Source: Pyronema omphalodes (lineage: Eukaryota; Ascomycota; Pezizomycetes; Pezizales; Pyronemataceae). Taken from it: a DNA stretch of 64,000 nucleotides. The notes below the pieces were generated by a model that ran no database searches, was not told where the DNA came from, and was given only the letters and a program-made list of their open reading frames with translations. How positions within the stretch are numbered: the stretch's first letter is position 1; every line of letters begins with the position of its first letter. Position numbers and translations under genes: made by a program. This document shows positions 1 to 64,000 of the stretch, piece after piece. The stretch spans positions 62,001-126,000 of the forward strand of contig JAJJXM010000064.1 in assembly GCA_024516155.1 (NCBI GenBank). Reading direction: 5' to 3'.

Positions 1-989
1 TCGAATGCAACCGTGGAATAAAAAAGGAGTGACGCCAAACTGAAGGGCGGTGCTACGACCAGACGAGAGAAACCGTCAAGTTGCGATGTCGAGCTGAAGA
101 AGAAAAGTTGTAACTTATCTAAATCGGGGGCTGGTTAGGTACAAATAGAACTCGACAGACCATAACACAAAATTACACTAACCATCGCTGCTAATTCGTT
201 GTTGGATGGATTGGATCTTGCTGTTCGCGCGATCAGTTGACGTGTCATGGAATTCGGGAAAGGCTAGTTCGTCGCGTGGCAATATTTTCGATGTGCATGC
301 ATACTCATGTAAGGAGGAGCGTATTGTAAAAACAATAGGGAATAAAGCTTATACAAGGCATAAATTTCAGGATTGTAAGAGCCATGGTTTGACTGTCAGT
401 TGAGCAATATTGTACATTTTTCATTGCTGAAGCCGAATGAAATATGTACATATCTGTTGAACCAAGAAATACCAAGCCGATCCTGCCAATGAATCGCACC
501 ACTGGCAGAGGCCTGAGCGCTTCTACATTCGTACTTACTTACTGTTGTGGTGTGAGCAAAGAGAGCCAACACGTTATTTACTTGAAAGCACAACGAAACT
601 GGATAACTGCTGATTAGACAAGACAATCAAAAAAATCATCTAGGGGATGCCCTCCCTCCGGTATAGGCGCAAATACTAAACAGGAATAAGCAGCAAGGAC
701 TCACCCTGGCTTCAAGAGGGCGACGATGAAGTTGGAGCTACAGGGCTTTGGCAACCCTACCCTAAGTGATTATAAAACATGGTGATTGAGGGCAAAAAGC
801 TTAATTCGGAATCGTTTCAGAGTGCATACGATGGTTTCGCAGCTTAACAATAACAAACCCTGATTAGACGTAAGTTGAGCAAAAATGCTTCAAGTAATTA
901 GGACGCAAAGCGCATCCTGAATTATACAATAATTACATTACAAAGCCCGCAGTTATTGCCTGACCGTCATCCTTTTGCCATAGCCATAA
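1..989. other. intergenic, no gene seen
   Basis: Open frames here are short (76 codons at most), lack a recognisable motif and overlap each other. The segment beside 990 is the 3' flank of the minus-strand ALG11 gene. Nothing else was recognised. Confidence 0.6.
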
Positions 990-2449
990 TTAATGTGAAC
1001 CTTTCTCCAATTTCATCAAAGCATCGAATGCTACCAACCAACCTTTTTCAAAGGTTGTCTCATCAAACCTCTTTGCACTCTCTTTCGCCGCTTTTCTCAT
1101 CTCCATGACTTCATCCTCCCCTAATCCTAACGCCTTCTCAAAGCCCTCGGCAAACTCCTTTTCGTCCTTTGCATGGAACCCGGTTCCTGGTATCACAATG
1201 TCAATTTTGGGACCTCCCGAGTTATGCACGACACCAATCAAACCAGCGGCTTGATACTCCACAACTCCAATTCCAAAGTGCTCATTCCACATCGCATTAA
1301 CCCCCACCCATGCCTTTCCAAGCCACTTCTCGACGTCGGGCCATGGTGCGTCTGTCACAAACTCGACACGTTCACTCACTCCCAATTGTTTCGCTTGGTC
1401 CCGGAGGAGCTGAACGCGTGCCGCATCTTCTTCATGTCTCACACTTCCAACTAATACGAGCTTCGCATCTTTGTGTTTCTCTGTGCTATTCCAAAAGCGT
1501 GCAAAAGCAGCTATTAGCATCGCATGGTCCTTTTCCGGACGAAACTGGGCGATACAAAGCAGGACCTTCTCTCGTCCTTCAAGAGGCAATTGAAGAAGGG
1601 GCGTAACGGCACATGGTGGGAACACGACCGCAACATTGCGCTTCCATAGAGAACGCACGTGAGCAGCAGTCCAACTGCTGTTGACCATCACCTCGTCCAC
1701 GTAGGCTCCACACCGAGAATATGCCGTCGCAAATAGCTTCCAGTAAGTGCGTTTAATCTTAGTGCGCAACGAGGCACCGGGTAGAGATGAGAGCATGTCA
1801 GTGGAAATGGTCGGGTAGTGTACGTATGCGCCAGTTGGTATGGCAAAGAGTGATTTAGCGAGCGCGACTGAGAATGCATATCCCATGGTATCAATAAATA
1901 CGTCAGGGACTAGTTGTTGGAAGGCATCGTAGGCGAGGAAAAGCGAGCCGAGAGACTGGCCGGCGAGTGTAAAGTGGGGCCAAGTAGCCGCGTCAACATA
2001 GTGGCGGGTAGTAAGGTACACGAAGGTAATGCGGCTGTGATCGAGAGGAATTGAAAAGCGCGTCTATAGCCCTATTGTCAGCGCAATACAGCTATTTGAA
2101 GAGTAATTATTACCTCCGCACGAGAAAGGATGTCAGACGGAGCAGCTTCATCACCGGTGTAAACTACGCTCATTACATGGGGATATTTCTTCTGAACAGC
2201 CTCTATGGCAGCCCAGAGAACGCGTTCACCACCTCCACCAGCATTGCAGTAAGGGTGGAAGAATCCAACGATTCGACCATCAGCGCCAGCGCCTAGGGAT
2301 TCGAAGATTGCGGTGCGTTTGGGAGTGGTACGTCGGAGGAGATAGGCGCCGATTTGACGGAGGGCGACTGGAAGGAGTACATAGTAGGATACAGCTAGAA
2401 GAACTATTATGCCTGAAAAGGCGGTAAAAAGAATGGAAGTGGTCGGCAT
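990..2449 (-). CDS. ALG11: ALG11 alpha-1,2-mannosyltransferase (N-glycan assembly)
   Basis: Two exons, 2449-2114 and 2063-990, joined across a 50-nt GT..AG intron, give about 469 residues, near the usual size of ALG11. The protein is a GT4-type glycosyltransferase of the ER membrane that adds the fourth and fifth mannoses from GDP-mannose to the dolichol-linked Man3GlcNAc2 core on the cytosolic face. An N-terminal hydrophobic helix (about residues 5-30) is followed by [17 protein letters not shown], the characteristic glycine-rich ALG11 motif. VVYTGDE and [10 protein letters not shown] follow. Near the C-terminus EHFGIGVVE is an E-x7-E motif, with [10 protein letters not shown] after it. The first ATG of the hydrophobic segment was taken as start. 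Exons join in phase 0 after an Ala-Glu pair. Nothing looks damaged. Confidence 0.93.
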
Positions 2450-5400
2450 AGTGAACTGCGAGGCCCACGGTGAGCTGTGGGTGAAGTTCAGGTCCAGGAG
2501 CTTAGCAAAGTGGTGACGTAGGCGGAAACAGGAAGGGTAACTTCACGACCGGTCACACGGCATGCACTTCCTCTCGGAATCACTCATCCTGGGCTCGAAG
2601 CTGATACGAGACCAAGAAAGTAGTCGGGAGCTCTTGATATGTGCGCTATGGCTACTGATGAGAGCTCCATCTCCATTTAATTATACCTTGACGTGCCTTT
2701 CTCCGTCTGTCTACACCGAAGTGCCACAAAAATGACCACTAATAACAGAGAACCAACGCTGTTCAGCGCAGAATGGACCAAAAACCGAGGAATTAACTTT
2801 TAATAAAATATTTCTTGATAAATATTACTTTGCAAAAAAGTTCATCTATGTTTATTGTTATGGGTCGACAATGTTGAATGTATCATGTCTCACATGTTCA
2901 TGTTCACACGATTCCAATAGCCAGAGTTTTGGCAGATTGCAAGATGATAATTTCCGCATTATTACTCAGACTTTACTCTCATATACTGTTAAAAATAATA
3001 GACTTCGTCAATCATGAGCTCCCCCCACACGGCAATTTCAAAATCAAGACATCATGTTTTCATCGTCTCTCTCCAAAAGTCTCATCAGACCGTTGCTTCC
3101 CTATCGAGAATTTCACCCTGCTCGAGATAGCGAATGGTCTCTGATGTCGGGAATGTAAAAGATCAACACTATGAACTCATATTGGCGACAATCAAGGCCA
3201 CCTTACCAAACTCCAACTGTGAAAAAGCACCACACCACAACATCGTAAAATCTACGACACATCTAAAATACATGTTTAACATTAGTTAAACCACCATTGA
3301 ATAAAAACTAAACCAGGAGTTGAAGAAGCAAGATGGTTTACAGCACAAGCTTGCGCCGCCACAAACATAAGCATAGAAACACATGGACTATACATAGACA
3401 CGTTACATCGTTGGTTAACGGATATGTAAGGGGATTTTGAAGTTTATAACATGACGTAGTGCGGGAAATAATTGGCAGCTTCAGCTTAAGTATATGCAGG
3501 AGATCCAAGATACCCGAGCTTTTAGGCTTTTAAGAATTTTATATTTATACACACATAATACTACAATAAATGGTAGAAGGGGTATTAGAGGGTACATAGT
3601 TGGGAATAAGGTTATGAGAAGTACTTTATATTTATAGGTGCACAATGAGAAATTCAACACAGAGCATCATCACTAGTTAGCGGGGAGAAAAGTGTATGAA
3701 TAGCAACAACACTCATTGCAAAAGATTCAACGGATTCATACTGGCTCGGTTATGACACGTAAAGAAGATATGACCAACATAAACCCAATGGAGGTGAAAG
3801 ATATCGGAAAGATGATACGATGAGATAGAAAGTTAAACAAGATAATGAATTAAGGTAGTATTTTATCATCTAGGTAGTATATTATTGCTCTCAGATCGGG
3901 GTCGGATTGATAAATGATGTAATTCAGATAATTCTATGTTTAGACCAAGAAGGAATTGTCGAGTGATATATCATGTTTAATGATAAGGTGATTGACAATA
4001 CCAGCAGTTACAGTAATAATTGCACATGGCATTTTACACATAACACAATCTTATGTGGGGAAATATAATAGTTTGTTTGGGGTTCGCATAGCGGGCTGTG
4101 GATGTACGAAACCAAAGTTTTTGTGCGCAGTGTAAATTTGGCACCGCTAGCAAGTGTATTCATCCAAATGGGCAGGCATATTTCCAACAACAGCCTCATA
4201 TACCAGTGACATATAGGGCTCTAGGATAAGCCTTTTAATTGAATATACTTAAAGTACAGTTGATAATACGATCTACATGACATATCATTGCAGAAACGCC
4301 AATCAATCAATTAATCAATGATAACGCAAACGACAGGTTATATCATTATGCCGCTTTTCCTGACCGCCACCTTCAATAAAAAAAAACAACAATATCCTCG
4401 CTTATTCATATTAAGAGGATGAGAAACAAGTTTCATAACAACAAGCCAAATAACACACTTACTGTTTCGGTACATAAGCTTACTCTATGTACCCCATTGG
4501 GATTCTTATAGCCACCACAACTTATGTGCAATCCCATGGTTTCAAGGATGATTTCCATATGGGAAGCCATTGATTGACAAAGCACCGCCACTGAAGTCAC
4601 AACGGTATAAACTTCAGTCTCCGCCACCCGAAATATATCCACATCTGCTACCAAAGCGGTATATTTCCTACACTTGTTCCACAACCATGGCTCGCATGAA
4701 TCAGGACGGCTCAAAGATCGTAGGTGCAAAAAGCTCTAAGTAAGGGTAAAGCCTGGTAGGAAACAGAAACCCCTTTCGAGTATAGCACCATAGAAGCAAT
4801 AAGAATATTCCAAGTATGTACATATGTACCCCGGGACGAGTTTACATAGCACACCATAGGGGATAAGAGACAAGAGATAAGAGGCGGGCGGTGCCAAAGT
4901 TCAGACTGTAGCCGTATGTACGTATACATATACATATACATCAGACTAGCTAGAACCTAGGTTATCCGCAGCTGCATGATACGGTTATGGAACAGCACTT
5001 GCACATTTTTCCCTGGACCCTGGACCATGGGCCCTGTTAATAACCATACATACATCTACACTTATACAACCTTGGGTATTAAATATCGAAATCGAGTTGA
5101 TAATTTTCGTTCTAGGCATTGGGATGAGTTTTTTTTTTTCGGAAGTTCGGAGTCACTAGGATTGGGATGTTGGGATCTCGGGTTATTAGATTTTTTTATT
5201 TTAAACGAAAAAAACAAAACTTGATTTTTGTATCTACCTACACCTACCTACCCAAAGTACCTATCTACGCTACCTATCTACACTATCCACCCTAAAACCT
5301 AGTATCATGCCAACAGTCTGCGCAAGTGCCAAGAAAACATCAACAGAAACGGAGATGAGCCCGCTATGTCGGTGCGTTATATTCACCGATTTCCGCTTTA

Positions 5401-8400
5401 TAAACCTTGCTGAATTACTTTACTACAACGCGGCTATTGTACCGCTGTGGGCCAGTCGTCGATTATGGTATTGTAATCAAGCGCTTGGCCAAGATAGCTA
5501 GTTAGCTACGTAGCCGGCGCTCGGGATTTCGAACTTCGAAGATTACTGATCTATCGGTGACAGTCATTCCTTATCTCCATATGCCCATTGTGCATATGTA
5601 TTACGGAAAGTTGAAACAAAAGACAAAGTTTAAGGAAACAGATACCCTAAACCGAAGGGGTGAGGTTGACACGAGGCATAAGTGTAAATGGAGTAAGGAC
5701 TGTTCCTCGCTTCATGTACGACATCCGGGCGCCCTTTGCCCTTAGATCGTACATAGTTGTGTGTATCGCTTGTGGGGCGGGGAAGAATTTAACTCCACTC
5801 CATCTGCTGAAGTTCTGTTAACCCTGAGCCCTAAGACTCGGGTTTGCAGAGACAGGACCTCACTGCATGCACTGCATCTCGGCAAGCCTGTATATGTAAA
5901 GCTTGGCAAACACATGTGGAGGCTTGGATATATAAGTTTTCGTCCATCAACCAAGACCATGCGGAATGCCCAACTTTCTCGGCATTCCGCTATCCCACGG
6001 GCCTATGGGATTCAAAGCGCATGCGCTGTCAAGTTGAAATAAAGGATACACAAACATTATAGGGTATATATGACCATTGATAGACTTTCCGTCATCTCCC
6101 TACCGACGGTCAATGTGTTTTACAAGACTTGAGTTTCTGTGTTGGTTCCTTCCAAGTTCTGAGTTTGTCTCATGCCGGTAGTTATCCGTCTGAAACTTCT
6201 ATGACATTGGTACACCACGAACGCCTGAAAATATGCACATGAACCACTCATTCGGTACCGCATACCTGAAAATTATGCAATCCGTACAGAGGGTATAAAT
6301 GCACGCGAAGTTGAATTACATATACCCCATTGAGTTGGAGGTTTAGTAGAAAGCAGGTACGTGATGCGCATGTTGCATGTGCTTATGTAGAACTAAAAGC
6401 TGTCACGCACTGATACATAGCCAAATCGACGCTACACGGTGTGTTAATCATTATTTACATCCATGGCAGGATCCTATATGTATCATTGCAGATTATTGAT
6501 TTGGATTTGTGATGGATCATTAAAGCGTATTTAAAGAATTGATTCTCACTATGGTTGTCAACAATCATAGTTTCGGCGATCACATGCACGGCCCGGTTCG
6601 TTCGTCAACTCTCAAGCCTCGGGCCGAATGGATCGACTGAAACGGTCCGGGTGAACCCCTATTATTATATGTACGGAACCTTTGACCTGTTTTGATCGGT
6701 ACGTGCGTAGAATCTTCTTTCCGATATGATCATAGAATTTTGGATTATGTTATTACTCCGCGGACCTGTCTCCGCAGTCTCCAGATTTCTTGACCGGTAA
6801 AAGATATTTAGGGCATCAAGTCCTACCGTATGACAGAATGATAGAGGATTTACTGCCGATCGGAGTATCTAAAAATCGGGATCCGGGCACACGGAGCGAA
6901 TGGCGTGGTCGGGGGCGGTTGGGTTGAATTACCGCATCCGACTGCAACGGTTTTATCTGATTGATCAAGGCAACAGGAACCGGTATGTACTTTTGTTGCT
7001 CATCTCCGAGTTAACCCTAGCATAGCAATAATAAGCTGGTGAACCCTTGAAGACTTGCTCGCTTGTCGTCCATGAAGAGTATTCCAAGCCGACTACAGAT
7101 GAAAGGGTGCTGTCAAAAGCTTAAGCTGCTCTTAAATGACAGCCTGGGTATTCCATGCATCTTGTTTTGATCCATCTGAACTGATGATTTCCATCTGTTC
7201 CACTCTTCAGCCCCCATGTTTGTTACGATCCATCGGTCCCTCGCTTGGCTGCTTCTCGAAGCTTTATGCTGGTTTTACCGAGCTTCTTTTTTCGGATTAA
7301 CATCGGTCCGGATCCCTCAATTGCCGCGGATGTGAAACATGGACTTGGAACTAGTACACAGTTAACGGCGACCTTGAAATTGAAATTCCTTGGCTGTCTG
7401 TTTTATGGCTCTTTCCCATTTTGCGATACTGTACTTGTATATATCGCTGATTAAGCGATTGAAACAACTGAATAAACAGCTCCACATCGAGACAACCTCG
7501 TTAAAACCTGAATCAAATTTCCCTCGATTTATTGATCTCTTGCCTCAAGTTCGGCTAGAGTTCCTCTACGCTTTGAAAAGTATTGATCGGCATCTTGCGA
7601 ACGCTCTCCGTGGGTGTAGATCTCTTGGCCAGCGTCCGGTATCGACCATATCGTGATTCCAAAAAAGCTCTCTTCCATTAGGAAATTCACCATGTTGATC
7701 TATGCACGAAAACTCGGAATTCAGCCCTAAGCCGCACAATCCCCGACGATCCTTTGGCTAGAGTTGCTTGTGCCAATACATTTCGTTCCATTTCGTTCAG
7801 CGGAAGCTAACAATCGAAATAAAAGGCATCAAAGGATTACCGGAGCCATAGTTTGGTATGAAACAAGGGGATCGTGAGAAAAGCACAAGCACACAAAGCT
7901 TATTTAAATTTTCACCTCGATAATGGATGGTTATCGAAAATCACCGGAGGCGCTCGTTCTCTCATAACTATAAAAAAAATTGTCCTATCATACTCCACTA
8001 TCTGTTCCTGATTACTGTGTCTCGTGGGATCCGCATTTCCGTTCTTTGCCACGCGTACTAAAAGTTATGAACTCCAACTCTACCCAGGATTGATCACAGC
8101 ACCAGTCATGCCGGACTTGCCGATCTCGCCATCGGCTGGGGGTTAGGGGATCCGGAGCGCGATTAAAGCTACAATTCTAGCCGTTCCTTCCATGGCTTGG
8201 TCGCGGTGTTTACCAAACCACCAAAAAACGCCACAAAATTCCCTTGAATTTTGATTCGTGAAACGGCTTTCGCTTTCTTGGACTATCCTTGGGGCCTTGG
8301 TGAAACGAAACGGTCATCTCCATGGCTCGCTGTGGTGGTGGTTCTCGCACGATTTGCAGCTTGCATAAACATGGTACGAGGGTGGAGAGACATGGGCCCG

Positions 8401-9216
8401 GCCGTGAAATGTTGGATATGCAGATGCGAAGAAGGTGCTTCGTTCCTGATGGAAGGAATTCAACTGATCTGGGGACCAGGATGAGGATGAAAGCCGCTGG
8501 CACTAAAACGCGCGGCCCTGTCGATTACCGGTATTCCTCGTATGGATGACCAGGTCTCTATACCCAGGGGGCGGCACGGAATCCAGTATGTATATGTATC
8601 TCCAGTCAACGTCTAACCGATATCGAGGATGAGCAAGCTGAAGCCTCAGCAAGGACCGCTTTGGAGATTTCATCCTTTTTTTTGCTCCCGGAGAGAAGTG
8701 GGCAGGTGGGGATAAACACTAGAACACTAGAGGACCAGAGAGAGGTCCGTGATGTGGGCGCATGGAATGTAACATGATTGTCACCTCGGACGAGCTACCG
8801 GTCTGGTTATTCGATGGAGTTTTCTCCTGCCGAATTGTTGAAGCCACCAAGAGGAGGTGAACACGAAAGCGTTGTTTCGCGGACCGGCTCTGCGGGATGA
8901 TGTGGCAGCTCTTTCACCAGAGTAATCTGTGCTCGCGTACCTTGCAGGACGGTTAAAAATAATGGGATTTGATTCCCCGATGAACTTTGTAACCAATGGA
9001 TTGGCGATTCCCTCAATTGGGGCACAGGGGCATGTCCGATTGGAGATTTGGTTTTTTGTGCACATTTTGTCTGAAAGAAGAAAAAAAGGGGTTGCGTGGT
9101 ACTGGCTTCGTCTGGATGTAACTGGTTCACTCGTCTGGATGCACCTGGTCGCCACCTTACGCTATACCGGTTGTGGCGCTGGAAAGTTGTCGGTTAGAAT
9201 TTTTGTCGTGCTTTGG
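2450..9216. other. gene-poor region
   Basis: The first few hundred bases should carry the ALG11 promoter. Beyond that only short frames without motifs or plausible exon joins were found. AT-rich stretches (2.7-4.4 kb) alternate with stretches of ordinary composition (6.5-9 kb). The 5.22-5.29 kb part has imperfect TACCTA/CTATC repeats. No transposase, reverse transcriptase or terminal repeat was recognised. Confidence 0.5.
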
Positions 9217-9217
9217 T

Positions 9218-9335
9218 GATAGTTGTGTTTATGTTTTAGTGATAGTCGTGTGTTGTGGTGATAGTTGGATTTATGTTTTGGTGATAGTTAGATTTATGTT
9301 TTGGTGATAGCTGTGTTTATGTTTTGGTGATAGTT
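9218..9335. repeat. 23-bp tandem repeat, about five copies
   Basis: Units starting GATAG follow one another at 9218, 9241, 9260, 9283 and 9306, with a partial unit at 9329. Four full units are 23 bp and the second is shortened to 19 bp. Units differ by a few bases. The array overlaps the last codons of the minus-strand open frame 9317-9772. Confidence 0.85.
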
Positions 9336-9772
9336 TTGAAGGAGGCATTTTCTTGGTTCTGTTGAAAGAGCTGTACCTTTCTGTTTATTTCGATTGGCTG
9401 TACCTGACATCTCTCTGCTGTGCGAATCGAATCCATCACATTCGATTCGAAGTCTTCCCGCACCGGTTCCTGCATATCCAGCAAGGAGCCGAATTTATCC
9501 GGCAGCTCAGGCACGGCCAACAGATGAGCGAGTCCGCTCACATCCCGATTCCCCACAGCAACCGATAAATTCCCAAAATACTTTTCTTGTCGCTGCTGTG
9601 CTTTTCGCCTTTGCCCGGTCTGTGGTGGTTGAGCGTGCTGCTCCGCGTGCTCGTGCCAGCGGTTGATGGCATCGCGAGTCTGTGATTCAATCAATGCAGG
9701 AACAAGCAGGAACGTGAAACACTGGCGTGCACGGCCCCTGACTAGAGTATAGTCGGGAATTTCGAGGGTGGC
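9317..9772 (-). CDS. unrecognised open frame, possible exon
   Basis: A stop-free stretch of 151 codons on the minus strand runs from just after a TGA at 9775-9773 to a stop at 9317. The translation is hydrophilic and compositionally protein-like, with segments such as VPALIESQTRDAINRW, LAHLLAVPELPDKFGSLLDM and NVMDSIRTAERCQVQPIEIN. There is no ATG in frame near the 5' end. If real, it is either an internal or terminal exon whose start lies across an unseen intron, or a relic. The last residues are encoded within the 23-bp tandem repeat. The family was not recognised. It lies upstream of, and divergent from, the secreted protein gene at 10366. Confidence 0.3.
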   Translation of the reverse strand, partial: ATLEIPDYTLVRGRARQCFTFLLVPALIESQTRDAINRWHEHAEQHAQPPQTGQRRKAQQRQEKYFGNLSVAVGNRDVSGLAHLLAVPELPDKFGSLLDMQEPVREDFESNVMDSIRTAERCQVQPIEINRKVQLFQQNQENASFKTITKT

Positions 9773-10365
9773 TCATGATTTGGCAACTCATGAGGGACGA
9801 GTAAGCGGCGAAATGGTTGTCACTCCCTATTGTCATACCGAGCCACTTGAAAGAAACACATCACGATGTTTATCCACACCCACAAAAAGTGTTCAATGAG
9901 ACCAGCCAAAGCTTGAATGCTCCTCCATCTCCATTTTCAACTCGCTTCTCGCTACTCTGCTGCACCACCTCCATCCCACTGCAGCGTGACCGCTAAAATC
10001 AACCCTAACCCTCGCCCCTTAGCAGCACACCCCCTCGCCCAACCCTAGACCCCTTGCTCATTGCCCACCTCCCCCTGCGCCCCCAAGCTAACCTTCGAAC
10101 TAGCCCCGGCCACACCCCCCAGCAGCCCTCCCAAAATGCGAAAGTGCATTTCGACCTTGGGCTGGACCAGGGGGCCAAAGAATACATTAGGAAGAGCAAT
10201 CCGCCGCCGGAATCACTTCTTCCCCCACTCACTCCCTCAGTCAAACAACCATCGGAATACATTCTTTGATTTTCCCCGCCGGTTTACAGTCGCCGCCAGT
10301 CAGCACATAAACTACGCACCACACTCACTTGATTGAATTTGTACCACGCATTTACGCCTATCGCC
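9773..10365. promoter_or_regulatory. upstream region of the secreted protein gene
   Basis: From about 9960 the plus strand is strongly C-rich (CCC and CCT runs), a common feature of fungal promoters and leaders of highly expressed genes. No unambiguous TATA box was identified. The ATG at 10366 sits in the context CGCCATGA. Confidence 0.4.
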
Positions 10366-11536
10366 ATGAAGCTCTTTACTGTCCCCGCCGTTTTGGCTCT
10401 TCTCGCCTCATCTGCCGCTGCTCACTCCTGGTTGGAGTGTGTTGACACCAAGGTTGAGAACAAGGAGTACGCCAAGGCCAACCCTTCCGCTACTGTGTAA
10501 GTCTCCAATACTCCAATGTGCTGCAGAATTTGGTCTTTAAATTCGTCGCAATGCCTATTCTATTCATCATGAACGTCTACTAACAAACGAACAGCCAGCA
10601 AACCTGCAAGGGTTACCCTCGTAACAAGGTCTGGAACGGTGACTGGATCGCCGAGTCCTCCAACTATGCCTACGGATTCTCCACTGAGTTCGCATGCCGT
10701 GACAACCAGCGCCAGCCTGGTCAGACTGCTCCTAACGCTCCCATGGCTACTGCCTCCCCTGGTGACAAGCTCACTCTCCGCTTCTGGGGTAACGGACACT
10801 CTCGCTGGGACATCGGTTCTCCCAAGCACCGTGACCCCGGTCTCGTCCGTATTTTCTGGGCCGGAAAGCCTGAGACTGAGATTGTCTACGCCAAGGACTT
10901 GACCGAGAAGTACTGGATCCCCGGTGCTCAGGGCAACTTCTCCACCGACGCCGTTACCGAGATCAACGGCAACCACATGAACGAGAAGGCCAACTACTAC
11001 GAGTTCCAGCTTCCCGAGAAGATCCAGAACGGCCGTCACATGATGGTCTGGTCTTGGGCCTGGAACCCCGCTATGACTGAGGGACAGCACGGAAACCCCA
11101 ACGTCTACGACGCTTCTTGGGACAACGCCTGGGGAACTTGCTTCGACATCCAGATCGTCAACTCCAAGTTCAACGGTTGGTATCCTTCTGTATAATGAAT
11201 TTTGAATATCTACTAACAAAGCATACAGAGCCCGTTAACACCGACATCCTCGCCAACCAGGCTGGATACGATGACAAGAAGGCCATGAGAGCTAAGGAGA
11301 CCGCCATCTGCTCCCAGACCTGCAAGCGTGGAGGTATGGCCGGACAGGAGTGCACTGGAGCTGACTGCCCTCCCTGCTGGTACAAGAACGAGGGATCCGT
11401 CAACTGCTTCGACTACAAGCAGGGAACCACCGAGTGCCCCTTCGCCGGTGCCTTCGACTGCAAGGCCGGAGCTTCCAAGCGTGATGAGGCTGCTGTCTTG
11501 AGCCACGCTCGCAAGCACCGCCGCAACAACTTCTAA
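10366..11536 (+). CDS. secreted LPMO-like protein with N-terminal histidine
   Basis: Three exons (10366-10496, 10595-11175, 11229-11536) give 339 residues. Both introns have GT..AG ends and a CTAAC branch site near the acceptor. Residues 1-19 are a clear signal peptide ending in Ala-Ala-Ala. The mature protein would begin with His20 (HSWLECVD), as in copper-dependent lytic polysaccharide monooxygenases, where the N-terminal His forms half of the histidine brace. Internal histidines lie in NGHSRWDI, INGNHMNEK and NGRHMMVWSWAWNP; the last resembles the second-histidine/aromatic segment of such enzymes. The C-terminal third is cysteine-rich (CSQTCKRGGMAGQECTGADC). Codons end mostly in C or G, suggesting high expression. 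The gene call is firm. The LPMO assignment is inferred from architecture, and the CAZy family was not identified. Confidence 0.8.
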
Positions 11537-14500
11537 ATGCTACGATACAATGTATGAGATGAAGGGTGGTGGTAGGGCGTGTTTCTGATTTGCATTGATG
11601 GGAGTTGGGTATGGAAAAAAAAGGACTTGGCAATCGAGTTTCTTCACGTTTGTGTCATGGGATAGAATCTTTATTTCGCAGGCGAAGGATACTTGTTACG
11701 TTTGTCTTGTCGATGCTCGCTCGCTCAACTTTTCCAGAGTTACATAATTAATACTTTTGGAGCGCCGCCGATTGTAGATTTGAATGCACATCTGCCCTGC
11801 GACATAATGATCTGTAGTTATTGAGATATCCCATTTTGTCTATATAACGTTTGGTATTGGTTGGTTGGCATGGGTTTGGTTGTTTATATTTTGGTTTTTC
11901 TGTTTTATAAAGCGAATTGGTTTAATGCTTATGCTATGCTTGGTAAATTTACACTGGTTCCAAAAAGAAAAGTGATGGTGATCAGATGATCAGTAAACAT
12001 TGAATAATTTCCTGAAAAATGTGATCTGTAACTCGCAATCTCCTCCAAATCGATAACTTTTCGAAAGGCAGCGACGTAAGCGACATTCTTGCCTTTTTTG
12101 GCGATGTGTTCGATTGGATGCGATGCGATGTGATGCCAGAAAGATTCACCTAAGTATCTCCCCGGTGAACGTACTCGCACCCGTTGAAAACCCCGTTTAG
12201 TAACCCTAATTAACCGATTCAGCTCGCTGATGACTGCTTACTGCTGTCAAAACGAACAAATCTCAATGTGGCGACCGTTTTCATCTCCGATTTGCTAGCT
12301 ACATAGACGTTGACGATTGGGCAGCGGTTAAGCAGCGACGACGGTCGCGACCCCTTTCTGCGCGTAGGGTGGAGTGGATTTTGCCTTGCCTTGCGCAGGG
12401 TCAACTATTTATCTACCGTACATTCCTCGAAATTCGATTGGTTAAGCTGCGCTAAATAATACATTTAACCCCATCATTGCGTAAGGCGGCGATACGCGAT
12501 GTCGCAAGATGTTTATTTAGCTCGAGTATCAAGCCTCATGAATGTGTTTCGTGAAGCAGTCGAACGCCAAATAAGAGGAAACGAACGAGTCGCATTTCGT
12601 TTCGTTTATCTGCTAGCTGTTGTAGTGAACTTCCGTCTGCCTGGCTCGCTTGGAGTATCTAAGCTTCGAGGTTCAGGCATCTTCGCTTCGACACACTTCA
12701 GGTACGACTTGCCAGGTGGGTTTGTTTCATATTTCGTCATAAAATTTTATAAAATTATAAGGGCTGTCAATGATGCTGTGTCGGAATTTGTGTGGTAGGT
12801 ACACAATGTACCATATACGACGTTCCCTCCGATAGGACAGCTCCACAAACCCATACAGATACCATGATTCGTCAGTGATAGAAATACTGTATTACTTATA
12901 TGGTGCATCATACTTAGGCTATTAGACTCCCAATATCCCATGGATTTATGGTGCCTGAACACTGTTACAAAAGTATGGTGTACGTATGTGTAACCAGTGA
13001 TTTGATTAGCTTACCTAGCTACCCTAAACTTTCATATCATATCATATCATATCATAAAGATGAGATGAGACGAGATGGGACTGGCTATGGAAATCCAGGC
13101 CACATATGCCGGGCCAGGCTGGGGGGTTGAAGAAATTTCCATAGATCCGGATGTCTGTGGATTTGCGGATTTGTGTAGCTGTGTAGCTGTGTGTCTATAG
13201 GTATCAATAGGCTAAGTTCCAATTTACTTGATTTACATATACGTATGCTGTTATACTTGCTCAAATTATTACAGAAAATGTGGTATGTACATACCTGAGT
13301 CCTGACAACGCGATGTTTCAGATAAACACCGCAGCGTTGTATGTAGAGTACAGGATATGTTTCGTATGCAAGTCGCGTCAGAACTCACTTTATACACGCG
13401 GTTATATAACAGCGGTGATGTAGAGCTGTTGAATACTTGTTCCTACATACGTGTCCGTGGAATTAACAAGGAATAATTTTCGTATGACACCATATAGCGG
13501 TACCTGAATATGTATAACGATGTATGCCATGCCATGCCACCAAGCTGCATATGCGTACTCTCGGGTGCAAAATACTGTACAGCAACTCGGCCGATTCCTA
13601 CGGTGATTGTTTGTTTGTTGTTTGCTCATCTTTATGGCGTATGTACATATGCAGCTGGCAAACGGTGCGATATGCATATGGCGCACTTCCTGTGCATGTT
13701 CTGACCCCGAAAAAAAAACTCACCGATTAATAATATTCGTCATTAGGTGTTTAACTTAAACATTATTATCCAACTCATTTTGGGATATATTAGTATGATG
13801 CCATATCTAAGAATAAAATTCCGTATCTCATGATCGGCGACTAGCTCATGACTGACCAACTGCGGGAATTTCACGTGGGTTCTAAGCATAGATCATCACC
13901 CGATTTGCACGTTTGCAACCAAAAAACCTACCAACCTGGGGTACTAAAAAAAACAAATCGTATTCTGTGAGCACGTTGAGTTGAATGTGTAATGATAATG
14001 ATGGAGATTATTCATAACTAAATAGCTTAGAAGTTAAATCATCTATAATATTCAAGTACTCGAGCAAGTAGCTCCTTTTCTTTATCTCTTGCCCTGAACT
14101 GGCAGCTATCTCATCTCATCTCATCCCGTCTTGTCTCCCATCTCCAAAATAAAAGTATTAAGTAAGATATCAATCATCCAAAATATTCTTAAAATGGTAA
14201 AAAGAAATCAGCCTGTAGGCATATCAAACGACAAAGAACCTCAACGACCGCCCCCCCTCCCCCGGCCTCACCGCTTGATATGATTACGGCTAGTTGCATG
14301 TACACAGGGACATGTAATTCCCAGAATCACCGTAAATAGTAAATCATCCTAGAATAAGATTACCGAGGTTAGATATAGCGGTTATTGGTATCTGACAGTA
14401 TCGGTGATGGGTAAGGTGCGAGATTACTATATACTACTTGATACCATCAGGTCGCGTGGGTTCTTAGAATACTCTTAATTATTGCTTGGGTTTAAATGGA

Positions 14501-16824
14501 TACCAGAACTAAAGAAAGAAATGGTATTAAATATCAATAGAATTATCGAACTTTCAGAAGAAGAAAGTAGGATCGGAATAAAGTACTATATCCATATAAA
14601 AGCATCGCTATATAAATATATTCTGAATTCATGGCGTTTAAATACCCAAACTTGGAGATCCTCACTGATGTTTTGAAAAGAGAGAAGAAAAAAGTTAACG
14701 AAAGCCTCCGTTCATACCTAACTTGTTCTAAACGCAGTAACATAAAGCAAAGGTCATTTGATAATACTTTGTGCATGTAGACCATGTCTACAGTGCAAAG
14801 AGTAGCGCATTTTATACATGAGCCACGATAAGATAAGATATTTATCCTAAATCGTTTTTATGCGGCTTGCAAAGTTGTAAGGCGTCGGAATGTTGGATTT
14901 GTTGGGGTGTATTCTGACATGAGGAGTTGTGATTGTGTGCTTGTGTGCTTGTGTGACTGTATGATTGTGTTACGAGGTTACTTGTTGCGGTCTTCGGCCT
15001 TCGGCCTTCGGAAACTTTGAGATAATTGCAAATGTATGACTATGTGGGATATAAGCAACATTTGTTCAATTCAATAATAACGAAAATGAAAATCTACTAT
15101 TACAAAGGATTCTCATGATTAAGTATCGTTTATGAGTTAATAATGTTATATATGTCATATTACACACCTATATCAACGTCTAATTCAAAGAACCTTAACA
15201 TTAACGATGTGTTTATGACTACAATAAACTTATTACAGTGGACTACTTATTACTATGTATCGTAACAGATATTGCAACTATCGCAGCTATGTTATGTTGC
15301 TTCCATATCCTCATGGAATGCGACGATGAGAGCTGTGAAACTTGAAGTTAAGGTTCTATATGCAGCGTTATTTTAATCGTATATATATGCCCTTTATTAT
15401 CACCTACCATGTCTTGATACATTTGCATACCCCATAACCCCATAACCCGATAAGAAGCAAAATACTGATCAAATCATTTCAGTTTGGAAAATAGCATTCA
15501 TCAGTTGAGGTTACTCCAACATATTATATACAATGATTCCCACGGTAACTATACCATCTCCTCATTGCCAGGTCTAAAATATTATACATGTAGCGGCAAC
15601 ATAAACCTATCTTCGTACTGTTATGCCCTCCACTTATGTATACTGTCCATTTCACTCCATCCGCGTGCATACGCCGGCACTTGGCTATCACCTCATCTCA
15701 CTCGAGTTTTTGAGAAGTGGCTACTTATGCATGTATTACGAGTAACACGTATAGGAACGTCCTCTCATTATTATCATCTAGGGAAATAGTCCTTTGCGCG
15801 TACCAGCTTATTGATGCATGGACTCAATCGTAATATATATTTCGGTATTCACATGATGATGTCTCTGCGTATCAACACAGTGCACCAGAAGATTACCAAA
15901 TCGTTTTGACCATCTGATTTGGAAACGAATTCTCAGAAATGATTTCAAGAAATAACGTTTCTCAGATTACTCAGTGAAGATGATAGCATATAATTCATCC
16001 GTTGCGACGGAACCCTCAAGATTGGGTAAAGAGAGTAGAAAAGCACGGGGATTACAGTCAATTTATTCATTTTTCTCATTAATTTTCCCAACCTGTGATT
16101 CCAGTCAAGAACAGAGGGAGTAAATTTCGAAAGTAAATAATTGTAGATGATAGGATGTTACATAATTCAAATGGCGTTCTCTACGACAGAAGCCACGGAC
16201 AGCCATTGGCTAGTAGCGAACCATTTATGCCATGAGCGACTGGGAAATTTCGATGCCGCCTGCAGCGGATGATTGGACTACTATCAGGTGATATTCGGAA
16301 TCAAAAAGCTCCGATGAACAATTAATGGATCTGGCTATGAGAGTACTTCAAGTGCCTTTGCTGGTATGTTGATTCATGAGATATCACTTCATACAGTATT
16401 ACACTGAATACCTCGAGCCTCAAAGATGTAGACAAAGATACAGTTAAAAAAATCATTTATTCATCAAGCAAAGTAAGAACAGAAGCATAGAGTCAGAAAT
16501 TCATTACAACAACAAAAAAACATTCCTTCCTCCGCCACGCCAAAACGGTGACAATTAAAACGAAATATTCTCCCACCAACCCCGTGCTCAACTAGGCCTC
16601 ACCGATTGCCATCCGAATATCATAAATATTTTGGGAATTTCTGTAAATGAGATTTTAGAGATTTTTAAACATAAGAAAGATCGAAATATGAGAAAAACCA
16701 AAACCACTCGCAGTGAGAAAATATTCTGATCCATCCTCCCGGCTACATATTCCACCCTTTGAACCCATTCAATCCTATGATGAAAGAAATAACTCCGCCA
16801 TTGATTCGTTGTTTACGTATCTGG
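11537..16824. other. gene-poor region
   Basis: AT-rich DNA without a supported gene. It contains simple repeats: a TATCA run at 13032-13056, TTGTGTGC-type runs near 14.93 kb and a CGGCCTT duplication near 15.0 kb. Open frames are short, mutually overlapping and motif-free. Confidence 0.55.
13032..13056 (+). repeat. TATCA microsatellite
   Basis: About five tandem copies of a 5-bp TATCA unit. Confidence 0.85.
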
Positions 16825-19800
16825 CTAAACCGGGGCTTCCGGTATGGAGGGCTCGCTCTCAGAAATAGCCCCGGCGCTAGTGAGTAGCTTTGCGATTGAA
16901 TCATGGCCTCTGTAGGATGCCCGGGACAACGCATTTCGGCCATAGCTGTTCTTCGAATTAATATCGATGCCATCCACCTGGAGTAACACCTTTACAACGG
17001 AGTCACGACCATTCTCGCATGCCCATGAAAGTGCGGTTTGCCCGTTATTATCCTTTGAATTGATATCGATGCCTTCTGCCTGCACGAGGATCTTCACAAC
17101 TGACTCGTGACCGTATAAAGATGCTAATGATAATGCGGTCATGCCGTTTTCGTCCTTCGAATTGATATCGATACCTTTTGTCTGCAGGAGGAATTTTACA
17201 ACTGACTCCTGGCAGTACTTGGATGCTGATGACAGTGCGGTCATGCCGTTTTCATCCTTCGAATTGATGCTGATACCTTCTGTCTCCAATAGCAGCTTTA
17301 CAACTGAATCATGACCTTTTCCAGCGGCCAATAACAGTGCGGTACGGTTGTAACAGTCTGTCGCATTTATATCGATACCATTCGCTTGTAAAAGTAGCTT
17401 TACGATTGAATCGTGACCTTTTTTGCATGCCCATGACAATGCGGTTCTGCCCTTGCCATCCTTGGAGTTGATGTCGACGCCTCGATTCAACAGAATACGC
17501 GCAATATTCTCCTGCCCGACACGGGACGCCTGTAGCAACATCGTACTGCTGCCCAATTTGGTATTAAAATCAAAGCTTTGAGGCAATACATTCAGGAGAT
17601 CGGTGAAGACGTTTTTTAACCCACAGCTAATGGCGAACTGTAAGCGAAGATGGATTTGCATTGTCGAAGTGTATTCATGTTCGGAACAAGTATTTCTTTT
17701 GGACGGTTCGTGAAAAGGATATAGAAATGTCGAGCGAAGGCCTGTAGAAATGCGTCGCAGATCTACTGTGTCTGGAAACAATGCACTGATGATATCGGAT
17801 GTGTGTGAAACGGCATGGGATAGGTGGTAACCGATGTTATTGGCAGCATAATCGAGAAGACAGAACCTCTTTCGGCGACGATCTTCGATATCCTTGGTCG
17901 CTTCCTGTGCCGTCGCATCTATTCCGTCTTCATCATCGTGGAAGAGCATGTACTGTGAGCAGGTGTAGGCTATCTCGCTATGCCCATCAGGGAATATTTT
18001 ACCCTCTTCGTACAGCGATGTCAAGTGATCGTGGAGAGACTTGTGTACGAGTCGGATGGTGGACGTCTCTGTATCTACAATAACCAGGCCGAGACACCAG
18101 TCTATCAATGATTTCTCAGAAGGAAAGTTGTCCCAGTCTAGTGTCTGGTCGTACTCTAGTGGCAGTTTTTCAGTTTGCATATCGCTTTGATCAATCGAAA
18201 CCGAAAGAGCATGGCGTAACTCCATGACGGTCAATGGGCGTTGCGCGAGAAATATCCACTTAAGAACCTCAAGCCCTTGATGGGATCTTTCGGATTTCTG
18301 GTTCCTGATTCTTTCGATTGTACTTTCAAAAGCCGTTTCTAGTTTGGTGGGCATGCTAAAGAGTGCTGTACGACGTTTGCTAATTGTTGCCTGGTCTAAT
18401 ACGGTTTGGATTTGGAGAACCGGCAGTAGGAACCTGCATTTATCTGATGTGTTAGTGGTCTTCTTTTACAGTAATAAATGATCCGTGACCAAAACTTTTG
18501 CTTGGGTTTATAAGGAGTTTCATCACTCACATTCCGTCGGAATTATCGACAATCCTATCCAAAATCTGGCGTCTAAGTTCATCAGTCATACAGTCGCCAT
18601 TGTCGTCCTTCTTGATTATGTAGGATATGTATTTCCTGATATCGTCTGACTGCGCTCTTAAACATAAGTACTCTACAGGGCCGAGCCTTGGATTGTATTT
18701 CATGATGTCTTTCAGGCCGATGTGCGGTCTTGCCGTGAAGAATATCCGTAGTGAGGTTTGGAGGCTATATTCGCTTGAGATTTTCTCCAGGGATTGCACT
18801 AACTGTATGCGGTGATGCACGTTGCATTCGTCCAGGGCATCAATACACACATAAAACTTTTGAATCTGCTTAACGGTTTCCATCAACAACCGACAGGCTT
18901 CCTGTAGATCGATATTTTTCTGTTCGTCGAGATGCTCTCTCAAGGTAGAGATGGTATCCGGTGGTAATAACCCCAACTTGTCGAGTCTTGCTATGACTTG
19001 CTTCAGAAGGACACCAACCATGTTCACCGGAGTTTGATCCTTTTGGTCTCGGTAATCGCAGTATAGGCAGACCACACACACGTTTTCTTCGGTGGAGAAC
19101 TTGAACTTTTTGTTGAGATGATCGAAAACAAGAGAACTGCATCATGCAATATCACATCAGCAAGTCACGACCTGCGTTGGTTCCAGGATTCACAACGTAC
19201 CAGATAACCGACTTTCCTGCACCTGGCATTCCATAGCACACTAGGACAGGATTGAAATCACCATCTGATGTCAATTTACCGTCCCTCCATTTCTCGAACT
19301 CCGGTTGCTGCAGAAACCAATCTCCAGTGCCTTCAATTCGCTTTTGCTGGATGTCGTGATGCCTTTTGAGGGGTTGTAACGATGACAGCCACGGCATAAT
19401 TTTCTGAATCTCATTATCTGCTGCCTGTTAGTCGGAAGCACATTCATTGCTTTCCATGGACCCACCTTGTAGTCTGTTGACTTCTCTCACGTTGAATTGA
19501 GCCAGCTCAGAAAGCAGAGTCTTGATGATCGGTATGTCAGCCATTCGCTGTTCCAAATCGGCAGGGATCGAGACTGAAAGGCTCTCCATGACAGCTGCGA
19601 GGTTCTCCATTTCTTGCGAATTTCCGTCGAGCAGCGACTGTACGTTTAAGAACTCTCCTGACATGAGCTCACTGGTACGCATCAGAAGTGTAATCTCAGA
19701 GCAACTCAAAAGTATATGAACATACTGATTCTTCATTGTCATCCAGAATTGAAAAATATTCGCAAGCCGCTGTAGTCCAACGACAGTCCCCTGTAGCTCA

Positions 19801-20159
19801 TCCTTCGTGAGTGGCCACTTCATGCTTGCAACTAATTCTGTCGAGTTCATAGTACTTGAACAGGCATCCGAAATATCTGCTAATTTTTTATGAAGCTCTT
19901 TCAGCTGGTAGACACAAGCTTCAACTGCTTTAATAAGCACAGAAGAGTCCTCGAATATCTGTCCTTGAAGATCATCGATCCGTAGAAACTCGCCAAAATC
20001 TCCAAGAATTTGGAAAAAGACCTGGACTTCCTGAAGAAGGCTTTGAACCTCGGCGGGGGCTGACTGAACACCATCAACGTAGTTTTTCAGCGTCAAACAA
20101 ATCTGGCTCGCAAGCGCAGCGAAGTCGGTAATGGCCACAGAAATACTCAAGGGATCCAT
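16825..20159 (-). CDS. NACHT-ankyrin STAND protein (NLR-like)
   Basis: Four exons (20159-19466, 19420-19201, 19136-18531, 18433-16825) with introns of 45, 64 and 97 nt give 1042 residues, in frame throughout. Residues 1 to about 230 start MDPLSISVAITDFAALASQI, the style of the fungal STAND N-terminal (HeLo-like) domain, with coiled-coil potential. A NACHT NTPase follows: P-loop GMPGAGKS at residues 295-302, split from the rest by intron 2, and Walker B-like FYVCIDALDECN around 400-410. A winged-helix/linker region (WIFLAQRPLTVMELRHALSV) leads to about seven ankyrin repeats at roughly 800-1035. STAND proteins of this design act in fungal non-self recognition, incompatibility and programmed cell death, switching by nucleotide-dependent oligomerisation; the ligand is unknown. 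The repeats at the C-terminal end are very alike, suggesting recent duplication or homogenisation. Confidence 0.93.
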
Positions 20160-21542
20160 AAGCCGTCGGCGGTGTGGTATACTGAAAATACTGTTGATGC
20201 CAAACCTTTATCTCGCGGTGATGGAGAAAGACTGTATTAGTACGAAGGAATCGATGCGATAGTGTGATGATAATAGACGCGGAAACCCCCGCAAACCCCG
20301 CAAACCCCGCATTTCTTATTTCTGATGTGTCTACATGGTTGACTCAGCCTCGTAGGCTGTGTACGTACCTGGTAACTACATGCATAATTTTACGTGCCGC
20401 AAAACATCTATACCCTGAAAGCTTGTAGATTCTCTCCCATGAAATAATTATCGACATAACAGAACATTGCTTTAGAGAAAATCAATATTCCGTACGATCT
20501 TTGTTGGTAACATATAGCAACCTTCTAATTTCTAAAACTCTGGGACAATAGAAAAAAAATGAACATGGTTTATACATGTAATATTTCTTACCTGAAATCA
20601 CAACTTCGATAAAATCAATCACATCATAATGTCATCAAAGGCTACTGAATTATAAATGACCCACAGTTTCTATTCGTTACGCCGTCAACGTTGCGTACAT
20701 TATACGCATCACACATCTGTGTACGGAAGGTTACACAGAGAATTGTCCATGGAATGTAGCTATTTCTTTGGTATGGATTTGCGAGCTGGGGTACAGAAAA
20801 ACCTATTCGCACGGGTGACGTTTACAAGGACATCTTCTGTAAATCAGTAAATCAAGTGAATAGAGTGCTTGGAAAGACTTCTAGAAGCACTTGACTGTAG
20901 AATGGAACGCTTACAGCGAGAAGGTTTTGGTTTACTGATGTAATGGCATTATGAACAGTCACAGTAAATCAATATGTTTGCTGCTTTATTTCAACATGGC
21001 CTTTACATTTTTATTCCGAAGGATCATGTGGATAAACTTCGAGTGATATGTCATGAAGTCCGCGATAGATATTGGGCTGCCCTCGACAATTTTGATCATT
21101 ACCATCATCATAAGTTCCACCTACAACCTTGTACGATCAATAGAAGTTATAAATCACAGCAACTCTCAATTCACAACAGAAGTCTCGCTCAATTCGATTT
21201 TATCTTTAGAATATTGCATGACAATCGTAAAAAAAAAGTAATCGACAAAAAGCAATTGTACAGCATTCGTGGTATCATCTTCACTCTCTCACACATCGAT
21301 TCATATTGCCAACAAAAACAGAAAAAAAAAGAAAGCAAACAAAAAACGCCATTAAAGCTTGTTCATCTTCCAATGGCACGAAATTTTCCTCATCGTCTTC
21401 TTAATCCTCCCATCAGCCTTCTTCGTTGTTTCCTCTCCGTTCTTCTCATCTGCCTTCCTTTCTGTCTCCATCTTCATTTCAGCATCCTCGTCCTACCTCC
21501 CAACCTAGATTTATACATCATCTTCAACTGTCACACTGCAAG
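20160..21542. other. intergenic between STAND gene and CAND1
   Basis: Holds the STAND gene promoter on the left and the CAND1 3' flank on the right. There is a GCAAACCCC tandem (three copies) at 20283-20310. The open frame starting near 20974 is AT-rich low-complexity sequence running into CAND1 antisense and is not supported as a gene. Confidence 0.5.
20283..20310 (+). repeat. 9-bp GCAAACCCC tandem repeat
   Basis: Three head-to-tail copies just upstream of the STAND gene start. Confidence 0.75.
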
Positions 21543-24500
21543 CTACGCAGTCTCATCCACAACCTCTGCAAGCACCTCCTTATGGTTTGAGGCCATCCAC
21601 TCAAAAAACTGTTGCCATTTCTGTCCCAACGCCGAAGTTCTAGAAGTATCTCTGTGGATAGCCGCAGCGACCTTCACAATGCCCCTAACACTCTCCGCAT
21701 GGCGTTCAAGTTCCTGCTTTACTGCGTTCTCCTTGGGCTTCTCAGATAGCACCTTACGCATTGCCTCAGAAATGTCATCAAGGCGACGGACTGTGTGTTC
21801 CTTGGCCAAAATGGCGAGCTTGGCGAGCATCAAGTTTGCAAGAGCACGGATATCTTGCTCATCAGTAATACCGGCGATGACACGCTGGAAGTAGGTTTCC
21901 ATGTCCAAGCAATGGAAAGAAGTTTCCAAGAGAGAGTAGAGAGTCTCGTATGCAGACTTACGGACCTCGAGACCGTCGTCGACACGGTGACGAAAGGGCC
22001 CCATGACAATCTCACGGATAAGCTCGGGCTTAATCTCGGAGGCTTCGTAAACACGGGGAAGGAGACGATCTAAACCGGCACCGGCGAGAAGGTGAGGCTT
22101 GTGGGTAGCTGCACTGCTGAGAGCAGTCAGGGCAAGGCGACGGTTTTCAAGAACGGAATCTTGGAGCATAGTCTCGAGGAATTCGACAACGGAGGGGCGG
22201 AGGAGCTCATCGTAAGCAGTGTCAGTGTCAGTAAATGTGTACCGAAGGGCTGAAATGACGATCCCGCGGACAACACTGTTCTGGGAGCGCATGTGCACCT
22301 GGAGAGCAGGGAGGGAGGCAGGCTGGAGGAAGGAGCGCGGGTCGAGGATAATCAGTCTTCCAACACACTCAGCAGCAACGGCCTTGGAGTCGTCGTTAGC
22401 AACAGCGTCAGAGAGGAGAACTCTCCACATTGCTTCAATGTAAGATTCGGATTTGGGAGAGCCAGTGGAGGATTGGGTGATGATTCCCCTGAGAGAGTCG
22501 GCGGAGGAGTGGGTGATAATCTCCTTGAGAGAGTGGACCAAAAGGTAGCTGTCCTCCCCTTTAGAGAGAGGCCCCATAATAGCGGGGACAAACTTTTCGA
22601 CATTGCCAGCTCCGGCAAGACCAAGGGCAATAGCGGCAGAGATTGGAACGTTCTCAGATCCATCCTTGAGGTGATTCAAGAACATTTCCGGTTCAACTGG
22701 GAACTCGGGTCCCATTCTGAGACCAATTTCTCCAAGAATCATCAAAGCCAATTCCTTACGGGTTTCATCACTGATGGCTTTAGCCTCTTCGACAAAGCTC
22801 CGAACACCCACGCCAAATCCGCCGTTATCGCCTCCGCCATGAACAAGAAGCTGTGCTACAACCTTCGCAACAACATCGGTGTTACCGGTGACCCCCACGT
22901 TCATAAGTAAGGATGTCATGAGATCCTTCTTTCCATCCACGTCTTGTTCACCAACGGTGGCAACAAGACCTAGCAAGTTCTCCAAAACGACACCGGATCC
23001 AAGCTGAGATTTCACCAAGGTGCAGATACAGTTGATTAATGCGGAGTTCATCGAGATTCCGTTTGGTCCAAGAACCATAAACCTCAAAGTAGAGATTGCC
23101 AAAGCAAGAAGCTGCATGTCACCAATGCTGCCGAGGAGAGGAGTCAATTCAGAAACCAACTCGCTCTTAGTATCCAAGCTCATCTTACGCCTCAAGGAGT
23201 CGTTGGCGGAAATGCTTCTCAGGGTGTCCAAGCTTGCGGTCCGGAGAGCTCTGTTAGATTTACGGAGTTGAGTACCAAGCTCAGCAACAGTTCGCTGCAC
23301 CCATTGGTCCTCGATGTGGTCAGCCTCCGTTGCCGTCTTTGCGATAACGTCGATAGCACGTGCAGCGCTGATACGGGTGGTCTCGTTCTTCAGGCGTTCC
23401 AACAAAATCTCAAACGCTGCAACTCGGGTCTCTGTAGAGATGGCACCGGGCTTGATGCTCGACCTGCTGAGAAGTACACCAAGAGCCATAATAGCCTTCT
23501 CACGGACATCCAAGTCGGTTTCCGCATTCTCAACCTTCTTGATAACGACTTCGTAGAGCTGGCTAAGGAGGCTGTGGTCGTTGGGAGCATCAGGGAGGGT
23601 AAGAAGGCGAATAACCGAGATGACGGTATTCAATGCTTCGTAAGAAAGCTTGTAGCCGACTTCTTTGACAGCGGCGCAAATAGCCGGTACCGTATCCTTC
23701 AAATATGGGCCAAGAGATCTAACCGAGTGATTTTCGAAAATCTTGGAAAAAAGGCGAAGAACCTCAATTCTAACACTTGTCGCGGTGGCAGTTGCAGCGC
23801 TACCTCCAGGGGCAGACGCAACAACAACATTTCCACCGGAAGCAAGCGCATTACCACCAGCGGCAGCATCGATTAGTGCTCCGATGAAAATGTTGAGAGA
23901 CTGCTCAAATCCGCCATGAAGCACCGAGATAATAGCTGATAGCAAGGTAACACTAGCTTGCTTGGTCGGTAGAGTGATGGACTTGTTGTTAAGCAACTTT
24001 CCTAGAGACTTCGATAGTCTAGGTACAAGCCGAGAAAGACTATCTCTCACACCCTGCAAGTCCTGGAGCGGTAATTCGGGTGCTTGCTCAGTGTCCATCA
24101 TTGATGCGTCGGATCCTCTTCTTATCTTCTTGGGAGGCGGGCCCATAGTTCCCACCGAAGAAAATCCAGCACTGGGGGTGATAACACCTTCCGCCACCTC
24201 GCCTGTCTTGTTCACAAGAACAGTTGCAGTTGAAAGAACTTCCAAACGAACGTTCTCCTCACGCTCATGGAATCGGTCGATGAGCAGTGGTGCAACGCGC
24301 TTGTAAGCCAATCCACCTCCTTCGTTGGCACCCCGGATCAAGTCGCCAGCCCTCGTCGTAATAACCGTTGACAAAAGCTTTGTGGCGCATCGTCTGACCT
24401 TCCAAGAAATGTCGTCCTCGTCTGAAAAGTTTCCATCGTCATCGAAAGTTCCATCTTCGTCATCGTCTCCAAAATCTCCATCGTCGTCCTCGTCATCATC

Positions 24501-25739
24501 ATCGTTCGCTTGGGTGTTGCCCATTTGTTCGTCATCGTCGTCACCCGGGTCTGCGTAATTCGGGTCGTATTTAATAAACAAAGATCCAGCATTGATAAGG
24601 TCGTCTGTGAATGGCTTCATCTCCTCTGTGCAACAGCTCTGGAAATTTTCTAGAGCAATCAATGCTGCTTCCCTCACTTCGTCCATTTCCATATCTGGCT
24701 CATCACCCAATTCACGGCTCTCAAGGTCCTTTCCGTCGACAACTGAAAGTACAAAGGGACAAATCATTTTCAAGTAGGGGCCAAATCTGCCGGGAATTCC
24801 CTTAGCCAGGGATCCGGTGACGGAAATAAGCAAGCGAAGCTTTGTAGGATTGCGATGCTTGCTCTCGGCGCGGAATGACTCAATAAGATGGTTGATAAAG
24901 GACGAAAGAAGCTCATCGGGAGCGTGAACGCATAACAAGCTTAGAGCAATGACTGCTCTTTTTTTCAAAACACCAGACGTTCGGTCGCTCTCCAATAGGG
25001 TCATAACAGCAACTTGAAGTCTCTCAACCTCAGCGCCGCTAAGAATTTGTCCGAAACAGCGCACCGTCTCCACCAAAAGATCAACACTATCCAACGTAGC
25101 TGTAGCTCCGCTGGTCGTATTTTTACCCTTAGTATCAGATACTGGCTTCAGCATTATCATAAGCTTTGGTAAAAGGTTCTTCTGGACGGCCTGTATTGAT
25201 GCATTGATAGCTTGTGCGCTAGGTTCGCCAGCTCTCTGTGGTGCGGGGGATGGCCCACTGGGACGGCGGATCGACGGAGACGTCACAGGACCTGGGGAAG
25301 TCATAGAAGGCGGGCGCGGAAGGTTGCAAATGATGGTACGTAAAGCTGTAGAGGGAATTGACGGGTCGCTTGCAGTCATCGATAGAGTAGTTAGGCGGTC
25401 GATTAATGGCGCAATCTGCGTCTCTTTGATCTTAAGAACTAGAGGTCCCAAGCTATAAAAATATTGTTACCATAAGATCATATGTGAGAGGATATAGGGT
25501 TCCCCATACCATTTCACTGCCAAGTTCTGTACCTCTCCATGAGAATCGTCCAACGCCTTCACAATGGCATCCGTCAATTTGGTCATCGTACCAGCATCAC
25601 AAGCCTGGAAACTGAGGTTGGGCTGGGAGCTGGTGAGCATACTATGCAAATCGTTAAGAGACATGAAGCGAAAGTCGGAGTCCGTGTTGGACATCTTCTC
25701 CAACAGGCTGTTGATGGTGAAAGCCGGAGGTGCACTCAT
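21543..25739 (-). CDS. CAND1: CAND1, cullin-associated NEDD8-dissociated protein
   Basis: Two exons, 25739-25510 and 25452-21543, joined over a 57-nt intron that splits a Cys codon and restores AVKCLGPLVLKIKE, a segment typical of CAND1/TIP120. The product is about 1379 residues, slightly longer than animal CAND1. It is a HEAT-repeat solenoid throughout: TNDSDFRFMSLNDL-like first repeats, EVREAALIALENFQSCC, ISWKVRRCATKLLSTVI, and near the C-terminus RHRVDDGLEVRKSAYETLYS. An acidic insert rich in Asp lies at about residues 375-425, as in other CAND1 proteins. CAND1 binds unneddylated cullin-RBX1 and exchanges substrate-receptor modules of SCF-type ubiquitin ligases. The gene is divergent from the mitochondrial LEA-like gene at 26832, sharing about 1.1 kb of upstream DNA. 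Confidence 0.95.
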
Positions 25740-26831
25740 GATGGCGGTTGATTGTGAGTGTGTTTTTGGATATGGTTGTTCAGCTTGGTTACTGGTATCC
25801 CGCTGCTCGTCGCGTCCGGCAGAGATGGTAGTTGTGGTGGGCGTGTTTGTATCGCTAGCTGGTGGGATGCTGGTCAGGCGGGAGGGGCGTCTTGGTGACG
25901 CAGTTAACTGTTGTCCTTAGGGGTCGGGAACAGCACCAGCAACGACCAAATCTAACAGTGGTGTAGCAGAATAACGAGTGTTGTTTATTCAATTCCAATA
26001 TTTTTGGGATGGAATTCGAAGTTTCTTTCAAAGATTCGTGGCGACAGTTGGATGAGAGGTGGATGGGTAAGGAGCGGGGCAGAAGAAGAGATGGTGGATG
26101 TGGAGTTTGCGTTGGGACCAACTGCTGATGTGCTGCTGCTGCTGCTATTGCTTGATCTCACGCTGCTCCGGTCTTCTTCCATGCGAATTTTTACTCTGTC
26201 AATCCTCTTCTGAGCTTCGTTTCAGTCATCAACAGCTTCGTTCTTGATATTCTGGGTTATTCCATTTGGCCAGCTGCTCTATTCTGTCGATATCCTGCTT
26301 CAATCATCTTTGTCCCTGGAAGCCATCTTTGACCCCGCCATTTTGTACACCCCGCTAGTAAGGCACACCGGTCAGCTCTTCACGTGATCTATATGGAGGT
26401 GGCTGGCAGGCAGCAGTTGGAGATTCGCGTGCAACTTTGTCGAAGCTCAGGATCGATATGTACCAAGTTGTGATATCAGGATGCGATATCAAGCTGCATC
26501 TAATCAGATCATCATCTTGCATGGTACTGCATTGTTGATAATTGTTCCTTATCTCCGTTTTTCCCCGCAATCTGCATCTCATCTTCAGCCGCACTAAGCC
26601 AATTATACCCTGCTACTTCCCGCCGATGCTCGATGGAGCTAAGCCAGATGCTATCTAAACGAGAACTGCCAACCAAGAGCGTGGGAAGTGACCTCATCCG
26701 TAAAATATCCGCCTCTCTTCCCGCCCGCTTCCACTATTCCTCCGTGAAGAAACAGTATTTATACCCGCCACACAGTCAATTGATTCCGTCTACCAGTTAA
26801 TTTCATCTATATCCATCAAAAAAAATCCACC
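25740..26831. promoter_or_regulatory. divergent promoter region
   Basis: The 1.09 kb between two divergent starts. A GCTGCTGCTGCTGCT run lies near 26.13 kb. A TATTTATA box at 26756-26763 is about 70 bases before the plus-strand ATG at 26832, which has a strong CCACCATGG context. A 65-codon minus-strand open frame (26182-25985) lies in the presumptive CAND1 leader and could be an upstream ORF, but nothing shows it is used. Confidence 0.55.
26756..26763 (+). promoter_or_regulatory. TATA box candidate
   Basis: TATTTATA, 69 bases upstream of the ATG at 26832. It is followed by pyrimidine-rich sequence, as is usual before fungal transcription starts. Confidence 0.5.
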
Positions 26832-27854
26832 ATGGTCTTTTCCCGTTCAGCATCTGTTCTGCGCTCTGTCGCTCGCCGCACCCTCTCCCCCCAGGTGAAC
26901 TCTCGTTTCATCTCCCGTACTGCACCTCGTCGGGCTACTGACAATTCCTACCCTCACCACATCACTGGGGGTGCCTCTGATGTGCCTTGGATTATCGGTT
27001 CCGTTGGAATTACCCTTCCTTGTGTAAGTCTCACAGAATTCCCGAGTCCTAAATACCAATTGACACTTTGCAGCTTTACTACCTTTTCACCCAAGGATCG
27101 CCTTCCCCCAAGCACTCTGACTCTCACCACAAGATGGATACTGCATCCACCTCCCCCGGACCCAACGTCCAGACACATCCTCCTAGCCAGCGCAACGGTT
27201 TCAACCACTCCCACGAGCACCGCACCGAGGCAGATGACAAGAACGCTCCCGTTGCTTCCCAGAAGGAGCAGCATGGACACGGCACCAAGAAAACCGAAGT
27301 AGCTGACTCTAAGGACAAGGAGCCTACTTCCACCAGCCCCACAAAGGAGGAGAAGACCGCCGCTCATGAGACACAAGAGCAGGCCGGTGACGTCACTGAG
27401 AACGTGAAGGAGACCGCTAAGGAGGCCGCCTCTGAGGCCCAAGAGAAGGCCGCCGACATTACCGAGAGCGTGAAGGAAACCGCCTCTGAGGCTAAGGAGG
27501 CTGTTACTGAGAAGGTCGAGGAGGCCACTGAGTCCAAGTCCGAGGATAAGGAGGAGGCAAAGGACGAGGCAAAGGAGGAGAAGCCTAAGTCCAAGAACCC
27601 CCAGGAGATTGACCCTGGATACACTGCCCAGAAGACCCCCGGACACATTGGAACCATGTCTGGAAAGCAGGAGGGACTCTCCAACACTGACACCTCCCAC
27701 CCTGTATGTTCAACTATTCCCTATTCCATAGTTAATATTAACATCAGCGCAGCTCCTCCACACTGAGCGCGGAGACGCCATTGCAAAGAAGCCCGAGGGC
27801 ATCCACGAGACCGCCAAGATTAAGGGAACCGTCGACGTCAACCGCGGAAAATAA
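26832..27854 (+). CDS. mitochondrial membrane protein with LEA-like repeats
   Basis: Three exons (26832-27023, 27074-27703, 27753-27854) give 307 residues, all junctions in phase 0. The N-terminus is rich in Arg and Ser without acidic residues (MVFSRSASVLRSVARRTLSP), a typical mitochondrial presequence. One hydrophobic segment, VPWIIGSVGITLPCLYYLF at about residues 51-69, spans the first intron and could anchor the protein. The rest is highly charged, with degenerate 11-residue units of the type ETAKEAASEAQ and ESVKETASEAK (about residues 160-225), like group 3 LEA or apolipoprotein-type amphipathic helices that protect membranes and proteins under stress. The C-terminal exon is short and basic. 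No named family was recognised. The LEA-like role is inferred from the repeats. Confidence 0.85.
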
Positions 27855-28840
27855 ATGCCAAGCAGCGCTAGCATAATTATAATTGACCTTGTAACAACAG
27901 TAAGATGTGCGTGTAAAAGGTGTATGGGATTGGAATTTTGATTTCCTTTTATTTTTCGAGCCATTTTTTTTTCAATTTTCTTTGTACACGATCTTGGGCA
28001 TTCTGTTTATAGCGAATTTCCAATACAATCATATCCCTCTCGATTGGAATGGGTAGCGCATCTTTCCGCCGGAATCGCTTATAGGTATCTGTAGGGTTCG
28101 CCATGTGATTACTAATACCTGGAGTACGGCTTTATCAGTGGAATCGAGGATTTCCAATACCTTAGACCGAGTGGTTGATAATGCACTTCTGGGTCTGCAC
28201 ACGGGGCAATATAACATGGCCCTGAGAGGCGAGTCGAGAAAGTGGGATTTTCCGGATAGAGAAAAGGGATGGAAATAGGCAATAATAAGAGAAGTGTATT
28301 TTGAACGAGGACGGAAAATAGCAATGGAGTAAAGCGAGGCCGGCGATGGGGGATGAGGATAGCGAGAATATTTATGCTTTCAAACTGGTTTGTACGAGAC
28401 TGAGTGCATCGATATTCCTTGAAAAGCTGCTACCATGGAAAAATCAGGGGCTACGTGGATGGGGAAGGTGGTCACTGGTGGGCATTCCAATGATTATCAT
28501 CCATCGCCGAGAAATGGATGATTAGATGCTGGGATGCAAATCCCTTAACTAGCAATCGAGTCTCATCTCTCTACTACCACGTTCACCAAAATTTGATAAA
28601 ATTTGATCAAAATTCAGACTTTATTCCTAAAATTTACAATTTACAATATACAATTTACTGTTTGATACCCCGCTTGTTCAGTCTGCACGCACAGTTCACC
28701 GCTGACATCATCTCCTCAGTCATACAGCGCGCCATAACACCCACCAAGCATTTCGCTAAGACACGCACCTTGTATACGAATCCTCTACAACACCTCTTCA
28801 ACAACCAATAACCGCATCACCAATCCTCACCACCGCCTCC
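27855..28840. other. intergenic before palH
   Basis: 3' flank of the LEA-like gene followed by the palH promoter. Short AT-rich repeats (AATTTGATAAAATTTGATCAAAA-like) occur at about 28.59 kb. No gene was recognised. Confidence 0.5.
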
Positions 28841-28873
28841 ATGGCCGACCAACCACACGTTCTCCCTCGCTAA
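28841..28873 (+). other. candidate upstream ORF before palH
   Basis: ATG at 28841 in a good context (CCTCCATGG) opens a 10-codon frame ending in TAA at 28873, only 12 bases before the palH ATG at 28886. If it lies in the mRNA leader it could limit translation of the receptor. No transcript start was mapped. Confidence 0.35.
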
Positions 28874-28885
28874 TCCGCCGTATAT

Positions 28886-30487
28886 ATGTCCTTTTCCTCC
28901 TTGACTACCGCCCCTGCGCCGTCCCGCATAATGCCTATCCAAAACTGGCGCGCGACAACGAGTCCTCCGCAGCGATTCACCTTGCCCGCATCTTGCACAC
29001 CTTACTTGCTTCCCAGCGGCTTAAAGATCCCTCTCGCTACTACTACAACAATCCTCACAACCGCCGTCCATGTCACCCCCGAATGCTTCACCGCCATACC
29101 AACTGGCAGTCATGACACTAAAGTTTCCGTCTCCGGCACGGACTTGCGCGATCCTTTCTACGCCTCCACAATCCCCATGGCCTACTCGATCGCCGCTACT
29201 ACAACTCTAGCATATGTTCTTCTCGCCTTATTGTTTCTTCCCAACCCACCACATAGCCGCCCCTGGCTCCAGAAAGTCGCCACCCTATCAGTCTGTATAT
29301 GCCTCACTATCGCCTTCTCGGAAACAACCGATGTTCTCCGCCGAGAATATCTATCAGTCGGCTCCTCCGTCTATTCCTACACTAATGAAGCTCGCGAAGT
29401 CCGAGAAAGAGTTGTCGGGGGTATGCACATCAAGGTCGGCCGCCTAATCTCCGACCTATTCTTATGGCTAGCCCAAGTACAAACCCTCATACGTCTTTTC
29501 CCCCGTCAACGTGAGAAGGTAGTTATAAAATGGGCCGGATTTGCATTAATAGTTCTCGACACCCTTTTCGGAGTTTTAGAAGCATTTGTCAGCCCAATGG
29601 CTTCAACAGATAGCTTCCTAGACGCTATCCCAGCTTTAAGCTATCTTTTCCAAATTTGTTTATCTACTATGTATGCAGGTTGCGTTATCTATTACTCTTT
29701 CGCAAAACGCAGGTTTAGCTATTTCTACCCACACCGACCTTTCGTTACTACACGCCGCTATGGAGGTCGTTCTATATTCCTCGTCGCTATCCTTTCTATA
29801 GCTAGCGTCATCACACCAATTGTTTTCTTCGTCGTCGATATCGCCCAGAAGGATCTCAAGGGATGGGGAGATTACATCCGCTGGGTTGGTGCCGCTGCAT
29901 CTAGCGTGGTGGTATGGGAATGGGTGGACCGTATCGAAGGCCTGGAGCGCGAAGACCGAAAAGGTGGAGTCTTAGGAAGAGAAGTCTACGACGAAGACGA
30001 AGACCTCCGCTTTTCAGGACGACGAGTCGAAGACGATGGTCTTCCCCCACCACCGAGAAGACGGGGATCAAGGGCTTCGGAAAGTACGAGATATGAAGTC
30101 AATATGCGGCAACTATCCACCGCAGTCAGCTCGACGGAACAAGGACGGGATGGAACAGTATCACCACCTCCCACTACCGCAGAGACGGAAACAACAGGCG
30201 GAAGTATATGGCCATGGAAAAGACGAGGACGCAGTAGTAGAAGAGGGGATAGTAGTAGTGGGGGTGCAACAGGAGATGTAGAAGAAGCGGCCATGCATCC
30301 GTTACCCCCGAGTACAGAAAGTGCAGGGACAAGTGCGGTTGCAGGACCGAGTACTACGGCTTCCAATGCGACGAGTCCGAGTCTTGGGACGGCATCGGCG
30401 GCGAAACAGGAACCTCCGCAGCCGGTGCAGCAGCAGTTACCGGTGCATATTATTCCTGCGCCTAGGAGGTTGAGAAGGGGTGTATAG
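28886..30487 (+). CDS. palH: PalH/Rim21, alkaline-pH sensor membrane protein
   Basis: A single uninterrupted frame of 533 residues. PalH is the seven-transmembrane plasma-membrane sensor of the Pal/Rim pathway; with PalF and ESCRT components it triggers proteolytic activation of PacC at neutral to alkaline pH. Hydrophobic helices span about residues 98-335. The most diagnostic segment is FLWLAQVQTLIRLFPRQRE near residues 190-210, preceded by YSYTNEAREVRERVVGG. VVWEWVDRIEGLEREDRK and GVLGREVYDEDEDL follow the last helix. The cytosolic tail is long, low in complexity and rich in Ser, Thr and Pro, as expected for the arrestin-like PalF binding region. The first ATG has a weak context; a second ATG lies 45 bases downstream. 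No intron is needed. Confidence 0.92.
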   Translation: MSFSSLTTAPAPSRIMPIQNWRATTSPPQRFTLPASCTPYLLPSGLKIPLATTTTILTTAVHVTPECFTAIPTGSHDTKVSVSGTDLRDPFYASTIPMAYSIAATTTLAYVLLALLFLPNPPHSRPWLQKVATLSVCICLTIAFSETTDVLRREYLSVGSSVYSYTNEAREVRERVVGGMHIKVGRLISDLFLWLAQVQTLIRLFPRQREKVVIKWAGFALIVLDTLFGVLEAFVSPMASTDSFLDAIPALSYLFQICLSTMYAGCVIYYSFAKRRFSYFYPHRPFVTTRRYGGRSIFLVAILSIASVITPIVFFVVDIAQKDLKGWGDYIRWVGAAASSVVVWEWVDRIEGLEREDRKGGVLGREVYDEDEDLRFSGRRVEDDGLPPPPRRRGSRASESTRYEVNMRQLSTAVSSTEQGRDGTVSPPPTTAETETTGGSIWPWKRRGRSSRRGDSSSGGATGDVEEAAMHPLPPSTESAGTSAVAGPSTTASNATSPSLGTASAAKQEPPQPVQQQLPVHIIPAPRRLRRGV

Positions 30488-31751
30488 CACCTTTGAGCTC
30501 CGAAGTCCAGCGGCTTCAGAGGGGTTGTTTTCGGTTTCGGGTTTTGATTTATTGATTCTTTCGTTTCTCGGTTTCGATCTTCCGGTTTCTTGGTTTTCTG
30601 GTTTTGGGATATATCTATTTGGTTTTTTATGATGGTGATGGTGAGGTGTATGTTTTCTGGTTTTCTGATTTTCTGATTTTTCGATTTTTCTTGGTTATGG
30701 TTCTCTGTTTTATGATAAGTTTATTTTTGGGAAGTTGACAAGGGGGTGTATATAAATATGGTCATGTATTTATGTTTTCTTTCTTTTTTTTGCATTACTT
30801 GGCATTTTGGGGCGCGGGGAGTGTTTTTTGTTTGTTTGTTTGTTTTATTGATATCATGTAGTTATTGCATTGGAGTTGATGAGAGTAGATGAGATGAGAT
30901 CAGATGAAATGAAGAATTGAAAGAAGAGTTTGTGAGGAAAGAAAAGTAACTTTCAACTTGGACCATTGCGTGACCGATTATGTTTCATGTGAAAGTACAC
31001 GCACTGTTTCTGGCTTCTCGCAAGAAATAAGAAATGCTTAAGACGGAGTCTACATCATATGTAGGCACCAATCCAAGCTCCGAGCCGTCTAAGAGAGGAT
31101 CCATCCCCTGAAACTGAAATAGAAACTGAAATAGCAACAGGCATCGTATTTTTTATTTCTTATTTCTATTCTAAATCTTAGCTATTATACATCTACGATG
31201 TAGCCGCAGTATATTATATCCATCATCGAAGCAACGGCTGCAACGCTAGGTATTGAATACCTCTACATAAATATGTAGAACATCCTTGACGCATCATTTT
31301 CTTTCTTCTTTCTTCTTTCCTAGTTTTCCTGTCATTTGATTATTGAATCAATAGTACCATTCATCCTTCATCCTTCATCCTGCTTCCTGCCATGATCCTG
31401 CGATGCATTAATGCACTGATGCACTGGTGAACTCAGAACTAATGAACTAATGAAGTTCATACCATATGTAAACTACAGGTCAACTCCCAATTTCCAATTT
31501 CCATGACTAAGCAATAAGCAATCAAGAACAACGTAACTTATTCCCATTCCCATGCCCAAATGATGAAATGGGGGTGGGGAATCGTTGGGTTAACAACTAA
31601 TGTAACAATCCCAGCTGAAGGAAGATGAGAAGTTATGCTGAGAAGGGTATTATGAGACTGCAGAGGAGAGTCTGAATTTGACGGGGACTCAAATGCTGGA
31701 GATTGTACATATAGAATGGTGTTTTGGTGTGTGTATCCCGACGAATCATAG
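30488..31751. other. palH 3' flank and intergenic repeats
   Basis: The first 300 bases are a T/G-rich low-complexity tail with many GGTTTT and TTTCGG words. Short duplications follow (GAAACTGAAATA near 31.11 kb, TTCATCC near 31.36 kb). No gene was seen. Confidence 0.5.
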
Positions 31752-31759
31752 TTCATGAT
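31752..31759 (+). repeat. 8-bp target-site duplication, left copy
   Basis: TTCATGAT immediately left of the transposon. An identical copy lies at 32502-32509. Confidence 0.8.
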
Positions 31760-32501
31760 CGGACCTCCCAGTTGTACAAACCAGTTTAAAATGACGACCA
31801 AAACGGACTGTACGGACTGTTAAAATATGAGAACTGTACGGCAATCCAGTTCAGTTTACGGTCAGTAGTATAAACTGGTTAAACTGCGAAAACCAGTTAA
31901 CTGAATGCAAGGCTTGGCGAACCAGGTGAACTGTTTAAAACTGTGAAAACTGCTTTGTCCAGAGGAACTGGTTTATGAAGGGGCAATAAATATTATTCAG
32001 TGCATACATAACAAAATTCTATACTAGTTGGCTCCCCAGAAATCACAACTGACGCCTACGATTGGAGTTCTTGAGCCCCTCAATGGGCTCCAGAGGATCT
32101 GCCTGCATTCAGTGGCGGTCCCGGCCCTCCGATATAACGATCTGCGGAACTGAGAGCTTGTTCAGCGCCATTTTGTAAAGGTTGGGAAATCTAGTTACCA
32201 GAAGCTGGTGGAATAATGAGGGTTGAGATACTGGCAGGCTCGGCCACCGGTGGGTTCAAATGAGGCTGAATACATTATTTATTCCTGCATGCACTGGTTC
32301 CTGATGCGGTTAAACTAATTTGTATTTCACCGAGTCCGTTTAATCAGTGCACTGCATTTCCCTGGTTCTATAGACTCCTCAAAACTGAACCAACTGTGTA
32401 TCCGAGACACCAAAACTGTACCAACTAACTGTGAATTGTCAGTTCAGTTTACCTGGTCCACGAATTTACCCGGTAAATTGGCTATACGGTTGGGAGGTCT
32501 G
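31760..32501. mobile_element. non-autonomous hAT-like DNA transposon (742 bp)
   Basis: The ends form imperfect terminal inverted repeats of about 28 bp: the left end reads CGGACCTCCCAGTTGTA and the inverted right end reads CAGACCTCCCAACCGTA. Most differences are transitions. An 8-bp direct repeat TTCATGAT flanks the element on both sides, the size made by hAT transposases. The subterminal regions are crowded with AACTG/CAGTT words on both strands (about 13 in the left 220 bp, about 6 in the right 170 bp), as expected of transposase-binding sites in hAT elements. There is no transposase frame, so it would need a transposase in trans. The hAT assignment rests on duplication length and subterminal structure. 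The element was not matched to a named family. Confidence 0.8.
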
Positions 32502-32509
32502 TTCATGAT
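32502..32509 (+). repeat. 8-bp target-site duplication, right copy
   Basis: TTCATGAT immediately right of the transposon, identical to 31752-31759. Confidence 0.8.
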
Positions 32510-35500
32510 TGCTTGTCATTTGAAAACTTCGAATATCCATGATTTAGCATGCTTCAAGTCAAACACGGACTTAATGAACCGTCTTCTGCTGCCGTGAAAT
32601 TATACTGGAAGTAGGAGTAATTTACAGTCCAAGCCCTACAAGGCAAAAAATATACATTGGATCTGAAAATAATCTATTATACAATGTGATTAAATTAAGT
32701 TAAAAAGTCAGAATAAACATACTCTCCGGTACTGAATATATCCACAAATTATAAATTCCGCCGCTCACAACGATATTGGTCGAAAATGTATACTTATTTA
32801 CTTTCTTGAATATTATCTGTATATCTTTCTATAACTTTCGGTACCTTTTGTATAACTTTCAGTATCTTTTCTCTAACTTTTAATACCCTTTGTATCACTT
32901 CTAGTATCTCCTATATATTTTACAACGGAAATTATACATATTTGTAAACACTTTCCCTCGTAAATGTCTTAATTTATATATCTTCTCATACAATGCTTTT
33001 ACACACTTGAAGTGTATATCCCCGAGAATAACTTTAGACGTTTCTTATTCACCTCATTTATACCCTGCCGAGCCCCTATCGCAATATTTCAATCTCCATA
33101 TTTTCTGCAAATTCGTAGTCGAAAACCGTGGTAAATTGCCGTACCTTCTGCAGCCCCTTGGAACTGAAGATCTTAATGCCGATGAATAGTTGTGTGGGGG
33201 GTTCATGAAATCAGAAGGCAAGGATATTTTCATTCCAGTTGAAGTATCGCCGGGAGAAAAAAGTAAAAGAAGGGCGGAAATTAGAGGGGTTAATGGCAAT
33301 TTTGGCATTTCCAGGGTCGAATCATCGATGTGAGGTTGTGGTAGTGATACCGGAAATGGCCGGAGTGATGGAGGCGAGGTTGAGGTTTGTGGAATCAAGG
33401 GATTGAGAATGGTAAATTCAAATGCAGTCTCAGTTATTCAAGGAGGGTGTTTGGTGACGGGAGTTTATGCGGTTGCTGAGAAGGCAGTGCATTTGATCCA
33501 ACAGGATGCGGAGGATGGTCGCCCGTGGATAGTGCATAGGATTCCGTCTGTCTTTAGTTTATTGGAAACAGGAGAATGCATAGCGGTGTAACTCTGGCAG
33601 TGATGGTTTATGCAAGGCGGAGAAGGCGTCTGATATTATCAAGGCGGATACTGTGGTGAGACATCGTGTTCCGGAGCCTTTTGCTGATGGTCGCGCGGGA
33701 TACCTGTAACTTCCAGATCTTCCAGAAGTTCCTTGTCGATGTGCAGAAGTTTCAAGTATTTCGAGTGGTATTCTAAGTTGATTGATGCATTAACTCCGCC
33801 GTAAAATATCACTTCCTCACACCGCCATCATGTCCCGTTTTGTTCGCCAGCCCCAAGAGCTCGAATGATATCCGATGCATGATGCATTAGGTTATTCCGC
33901 CAAGACTGATCCGTATGCCGCGCATAATACCGTCGAAAGTTGCCTTGCCGCTTCGCCTTGGGGTCTTCGCCGATACGGGTACCGGGAGGTTATATATCTT
34001 TACCGAACTTGAGAATTGTTCCTGCGTTTTCCTTACCGTGGAAACGCAGCACGCGAGCTCAGGTACAGGGGGCGTTACACAAAGATCTTACGGCATGCAG
34101 GCTCGGCGCTTCGACGTACTTATCCCGGCGTTTCATATTCATTCTGGCGCTTCCAAATTCGGTACCAAGAACATCATGGAGTTAATAAATTTTTTCAGAG
34201 GCGATGGTGACATTTTGTTGAATTCCGCTTGAATTGTGTTTCCTCGAAATCTTCACTAGAACTTCATCTCCTGCTGCGGGACAGGTATTTCGGAAGAAAC
34301 CTTTGTTTACGTCTACAGTCACTACAATCACTCTCCCCATTATCCCTCTCAAAACGTCGGCCCTTGCATATGAGACATTCTCAGCGCCTAAAAACTCCCT
34401 ATCCCGCTTTCGCTCAACCGCGCAACCTCACTCTGGAGCTCGGCGCTTCTAACCATCAGCGTTTCCAACGTCCTTGCTGCAGTTGATCATATTGGGAGTG
34501 CTGTTATGTCCGCTTCGTCACTCCTTTAGGAATAAACATTCTATTCCGCAAATGGAACAACGATTGGATGGTATCCGTAAGGTGTTACTACTTCGGAAGT
34601 AGCCCATTGAACTATAATAGAGGAATTTCATATGGCTGATGGGTTGTTGAGGTGCCGACTCACCAGAATGAAAGCTTTCTAGAAAGCTGACAAGACCATA
34701 CCGCTGGCAGCCTGAAGGGTGTTATTATGTACTGGCTACACCAACCTCACAACTGGAAGATAATATCACGTTCCTCCCATAGTTCCAGAACCTGTCACTT
34801 CCGGCATCGGCTAGTACGCCTTGAAGTGGCTTCGCCCCGAAAGTATAATGCGGTACGGGAACGAGCTCTATATTGTAGATACTTGGTCCGGCATTCGAAT
34901 TTCTGACACAATAAAATTTTCTTCAAGTTACTGCTGGTTCTGGTGTTGGAATGAATAGAGAAGATATCATGCTGATGGGTATAAAGATATCATTTCACAG
35001 ATCGCTAGCTACTTATGCCCCACTTCTGGGGCTATGAAGACCCGGTTCTTTTGGATCTCCCTTGGCAATTCTTATATGCCAATTCTACACAGTTACTCTG
35101 TCACGAAAGCCGTGATACATAGATTTGACATCAGTTACCAAACTATGAAAGACTGGTTGGGAATCAATTCAGGGTGGGGTAGTTGTTGATGGAAGGTTTT
35201 ATTCTTCGAAGAGTCATAGGGAGGATGGGAGAGTAAGTTGTTGGTGTGAAATTGGAAGGCTGTGGGAGAGGTAAAAGCAAGAAAGCGATACTTGCAAATT
35301 GAGCAGATTATTTAAGTTCTTACAAGAGCATGGATGCCTTATACTCGGAGGGTGCCATAAGTTAGACGCGCCCCATACAATTTGCATGGAAAACAGCCCA
35401 ACCATAGCTTCAGGGTTTCCTGAGGAAATGTGAGAACTTAAAATCCTTATAACTGTTAGTCGTAACCATAATTATCAAAAGATATTTGGTGTTTCAAGAA

Positions 35501-38500
35501 AGGCATTCAGCACTCACCTTAGCATGTATAGTTGTATGGAAGGACAAAAGTCAGGTGCTGTGATACAATAGAGCGCCGGACTTATCCTTGTGCTAAAGTA
35601 TTCGCTGGGAAAACGTCCCTGAAAGAGGAAGGGCTTTGTGATTGAAGCAAGTCAGTATTGAGATTTGGACCGTGGGAAATATACGGAGAAGGGGAGGAGT
35701 ATTTTCGGTTAATTAATTAAGAGCCGGGTTTGAATACAGTGGGGTAACAGCCGAGGACGAGGAAGGTGTTGATTCGCGGTAAAGGAAATCCTATTAGTTG
35801 ATATTGAGATTCATTGAGAAGTTGGGTTTAGGCAGCTGTCAACGCGCGCGCGCGCAATATTGTGTACAAATGCACTGCATGTAGCGTGCCGAGTTGTATT
35901 TACAGGTATTTACCCGGTTCTTTCGTGGAAGAAGAAGCCCAGAGCTTCCACACGTGATGTGTGTTAGCGCCGTCTGCTATTCCCTGCACGGTCGTTTTCA
36001 GTATGACACGAGTCCCCTTAATAGTAGTTTGCCAAGAAAGAGGCTCAATAGGCGAAGAAAGATGGGGTGCTAGCCTCTAGACTGTGTAGTCAGTATTGGA
36101 AGAGCCAGGGTTTTGTCCTGAATTTCCAGCGGTTCTCCACGCGCTACTCTTAGGGGACCCCATTTACTGAAAGCGGCTGTGCAGGGGATATTGTTCACGA
36201 ACCGTGATTCGGTGGCGTTAAGGGCTTATGCAAATTGTTAGGATAATATGTTATGGTTAGCCCCTGAATTATGAATGACATTTTGTCTAATGTGTTGAAA
36301 GTATTGTAGAGCTTTCCGGAATACTTCATAAAAAGAATCCCTGTAGCCACTGAGGTTGGTCAGTAAGAACCTGGTAAGGGTTGAAGTGTTAATTGAGTAG
36401 AAAGACTTTTTAAGTTGATATACAGGGTAAGAGATACGTTAGGCGGCAGTACTTCAGTGCATATCACGACTGATAGCCGCGGTAGAAACTCAAGCCGCTG
36501 TTATTGTACCGATATCGATGACTTTGGCGCTGGAACTTCGCTATCCGTCTTGCATACAGATTCTTTGAATAAGGACCAAACTCCAACGAGTTTGATGAGC
36601 CGCCAATTCATATACAAAGTGCACTTTGGGTACCGGGCAAAATTTCTGGAAACACAGTTACGATCTTTAAGGCTCTTGGATTTTGTCGAAGACCTACTGT
36701 GGTCTTGAATATTTGGTATTCAACTACCTCATTGGCTCGGTAACCGATATCTACAATTACGGCCGATATATGTAAGGCGCTTTTGTCAGAAACCTTCGAT
36801 AAGTTGCATTCTCCAGGCAACCCAGTAATCAACCGCGCGGAAGACTGCTGGCTATTCGGTGATATATAAGTAATTGATAACACACCTTTTAAGACTTTAT
36901 TGGGGCTGTTCTTTATCCTTAGCGTATTAGCTGTCTATGAACACCAGAATCTGTAAGTCCACGCCGTTAACGGACATTATGGAACCAAGATTAATCAGAT
37001 ACAGTCGGCCACATTGATAACTGCAACATAATCATTGGATCGATCAATCGGACTAAAACACCGGCTGAAGACTTCAAATTTAGTTCATTAGATGACTTTA
37101 CCTACCAAGATTAAAAAATCCTGACAGGCGAAAAACTTGGACTCAACTCAATTACAATCAGGTGCGAACAGGGGATAACAGACTTGATAGCTGCCTTGAG
37201 GTAAGAATTTCCCCTATTCATCAGTGAGGTACCTTCAACACGTGGAGAAAGTGCAGTTTCCAGTATCCTCTCTTTGGAGACGTACTTGGATATAAGATAC
37301 AGCGCATCCCATTCAACCATCGAGCCAGGGCACTTGAAAGGATGGGGAATATCAGTATTCAACAGATATATCAAGACTAACCGGAATTGAAGTCAATTCA
37401 ATTGAACGCTTTCGATATAATCAAAACTCACTATCAACATCGCTCGGTACGCACCTCGCTTACAAAAATCATGAGATGACTACGAATGCTGTCTTTACCA
37501 AGGATTACATAACTTGAAGTTTGATTCCGGGTAATACACCCTACAGACAAGGCAAAGCTACGATGTCTACTAGTTCATGTGCCAGGAGCAATATGATCCA
37601 GTATTCCGGAATAACTGACGAATACTGTGGACTAATTTATCATTGTTTGTAGTTATTCTGAGCCGAACCCCTCTTTGTTAAAAATTTCGGCTCATAAGTC
37701 CTCACAGATAGTCCTACAAAGCACGAATCTTGGCCAATGATAGGACTCCTGCTCGGTCGATACGTCTACACTCACTACCTGGCTTAGTGAGCATCACGGC
37801 CGCTTCGCAAATTCTCGGGGACAGCAGGGACGGAAAAACGTTTGGCCGACCGATTGCGCTGCATTGCGTAGCACAAATCCACGACTATCTTTTCACGCGA
37901 GTACTTAGCGCCAAGACCGGATAGAACTCTCAAATACGGCCTACGTATTGTTGCCTGGAAGCCCAATTGGTGCAAAAAAGTAGGGTTACGCTAATAAGCG
38001 CTCGCGCTGAGTGTAACCCGCCCGAAGCGCATGCATGTCAACTAAAAATACATACAACTTGCTTCACCAATCTGATTCGGTACTGTTCTCGGCGGCTATC
38101 GCGCGTTTAACCTTGCATACAGGACTCCATTAAGATATGAGCGAAAATTATGGTTCATCCGCCATGATTAAGCGCAGACCCTAACACCGCTGATTAAGTG
38201 GGCTAGGTGGATGTCTTACGCTGGGGTTTAACCAAGAAAGTAAAAGACATTTGAACTGCCGCTTCTCCACTCACTCCGTCTGCCGCTGCCGCTCATATGT
38301 CCGAAAAGATAGAAAGTTTATCTCCGATGGCGCTTGATTTTTAGCCCAACTTTCACCACCCTTTTCAGCTTCCCCGCTCCCAAGCCAAGTCAGAATTCCG
38401 AAACAATGGCAAGGCAAGCGCAGCAACATATCAACGTCTGCACCGTCAGCAGGGCTGATCAGTCTGTTAGACCCAGACGTTCTCCGTAATAATTATGGAC

Positions 38501-39919
38501 GAATTCCAACAACACCGGAGGTTCTCATTTTTCTACCTGGACTGGTCAGCAATCATCCATGTCACCTGAGTAAACATCACAGAAATTCCACGGAGCTTCG
38601 AGACAACCTACAACCGGGTGCATTAGCAGCCCGAAACCGACGACCGTAATGTTGTATTGCGGCGTCCGTTGTTAATTATAACGCTAATTAAAATATCTTA
38701 TACACTTTCCGTATATACAGATGCTTCCAGTATCGATACAACATGTCAGACTGCGGGAATTGTGAAAGTCCAAGTGCAGTTCTTACATTCCTATACAGTA
38801 CTGTGGATACGGTAGATCGGATACGTGCGAGGGCGGAAATTGAAGAAAGCTTGAATACGCACTTTTCGATGGGTTTATGAGGGTATTCTAGACTGTTTTA
38901 CCAGAGCCCTTTGTCGTCATAATGCTTACTGGCTGCTCAAAAGAGACATTCGTTTCATGCCTGCAAATTTTATAATACACATGTCACGTTTCTTGGAAAC
39001 GTATGGAACCTACGGAATTTCAACATTTCAAAGGAGACCGAAAATACAACAAAATCAATGCGGGAAGCTGCGCAGCTTTCCGGTGGTTACTGTCAGATTA
39101 ACTCAATTTACTGAGTGCTCCAAGTTTTCAATGTAAACTTGTATTTACAGAATCTTCTTGACGTCATTAATTGTGTACTCTGTAAGGGGATGCTTGTCTG
39201 AAATTTTGCCCGGACTTGCTCAAACCTTCTCAAAGTTGCACCTTTTGGACTTTTTGGTGGCGATCTAGGTAAAATATTACGTTAACATTTTTCAATTTCT
39301 GATTGAAGGCACACTATATCACATGATGTTATTCCGTTATTTCTTATTTTATATCACGGATAGTAGCATATGCCAGGGTTTGCTAACGGATCGTCTTATC
39401 TTAGGTACGGCTTCCTGAAAATACTGAGCCACTGTTGCATGTCTTAGTTCCTTGATGTCTACTATGCCTCTATCTTACTCTTTCAATGCGGTATATCAGG
39501 TTGGTTTTGTTCAATAACTATGTTCTGCAACCACATTGATGGCATGAATCAAACTAGATAATGAAATTACTGCACGGCACCGAAGGCTTTTCGGGGTGGA
39601 ACAGGCACATAACGTCAACCGTCTAGGGGATCTTGCGAACACAACCACCGGTACCGCAAGAGAAAAAGCCGTATCATGAGATGCAGGCGATGTGTATGCC
39701 GAGCTTTCCAGCTAGCAGCCCCCACTAGCCCGACGCCAATCAAGAAATGTGTGGGAGTGGCAGAGGGTCATGTTATGACCGGTACAGTAGGGGAGATGGG
39801 CCATAGGAAACATCAAGTATATAGAGCTTAACATGCTCCTGGATTTTAAAGGTCACCCACTCACTATTCGAATAGAATCAGCAACAGAAGCCCGGTTTCC
39901 TCCAAATAACTTCGTTTAA
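32510..39919. other. long gene-poor region, left part
   Basis: About 7.4 kb with no supported gene. Short frames occur on both strands without motifs. A run of related words (ATAACTTT, AGTATCTTTT) lies at 32.82-32.92 kb and a CG dinucleotide run at 35843-35855. The 33.2-33.7 kb stretch is purine-rich and gene-like in texture but stop-broken in every frame. No long terminal repeats or transposon proteins were recognised. Confidence 0.5.
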
Positions 39920-40343
39920 GTTTATAAAACTACATACTTCTTCCAAAAATGTGCCATTTTAGATTCATTATTTACACAATTTGTGGATGCACGAAGAAGC
40001 GCGTTATTGAGAGATGTTCCCGAGGTAAATCACAATTGCCTCTCATTTCAAAACTCAATTATATATCACTCACAATTTTCATTAGGAGACGGAGCCGGAG
40101 ACTGCGATCATCCAAATAGACGATCCGAGACAGTCTGGGTTGACGAGGAGCCCTGTGAGGATCATCAGCCAAGTAACTATTGAACCACTAAACACGGCTG
40201 GGATTGCCAAAGTGCATGAGTTGGGAGAGAGGATTCGAGGAGGGAGGTGGGTGGGGGTTGAAATTGCGGGGCAGTTAATTGATTTGCCTGTGTATTTTGC
40301 TTTTTATTTTCTTCTGTTTCGAGTTTTGAGTATTATCTCCTAG
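39920..40343 (+). pseudogene. possible gene relic with one intron
   Basis: A stop-free segment 39920-40024 ends at a GTAAAT donor and can be joined in phase 0, across a 61-nt intron ending CATTAG, to a second open segment 40086-40343. The joined frame has about 120 codons, including FVDARRSALLRDVPE and VTIEPLNTAGIAKVHELGER. No ATG in frame precedes it and no family was recognised. It could be a decayed gene, exons of an unseen gene, or chance. Confidence 0.25.
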
Positions 40344-43300
40344 GAATTGCAATTGAAATTATAGCACATTCGTTGGCAGTTCTGTAGTTTCCAAGTTTAA
40401 GACGTTAACTATATCAACTCAAACTATAACTGGACAAATTCTGATGTGATTTTGAGAGCCAAAATTGATCCATATGTCAGAGGTTTCGATTATAAATCTT
40501 GAAGGAACGATAATTTCGAAAAGTTTAGCAGTGAGTGTCAGGATGAATTATACTTTAAAAAACATGATCTTGATGTCACAAACGGTGATCCTTAAATCTT
40601 TGGTTTCCGAACAAGGAAATGGAGACGGAATATGGATAACTAGATGCATGCAATAGAACGCATGTCAAGTATCTCTGGATAGTATTGGTTTAACTATTGG
40701 TCTTAAAATGGTTGATGTCTGTGTGAAACCCGTTGAATAGTAACGAGCAGCCTCATTTACGTAAACCTAATATGCAGCCCTGCAGGCGGTACCAGGCGAA
40801 AGAGTAAGCTGCAAAAAAATACCATGCCATGAGGACTAGTAAATGCACCTACATCTACATTGATAGGTCTCGCGGAAGCGTGTGCTTTAGCTTCGATTTA
40901 GTACTCAGTAAATGCGCGCCGTTGAGAAGAGTCCCCCGCGAACCTCTAGGACGCACCTGCGGCGCGTCTTGGGCTCCGAGATCTAAATACTAGGCCAGCC
41001 ACGCTCTGGCCAATCCTACATGGCCCAAGCGATGGTAGTCAACATGAAGACCGTTTAGAACGGTAATTATTTACAGGTGCAAAAGCTGTCAGTTGTGTTT
41101 GAAGTCAGCTCTGTATCTGACTTCGGAAAAAGTCAAGCGACCGGTAAATATCCATGTTCTAGAAAACATTATGCGCACGTAACCGTAGATAATTGAGTCA
41201 GGTGATTTTGAGTGCTGCAGCCAGGCTTTCGAACGGCGATCCAACTGCATTAATGTTGTCTATCGGCGAAGGAAGAGGATGTAGGGGGGAGTCAGGACGG
41301 CATGATGCACATGAGAGCTAACAGATAGTGCCAGACCATTGAACCCTTTCCCTTCTTCCATACAAATCGAAGCCGAAGGTTGCTACTTCTACAAGATTAC
41401 AAAAAGAATTTACTAAAGAGTTTGGACCCACAGCTCTTCTGAGGGATTTTGTCGCTCTTTACGGATTCGTTTCTAGAGTGAATTTGTTGCCCCCACGCAG
41501 ATGCGTTTTTCCGCCATGTGATTGGTGGCAATTGCTGAAAAACATCAAACCAGTATTATCTTGCACGTGACTTGCTTTTTCAGTCTCCTAGCATAATAAA
41601 GCTTCATGAAGATGCTATCGAAAACTCCGCATGTGCTCAGCCTTCAAAATATGCAATTTTGTCGTTATGGGTCTGTAGTCGAGAAGCTTCGACGTGCAAG
41701 CGCGCATCTAAAACATGCGCACACAATAGATGCACTTACCACGCCGCTTGGCAATCCTAGACAGAACAAAAATATTCAATTTCTTGCCGGCACGTTCATA
41801 TTGTTCTTGTATTACTGTGCTTTATCAATGAGTGGTCCCCGTGTAAAGGCACGATGTATTAGTTTTTTGGTGAAAGATTCTTACAACATTACATCCGCAA
41901 TAAGAGCCATGCAAATTCTGTCTTTTTTGAGATAGAAAAGAGAGTATTTTTTGAATAAAATTGAAATCAACTATCAATTCAATATCCCCCGCCTTGAATG
42001 ACCCGGGTTCCGAAATCTTGATTTACTGTGATCCGCATGTAGCACCACGTGAAGCAAGTTCAACCGAATCATTCAAACTTTGATCTACCAAAGCCATATC
42101 TACAGACACTAGTTGGATAAAAATCTTACTGTGTTCAACGAAGCCGTTGGGAAATCGATCCTCTTTCAAAAGTACCAACGGTCTTCTGCCGGCCTGCTGT
42201 TACCGGTTGCTAGAGCTGGATGCTGCACTTCGGGAAGGAAGCACGTTGTAAACCGGCTGTACTGATGGTAGGATTCTCAATTTGTGTCCAAATATGTTGC
42301 TATATGATGCATCTCCAGCAGTGAGTGACTTTGAGGTAGACTGGATTCCAATACTTACTCAGCTGCCATACTCGATTCAAATACGGCTTTCCAAAAGCGA
42401 CATTTTTTTACTTTGTTCGACAAATTACCTCCATTCAGGGCCGAATAAGTACAACCAGAATTTTTATTTCTCTAACTGAATTGAAACATTACGCAATGTG
42501 AACTTAGGCGGGGCTCAGTGGGACTATGGGAGCAGCCTGCATTACACTAACCTGCGCCACACGCGTGTGCGGATTGCCTCGGGCGGCTGTTTACTTCGAT
42601 TAAAGCATTATCATCTATCGAGAGTTCGCTTTTCTTTCGTTACCTATTTAATTCTCGGATGATCGTTACCGATGATATATTCCTGGAATCGACAGGAAAC
42701 GGTGAATCTTGACAGCGCATGTGCATGATGTCGAAAGGGTGGGGGGCATGCATTCGGTTGTATTATTAGTTTTAAAGGCACATAAACGTCAGATGTCTCG
42801 CCTGGAATTTCACACGGATAGATCCCATGTGGCATGTACAGACCTACCTTAGTAAGGCCTATCCCAAACCTGGTATTTTAACACCTCTTAGACATACAAA
42901 CTATCGCATGATACGGCCCGTTGGTTTGGGTCGTACGAAAAAGGAAATTTACAACGTTCCCGAAGCCTGGTTAACAGCAAGAAGTTTAATTGCACTTTTT
43001 ATAATATTCGCTAAAACCATGCTCGCGGGAATTATTTATGGCTCGTCAGATAGGATTTTCCGTACGTACGAATTTGGAGTGCAGTACCGAAATGGAAGGT
43101 ACCTGTTGAAGCAGCCTAGACCTACCTCACTTCACTGGAAATATTCGCAATTTTAGGACCCTTTGAAATTGCCATATTCTAGAGCTTACAGCCTGATTGA
43201 CGCCACATGGAAAACATAATGACATTATCCAAACAAAAATACGCCCACAAATACGCCAAAGAATTGAATGCTTTGGGGCGGTGTTAACAGGCGGTTTTGC

Positions 43301-45727
43301 CCTTTCACGAAAGTTCGAGAAATGGATATTTATATCACGTTATATAAAATAATTACCTGGCTTGAAAGCCACACTCTTATCGCGAGCGCCAATCGATTTC
43401 CACGGAATTTTCTTTGTCATGAGGTAGGCATAATCGGAGTCTTAAGGCTCGAAATCATACGGGCTTTCCTGATATTCCCACGGCTGAATCGGATTCAAAG
43501 TGTGCATGACTTCGGGCAACGCGCAAATCACACAGTGATGAATGTCTCTGGGATATAGCGTTTAATTTCTTCGGTTGATACTTGCGCTTCAACACTAATA
43601 TTCGCCAGCATCGCGTATCCTGTGTATGAATCTCCCAATTGATCGACGTTTGACGCAAGATTTAAGCGCGCGCTGCCTACAACCAGTTTCTCCAGCCGAT
43701 CCGCGTAAGCTAAACGCTCTAGAAGGTACTACATCAGGGTTTACCAAGAAAAAACCCAGTCAGAAAGGCCCAGGATCCTCAACGCAACCGATTACCGCCG
43801 TTATCTTACCATGATGAATGTCAGATTTTCGTTTATATATTACAAAACTTATCGGAGCTTTGAAAGCATCGCACGTTTCTTGACCTTGTCGCCTGGATTA
43901 AAAACATCGTTTGCTGCCGTCTTGAGAGTAGTTTCTAACCGTTTTTCTGGTAATCATTGGACACTTTACACGATTGTTTTTCATGTGTTTAAACTCTCAT
44001 GGACGTTACGAGTACATTGAGTGGACCCTCCTCAATTTCCAGCACCCATTATCAGTTATATACACCCACTTAAAAACAGAACTATATTAAACTTTTCCGA
44101 TATCATACATCAGTTATATCTTAATTCGGCTCGAGCTCTATGCTTTTCGACTGAATGGTTTCATGACCATTTCCGCTGGGTGGTAGCAAGTGGCAACATT
44201 GTTTATCACTCGACGATTTGCATCGGGACTCCAGAATGCCACTTCCCCGTAACCCAATCAATTTGGCGCCTTTATTTTATGCTGGAAGAATAAAAAATGC
44301 ACAGAAGACGTTACAAGCCACATCTTGATGGGTGCATGAATTCCAAGACTTTTTCGTGGTTCCGGCTTTGTGTGCGGAAGGTTCCATCGAGCCACCGCTA
44401 AAGTGCATTACTTGAATGCATCACGGAGATATTCCGTACTTTGGAGGTGAACTAAAGTGCTGTTTTACATGCATCAGCCGCGTTTGAAGTTTCTGACCGT
44501 AGGATCAGTCGCGCCACTGGTACTCGGCATGGCCAACCTTGAAGTAAGCCACGAAGTGCTCGAAAAAAAACTGTGACATCAAGCCGCTAACCCTTCGAGT
44601 TGTACGAGTACAGAGGAATTAAACTCAGCTTATCTCTTGGAACATACGATATGTATGCTTTTATTCGATCAGCAATTGTACCACACGCCGCAATCCATGC
44701 TTGTATGCCGTAAGATCTCATCAATCATCCGAAATAAGCTCAACGCGCATCTCGGTTCTTATCAACCTTCTTCATCCTCGTATGTTCAAGCATGCTGCAT
44801 GACCCATGCCACCTGCCCGGTTCATTCTCCCGAAAATTTAGGTACAGCCGTTGCGGTTTACACCAAAAATAGGATTCGACTTTTTCACTTCACCAAAATA
44901 CATGCCGAAAACTCCTTGCATGCTCAAAGCCGAGTGATGACGTGAATTATCAAGTTCAGTGATAAAGGTTGGTTGAATCTTTCAATGATGAAATTCGTGT
45001 TACCCACAATGAGAAACGTCTCGTTGTCATATATTTTCCATTGCTGATGTTGCAATAACTTGAATATCCCTGCCACATCACATACACTGCATACATATTA
45101 GCAATCATGGAGCGGTCACTATGATCACTCGTCCTACGTTCCGAAGTTGCCTTCCTCGAGTATATAATCCGATTACTCATGTCCTTTTACCGGAAAGTAG
45201 ATCCTTCTTGAATGTTCAGCCCTAAACTGGGCCTTGACAGGGAATCTTGTCATGCCAAATTAGAATGATGAATAACCGCATGTAATTCGTCACTTATATT
45301 GCTCGCTTTCCTATTCGCTGGTTGATCTGGGATTACCTTTACCAGCCTCCTCCAAAGACCTGAATGAGGATTACTCTCATCTCCTAACACGTTACTGGAT
45401 GCCAAAAGAAGGCTACCGGAGTTCTACCTAGAATTGAACTCTAACGTTTGTTATTAAGAATACATTTTACGGGGAAGAACCAATGGAATGTTCATCTCGT
45501 CAAAATCCATCATAGTGATCATCTTAGATCCCACAATACTGACCACTAATTTACAACTTGAATAAGCACTAATCTTGTCCTCCGCATCGTGGTAACACGA
45601 ATATCAATTACGACTGAAAACATAGGCAATGCTTCAACCAAAGTCAGGCCACGCCTTGCGTTTTCATCCGGTTTCAAGACCGATCTTCCACAAAGTAGCT
45701 GCCTAGAAATGATACATCAAGTCTGCA
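40344..45727. other. long gene-poor region, right part
   Basis: About 5.4 kb without a supported gene. The longest frames (about 109 codons near 42.8 kb and 41.6 kb) show no motif, signal peptide or codon pattern that distinguishes them from chance. Base composition is ordinary and CpG is retained, so this is not an extreme AT-rich block. Confidence 0.5.
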
Positions 45728-45733
45728 TATAAA
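45728..45733 (+). promoter_or_regulatory. TATA box of the disrupted small secreted protein gene
   Basis: TATAAA, 97 bases before the ATG at 45825, well placed for a fungal core promoter. It suggests the promoter is still intact. Confidence 0.5.
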
Positions 45734-45824
45734 GCTCCTGATTCCGGGAATCTTGAACACATCATCAGCCAGACAATCAGCATCTTCATTACAGAATCTT
45801 CTGTTTTATTACACTCATATCAAT

Positions 45825-46151
45825 ATGGTTTCATTCACAACCCTCATCCTCCCCCTCTTCCTCGCCGGAAGTGCCCTCGCCGGCTACAACTGCAATTAAT
45901 GTCAAGACAGCCGTGGACAATTCAACGATGCCACCCTCGAATGTTGCAAGAAGCAACCGTGGTATGGTATTCCTGGCGGAACCTACTATCCAGGACCAAA
46001 CCACCAGGTATTCTTCGCTACGATGCTTTAATTTTTGAGTTTGGCTAACTTGATACAGTGCACGAACCCGAATAATGGTATTGATAGTGGGGCTTTTGTT
46101 AAATGCTGTCAAAGTTTTGGTGTCAATGATGCTTACTGCTGGGGCAAATAG
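45825..46151 (+). pseudogene. small cysteine-rich secreted protein, broken by a stop codon
   Basis: Two exons, 45825-46007 and 46059-46151, with a 51-nt GT..AG intron (branch GCTAAC), make a 91-codon frame plus a terminal TAG. Codons 1-19 encode a clean signal peptide (MVSFTTLILPLFLAGSALA). The mature part is short and has eight cysteines, including two CC pairs, in the manner of fungal effector-like or antimicrobial small secreted proteins. Codon 25 is TAA (45897-45899), so the frame as given yields only the signal peptide and five residues. Everything else (promoter TATA, splice sites, cysteine spacing, terminal stop) looks intact, so the break is recent, a strain polymorphism or a sequencing error. 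No named family was recognised. The effector role is inference. Confidence 0.7.
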
Positions 46152-47747
46152 TCCTGTGTTGGAAGCCGAGTGATTGGAAGGTGAAAATGAATAGCATTGG
46201 CCTAGGACAAGATTGGTATAGTATGGGTAGTCTAGATATTTATAAAATTGAATCGTGTATGAATAACTATCAACAAGCTGCATTGAAAGCAAAAAACAAA
46301 AATAACTATTCTCTAAATAAAACTATTCCGCTCAACTCCTGATCAAATCCGTAAAGACCAATTCATCTTCCATTGCTTCTATGAATTACCGAATGTTTTT
46401 CTATACTAACCAGTGACTCCAAACGCATAACAGTAATATTGTTAATATTAATTCTTACCATGGAACGATGGGCTACGCAATCCAATTTTTTGATTTTGCA
46501 TTTATGATTCAGCCACGGCAACTATACAGAAAGACCTGTCGGCATCTATATTTTCTTCATTCCTAACAAGAAACCATGATAGTAAATTTCCCAACTTAAA
46601 GGTGACAATTCACTAACCCAGCATTTAACTTAGTAACGATCCTTTAAATATCAGCCGGTTAAAAAAATATGACATCTTTTTCAGCGGCCAGATCTTCCAC
46701 GATAGGGTCGATTTAGTTATTAGTACGTTGATTGCAAGGCAAAATTTCTGTTTTGTTCCTCTTTGGATGTGTGTTAGTAGGTCTCGGAAGCAGGTATGGC
46801 AACCAGGAGGAATATCATAGGGATATAGATGGTGCTCCCGACAACCTTCATAATGGTGATAACTGATGAAGAAGACTAATTTCAATAAAGGTCTCTCCTC
46901 ATATCTGCATCTCCAGTGCCCGGTATTTATTTGGATCTATATTAAAGAATGGTCTATAGAAGCCTTTCAAGTTCTTATTGAAACGGAAATGGTAAGCAGT
47001 AACTTAGCTTTGTTTTCAAACATGACGGAATTACAAAATGCTCGCCGGTTTCAGGAGTCCATTTGCTAATCCGCTGCACCTTTGTTCTGCTTGCGGATTG
47101 AACTTCAATCTATATTTCTCATAACAGCCGTTTACACAAATTACCACATACATGTTACTAAATTGACAGAAGAAATCAAAACAGGAAATCTTGTAATTTC
47201 TCGTTAATTGGGTATCTCCAGGTCCGAAGCTGGCAGGAGTCTGGGGAATTACACGACTTTCTGCATGTCCAATGTACAAAATAAGGCTAGCACCATGAAA
47301 TATCTGTAACACTCTGCTCCCCTCATGTAAACTTATCTCACACCAACCCGATACACCCCCATTCTTGGCTGATATCCAAAATGAACGCCACTTGATATGT
47401 CCGTCACGGTATATCACGATATATTCTCAGCATGCCAAGAAAACCTGTATCCTCCGGTGCAACCACATTGCGTTTCTCAATCCATTTCAATCATTCGTTT
47501 TATTTTGTATCTCAATTTTACTTCGTGATAAATGGTCCAATATTCTTCTTTATTGAATACTTCAATCAGAAAAACAATGTAAACCAAACCCTATTTCAAA
47601 CTTCAGCACACCAGTGACATCACCTCAATAGCTCCCGCAGTGTGCAACCTTGTGCCTGATCACCATGGCAAATTCCGTTCTTTAGCTCCGCCAGCTCTTC
47701 GGCTTCGGCTGCTTTGTATCTCCACCACAGCACAGCTCCACCCCGCC
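46152..47747. other. intergenic, no gene seen
   Basis: AT-rich DNA. The longest minus-strand frame (128 codons, 47417-47031) has no motif and no convincing start. The last 150 bases are the C-rich leader region of the hydrolase gene at 47748. Confidence 0.5.
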
Positions 47748-48935
47748 ATGTCTCTTCTCGCCGCGTCTCTCCGCCCATGCGGCCGGACGCGTCTCATCTC
47801 CAGCTCCCTCCGTCGTTTCCAGACCGCTGTCAACACCCCCAAAGCTCCTCCTGCCTTTGCCTTCGCCTTCGAGTAAGAGCTTCCCTTGGCGTGATTTCCA
47901 CCGAGTCCTTCAAGGGACTCATCACCACCTCTTTCTTGAGCACAACTAACGCGTCTCTCCAGCATTGATGGTGTACTTCTCCACGGTTCCACTCCTCTCC
48001 CCGGTGCAAAGAAAACTCTCGACTACTTAAACCACAACAAAATCGAATACTTGTTGTTAACCAACGGTGGTGGTCTTTCGGAAGCTCATCGTGTCCAAGA
48101 GCTCAGCCGTCTCCTCGATGTTCCTTTGTCTACTCAACAATTCGTCCAGTCACACACCCCTTTCCAACGACACGCCTCCGCTATTCCTCGTGTGCTGGCT
48201 GTTGGAGGAAAGAAAGATAACTGTCGTCATGTTGCTTCGGGGTATGGATTTAAAGACGTCATCATCCCGGCGGACGTAATCCATACTCATCCCGCTGCTT
48301 CTCCATTTTCAGAGCCTGGGGCATACGAGAATATCGGAAGAACGCTCAAGGGAGGAGAGAAGGTAGATGCAATTATGGTCTATAATGATCCCAGGGATTG
48401 GGCGAGCGATTTACAGGTTGTGATTGATGTGCTGCTTTCTAAAGATGGAGAGATTGGTACTAGGAGATCTATCAAGGAGGTATTGGAGCAGGGACATGTG
48501 CCGCTTTACTTCAGTAATCCGGATTTGTGGTGGGCAAATGAGTACTCGCTACCACGGCTTGGACAGGGAGGATTCAGGGCTGCGTTGGAGGGAGTTTGGA
48601 GGGCTGTCACAGGAGGGGAATTGAAGGCGGAGACAATTGGAAAGCCTCATACTGAGACTTATAAATATGCCGAGGAGGTTCTGATGAGGTGGAGAAAGGA
48701 ACGGACTGGGGATGCGGAGATCAAGAGGGTTTATATGGTGGGGGATAATCCGGCTAGTGATATTCGTGGAGCGAATAATTTCACGCAGGGAAGGGCTCAA
48801 TGGGTGAGCTGCTTGTTGAGAACGGGTGTGTTTAGAGATGGAGAGGATAATGCCGGGGCACACCACATTGCCGACAATGTCGAGAGTGCAGTGATGTGGG
48901 CGGTTGAGAGGGAGAAGAATATGGGCACCATTTAG
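47748..48935 (+). CDS. HAD-superfamily hydrolase, HDHD5/CECR5-like, mitochondrial
   Basis: Exons 47748-47872 and 47963-48935 join across a 90-nt intron that splits the first catalytic Asp codon; the product is 365 residues. The junction restores FAFDIDGVLLHG at about residues 38-49, the HAD motif I, with nucleophile Asp42 and acid/base Asp44. TNGGG a little later is the motif II region, and GDNPASDIRGAN near residues 300-311 supplies the metal-binding acidic residues. The overall pattern matches the CECR5/HDHD5 group of class IIA HAD phosphatases rather than p-nitrophenyl phosphatase proper. The N-terminus is basic with Ser and Arg and no acidic residues, indicating a mitochondrial presequence. 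Substrate is unknown. The ATG at 47748 was chosen because it opens the presequence; no earlier in-frame ATG exists close by. Confidence 0.88.
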
Positions 48936-49764
48936 GCGTACTGTGGATATTTGTGGATGTTTGTAATTATTTGTACATACCAAGGCGTGTGTATTGAATG
49001 CTTTTGGAATAGGATTTGTGGCTGGAGTCAATACATTTTTTGGAAATAAACATGATTTACCAGTGTCGATATGCCACTGGTACCATATTATAAACCGACT
49101 TCTTATTTCTCTAAATGATTAATTTATGAAAAAAAAAAAAAAAAAAAAAAGCTAGAATGCCATTGCCCAGGCATGGCGCTGTACGATGAGCTTAAATCGA
49201 CCTCATTTTTCGGAGAAGGCTCCTCCGTTGTGGCATCTGTAGGGCTACATACATACGATCCTGGGGGATCCCAATTGAAAAAATCTCCGAGAAAAAAACA
49301 AATTTAACGAAGTTTCAAAGAATTCAAGTCGAAAAAGCATTCCTTGGTTGGCTTTTGTGGTGTGATAAATGGTGTGTACTCAATATATGTAACACAATCC
49401 CCTCATATTTGAATGAATTCTTCGCAGTTCTGGTCGATCAATTCTTGATTTTTTTGATTTTTTACAACCCACCGATAACCGTTTTGTCTTGGACTTCACG
49501 CAACTCACCAGGCTAAAACTTTAAAACCTCGTCTCGCCCGTCACGCCCGTCAACCCATCTCGCTAAAGTAGCCCGCATACAGCCCTACGAGAACCCACCA
49601 CCACCGCGATCATTCCCCACCTCACCCCGCCACGAGAACTTTCAGAAATCAATCTCGCCGTGTAATATACGATTGTTACCTTACCGGACAAACCACGATT
49701 CTAGAGCGCAAGCTCACCGATCACGAATCCCACGAGTCCAAGCCCAGCAAACCTGGCAGAAACC
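48936..49764. other. intergenic with A22 tract
   Basis: 3' flank of the hydrolase gene, an A22 tract at 49129-49150, then the C-rich leader region of the UFL1 homologue. No gene was recognised. Confidence 0.55.
49129..49150 (+). repeat. A22 homopolymer
   Basis: 22 consecutive A residues. It lies about 195 bases beyond the hydrolase stop codon. No retroposed sequence was recognised before it. Confidence 0.8.
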
Positions 49765-51688
49765 ATGTTCTCACCACTTGAAACGAAAACCCTCTTCCGT
49801 TCCCTCACACCCCCCATCGCTATCCTCGAACTCACAAACGCTACCGGTATCATAACTGAAGCCCGCGCCTCCGCCGACCTCCTTTCTCTCCTTCAGGGCT
49901 CCGGTCGTACCACTGTCTACGAACTCTCCCAGCAGCTGTTTATCGATGCTCATACTATCGCGCGTTTACTACCAGCGGATGCGGCAAGGATTGGCAGTAG
50001 TACTGTACTCAGATATGGAGAGGTGGAGAGATTAAGGACGGTGATGAAGGAGGAGCTAGAGAAGGGTGTGGTGAGCACGACGGAGTTTGGAAGGAGGGAG
50101 GAGATTGATTTGGGTTTGATTAGGAGGGTGTTGCCAGAGGAGACAGGGTGGTTGGGGGATGTGAGTGTTTATAGTCTGGAGTTTTATGAGAAGGCAAAGA
50201 AGACTTTGGAGCAGCTACGAGAGAGGGATACCCCGATGAGCGGGGTGGAATTGGTTCCGCGAGCTACCATGGCTTTGGTGCGGAAGGCTGTGGGCGAATT
50301 AGTTAAGGAAGGAATAGTGAAGGGATTTTGGGAGGCTGAGAGGTGGATTCCGGAGGCATATGTAGATGGACTACAGAAGGCGGCGATAGAGGAGCTTAAG
50401 ACGGATGGTGTTGTGGGGATTGAGAAGGTTAAAGAGGCATACATCAAGGACCCTATGGCGTTTGTCAAGGAACATCTACCGGATGCACAGTTACTTGCGA
50501 CGAGCTTTGTTACTGCCGAGTTTTTGGAGAAATTGGAGAACGGGGTAGAGGAGCAGGTTAAGAAGGAGGGTTGGAGTTACGTGAAGGATTTGGAGCACCG
50601 GTTGACTCCAGAGGATGAGAAAGTGTTCAAAGCTCGGATCATTACAAAGCTAGAGGTATTCGAGAGCGCGGGGGTTGTTGTTTCAAAGGCAGCTTCGACG
50701 GCACTAGAGGAGAAGTGTAAAACCTTCTCCCAGCAGAAAGCAGATATGGCATGGAAGAGGCGAGCCAAGCAGCAGCCGGTTGATCCCCCGATAAAGAAGG
50801 CAGAGGTACGTGAGCTCCGAGCACAGATCTTCGTGATGTATGACGTGCTGACGAGTGATAGATTACGCAATTACTAGCTGCTGATTCAAAGCTGCCTGAG
50901 TCTGTGCTGACGCAACTTACCAATCGGTTACATTCTATTGCAACGAAGACGTTCAAGGATAGATATGAGCAGCTACGACAGGTTGTGCTTACCAATGCTA
51001 AAAAGGAGTTTACGGACAAGTTCTATGCTAGGTTCGCAGTTCACCTCAGAGCTTTAGCTTCGATTAAGGATATCACCCTCAGAGACAGGCTCGCTGGGGA
51101 TCTCCTACAGTGGGCAAAGACCACAGGAACTGCTGCCGTGGAGAAGCTTGATATGGTGTTGATGACCGAGGATTTGGAGGGGGACCACCAGCCATTGTAT
51201 GAGCTCCGACTTGTGCTCCAGACTACAGGACAAGGCCGGCCAGAGACCTGCCTAAGAGATGTTGAGAGCTCTCTGCAGGCTTTTATGCCACTCGATGATC
51301 TCACAAAATATAAAGAGATTATGATGAATGAGATTAACTTGTTGCTTCAGTCAACATCTGATTACTCCCTAGCTCTGTTATCAACGCTCTTGCTATTGCT
51401 AGCTACGAGGTCGGGTGGTGTATTGAAAGCTTCCGGGTATGATAGCTTGATTTACTCTGGTCATTTTCGACAGTTGCTAATAAATTTGATAGGAAATACG
51501 TGCCCAAGCTCTTCAAGGAAGTGCAGGGCGCGGGGCTGATATCCTCCGAGCAGCTTGTGCTTCTGACAAATGTGAAGAGTGCAGTGGCCAAGGGCATCAA
51601 GACAACTGATCAGGGTCAGTCTGACGTTTCTGCGGACGAGATGGCACAATTGAAGGCCATTGGAGCACAGGCATCCCCGAAACCTTGA
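49765..51688 (+). CDS. UFL1: UFL1-like UFM1-protein E3 ligase
   Basis: Three exons (49765-50805, 50862-51436, 51493-51688) with two 56-nt introns give 603 residues. Colinear resemblance to UFL1 runs along the protein. SGRTTVYELSQQLFIDAHTI corresponds to the second winged-helix region, YIKDPMAFVKEHLPDAQLL and VEEQVKKEGW to the central domain, and LALLSTLLLLLATRS with KYVPKLFKEVQ to the C-terminal helical domain. UFL1 is the scaffold E3 that, with DDRGK1 at the ER, transfers UFM1 from UFC1 to ribosomal protein uL24 (RPL26) and other targets. At 603 residues it is about 190 shorter than human UFL1; the basic, Lys-rich middle insert is missing and the first winged helix appears reduced. Exons join cleanly and no stop interrupts it, so it looks functional. 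None of UFM1, UBA5, UFC1 or DDRGK1 is in the window. Confidence 0.83.
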
Positions 51689-52456
51689 GCGATGTGGGGG
51701 AGGTAAAGTGGCTCTGCAGGACCGAGTTCCGAAATCCGTCGCTAGAGAGAGAGGGGAAGGGAAAGTGCGGAGGCTATGGAGATGCGGAGGCTATGCTTAT
51801 TCGGCGTTTGGAGTTGGTGAGAATGCTCGCTTGATAGTTTATGAATCTGTATGCTGCTGAATCCATTCAAAATCTTTTACAAATACACCACCACACAGAC
51901 CATTTCCACTCGCTTCTCTATCGGAACTCCTCGCCTCCGTATTTCATTTTATCGCCGGTTCTCTCGTGGCTCCTCTCATCGTGCTGACCTCATCCGCCGT
52001 CGGCTCCTGTTCTGGCAGCGATCTCAAAAAACTAACCCCGCGCTAAACCCTGTTTGGTTAACGACATCGAGCACGCAATTTCTGACCTCGATGCAACCAT
52101 ACGCCCTGTACACACGACAAAGGAAGAAAACGCTTTTTCGTGCCTGCGTCCAATATGGGACCCCGGAATCAGAAGGAAGAATTAGAATTTCTACTGCCCC
52201 CTTCAGTGGCATCCGAAATCCGATATCCCCACAATCTTGTTATATCACTCACCCGTACCCTTCGCCCGGTACAGTGCCCATTCATATACCCACCCCTCTC
52301 TCTTCCTCTCTCAAACTCTTTCCTTGTCCAGTTCCCTATCCCAAGAGCAGTCTATCCAGTCGAAGGTCTTTACGTCATATTCCATTCAGAAACATCCGTC
52401 GCTTAAGCCTCGAAGCTTCTTCAACAAGACCAATATCTAAAGATCATATAATCAAA
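51689..52456. promoter_or_regulatory. upstream region of MET16
   Basis: Contains UFL1's 3' flank, then pyrimidine-rich sequence (TCTCTCTTCCTCTCTC near 52.3 kb) typical of a strong fungal leader. A long open frame runs through it (51851-52615) in phase with the MET16 start, but its first 200 codons are compositionally non-protein-like. No clear CYS3/MET4-type site was recognised. Confidence 0.45.
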
Positions 52457-53477
52457 ATGTCTGTCGATTTGGAGCGTTCTCTCTCCAACGAGCTTGAGTC
52501 TGGTTACGACTCTGGAATCCAGTCTGTTGCTTCTCTTCAGACTATCTACTTCACTCCCCCACACTTGAAGTACATCAACGCTCAGCTTGCCGATCTTGAG
52601 CCTGAGGGTATGTAATTCATGTATCTTTCTATTGAAACATAGTAACTAATAATATATTAGCCATTCTTCAGTGGTGCTTGATCACTCTCCCCAACCTTTA
52701 CCAGACCACCGCCTTTGGACTTTCTGGACTTGTCACCGTCGACATTCTCTCCAAGATCTCCCCCAAGAAGCCCGTTGACCTCATCTTCCTCGACACCCTC
52801 TACCACTTCAAGGAGACCCTTGAGCTTGTCGACAACGTCCGCAAGCGCTACAACAACGTTGAGATCCACGTCTTCAAGCCCGAAGGAGTCAACACTGTTG
52901 AGGAGTTTGAGGCCAAGCACGGAGAGAGACTTTGGGAGACCAACGACAACTTCTACGACTATGTTGCCAAGGTTGAGCCTGCGGAGCGTGCATACCGCGA
53001 GTTGGAGGTTAAGGCTGTTTTGACCGGACGTCGCAGAAGTCAGGGAGGAAAGCGTGGAGACCTTGATATTGTTGAGGTTGATGAGGCTGGATTGATCAAG
53101 ATTAACCCTCTTGCAAACTGGAGCTTCGCTCAGGTCAAGGCATACATCGATGAGCACAAGGTTCCTTACAACGCTTTGTTGGACCGGGGGTACAAGTCTG
53201 TTGGAGACTGGCACAGCACACAGTATGTTACCTTTTCTTCTGGGATTTTTTCGAGTATGGATGTTAACAAATTTTTCTTAGGCCCGTAAAGGAGGGTGAG
53301 GACGAGCGTGCCGGAAGATGGAAGGGACAGGCCAAGACCGAGTGCGGAATCCACAACAAGCGCTCCAAGTACGCCGAGTACCTTCGTCAGTTGGAGATGA
53401 AGCAGCAGGAGCAGGAGCTTACTGAGGCCTTGGAAAAGGTCCAGCTCCAGCAGACTGCTGCTGACGTTGTCGCATAA
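52457..53477 (+). CDS. MET16: PAPS reductase (phosphoadenylyl-sulfate reductase, thioredoxin)
   Basis: Exons 52457-52607, 52661-53222 and 53282-53477 give 302 residues. The enzyme reduces 3'-phosphoadenylyl sulfate to sulfite with thioredoxin, the third step of sulfate assimilation in the cytosol. TTAFGLSGLV (about residues 65-74) is the PP-loop nucleotide-binding segment. DTLYHFKETLEL and LLTGRRRSQGG-like sequence (VLTGRRRSQGG) follow, and the C-terminal signature KTECGIH carries catalytic Cys259. DRGYKSVGDWHST is also typical of the family. The last exon ends in a Gln/Glu-rich helix. The ATG at 52457 has the context CAAAATG and starts a usual-length N-terminus. Codon use is strongly biased to C/G-ending codons, consistent with good expression. 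Confidence 0.95.
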
Positions 53478-54087
53478 AAAGTTTTCTTTGCATTTTTGGG
53501 TCTCTTTGGGTTTCTGGAAGGAAAGGCGTGTTGCTGATGATTTTTTTTTTTTTTTTTTGTTTAATTACCGGCGTTGGGTGTCATCTGGGTTATATATCAA
53601 TGGCGCATCTGTTGAAGAGCGAAAATATAGGCTCGCCACGTACATAAAGAATTGACTGGTGGATGCTAATAAAAATGTCCGAGTGAGTCGCGGGTGATGG
53701 CGGTTGTCGGAGTAGGTCGAAGCCCTCAAAACAGCTCCGTAGCCTTTGTCACTACAACTATCGACACCATTCGACGCGATGTTTCACGCGTCGGAACGCG
53801 GTGGAATGAACGAGAGGGCAGGTGATGTCAGCGCGTTGCAACCCATGAAGATCATAATGAAAGCGGAGTTGGAGAGGGGTTGTGCGACCCACAGCTGCAA
53901 ACAAAGACAAGCAGCATTCCGACAAGGTGGTAGAACAACAAACTTCACTTTCTTTCAGATTCTGCCAACCACTCTCCAGCCTCCATCAAAGCTCCTCCAT
54001 TCATAACTATCATCATCCCCTTATTCTCCACCTTCATCACACTTCCTATCCATCACCGAGCTCTACTACACAACACTAACTAACGCA
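53478..54087. other. intergenic between MET16 and the Arb2-domain gene
   Basis: T-rich 3' flank with an uninterrupted T tract near 53.54 kb, then a C/T-rich promoter and leader. No gene was seen. Confidence 0.55.
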
Positions 54088-55662
54088 ATGTTCGTCCGCA
54101 AGCGCAAGCCGAGAGCCGCAGTTCTTATGGAGTTCCCCGCTGATCTGAAGAAGCTTGGGTAAGTTCGGTTCGATGCAATAGGCGGCTCTTCTACCCTATT
54201 ACCCCGCAATTTGCCACCACCATCACCATGGATCACGAGCACTGACAACCACAGACTCTTCATCGATCCCGAAACCGATGAGCTTCGCCAAATCGACGAT
54301 CCCAGTCAGGGTTACAACTTCAACCATTTTGGCAAGACTAATGGCATTGACTTTCACCGCCGCCGTGAAAAGCTGAACTACCGTCGTGGAGATTCCGTCA
54401 ACAGAGCCGTCGAGAAGGAAGTTGTCAAACGTCTTGAAGCTCTTGACTGCTACCCTGTTAAACTCCCCCTGGAGGCCAACTATGATCCCACTATCAAACA
54501 CGTCTCAATCCTACACTCTTCCAATCTTAAATCTGCCAGGAGGGTTCTCGTTGTCATCCCCGAAGATACCGGCTCTGGTTTGGGAATCCACTCTTTCCGT
54601 CATTGTACCGATAAGAAAGTTGCAGATGGATCTATGGAAACCCTCTTCAAGCGTGCTAAGGCTGCTGGATACACCGGGCTTGTTGCACTGAATCCTTCCG
54701 CCTGGTATTGGGATGCGCTTAATAAGACAGCGGTATCCCAGAACACATGGAGAGCATATGAGCTCGACAAGAAGCGTGCTCCCGTGGGCGCTATCCTTGA
54801 CATAGAGGACTACAAGATTCCTGGCCACGAGTCACCGGAGGGCCATGTCGATACTTGCCTGTCATATCTTCTCACTCAACTTAACCCTACTGCAATGGTT
54901 GATTTTGTTGCTACTTCCTACTCCGCTTATGCTCTTTTTCTGGGTCTGGAAAAGGACTGGTCTGAGTGGGAGAAACATGCAAATGCTGCCATTCTAGCGG
55001 AGACAGCCCACTCTGTCGTTCACCACACGAACGAAGCCTTCAAGGATTGGTTCCGAAAACGTTGCAGAAACTATGAGTCTAGCTTGGAAGAAGTCGGTAC
55101 CTACTTGGGACCAAATATTGCTGCCGGTGTCGCGTCGTTCTCGGCTGGAGAAGTTAAGAGTAATTCTGAGATTATCACAACTGCAGTGATAGGACAGATT
55201 ATCCCGTATTTTAACTGGGCGAGGGAGGTGGACATTATCAACGACCGAAAGGCCAAAGATCGAGCCGCGAGGAAGTTACGTCGTGACGAGAAGGCGGTTA
55301 AGAAGGCTATGAAGAAAGCTGAGGCAGGGGCAGGAAAGAGTGAACAGTCTAACGTTAGCGTTGAGGAGGACTCGGATGATGATAGCTCTTGGAACGAAGA
55401 AGATGAGGATGAGCAACTGAACCCGCCTATTCCTGTGGAGATGGAAAACTTCATCGGCGGCGACGGTGTACAGAAGGATTGGCTCAAAGCTTTCAATGAA
55501 CTGGACCTAAGCGCAGATACACCTGGATGGGAGGTTCCCGGTATGGAGAAAATGGAGGAGCTGACGAAAAAGAAGGATGAGGAGAATGCGATTATTGAGG
55601 AGATTAAAAGAAGGGCCGTGGCGGAAGGTAAGAATATTCGTATTTTCCGCGAGGATGATTAG
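54088..55662 (+). CDS. Arb2-domain protein
   Basis: Exons 54088-54158 and 54255-55662, joined over a 96-nt intron, give 492 residues. The central part (about residues 100-310) has an alpha/beta-hydrolase-like Arb2 domain: ARRVLVVIPEDTGSGLGIHS, then SMETLFKRAKAAGYTGLVAL with LNPSAWYWD, and VDFVATSYSAYALFLGL at the nucleophile-elbow position. The family includes fission-yeast Arb2, a subunit of the Argonaute siRNA chaperone complex, animal FAM172A/Cotranscriptional regulator proteins and the C-terminal domain of Clr3-type deacetylases. The C-terminus has a basic coiled stretch (KDRAARKLRRDEKAVKKAMK) and an acidic run, suggesting a nuclear protein. Role in RNA silencing is inferred from family only, and whether this is the true Arb2 orthologue is not established. 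Confidence 0.8.
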
Positions 55663-56043
55663 TGGATATACAAGAGTGATATTCTATGTTTATAGTAAAT
55701 GTAGTTTCCTTAGTCAGACTGTCGATCCATTATGAAAATTCAGCATGTGAGGAGTGATCATGTGACCAATTGTATGATGGGAAAGTTGTATTTCTCTATG
55801 CGAAAGTTACACGGTATTTGGTATGCCTTGTACACACCCATAGACGCGGCAGTTAATCTCCATGGCGGAATGCAAGTTGCATTTTTATTTTGCTTTTTCC
55901 TGATCATGCAGAATCCAGATTCTGCAAGACGATTTCGTGATACCATCAGTGATACACGGTGATTCCATGAACCGAAGTCCGATCGCGGATGAATCCTTAT
56001 TACATCACCTTGCCGAAACACCATGCATCACCCTGCAGAATCT

Positions 56044-56134
56044 TGACAAGGTCTGATAACGTCTGGCAAGGTCTGGCAAGGTTCGACAAGGACAAGGTCG
56101 GACAGGGTTCGACAAGGTTCGACAAGGTTTGATG
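56044..56134 (+). repeat. degenerate 10-bp GGTTCGACAA minisatellite
   Basis: About eight imperfect copies of a 10-bp unit, alternating GGTCTGGCAA and GGTTCGACAA forms. Confidence 0.8.
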
Positions 56135-56171
56135 AGCTTATACAGAAGTGAAGTCACGATGCTTCTTGCTG

Positions 56172-56202
56172 TTTCTGTAGCTGTAGCTATCTGTAGCTGT
56201 AG
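56172..56202 (+). repeat. CTGTAG hexanucleotide repeat
   Basis: Five imperfect copies of CTGTAG, in two blocks separated by CTAT. Confidence 0.7.
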
Positions 56203-56454
56203 CTGAAACGTTAATTAGTACAGCACCTGTAAAGCTGTAACCTGTAGCTTGGAGCTTGGAGCTTGTGAAACTTAATCTATCCTATGCTACTGCTAACTAA
56301 TATATGTAAGTACACCACACACCTGCATACATACCGTAATACCGGTTGCATGGATATTTCTTTCGTCTTCTTCAGATTTGCTATGGTGTTAACTAATATG
56401 TGTGGATTTAACATGTGACACCCACCCGAGCAGCGGAAAGTAAAGCAGCGCTGC

Positions 56455-56535
56455 GTGGATATGAAAGTGGATGTGAAAGTTAAAGTGAAAGCCAAGTACA
56501 AAGTAGAAGTGAAGGTACAAGTGAAAGTGAAAAGC
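56455..56535 (+). repeat. degenerate GTGAAA purine-rich repeat
   Basis: Imperfect 6-bp units (GTGAAA, GTGGAT, GTTAAA and similar). Read as protein they give alternating Lys and Val. This is a satellite, not a gene. Confidence 0.65.
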
Positions 56536-58572
56536 AGAAATCAAAACACCCCCACCATCATGAAACGCTCCCGAAACCAGCGAGTACAAAGCAAGCTACA
56601 GAATCCAATGATAAGATGTCGCAATAATTGTATCAGAGTTTAAGATAATGGCGAAATCTTACATATCGCGTGCTGTTTTTAACAAAGTGCTGTCAGATGA
56701 TCATAGGATCTTTGGTGTTCTGAGAACTTGTGGATGCAGATAATGGGAAAAAGAAATTTTGGACACAAAGGATTATGATGAAATTGTGCATATTGCGTAA
56801 GGCGCCCCTGACGAACAGAACATAGTGAACCTTGAATGGGTGTTGCGAACCAGATGGTGGGAAATGGAGGATTCAGGGACGGGGTGAATTGACCGGCGAT
56901 GATTTGGGATGTGTGCACGAGTGATGTGTTACGGGGAATGAGTGATGCGATGGGTGTTTATGATCCATTTTTGATGGATTGTATTGCGGATTATGTGCAA
57001 AGTTTGAGAAAAAGGACATAGGCGATTTTAATAAAATCGGGGAATGTTTGATAAAACTTTGGAAGTCAGCAAAGAATCCGAGTACCTACAGTACTTACAT
57101 ACACATGCACCTGGGTGCTCTACAAAGACAGAAGGAACAAAAAACAATCGTAAATAACAATTCCTAATTCATCCATAGTTGGTGCCACCGCGGAGAAATC
57201 GAGGTCAAGACCCTTAACAAACAAACTATTACCATCATCGACGGGTGTGAAATGACTATACCTTAATTGCACCCGTCACTTGAACCCATGCTACCCGTAG
57301 AATCGGATGGTAATAACAGTAATACATACACACATATGTACACACAGATGTACATACATAACCTACATACCTACATCATCCTACATCACCCTGCAGAACC
57401 ATTGCAAAGTGAAAGTGTAATTTTCCCAATTTCATTCCTTCGCGATCTGGATGTAAAATGTGACCATATCGAACATTAATGTTGTCATGTACATATGGAA
57501 CCATATGTCCGCCACATACCCTTAACAGTGGCAAATATGCATGCAGCCATTGAGAATTCTATAAAACATGCGTCATTGAACGTCTGCAGAATAGTACAGC
57601 GCTCCGGCTCGCAATATACCGACGTCCGCACATAGCGCTGTTGTGACATGACATTGATACGCTGTAGCGAGCGTTGGGGAAAAAGCGGCATGTGTCACAG
57701 AAGTTACTTTTTTTCCTCCTTACCTCGCGAAATAGGAAAAACGCCTTGCAGCTCCGAACAAAAAGATAGTGTCAAACTGAGAAAGGTGTCTCTTCTTTAT
57801 CCATAATATCAGAAACCCCTAATTTGTATTGTTATTTTCCAATCGCATCATTTCCTAATCCATCCCCAGTTAATAGCACGGTAAAAAAGCGTACAAAATA
57901 TACACTCCAAAAAATAATAACATCTCTTTTTATCATTTTATTCAAACCACAATGTTTCTTCACAATCGCAATCTCTGACAAAAGAATAAAATAAAACAAA
58001 ATTACAAAACACTCACCAAGCCAAACACCAATTATTTTTTTGTCCTCTCTAACGATAGCACTAAATTCTTTCGACTTCTCTTTACTTATTCATTATTGTA
58101 ATAAAACATCTTCCGATAGCAGCACACATGACATTTATATTTCCCATTTCGATACAATACCCTCATCCACAACAAACCCAACCCTTTCACTAAACCCACA
58201 ACATTACCACCCTTCACCAAACCAAACCAGACCAACGGCCATATCCGAACCTCTCCAAAAAAAAAAGCAAAAACACGCATCCACAGCTGAACAAAAACAA
58301 CATGCCTCTACTCAACACAACACCGATATCAACCCCAATCTACATATCTCCATTTCCCAATCTCTACGTAAACCCCATTCCCACTATCCGCCGCTACATC
58401 CCGTATTTCCACAACAGCATCGGCACCACACCCCATCACCTTCCCATAACAGACTAGCACCCATCATCTATCCATGCCTATGTATAATATAAACACCCTT
58501 GTGACGTCTTGATACGTCTCCAGAACCCCGTGGACGGCATCCGCTCATTGTGCAGATGCATATGCATGTCAG

Positions 58573-58613
58573 TAACCCGCTAACCCACTAACCCGCTAAC
58601 CCACTAACCCGCT
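58573..58613 (+). repeat. CTAACCCRC minisatellite
   Basis: About five copies of an 8-9-bp unit of the form TAACCCGC/TAACCCAC. It resembles, but is not, the TTAGGG-type telomere repeat common in fungi. Confidence 0.8.
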
Positions 58614-58654
58614 ATGTATGTATGGTGTCCACTGTCCATATCCGCCGGCTACTT

Positions 58655-58790
58655 TTGTTCCGTGTGTGTGGGTTGGTAGCCGGGGTAGAATGGAGACGGG
58701 CGGGTTGCTGTGTGGGTGGGCGGGTTGCTGTGTGGGTTGCTGTGTGGGCTGGTTTCTGTGTGGGTGGGTGGTGGGCGGATTATTGGGTTA
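58655..58790 (+). repeat. G-rich GGGTTGCTGTGTG repeat
   Basis: Several copies of GGGTTGCTGTGTG and GTGGGTGGG-type words in a strongly G-rich strand. It has repeated G3 runs that could form a quadruplex. Confidence 0.6.
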
Positions 58791-58831
58791 TTAGGTACTC
58801 GGGTGCAGCAGATACATACATCTGATATGAT

Positions 58832-58870
58832 ATATCACAACCTATCACAACCTATCACAACCTATCACAA
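58832..58870 (+). repeat. CCTATCACAA tandem repeat
   Basis: Three full 10-bp copies with a partial leading copy. Confidence 0.85.
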
Positions 58871-58990
58871 CATCTACACACATCTACACGTCTCCATACA
58901 CCGAAACTTCCAGAGACGTGGAGAACGAAGTAGACGGATCCACGGTTAGGATATGGAAGTGAAAGACGTTGAATGGTTTATGGATGCATC

Positions 58991-59030
58991 TGATATGATA
59001 TGATATGATGATGTGATATGATATGATATG
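58991..59030 (+). repeat. GATAT microsatellite
   Basis: Two blocks of the 5-bp unit TGATA, interrupted by GATGATG. Confidence 0.8.
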
Positions 59031-59067
59031 TGAGCGAGGTGAGCGAGGTGAGCCAGGAGAGGGGAGA

Positions 59068-59085
59068 GGGGGGGGGGGGGGGGGG
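59068..59085 (+). repeat. G18 homopolymer
   Basis: 18 consecutive G residues, 145 bases from an opposing C15 tract. Confidence 0.85.
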
Positions 59086-59230
59086 CTTCTGGAGACGTTG
59101 AGAGATGGAGACGGGGGATAAGATAGGTCTAGCACGTGATTATGGATTATGGATTTGGGATATTTAGTATATAAACAAAACAAAAAAAAAATTGAAAATA
59201 ATAAACCATATCTGCTTCGACATAACAAAT

Positions 59231-59245
59231 CCCCCCCCCCCCCCC
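59231..59245 (+). repeat. C15 homopolymer
   Basis: 15 consecutive C residues, complementary to the G18 tract at 59068. Confidence 0.85.
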
Positions 59246-59504
59246 TTCGAAACTTTCCACTAACCACATTTCAACATTTCACTACCCAGTGTAGACCATG
59301 TACATAATGTAGTTTCCTCAGGATTCAGAGTCGGGATTCATAGTCGCGGTCGGGGTCAGAGTCAAAGTCTGAGTCGGGGATAAAACACGCGACAAATCCG
59401 CAACGGAACGAAAATCCGACAGACATGGTTTCAACCTTGACCCTGACCTTGACATTACCAGGACTGGCCGCTGGCCGCTGGGTCTGGGTTTAGATATAAG
59501 GTTT

Positions 59505-59661
59505 CCATATTCATATTCATATTCATGTTCATATTCATGTTCATGTTCATGTTCATATTCATGTTCATGTTCATGTTCATGTTCATGTTCATGTTCATGT
59601 TCATGTTCATGTTCATGTTCATGTTCATGTTTATATTCATGTTCATGTTTATATTCCCACA
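59505..59661 (+). repeat. ATGTTC/ATATTC hexanucleotide array
   Basis: About 25 copies of a 6-bp unit, mostly ATGTTC with ATATTC and ATGTTT variants at both ends and near the left. Both strands are open in the repeat frame (Met-Phe on plus, Met-Asn on minus), but only as a consequence of the unit. Confidence 0.9.
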
Positions 59662-59837
59662 GGAAGATTTCCGAACGGTTGAAGCTAGCTCCCGGGGAGT
59701 TGCGTTGCTAATACCAGTGTCCATAGAGTGAGTCTTTTACGATAAAAATAAAAAAAACGGATTAACAAACATTCAACCATAATGCCGGCTTAATGCCTAT
59801 ATGTTATGTTAATCCACAATCAGATAAACAATTTCCA

Positions 59838-59870
59838 CATCTACATCTACATCTACATCTACATCTACAA
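59838..59870 (+). repeat. ACATCT hexanucleotide repeat
   Basis: Five tandem copies of a 6-bp ACATCT unit. Confidence 0.85.
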
Positions 59871-60719
59871 CCGAATCCTGTAATTTTCTAGTTATTGAGG
59901 TTTATAAAGATTGATGGGATTTTTTTTTGTAGGGTTGAAAACTTCCATGCATTCGGGTTCACATCAATTCATTCCAACCAATTTCAATGTACCATGAAAA
60001 GATTACAAAGTGCAACCATAACACAACCCATATTTTTTTTTCTTGGCTTTGAAAAAAAAAAAGAAAGAAAAAGCACATACATCCATACTCAAAAACATCC
60101 ATAAAGAACACAGATCCATAAAAGGGCATATCCATAAAAACATAAATATCCGTAAAAAGCTGGAAAATAAATAAATAAAAGATCTTATGAAAAAAAAAAA
60201 GAGGGAAAAAAAAAGAAAAAAAAACTCCGGTTCCAAGTTACGTACGGACGATATTTCCCGGGGGACCATAGACCATAAAAATCCCAATCCAATCCAACGC
60301 AATCCAATCAAATCCATAATATGTGTACTTTGTCAAATCATAACAAGCAATTAGAACAAGCAAAATAAAAATAAGTGCTCCAGAAAACGGAATAAAAAAA
60401 TAAAATAAAATGGAAAGATCTGTGGAAAATTATTGCTTCTTCTTCTGAGCTTGTTCGCTTGTTCGCTGTGTCTTGTTCCGCCTTGCTTTTTAAATTCTGC
60501 TCATGACTGCTTATGGCTGCTTTTCCTTGCTTTGCTCTGCTTTTCCCTGCTTCACCACATCACTTCCAACTCCAACTCCAACTCCAGCTTCAACGTCAAC
60601 GTCAACGTCAAATTCAACGCTAAAGTATTCTCGACAACTCTCCGGCTAGTTCCCGATAAAATCAGCAACTAAAGCCCATCCCATCTCCCCCTTTTTCCGG
60701 CCCCCGCCTCCCCCTGATC

Positions 60720-63719
60720 CTAAACCCCTCTTTTCCGCCCATTTGGACTCTGCGGACTCTGCGGAAACTCATCCTGACCCCAGAATTTCATCGGCGGAGG
60801 CATAGCAAGTTGTCCCACTCCTCTATTAAGTCTTTTCTGCTGTCTACTCATTTCCTGCGAATGTTGACCTTGAGGAACCATCGTAAACCCTCCGAACGCT
60901 CCCTCCCCGGCTGTTGTAACGGCTTGTACCTGCGGCGAATGTACCTGCTGAACTTGGGGAACCGGCGATACTTGTTGATGCGGCGATACTCCGGGGTGAT
61001 GCGGTGACATTCCTGGTGCATGCGGTGATGGATGTGAATACCCAGGAACCATTAGATTATCGAACGGAGAATGGATGGGAATGTTTCCAAAGGGGAAAGT
61101 ATGATCATCTAACACGCCTCTGAAGAGATCCGACAATCCCTCATCTCTTGGGGCAAAAAGTTGTGCCATTTGTACCTGTGGTTGCGCTTGCATTCCCGGT
61201 GGTAACATCGAGGTGGCCGAATTTCTTTGTGGAGGAGCTGCGGGGGTGCTCTTGGGTATGTCCTCCAAATCCCGCTCAACGTCTGAAGTGTCACCGCCGA
61301 TTTTAGGAGCAGAAACTATGAGTAACTTGCTAAGAACAGCCCAGGAACGTTCCGCCGCTACGTTGCCATGCGACATCGCCCGTAACCACTTCACTATCTT
61401 CTTCGCATCGGCGAGTAAGCCTTCAGCTTGTTGTGGGTTATGTTCAGCTCGCATCGAAATTTCTACCATCAGGATGGCACCGGCGGAGACAAGGTAGTGG
61501 AGCAGACACCACCATGGTGCGTTGGAAATCAGGGCAATCGGGTCAAAGTTATCAGGGAGCAGGGCTACAGTGTCGCGGGCTCCCTGGACACAGGTTGCGG
61601 CGGCGGAGCGGTTGAAGCCTCGGGATCGGTTAGATTCGTTAGGGATACGGTGGTCGAGACGGCAAAGACAGGGGCGATTGATGAGAATGCGGGCGTTGTG
61701 GTACTGGAAGGCGAGGGACATGCGCTATTGAATGTTTGTCAGCAGGGCCACAATTTCGGCCGTAAATGCGGGGATAATGCTGATGAGCGATGGGCTTACC
61801 TCACGAGCGTATGGTTGATCTACATTTCCGCGGCCGATGTTGCCGAAATCCCAAAAAGCCGGAAGATCGGCACGCCATTTTACAACGGACAACTCAAGGG
61901 CGGAAATAATCCCTTGGATGTCACTCCAGGATCGGTTGATAGTGTCGGGACTATACAAGCTGGAGAGAACACTGGCAGTGATTTTATTCAACTTGGTATG
62001 TTCTAGGAAATAACTGGCTGTGTAGGAGGGCTGAAGAGGCATTGTGGGTGAGGTCGAGTGACTGAACGGTGATCGAGAGGAGCTGCTCGAAGAGACATGG
62101 TTTCCATGGTTCGGCGGGTGATTAACTGACAAATGGATACCATCTGGGGTCTGCATTTGTGGAGTTCTTGGATTGGATCCACTTGCGTGTGATGGTGTGC
62201 AGGAATTCGAACCAGAAGCAAATGCGGCTGTCGAGTTCATTGCCGAATTGGAATTTGATGACTGAGGTGTCATCATGGCTTCTTCCGAATACTGCTTAAG
62301 CGCTATGTTGTAGGCATTCTCGTCGCCAGGATTTCCAATGTCATCATCGATTGGTCGTGGTAATGGAACGCTGCAGTCCTTATTTCGGATCGAAGCTGGC
62401 CGACCGGTCATGAAGCACAAGATGTACTCGATCGAGTACAGCGCATACCACATCCGCACGCGCAGCTCCTTCTCCACCTCTGTATATGACTGTACATCAC
62501 TCCGCAGATTCAACCCCAGCGTTTGGGCATATCGAATTGCCAAACCGATAACATGCCATGCCCTGGAAAATAATCGCAAAAAAAGGTTAGTCCAGCACTT
62601 TTCATTCAATGTAGTCTCCCAGATCCACAAAAATCGCTTTGATCGGGTTTCTCGTAAAGAGTATTTTTCTTTTCAACAGTGCCACCCTGTGGCTCGGCCT
62701 AAAAATATAAAACACTGTTTTGGATAGGTAGACGATGATATATATGCGGGGCGCTTCGATTGGTCTAGCCGCATCACCGGAATGAAACTGGGCAAACTCA
62801 CCGATTCGTCTGGTTACTGGCCAGCAAATACATTCCCGTTAGACCAATTAACTGAACCTGTTGTAAATCCGCCACTTCCAGCACACTGTTATCATTAAGA
62901 TATAGTAACCTCGCTCTCGCAAAGTATTTCAAATGATCAGTATCTTCCCCCCTCCAATCCGCGTTGATTAGTTTGGCATATAACGCTCCGATGGCAAACT
63001 TTAAATTCAACATTGCCATCCAACGATGTGATCCTTGAGGAAAAAATACTTCATACAAGTGATTGTACTGGTTCATAAAGGTCTTCTTGGATACTATTGG
63101 AAATGACGGATAAAATGTTGTAAAATAAATGTTGAGGAGCTGATCGGCGACCTTTCTGTCAGGGAGAAGGAAAGCTGGCTCCGCTTCAACCCCTGGAGGA
63201 GCGGTTATGCTCAGATCGTCAAGATGATATGCAGGTGTCTGGAATTGATACTCCTCATCCGCCACCGCCGAGTCGAAGCTCCTTCCCCGTGTTTGCTGGC
63301 CTGAGTAGGAAGATTTCCGTGACGTGTTCATTGGCGAGTTGTCCGCCTCTTCAGCCAGCTGTTGCGCCACCCTTTGAATCCAGGCCACTTCACTGCTTTT
63401 CCCCATGTATCCAGTTGGATATGGCGTATTTTCTGAATAGTCCTCCTTAATATGGTCTATAGATCCTGTTGAGCCGACTTCGGCAGATACCAAAGATTCG
63501 CCATCGCGGATATGCTTGCGGTTATGCGATCCGCTATCATAGATATGTAACTAAGGCACATGTCAGAATTCCACGTTGAGAATCTGCCATGGAATGAACA
63601 TTAATATTTACACCCTGCAAAGCTTTGGTTATTGCCAATTGCCCAGCACTATCCACCTGTGCCTTCAGCTGTTCCAATAGATTTTCGTAGATGTCGATAC
63701 GAGTCTTCAGGTTGATCAT
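60720..63719 (-). CDS. fungal-specific transcription factor domain protein, 5' end uncertain
   Basis: Read leftward: 63719 to about 63.61 kb encodes a leucine-rich helix (MINLKTRIDIYENLLEQLKA), the sort of dimerisation element that follows a Zn2Cys6 cluster. Then about 63.51 kb to 62802, 62562-61800 and 61724-60720, with introns of 239 and 75 nt at the two firm junctions. The middle homology region of fungal transcription factors (Fungal_trans) spans IYFTTFYPSFPIVSKKTF, IGLTGMYLLASNQTNRAWH, LAIRYAQTLGL and WYALYSIEYILCFMTGRP, followed by PLPRPIDDD. The C-terminus is a Gln, Pro and His-rich activation-type tail (about 200 residues). No cysteine cluster is visible between 63719 and the window edge, so the DNA-binding exon is either beyond 64000 or missing. 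The targets are unknown. Confidence 0.82.
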
Positions 63720-64000
63720 CTCACTATCGAATCATCGTTAGTGATCTGGTCCTATCGTAACTCTTCTGCAGCATATCCAGGCGCCCTTTTGGATAGCCAT
63801 GGAGAACGGTGGGGTCGGTCGGCGGAGCTATGTAGGGGCCGTCATTGTAACTTTAACCGTCAGCGGCGCAGCCGGCGGCAAACGCTCCTCGCGGTGACCA
63901 GGACACTTATAACGCACCACATGCCAATCCGTCCTCCATCTGGCATCCAAAAGGGCGTTCAAGATTATGGAGGGGTTAAAAGTAAGGGAGATATCGATTT
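63720..64000. other. window edge upstream of the transcription factor
   Basis: GC-richer than the neighbouring introns. A minus-strand open stretch (about 63954-63830) encodes protein-like sequence but has only one Cys. It may be promoter, leader or a further exon. No C-x2-C-x6-C pattern was found in any frame. Confidence 0.35.

What the first reader, a model, noticed from the sequence alone, without database searches (positions are those of the whole stretch)
49765..51688. UFL1 homologue in an ascomycete
UFMylation is absent from budding yeast and is widely considered lost in many fungi. Here a 603-residue protein aligns by eye with several UFL1 segments from the second winged helix to the C-terminus, but lacks the Lys-rich middle region. 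It has intact exons and sits among housekeeping genes. Either the lineage retains the pathway, or UFL1 has been kept for a UFM1-independent job.
Basis: partly seen in the sequence, partly recalled or inferred. Interest (0 to 1): 0.75.

Follow-up and report, generated by a model that had tools for sequence, protein, structure and literature searches.

The report
Stripped-down UFL1 in a cup fungus
A cup fungus carries a shortened, much-changed relative of UFL1, a protein that in animals helps tag ribosomes with the small modifier UFM1, although no UFM1 tag system could be found in its genome, which suggests the protein now does a tag-free job.

Summary
The gene is real: three exons (49765-51688, +), 603 aa, identical to a deposited Pyronema omphalodes protein (Pezizomycetes). 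It is a diverged UFL1 homologue. Pfam UFL1_C passes its cut-off (27.7 vs 24 bits), E3_UFM1_ligase falls just short (22.6 vs 23.2), and no other family is significant. Alignment to human UFL1 beats all 500 shuffles in both halves.

The pathway was not found: no UFM1, UFC1 or CDK5RAP3, and no UBA5 among 17 ThiF matches. RPL26 ends before the UFMylated lysines. DDRGK1 was not found, but the same tool also missed this UFL1 gene, so these absences are not proven.

The 'Lys-rich middle' it lacks is the PTC loop of human UFL1. Its N-terminus is too short for both the UFC1-binding helix and the DDRGK1-pairing half-domain. It is therefore unlikely to be a working UFM1 ligase; a UFM1-independent scaffold, perhaps on 60S subunits at the ER, fits best. 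UFL1 retention without UFM1 is already published (PMC10183829, passages); the stripped-down form is what is new here.

The parts
49765..50805 (+). Exon 1 of the UFL1-like gene (residues 1-347)
   Evidence: Splice model; identical to the deposited protein; genome self-match
50862..51436 (+). Exon 2
   Evidence: Intron 50806-50861 GT..AG
51493..51688 (+). Exon 3 with stop codon TGA
   Evidence: Intron 51437-51492 GT..AG
49765..49851 (+). Short N-terminal segment (residues 1-29), which stands where human UFL1 has 56 residues (alpha1 helix, hinge and pWH half-domain)
   Evidence: Local alignment begins Pyronema 30 = human 57; which of the two elements was lost is not resolved
49903..50463 (+). Winged-helix region matched by E3_UFM1_ligase PF09743 (residues 47-233, profile 69-271 of 272)
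   Evidence: 22.6 bits, cut-off 23.2
50764..50802 (+). Residues about 334-346, the place where the 88-residue PTC loop of human UFL1 (388-476) is missing
   Evidence: no GG dipeptide in residues 331-510; loop limits from PMC10937380 (passage)
51345..51640 (+). UFL1_C domain PF25041 (residues 509-588), split by intron 2
   Evidence: 27.7 bits, cut-off 24

Best explanation
This is a diverged but maintained UFL1 homologue that no longer works as a UFM1 ligase. Shown: UFL1 homology; an intact gene; loss of the PTC loop; an N-terminus too short for both the E2-binding helix and the DDRGK1-pairing half-domain; no detectable UFM1, UFC1, UBA5 or CDK5RAP3; RPL26 without the acceptor lysines. Inferred: the remaining winged-helix array and C-terminal helical domain act as a scaffold. 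The most likely site is the free 60S subunit at the ER, where human UFL1's C-terminal domain covers the tRNA sites, either with a diverged DDRGK1 or with another partner. There it would block 40S or translocon rejoining by occupancy alone, without UFM1 transfer and without probing the peptidyl transferase centre.
For: The only significant or near-threshold Pfam matches are UFL1 models. Both halves align in order with human UFL1. A close relative of 370 aa, 87% identical over the aligned part, keeps the exon-1 frame open. UFM1, UFC1 and CDK5RAP3 gave no match. A ThiF search gave 17 matches that I read as UBA1, UBA2, UBA3, AOS1, ULA1, ATG7, UBA4 and a TCD-type E1 plus two unrelated dehydrogenase-like frames, but no UBA5 (Pfam run on 3 of them). 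RPL26 ends ...LERKGGKGKITE. Its exons of 36 and 47 matched positions were found, so short conserved exons are visible to this search. Published: UFL1 and DDRGK1 are frequently kept after loss of UFM1 and may have UFM1-independent functions (PMC10183829, passages); the UFL1 CTD covers the A, P and E sites and clashes with 40S, and the PTC loop is UFL1 388-476 (PMC10937380, passages).
Against: The genome search also missed this very gene with both UFL1 models, so a diverged DDRGK1, UFM1 or UFC1 could be missed too. Structure prediction failed (mean pLDDT 36.8 and 42.0), so the fold and any ribosome surface are untested. Only one relative was found, in searches that score a limited list of candidates, so selection and lineage depth are poorly known; that relative scores below cut-off for the UFL1 model (18.5 bits). 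Pieces of the middle and the N-terminus taken alone do not align significantly, and hhalign put the N-terminal half in another register. The 60S step is by analogy only. Loss of the PTC loop could equally mean that ribosome binding itself was lost.
Confidence: 0.55

Rival explanations
1. The whole UFMylation pathway is retained in Pyronema but has diverged beyond detection, and this protein is its ligase.
For: The search tool is blind to strongly diverged members. A C78 peptidase, the fold class of the UFM1 proteases, is present.
Against: UFM1 gave no candidate with either the model or the human sequence, and UFC1 none. No UBA5 was read among 17 ThiF matches. The RPL26 acceptor tail is missing. 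The N-terminus is too short for E2 recruitment plus DDRGK1 pairing. Fungal C78 enzymes are known as Mug105/ZUFSP-type ubiquitin proteases (recalled).
Confidence: 0.07
2. The gene is a relic on its way out: it is still open, but has no constrained function.
For: Strong divergence from human UFL1 (24% identity). No relative outside the near Pyronema type was found in 3 searches. Several functional elements are lost.
Against: Reading frame and splice sites are intact. The second sequence keeps the frame over the 347 codons of exon 1, at 87% identity over the aligned part. No DNA of the relative was available, so selection was not measured.
Confidence: 0.13
3. The protein is not a UFL1 homologue but another winged-helix or PCI-type protein.
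For: Pairwise identity to human UFL1 is only 24%. PF09743 is just below cut-off and PF23659 does not fire. No usable fold model.
Against: Among 24736 Pfam models only the two UFL1 models and a non-significant Vault match (E = 0.29) are listed at E up to 1. The C-terminal model passes its cut-off. The two significant alignments are in the same order as in human UFL1.
Confidence: 0.05
4. A UFL1 scaffold that recruits a different E2 or ubiquitin-like modifier.
For: By my reading the genome keeps the ubiquitin, SUMO, NEDD8, URM1 and ATG E1 enzymes. UFL1 itself belongs to a scaffold-type E3 (PMC10937380, passage).
Against: No RING, HECT or other E3 signature. The known E2-binding element is at best doubtful here. 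No direct evidence.
Confidence: 0.05

Closest known systems
UFL1 / E3 UFM1-protein ligase 1 (human, PDB 8ohd chain A)
   Same: Winged-helix region (human about 57-389) and C-terminal domain (human about 535-713 and the UFL1_C model) align in order.
   Different: 603 vs 794 aa; 27 residues fewer before the first aligned motif; PTC loop 388-476 absent; PF23659 model not detected; 24% identity.
UFL1-DDRGK1 pairs kept in eukaryotes without UFM1 (PMC10183829)
   Same: UFL1 present where UFM1, UFC1, UBA5 and C53 are not found.
   Different: DDRGK1 was not found here (inconclusive). Whether the published cases share the loss of the PTC loop and N-terminal element was not examined. The passages seen do not name this lineage; the paper's figures were not available.
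UREL complex UFL1-UFBP1-CDK5RAP3 on the 60S subunit (PMC10937380)
   Same: Retains the counterpart of the C-terminal domain that covers the tRNA sites in human UREL.
   Different: CDK5RAP3 and UFM1 not found; PTC loop gone; RPL26 lacks the acceptor tail.

Membership tests
UFL1 homologue (sequence family) | UFL1_C domain (PF25041) above curated cut-off | tested here: met
   27.7 bits, cut-off 24, E = 2.5e-6; also the Pfam domain precomputed for the deposited protein
UFL1 homologue (sequence family) | N-terminal E3_UFM1_ligase domain (PF09743) | tested here: inconclusive
   22.6 bits against 23.2, E = 9.8e-5, profile 69-271 of 272; relative P0003 18.5 bits; alignment z 7.4
UFL1 homologue (sequence family) | UFL1-like middle domain (PF23659; human 538-655) | tested here: inconclusive
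   Model does not fire on the window protein but does on human; the region lies in an alignment with z 5.5
UFL1 homologue (sequence family) | UFL1 fold | tested here: inconclusive
   AlphaFold2 models of pLDDT 36.8 and 42.0 are unusable; no fold search was run on them
Active UFM1 E3 ligase | Both the UFC1-binding helix alpha1 and the pWH half-domain that pairs with DDRGK1 | tested here: not met
   29 residues precede the anchor against 56 in human. Global scores of the two sequences: alpha1 z 1.44 and 1.99, pWH z -0.40 and 0.28: there is room for one at most
Active UFM1 E3 ligase | PTC loop (human 388-476, GGN apex) | tested here: not met
   About 42 residues against about 146 in the interval; no GG in residues 331-510. 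Whether the loop is required for ligase activity was not seen in the passages read
Active UFM1 E3 ligase | UFM1, UBA5 and UFC1 in the genome | tested here: inconclusive
   None found, but the same tool missed the diverged UFL1
Active UFM1 E3 ligase | DDRGK1 partner | tested here: inconclusive
   Model hit is the PCI end of proteasome RPN6; the two protein-query hits are a frame antisense to a syntaxin gene and a retrotransposon-like frame
Active UFM1 E3 ligase | CDK5RAP3/C53 subunit | tested here: inconclusive
   No match, same caveat
Active UFM1 E3 ligase | RPL26 C-terminal lysines (human K132, K134) | tested here: not met
   Pyronema RPL26 ends ...DREAILERKGGKGKITE-stop, before those positions; human sequence recalled, Lys134 named in PMC10937380
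Active UFM1 E3 ligase | UFM1 transfer activity | not testable with these tools
   Needs biochemistry

The most novel reading that the evidence does not exclude
In this cup-fungus lineage UFL1 has been reduced to a UFM1-free ribosome or ER factor that has shed the ribosome-probing PTC loop and one of the two N-terminal ligase elements. It would be a natural separation-of-function form showing what UFL1 does without UFM1, and a candidate for the alternative 60S-recycling route that fungi are thought to need.
Probability: 0.3. Interest if true: 0.7.

Novelty: new variant of a known kind. Interest (0 to 1): 0.45.

Why it matters
Two open questions meet here: what UFL1 does without UFM1 (raised in PMC10183829), and how fungi release 60S subunits from the ER without UFMylation (raised in PMC10937380). 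A cup fungus whose UFL1 has lost defined parts but is still an intact gene makes the first question testable by knock-out and pull-down. It also warns that a fungal UFL1 can diverge so far that a Pfam-based genome scan misses it.

Tried and rejected
Homologue searches: the full protein and two regions gave only the protein itself and one 370-aa relative. One search scored just the 7981 candidates sharing most words, so more distant relatives may exist unseen. No tree and no deep alignment could be made. AlphaFold2 on the two-sequence alignment and on residues 160-335 gave unusable models, and no fold search was run on them. PDB sequence searches with the protein gave nothing, and with the two-sequence profile one irrelevant chain at E = 2. 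A scan of bacterial and archaeal genomes for UFL1 relatives matched 167 stretches by pattern, but none encoded a relative.

By eye I first read the N-terminal 29 residues as the DDRGK1-pairing half-domain with the E2-binding helix lost. The scores did not support that: the helix fits slightly better (share of 2000 shuffles as good: 0.089 and 0.035 for alpha1, 0.672 and 0.371 for the half-domain), and the automatic alignment also places the segment there, though two prolines sit in it (one in P0003). I left the choice open. A first global alignment of residues 1-100 with human 1-130 was not significant and used a different register (z 1.0).

The DDRGK hits were rejected: the RPN6 PCI domain, a frame antisense to a syntaxin gene, and a frame that reads like a retrotransposon integrase (one search listed no frame because that one runs off the locus). 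A local scan of the window for DDRGK1 gave best scores of 42 and less, without a shuffle control. The C78 peptidase was not counted as a UFM1 protease.

Full report
Gene. The finding's coordinates hold. Exons 49765-50805, 50862-51436 and 51493-51688 joined at standard GT..AG borders give 603 residues and a stop at 51688. Within the ranges tried nine splice combinations stay open, but this one equals the deposited protein of Pyronema omphalodes, BZA77DRAFT_150088, letter for letter. The organism is a pezizomycete ascomycete. An in-frame stop lies upstream of the ATG with 20 codons between, and the relative P0003 starts at the same methionine; an upstream spliced exon is not excluded. Searching the genome (60.8 Mb, 232 contigs) with the protein gave three matches, all exons of this gene. 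Neighbouring frames are a HAD hydrolase upstream, an Arb2-domain protein downstream and, further off, a fungal transcription factor.

Identity. Pfam gives UFL1_C at residues 509-588 (27.7 bits, cut-off 24) and E3_UFM1_ligase at 47-233 (22.6 bits, cut-off 23.2). The only other line is a non-significant Vault match. The relative, which covers only exon 1, gives E3_UFM1_ligase at 18.5 bits, below cut-off, and a non-significant DUF5587 match. phmmer against the PDB gave nothing. BLASTP to human UFL1 gives two pieces in the same order at E 0.002 and 0.003 for that pair. Smith-Waterman over the whole protein aligns residues 30-357 with human 57-415, z 7.4, 0 of 500 shuffles as good; its last part, beyond about residue 333, is weak. 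The C-terminal half aligns 376-546 with human about 535-713, z 5.5, 0 of 500. Against this: pieces taken alone are not significant (residues 1-100, z 1.0; 240-480, z 0.5; 326-480, z 0.2; 335-400, z 1.8; 335-480, z 1.1). Human UFL1 has a further Pfam domain, PF23659, that does not fire here. I take homology to UFL1 as about 0.9 likely or better.

Register. hhalign of the two single sequences put residues 34-331 on human 122-389 (probability 46%, E 2.1e-4), which skips the first human winged helix, and its global mode gave nothing. The Pfam match (residue 47 at profile position 69, where human 7-284 spans positions 1-272) and Smith-Waterman agree on the register used here. If hhalign were right, still more of the N-terminus would be missing.

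What is missing. In the human protein, residues 388-476 form the PTC loop, which enters the peptidyl transferase centre with a GGN tip (PMC10937380, passages). In Pyronema about 42 residues stand where human has about 146 (between the two significant alignments), and residues 331-510 contain no GG. At the N-terminus 29 residues precede the first aligned motif (ITEARA / ITPAQI) against 56 in human. Human needs alpha1, which binds UFC1 (I8, F15 and Q19 tested by mutation in the paper), plus a half winged helix that pairs with DDRGK1. There is not room for both. Which one is left cannot be told: global scores of the 29 residues against shuffles are z 1.44 and 1.99 for alpha1 and -0.40 and 0.28 for the half-domain, for the two sequences.

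Pathway. All twelve genome searches went to the window's own genome. UFM1, UFC1 and CDK5RAP3 gave no match. DDRGK gave only a hit in proteasome RPN6, and the human DDRGK1 domain gave two weak hits: E 0.214, antisense to a syntaxin gene, and E 7.07, in a frame that reads like a retrotransposon integrase. ThiF gave 17 matches, 14 over the cut-off. Reading the translations they are UBA4, UBA2, UBA1 (two pieces, and a third below the cut-off), a TCD-type E1, UBA3 (two pieces), ATG7 (two copies of one locus), ULA1 with two partial copies, and AOS1 (two pieces); the two other sub-threshold matches look like an alcohol dehydrogenase and a GMC oxidoreductase. This is my reading; Pfam was run on 3 of the 17 and fits it (UBA2-type, ThiF, ATG7). 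None reads as UBA5. A C78 peptidase is present (140.4 bits; 141.6); its GFCGYRN motif looks Mug105/ZUFSP-like (recalled), so it is no evidence for UFM1. RPL26 was found in two exons and ends LERKGGKGKITE, short of the lysines that carry UFM1 in human.

Limits of these negatives. The same tool failed to find this very gene with PF09743 and PF25041. It sees short, conserved exons (RPL26, 36 matched positions, E 1.6e-13) but not strongly diverged ones. UFM1 is highly conserved where it exists (recalled), so its absence is fairly credible; absence of DDRGK1 is not established.

Interpretation. UREL lacks conserved catalytic features and works as a scaffold (PMC10937380, passage), so loss of ligase function would leave a protein that can still bind. 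[quoted passage not shown] PMC10937380 asks how fungi recycle 60S subunits without UFMylation. Pyronema fits this known pattern. The reduced form would bind by its winged helices and C-terminal domain only. The ribosome and ER step is an inference from the human structure and rests on nothing measured here.

Literature coverage. Seven searches listed no paper whose title or abstract start deals with UFL1 in Pezizomycetes or with UFL1 forms without the PTC loop. Several listings were capped (15 of 136, 8 of 284, 15 of 41,071, 10 of 12), only open-licence papers are held, and figures and supplements were not seen. The Pyronema confluens genome paper (PMC3778014, term search only) has no occurrence of UFM1, UFL1 or ubiquitin in its main text. 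A 2014 review (PMC4092871, abstract start in the listing) states that Ufm1 is absent from fungi.

Verdict. A true, diverged UFL1 homologue of a known kind of occurrence, in an unusually reduced form. Moderate interest.

Noticed in passing
L007 (G000:C78:18539-22357) and L008 (G000:C153:71960-75778): The ATG7 gene appears twice with the same frames and coordinates within the locus; C78 is a 25-kb contig, so it may be a duplicated or haplotype contig rather than a second gene.
   Followed up: partly
L012 (G000:C175:2123-5344), L013 (G000:C101:18381-21581), compared with L009 (G000:C90): Two partial copies resembling the first part of a ULA1/NAE1-like gene lie near the low ends of their contigs, possibly gene fragments.
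   Followed up: no
L021, G000:C168:258860-259591: A C78-family peptidase with a long, Arg/Ser-rich N-terminal part and no second Pfam domain, probably a Mug105/ZUFSP-type ubiquitin protease (recalled).
   Followed up: partly
window 16828-18465, minus strand (converted from reverse-complement position 45536): A 546-residue open frame with a stretch that reads like the region after a NACHT domain of fungal incompatibility-type proteins (my reading only).
   Followed up: no
human UFL1 residues 477-507 (comparison sequence): Pfam gives a sub-threshold match (23.6 bits, cut-off 27) to the mitochondrial ribosomal protein mL44 endonuclease-domain model just after the PTC loop.
   Followed up: no
L001 (G000:C79), RPN6 PCI region: The DDRGK profile gives a weak match to the PCI domain of RPN6 (18.7 bits, 17.9, cut-off 27.8), a reminder that winged-helix profiles cross-match.
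   Followed up: yes
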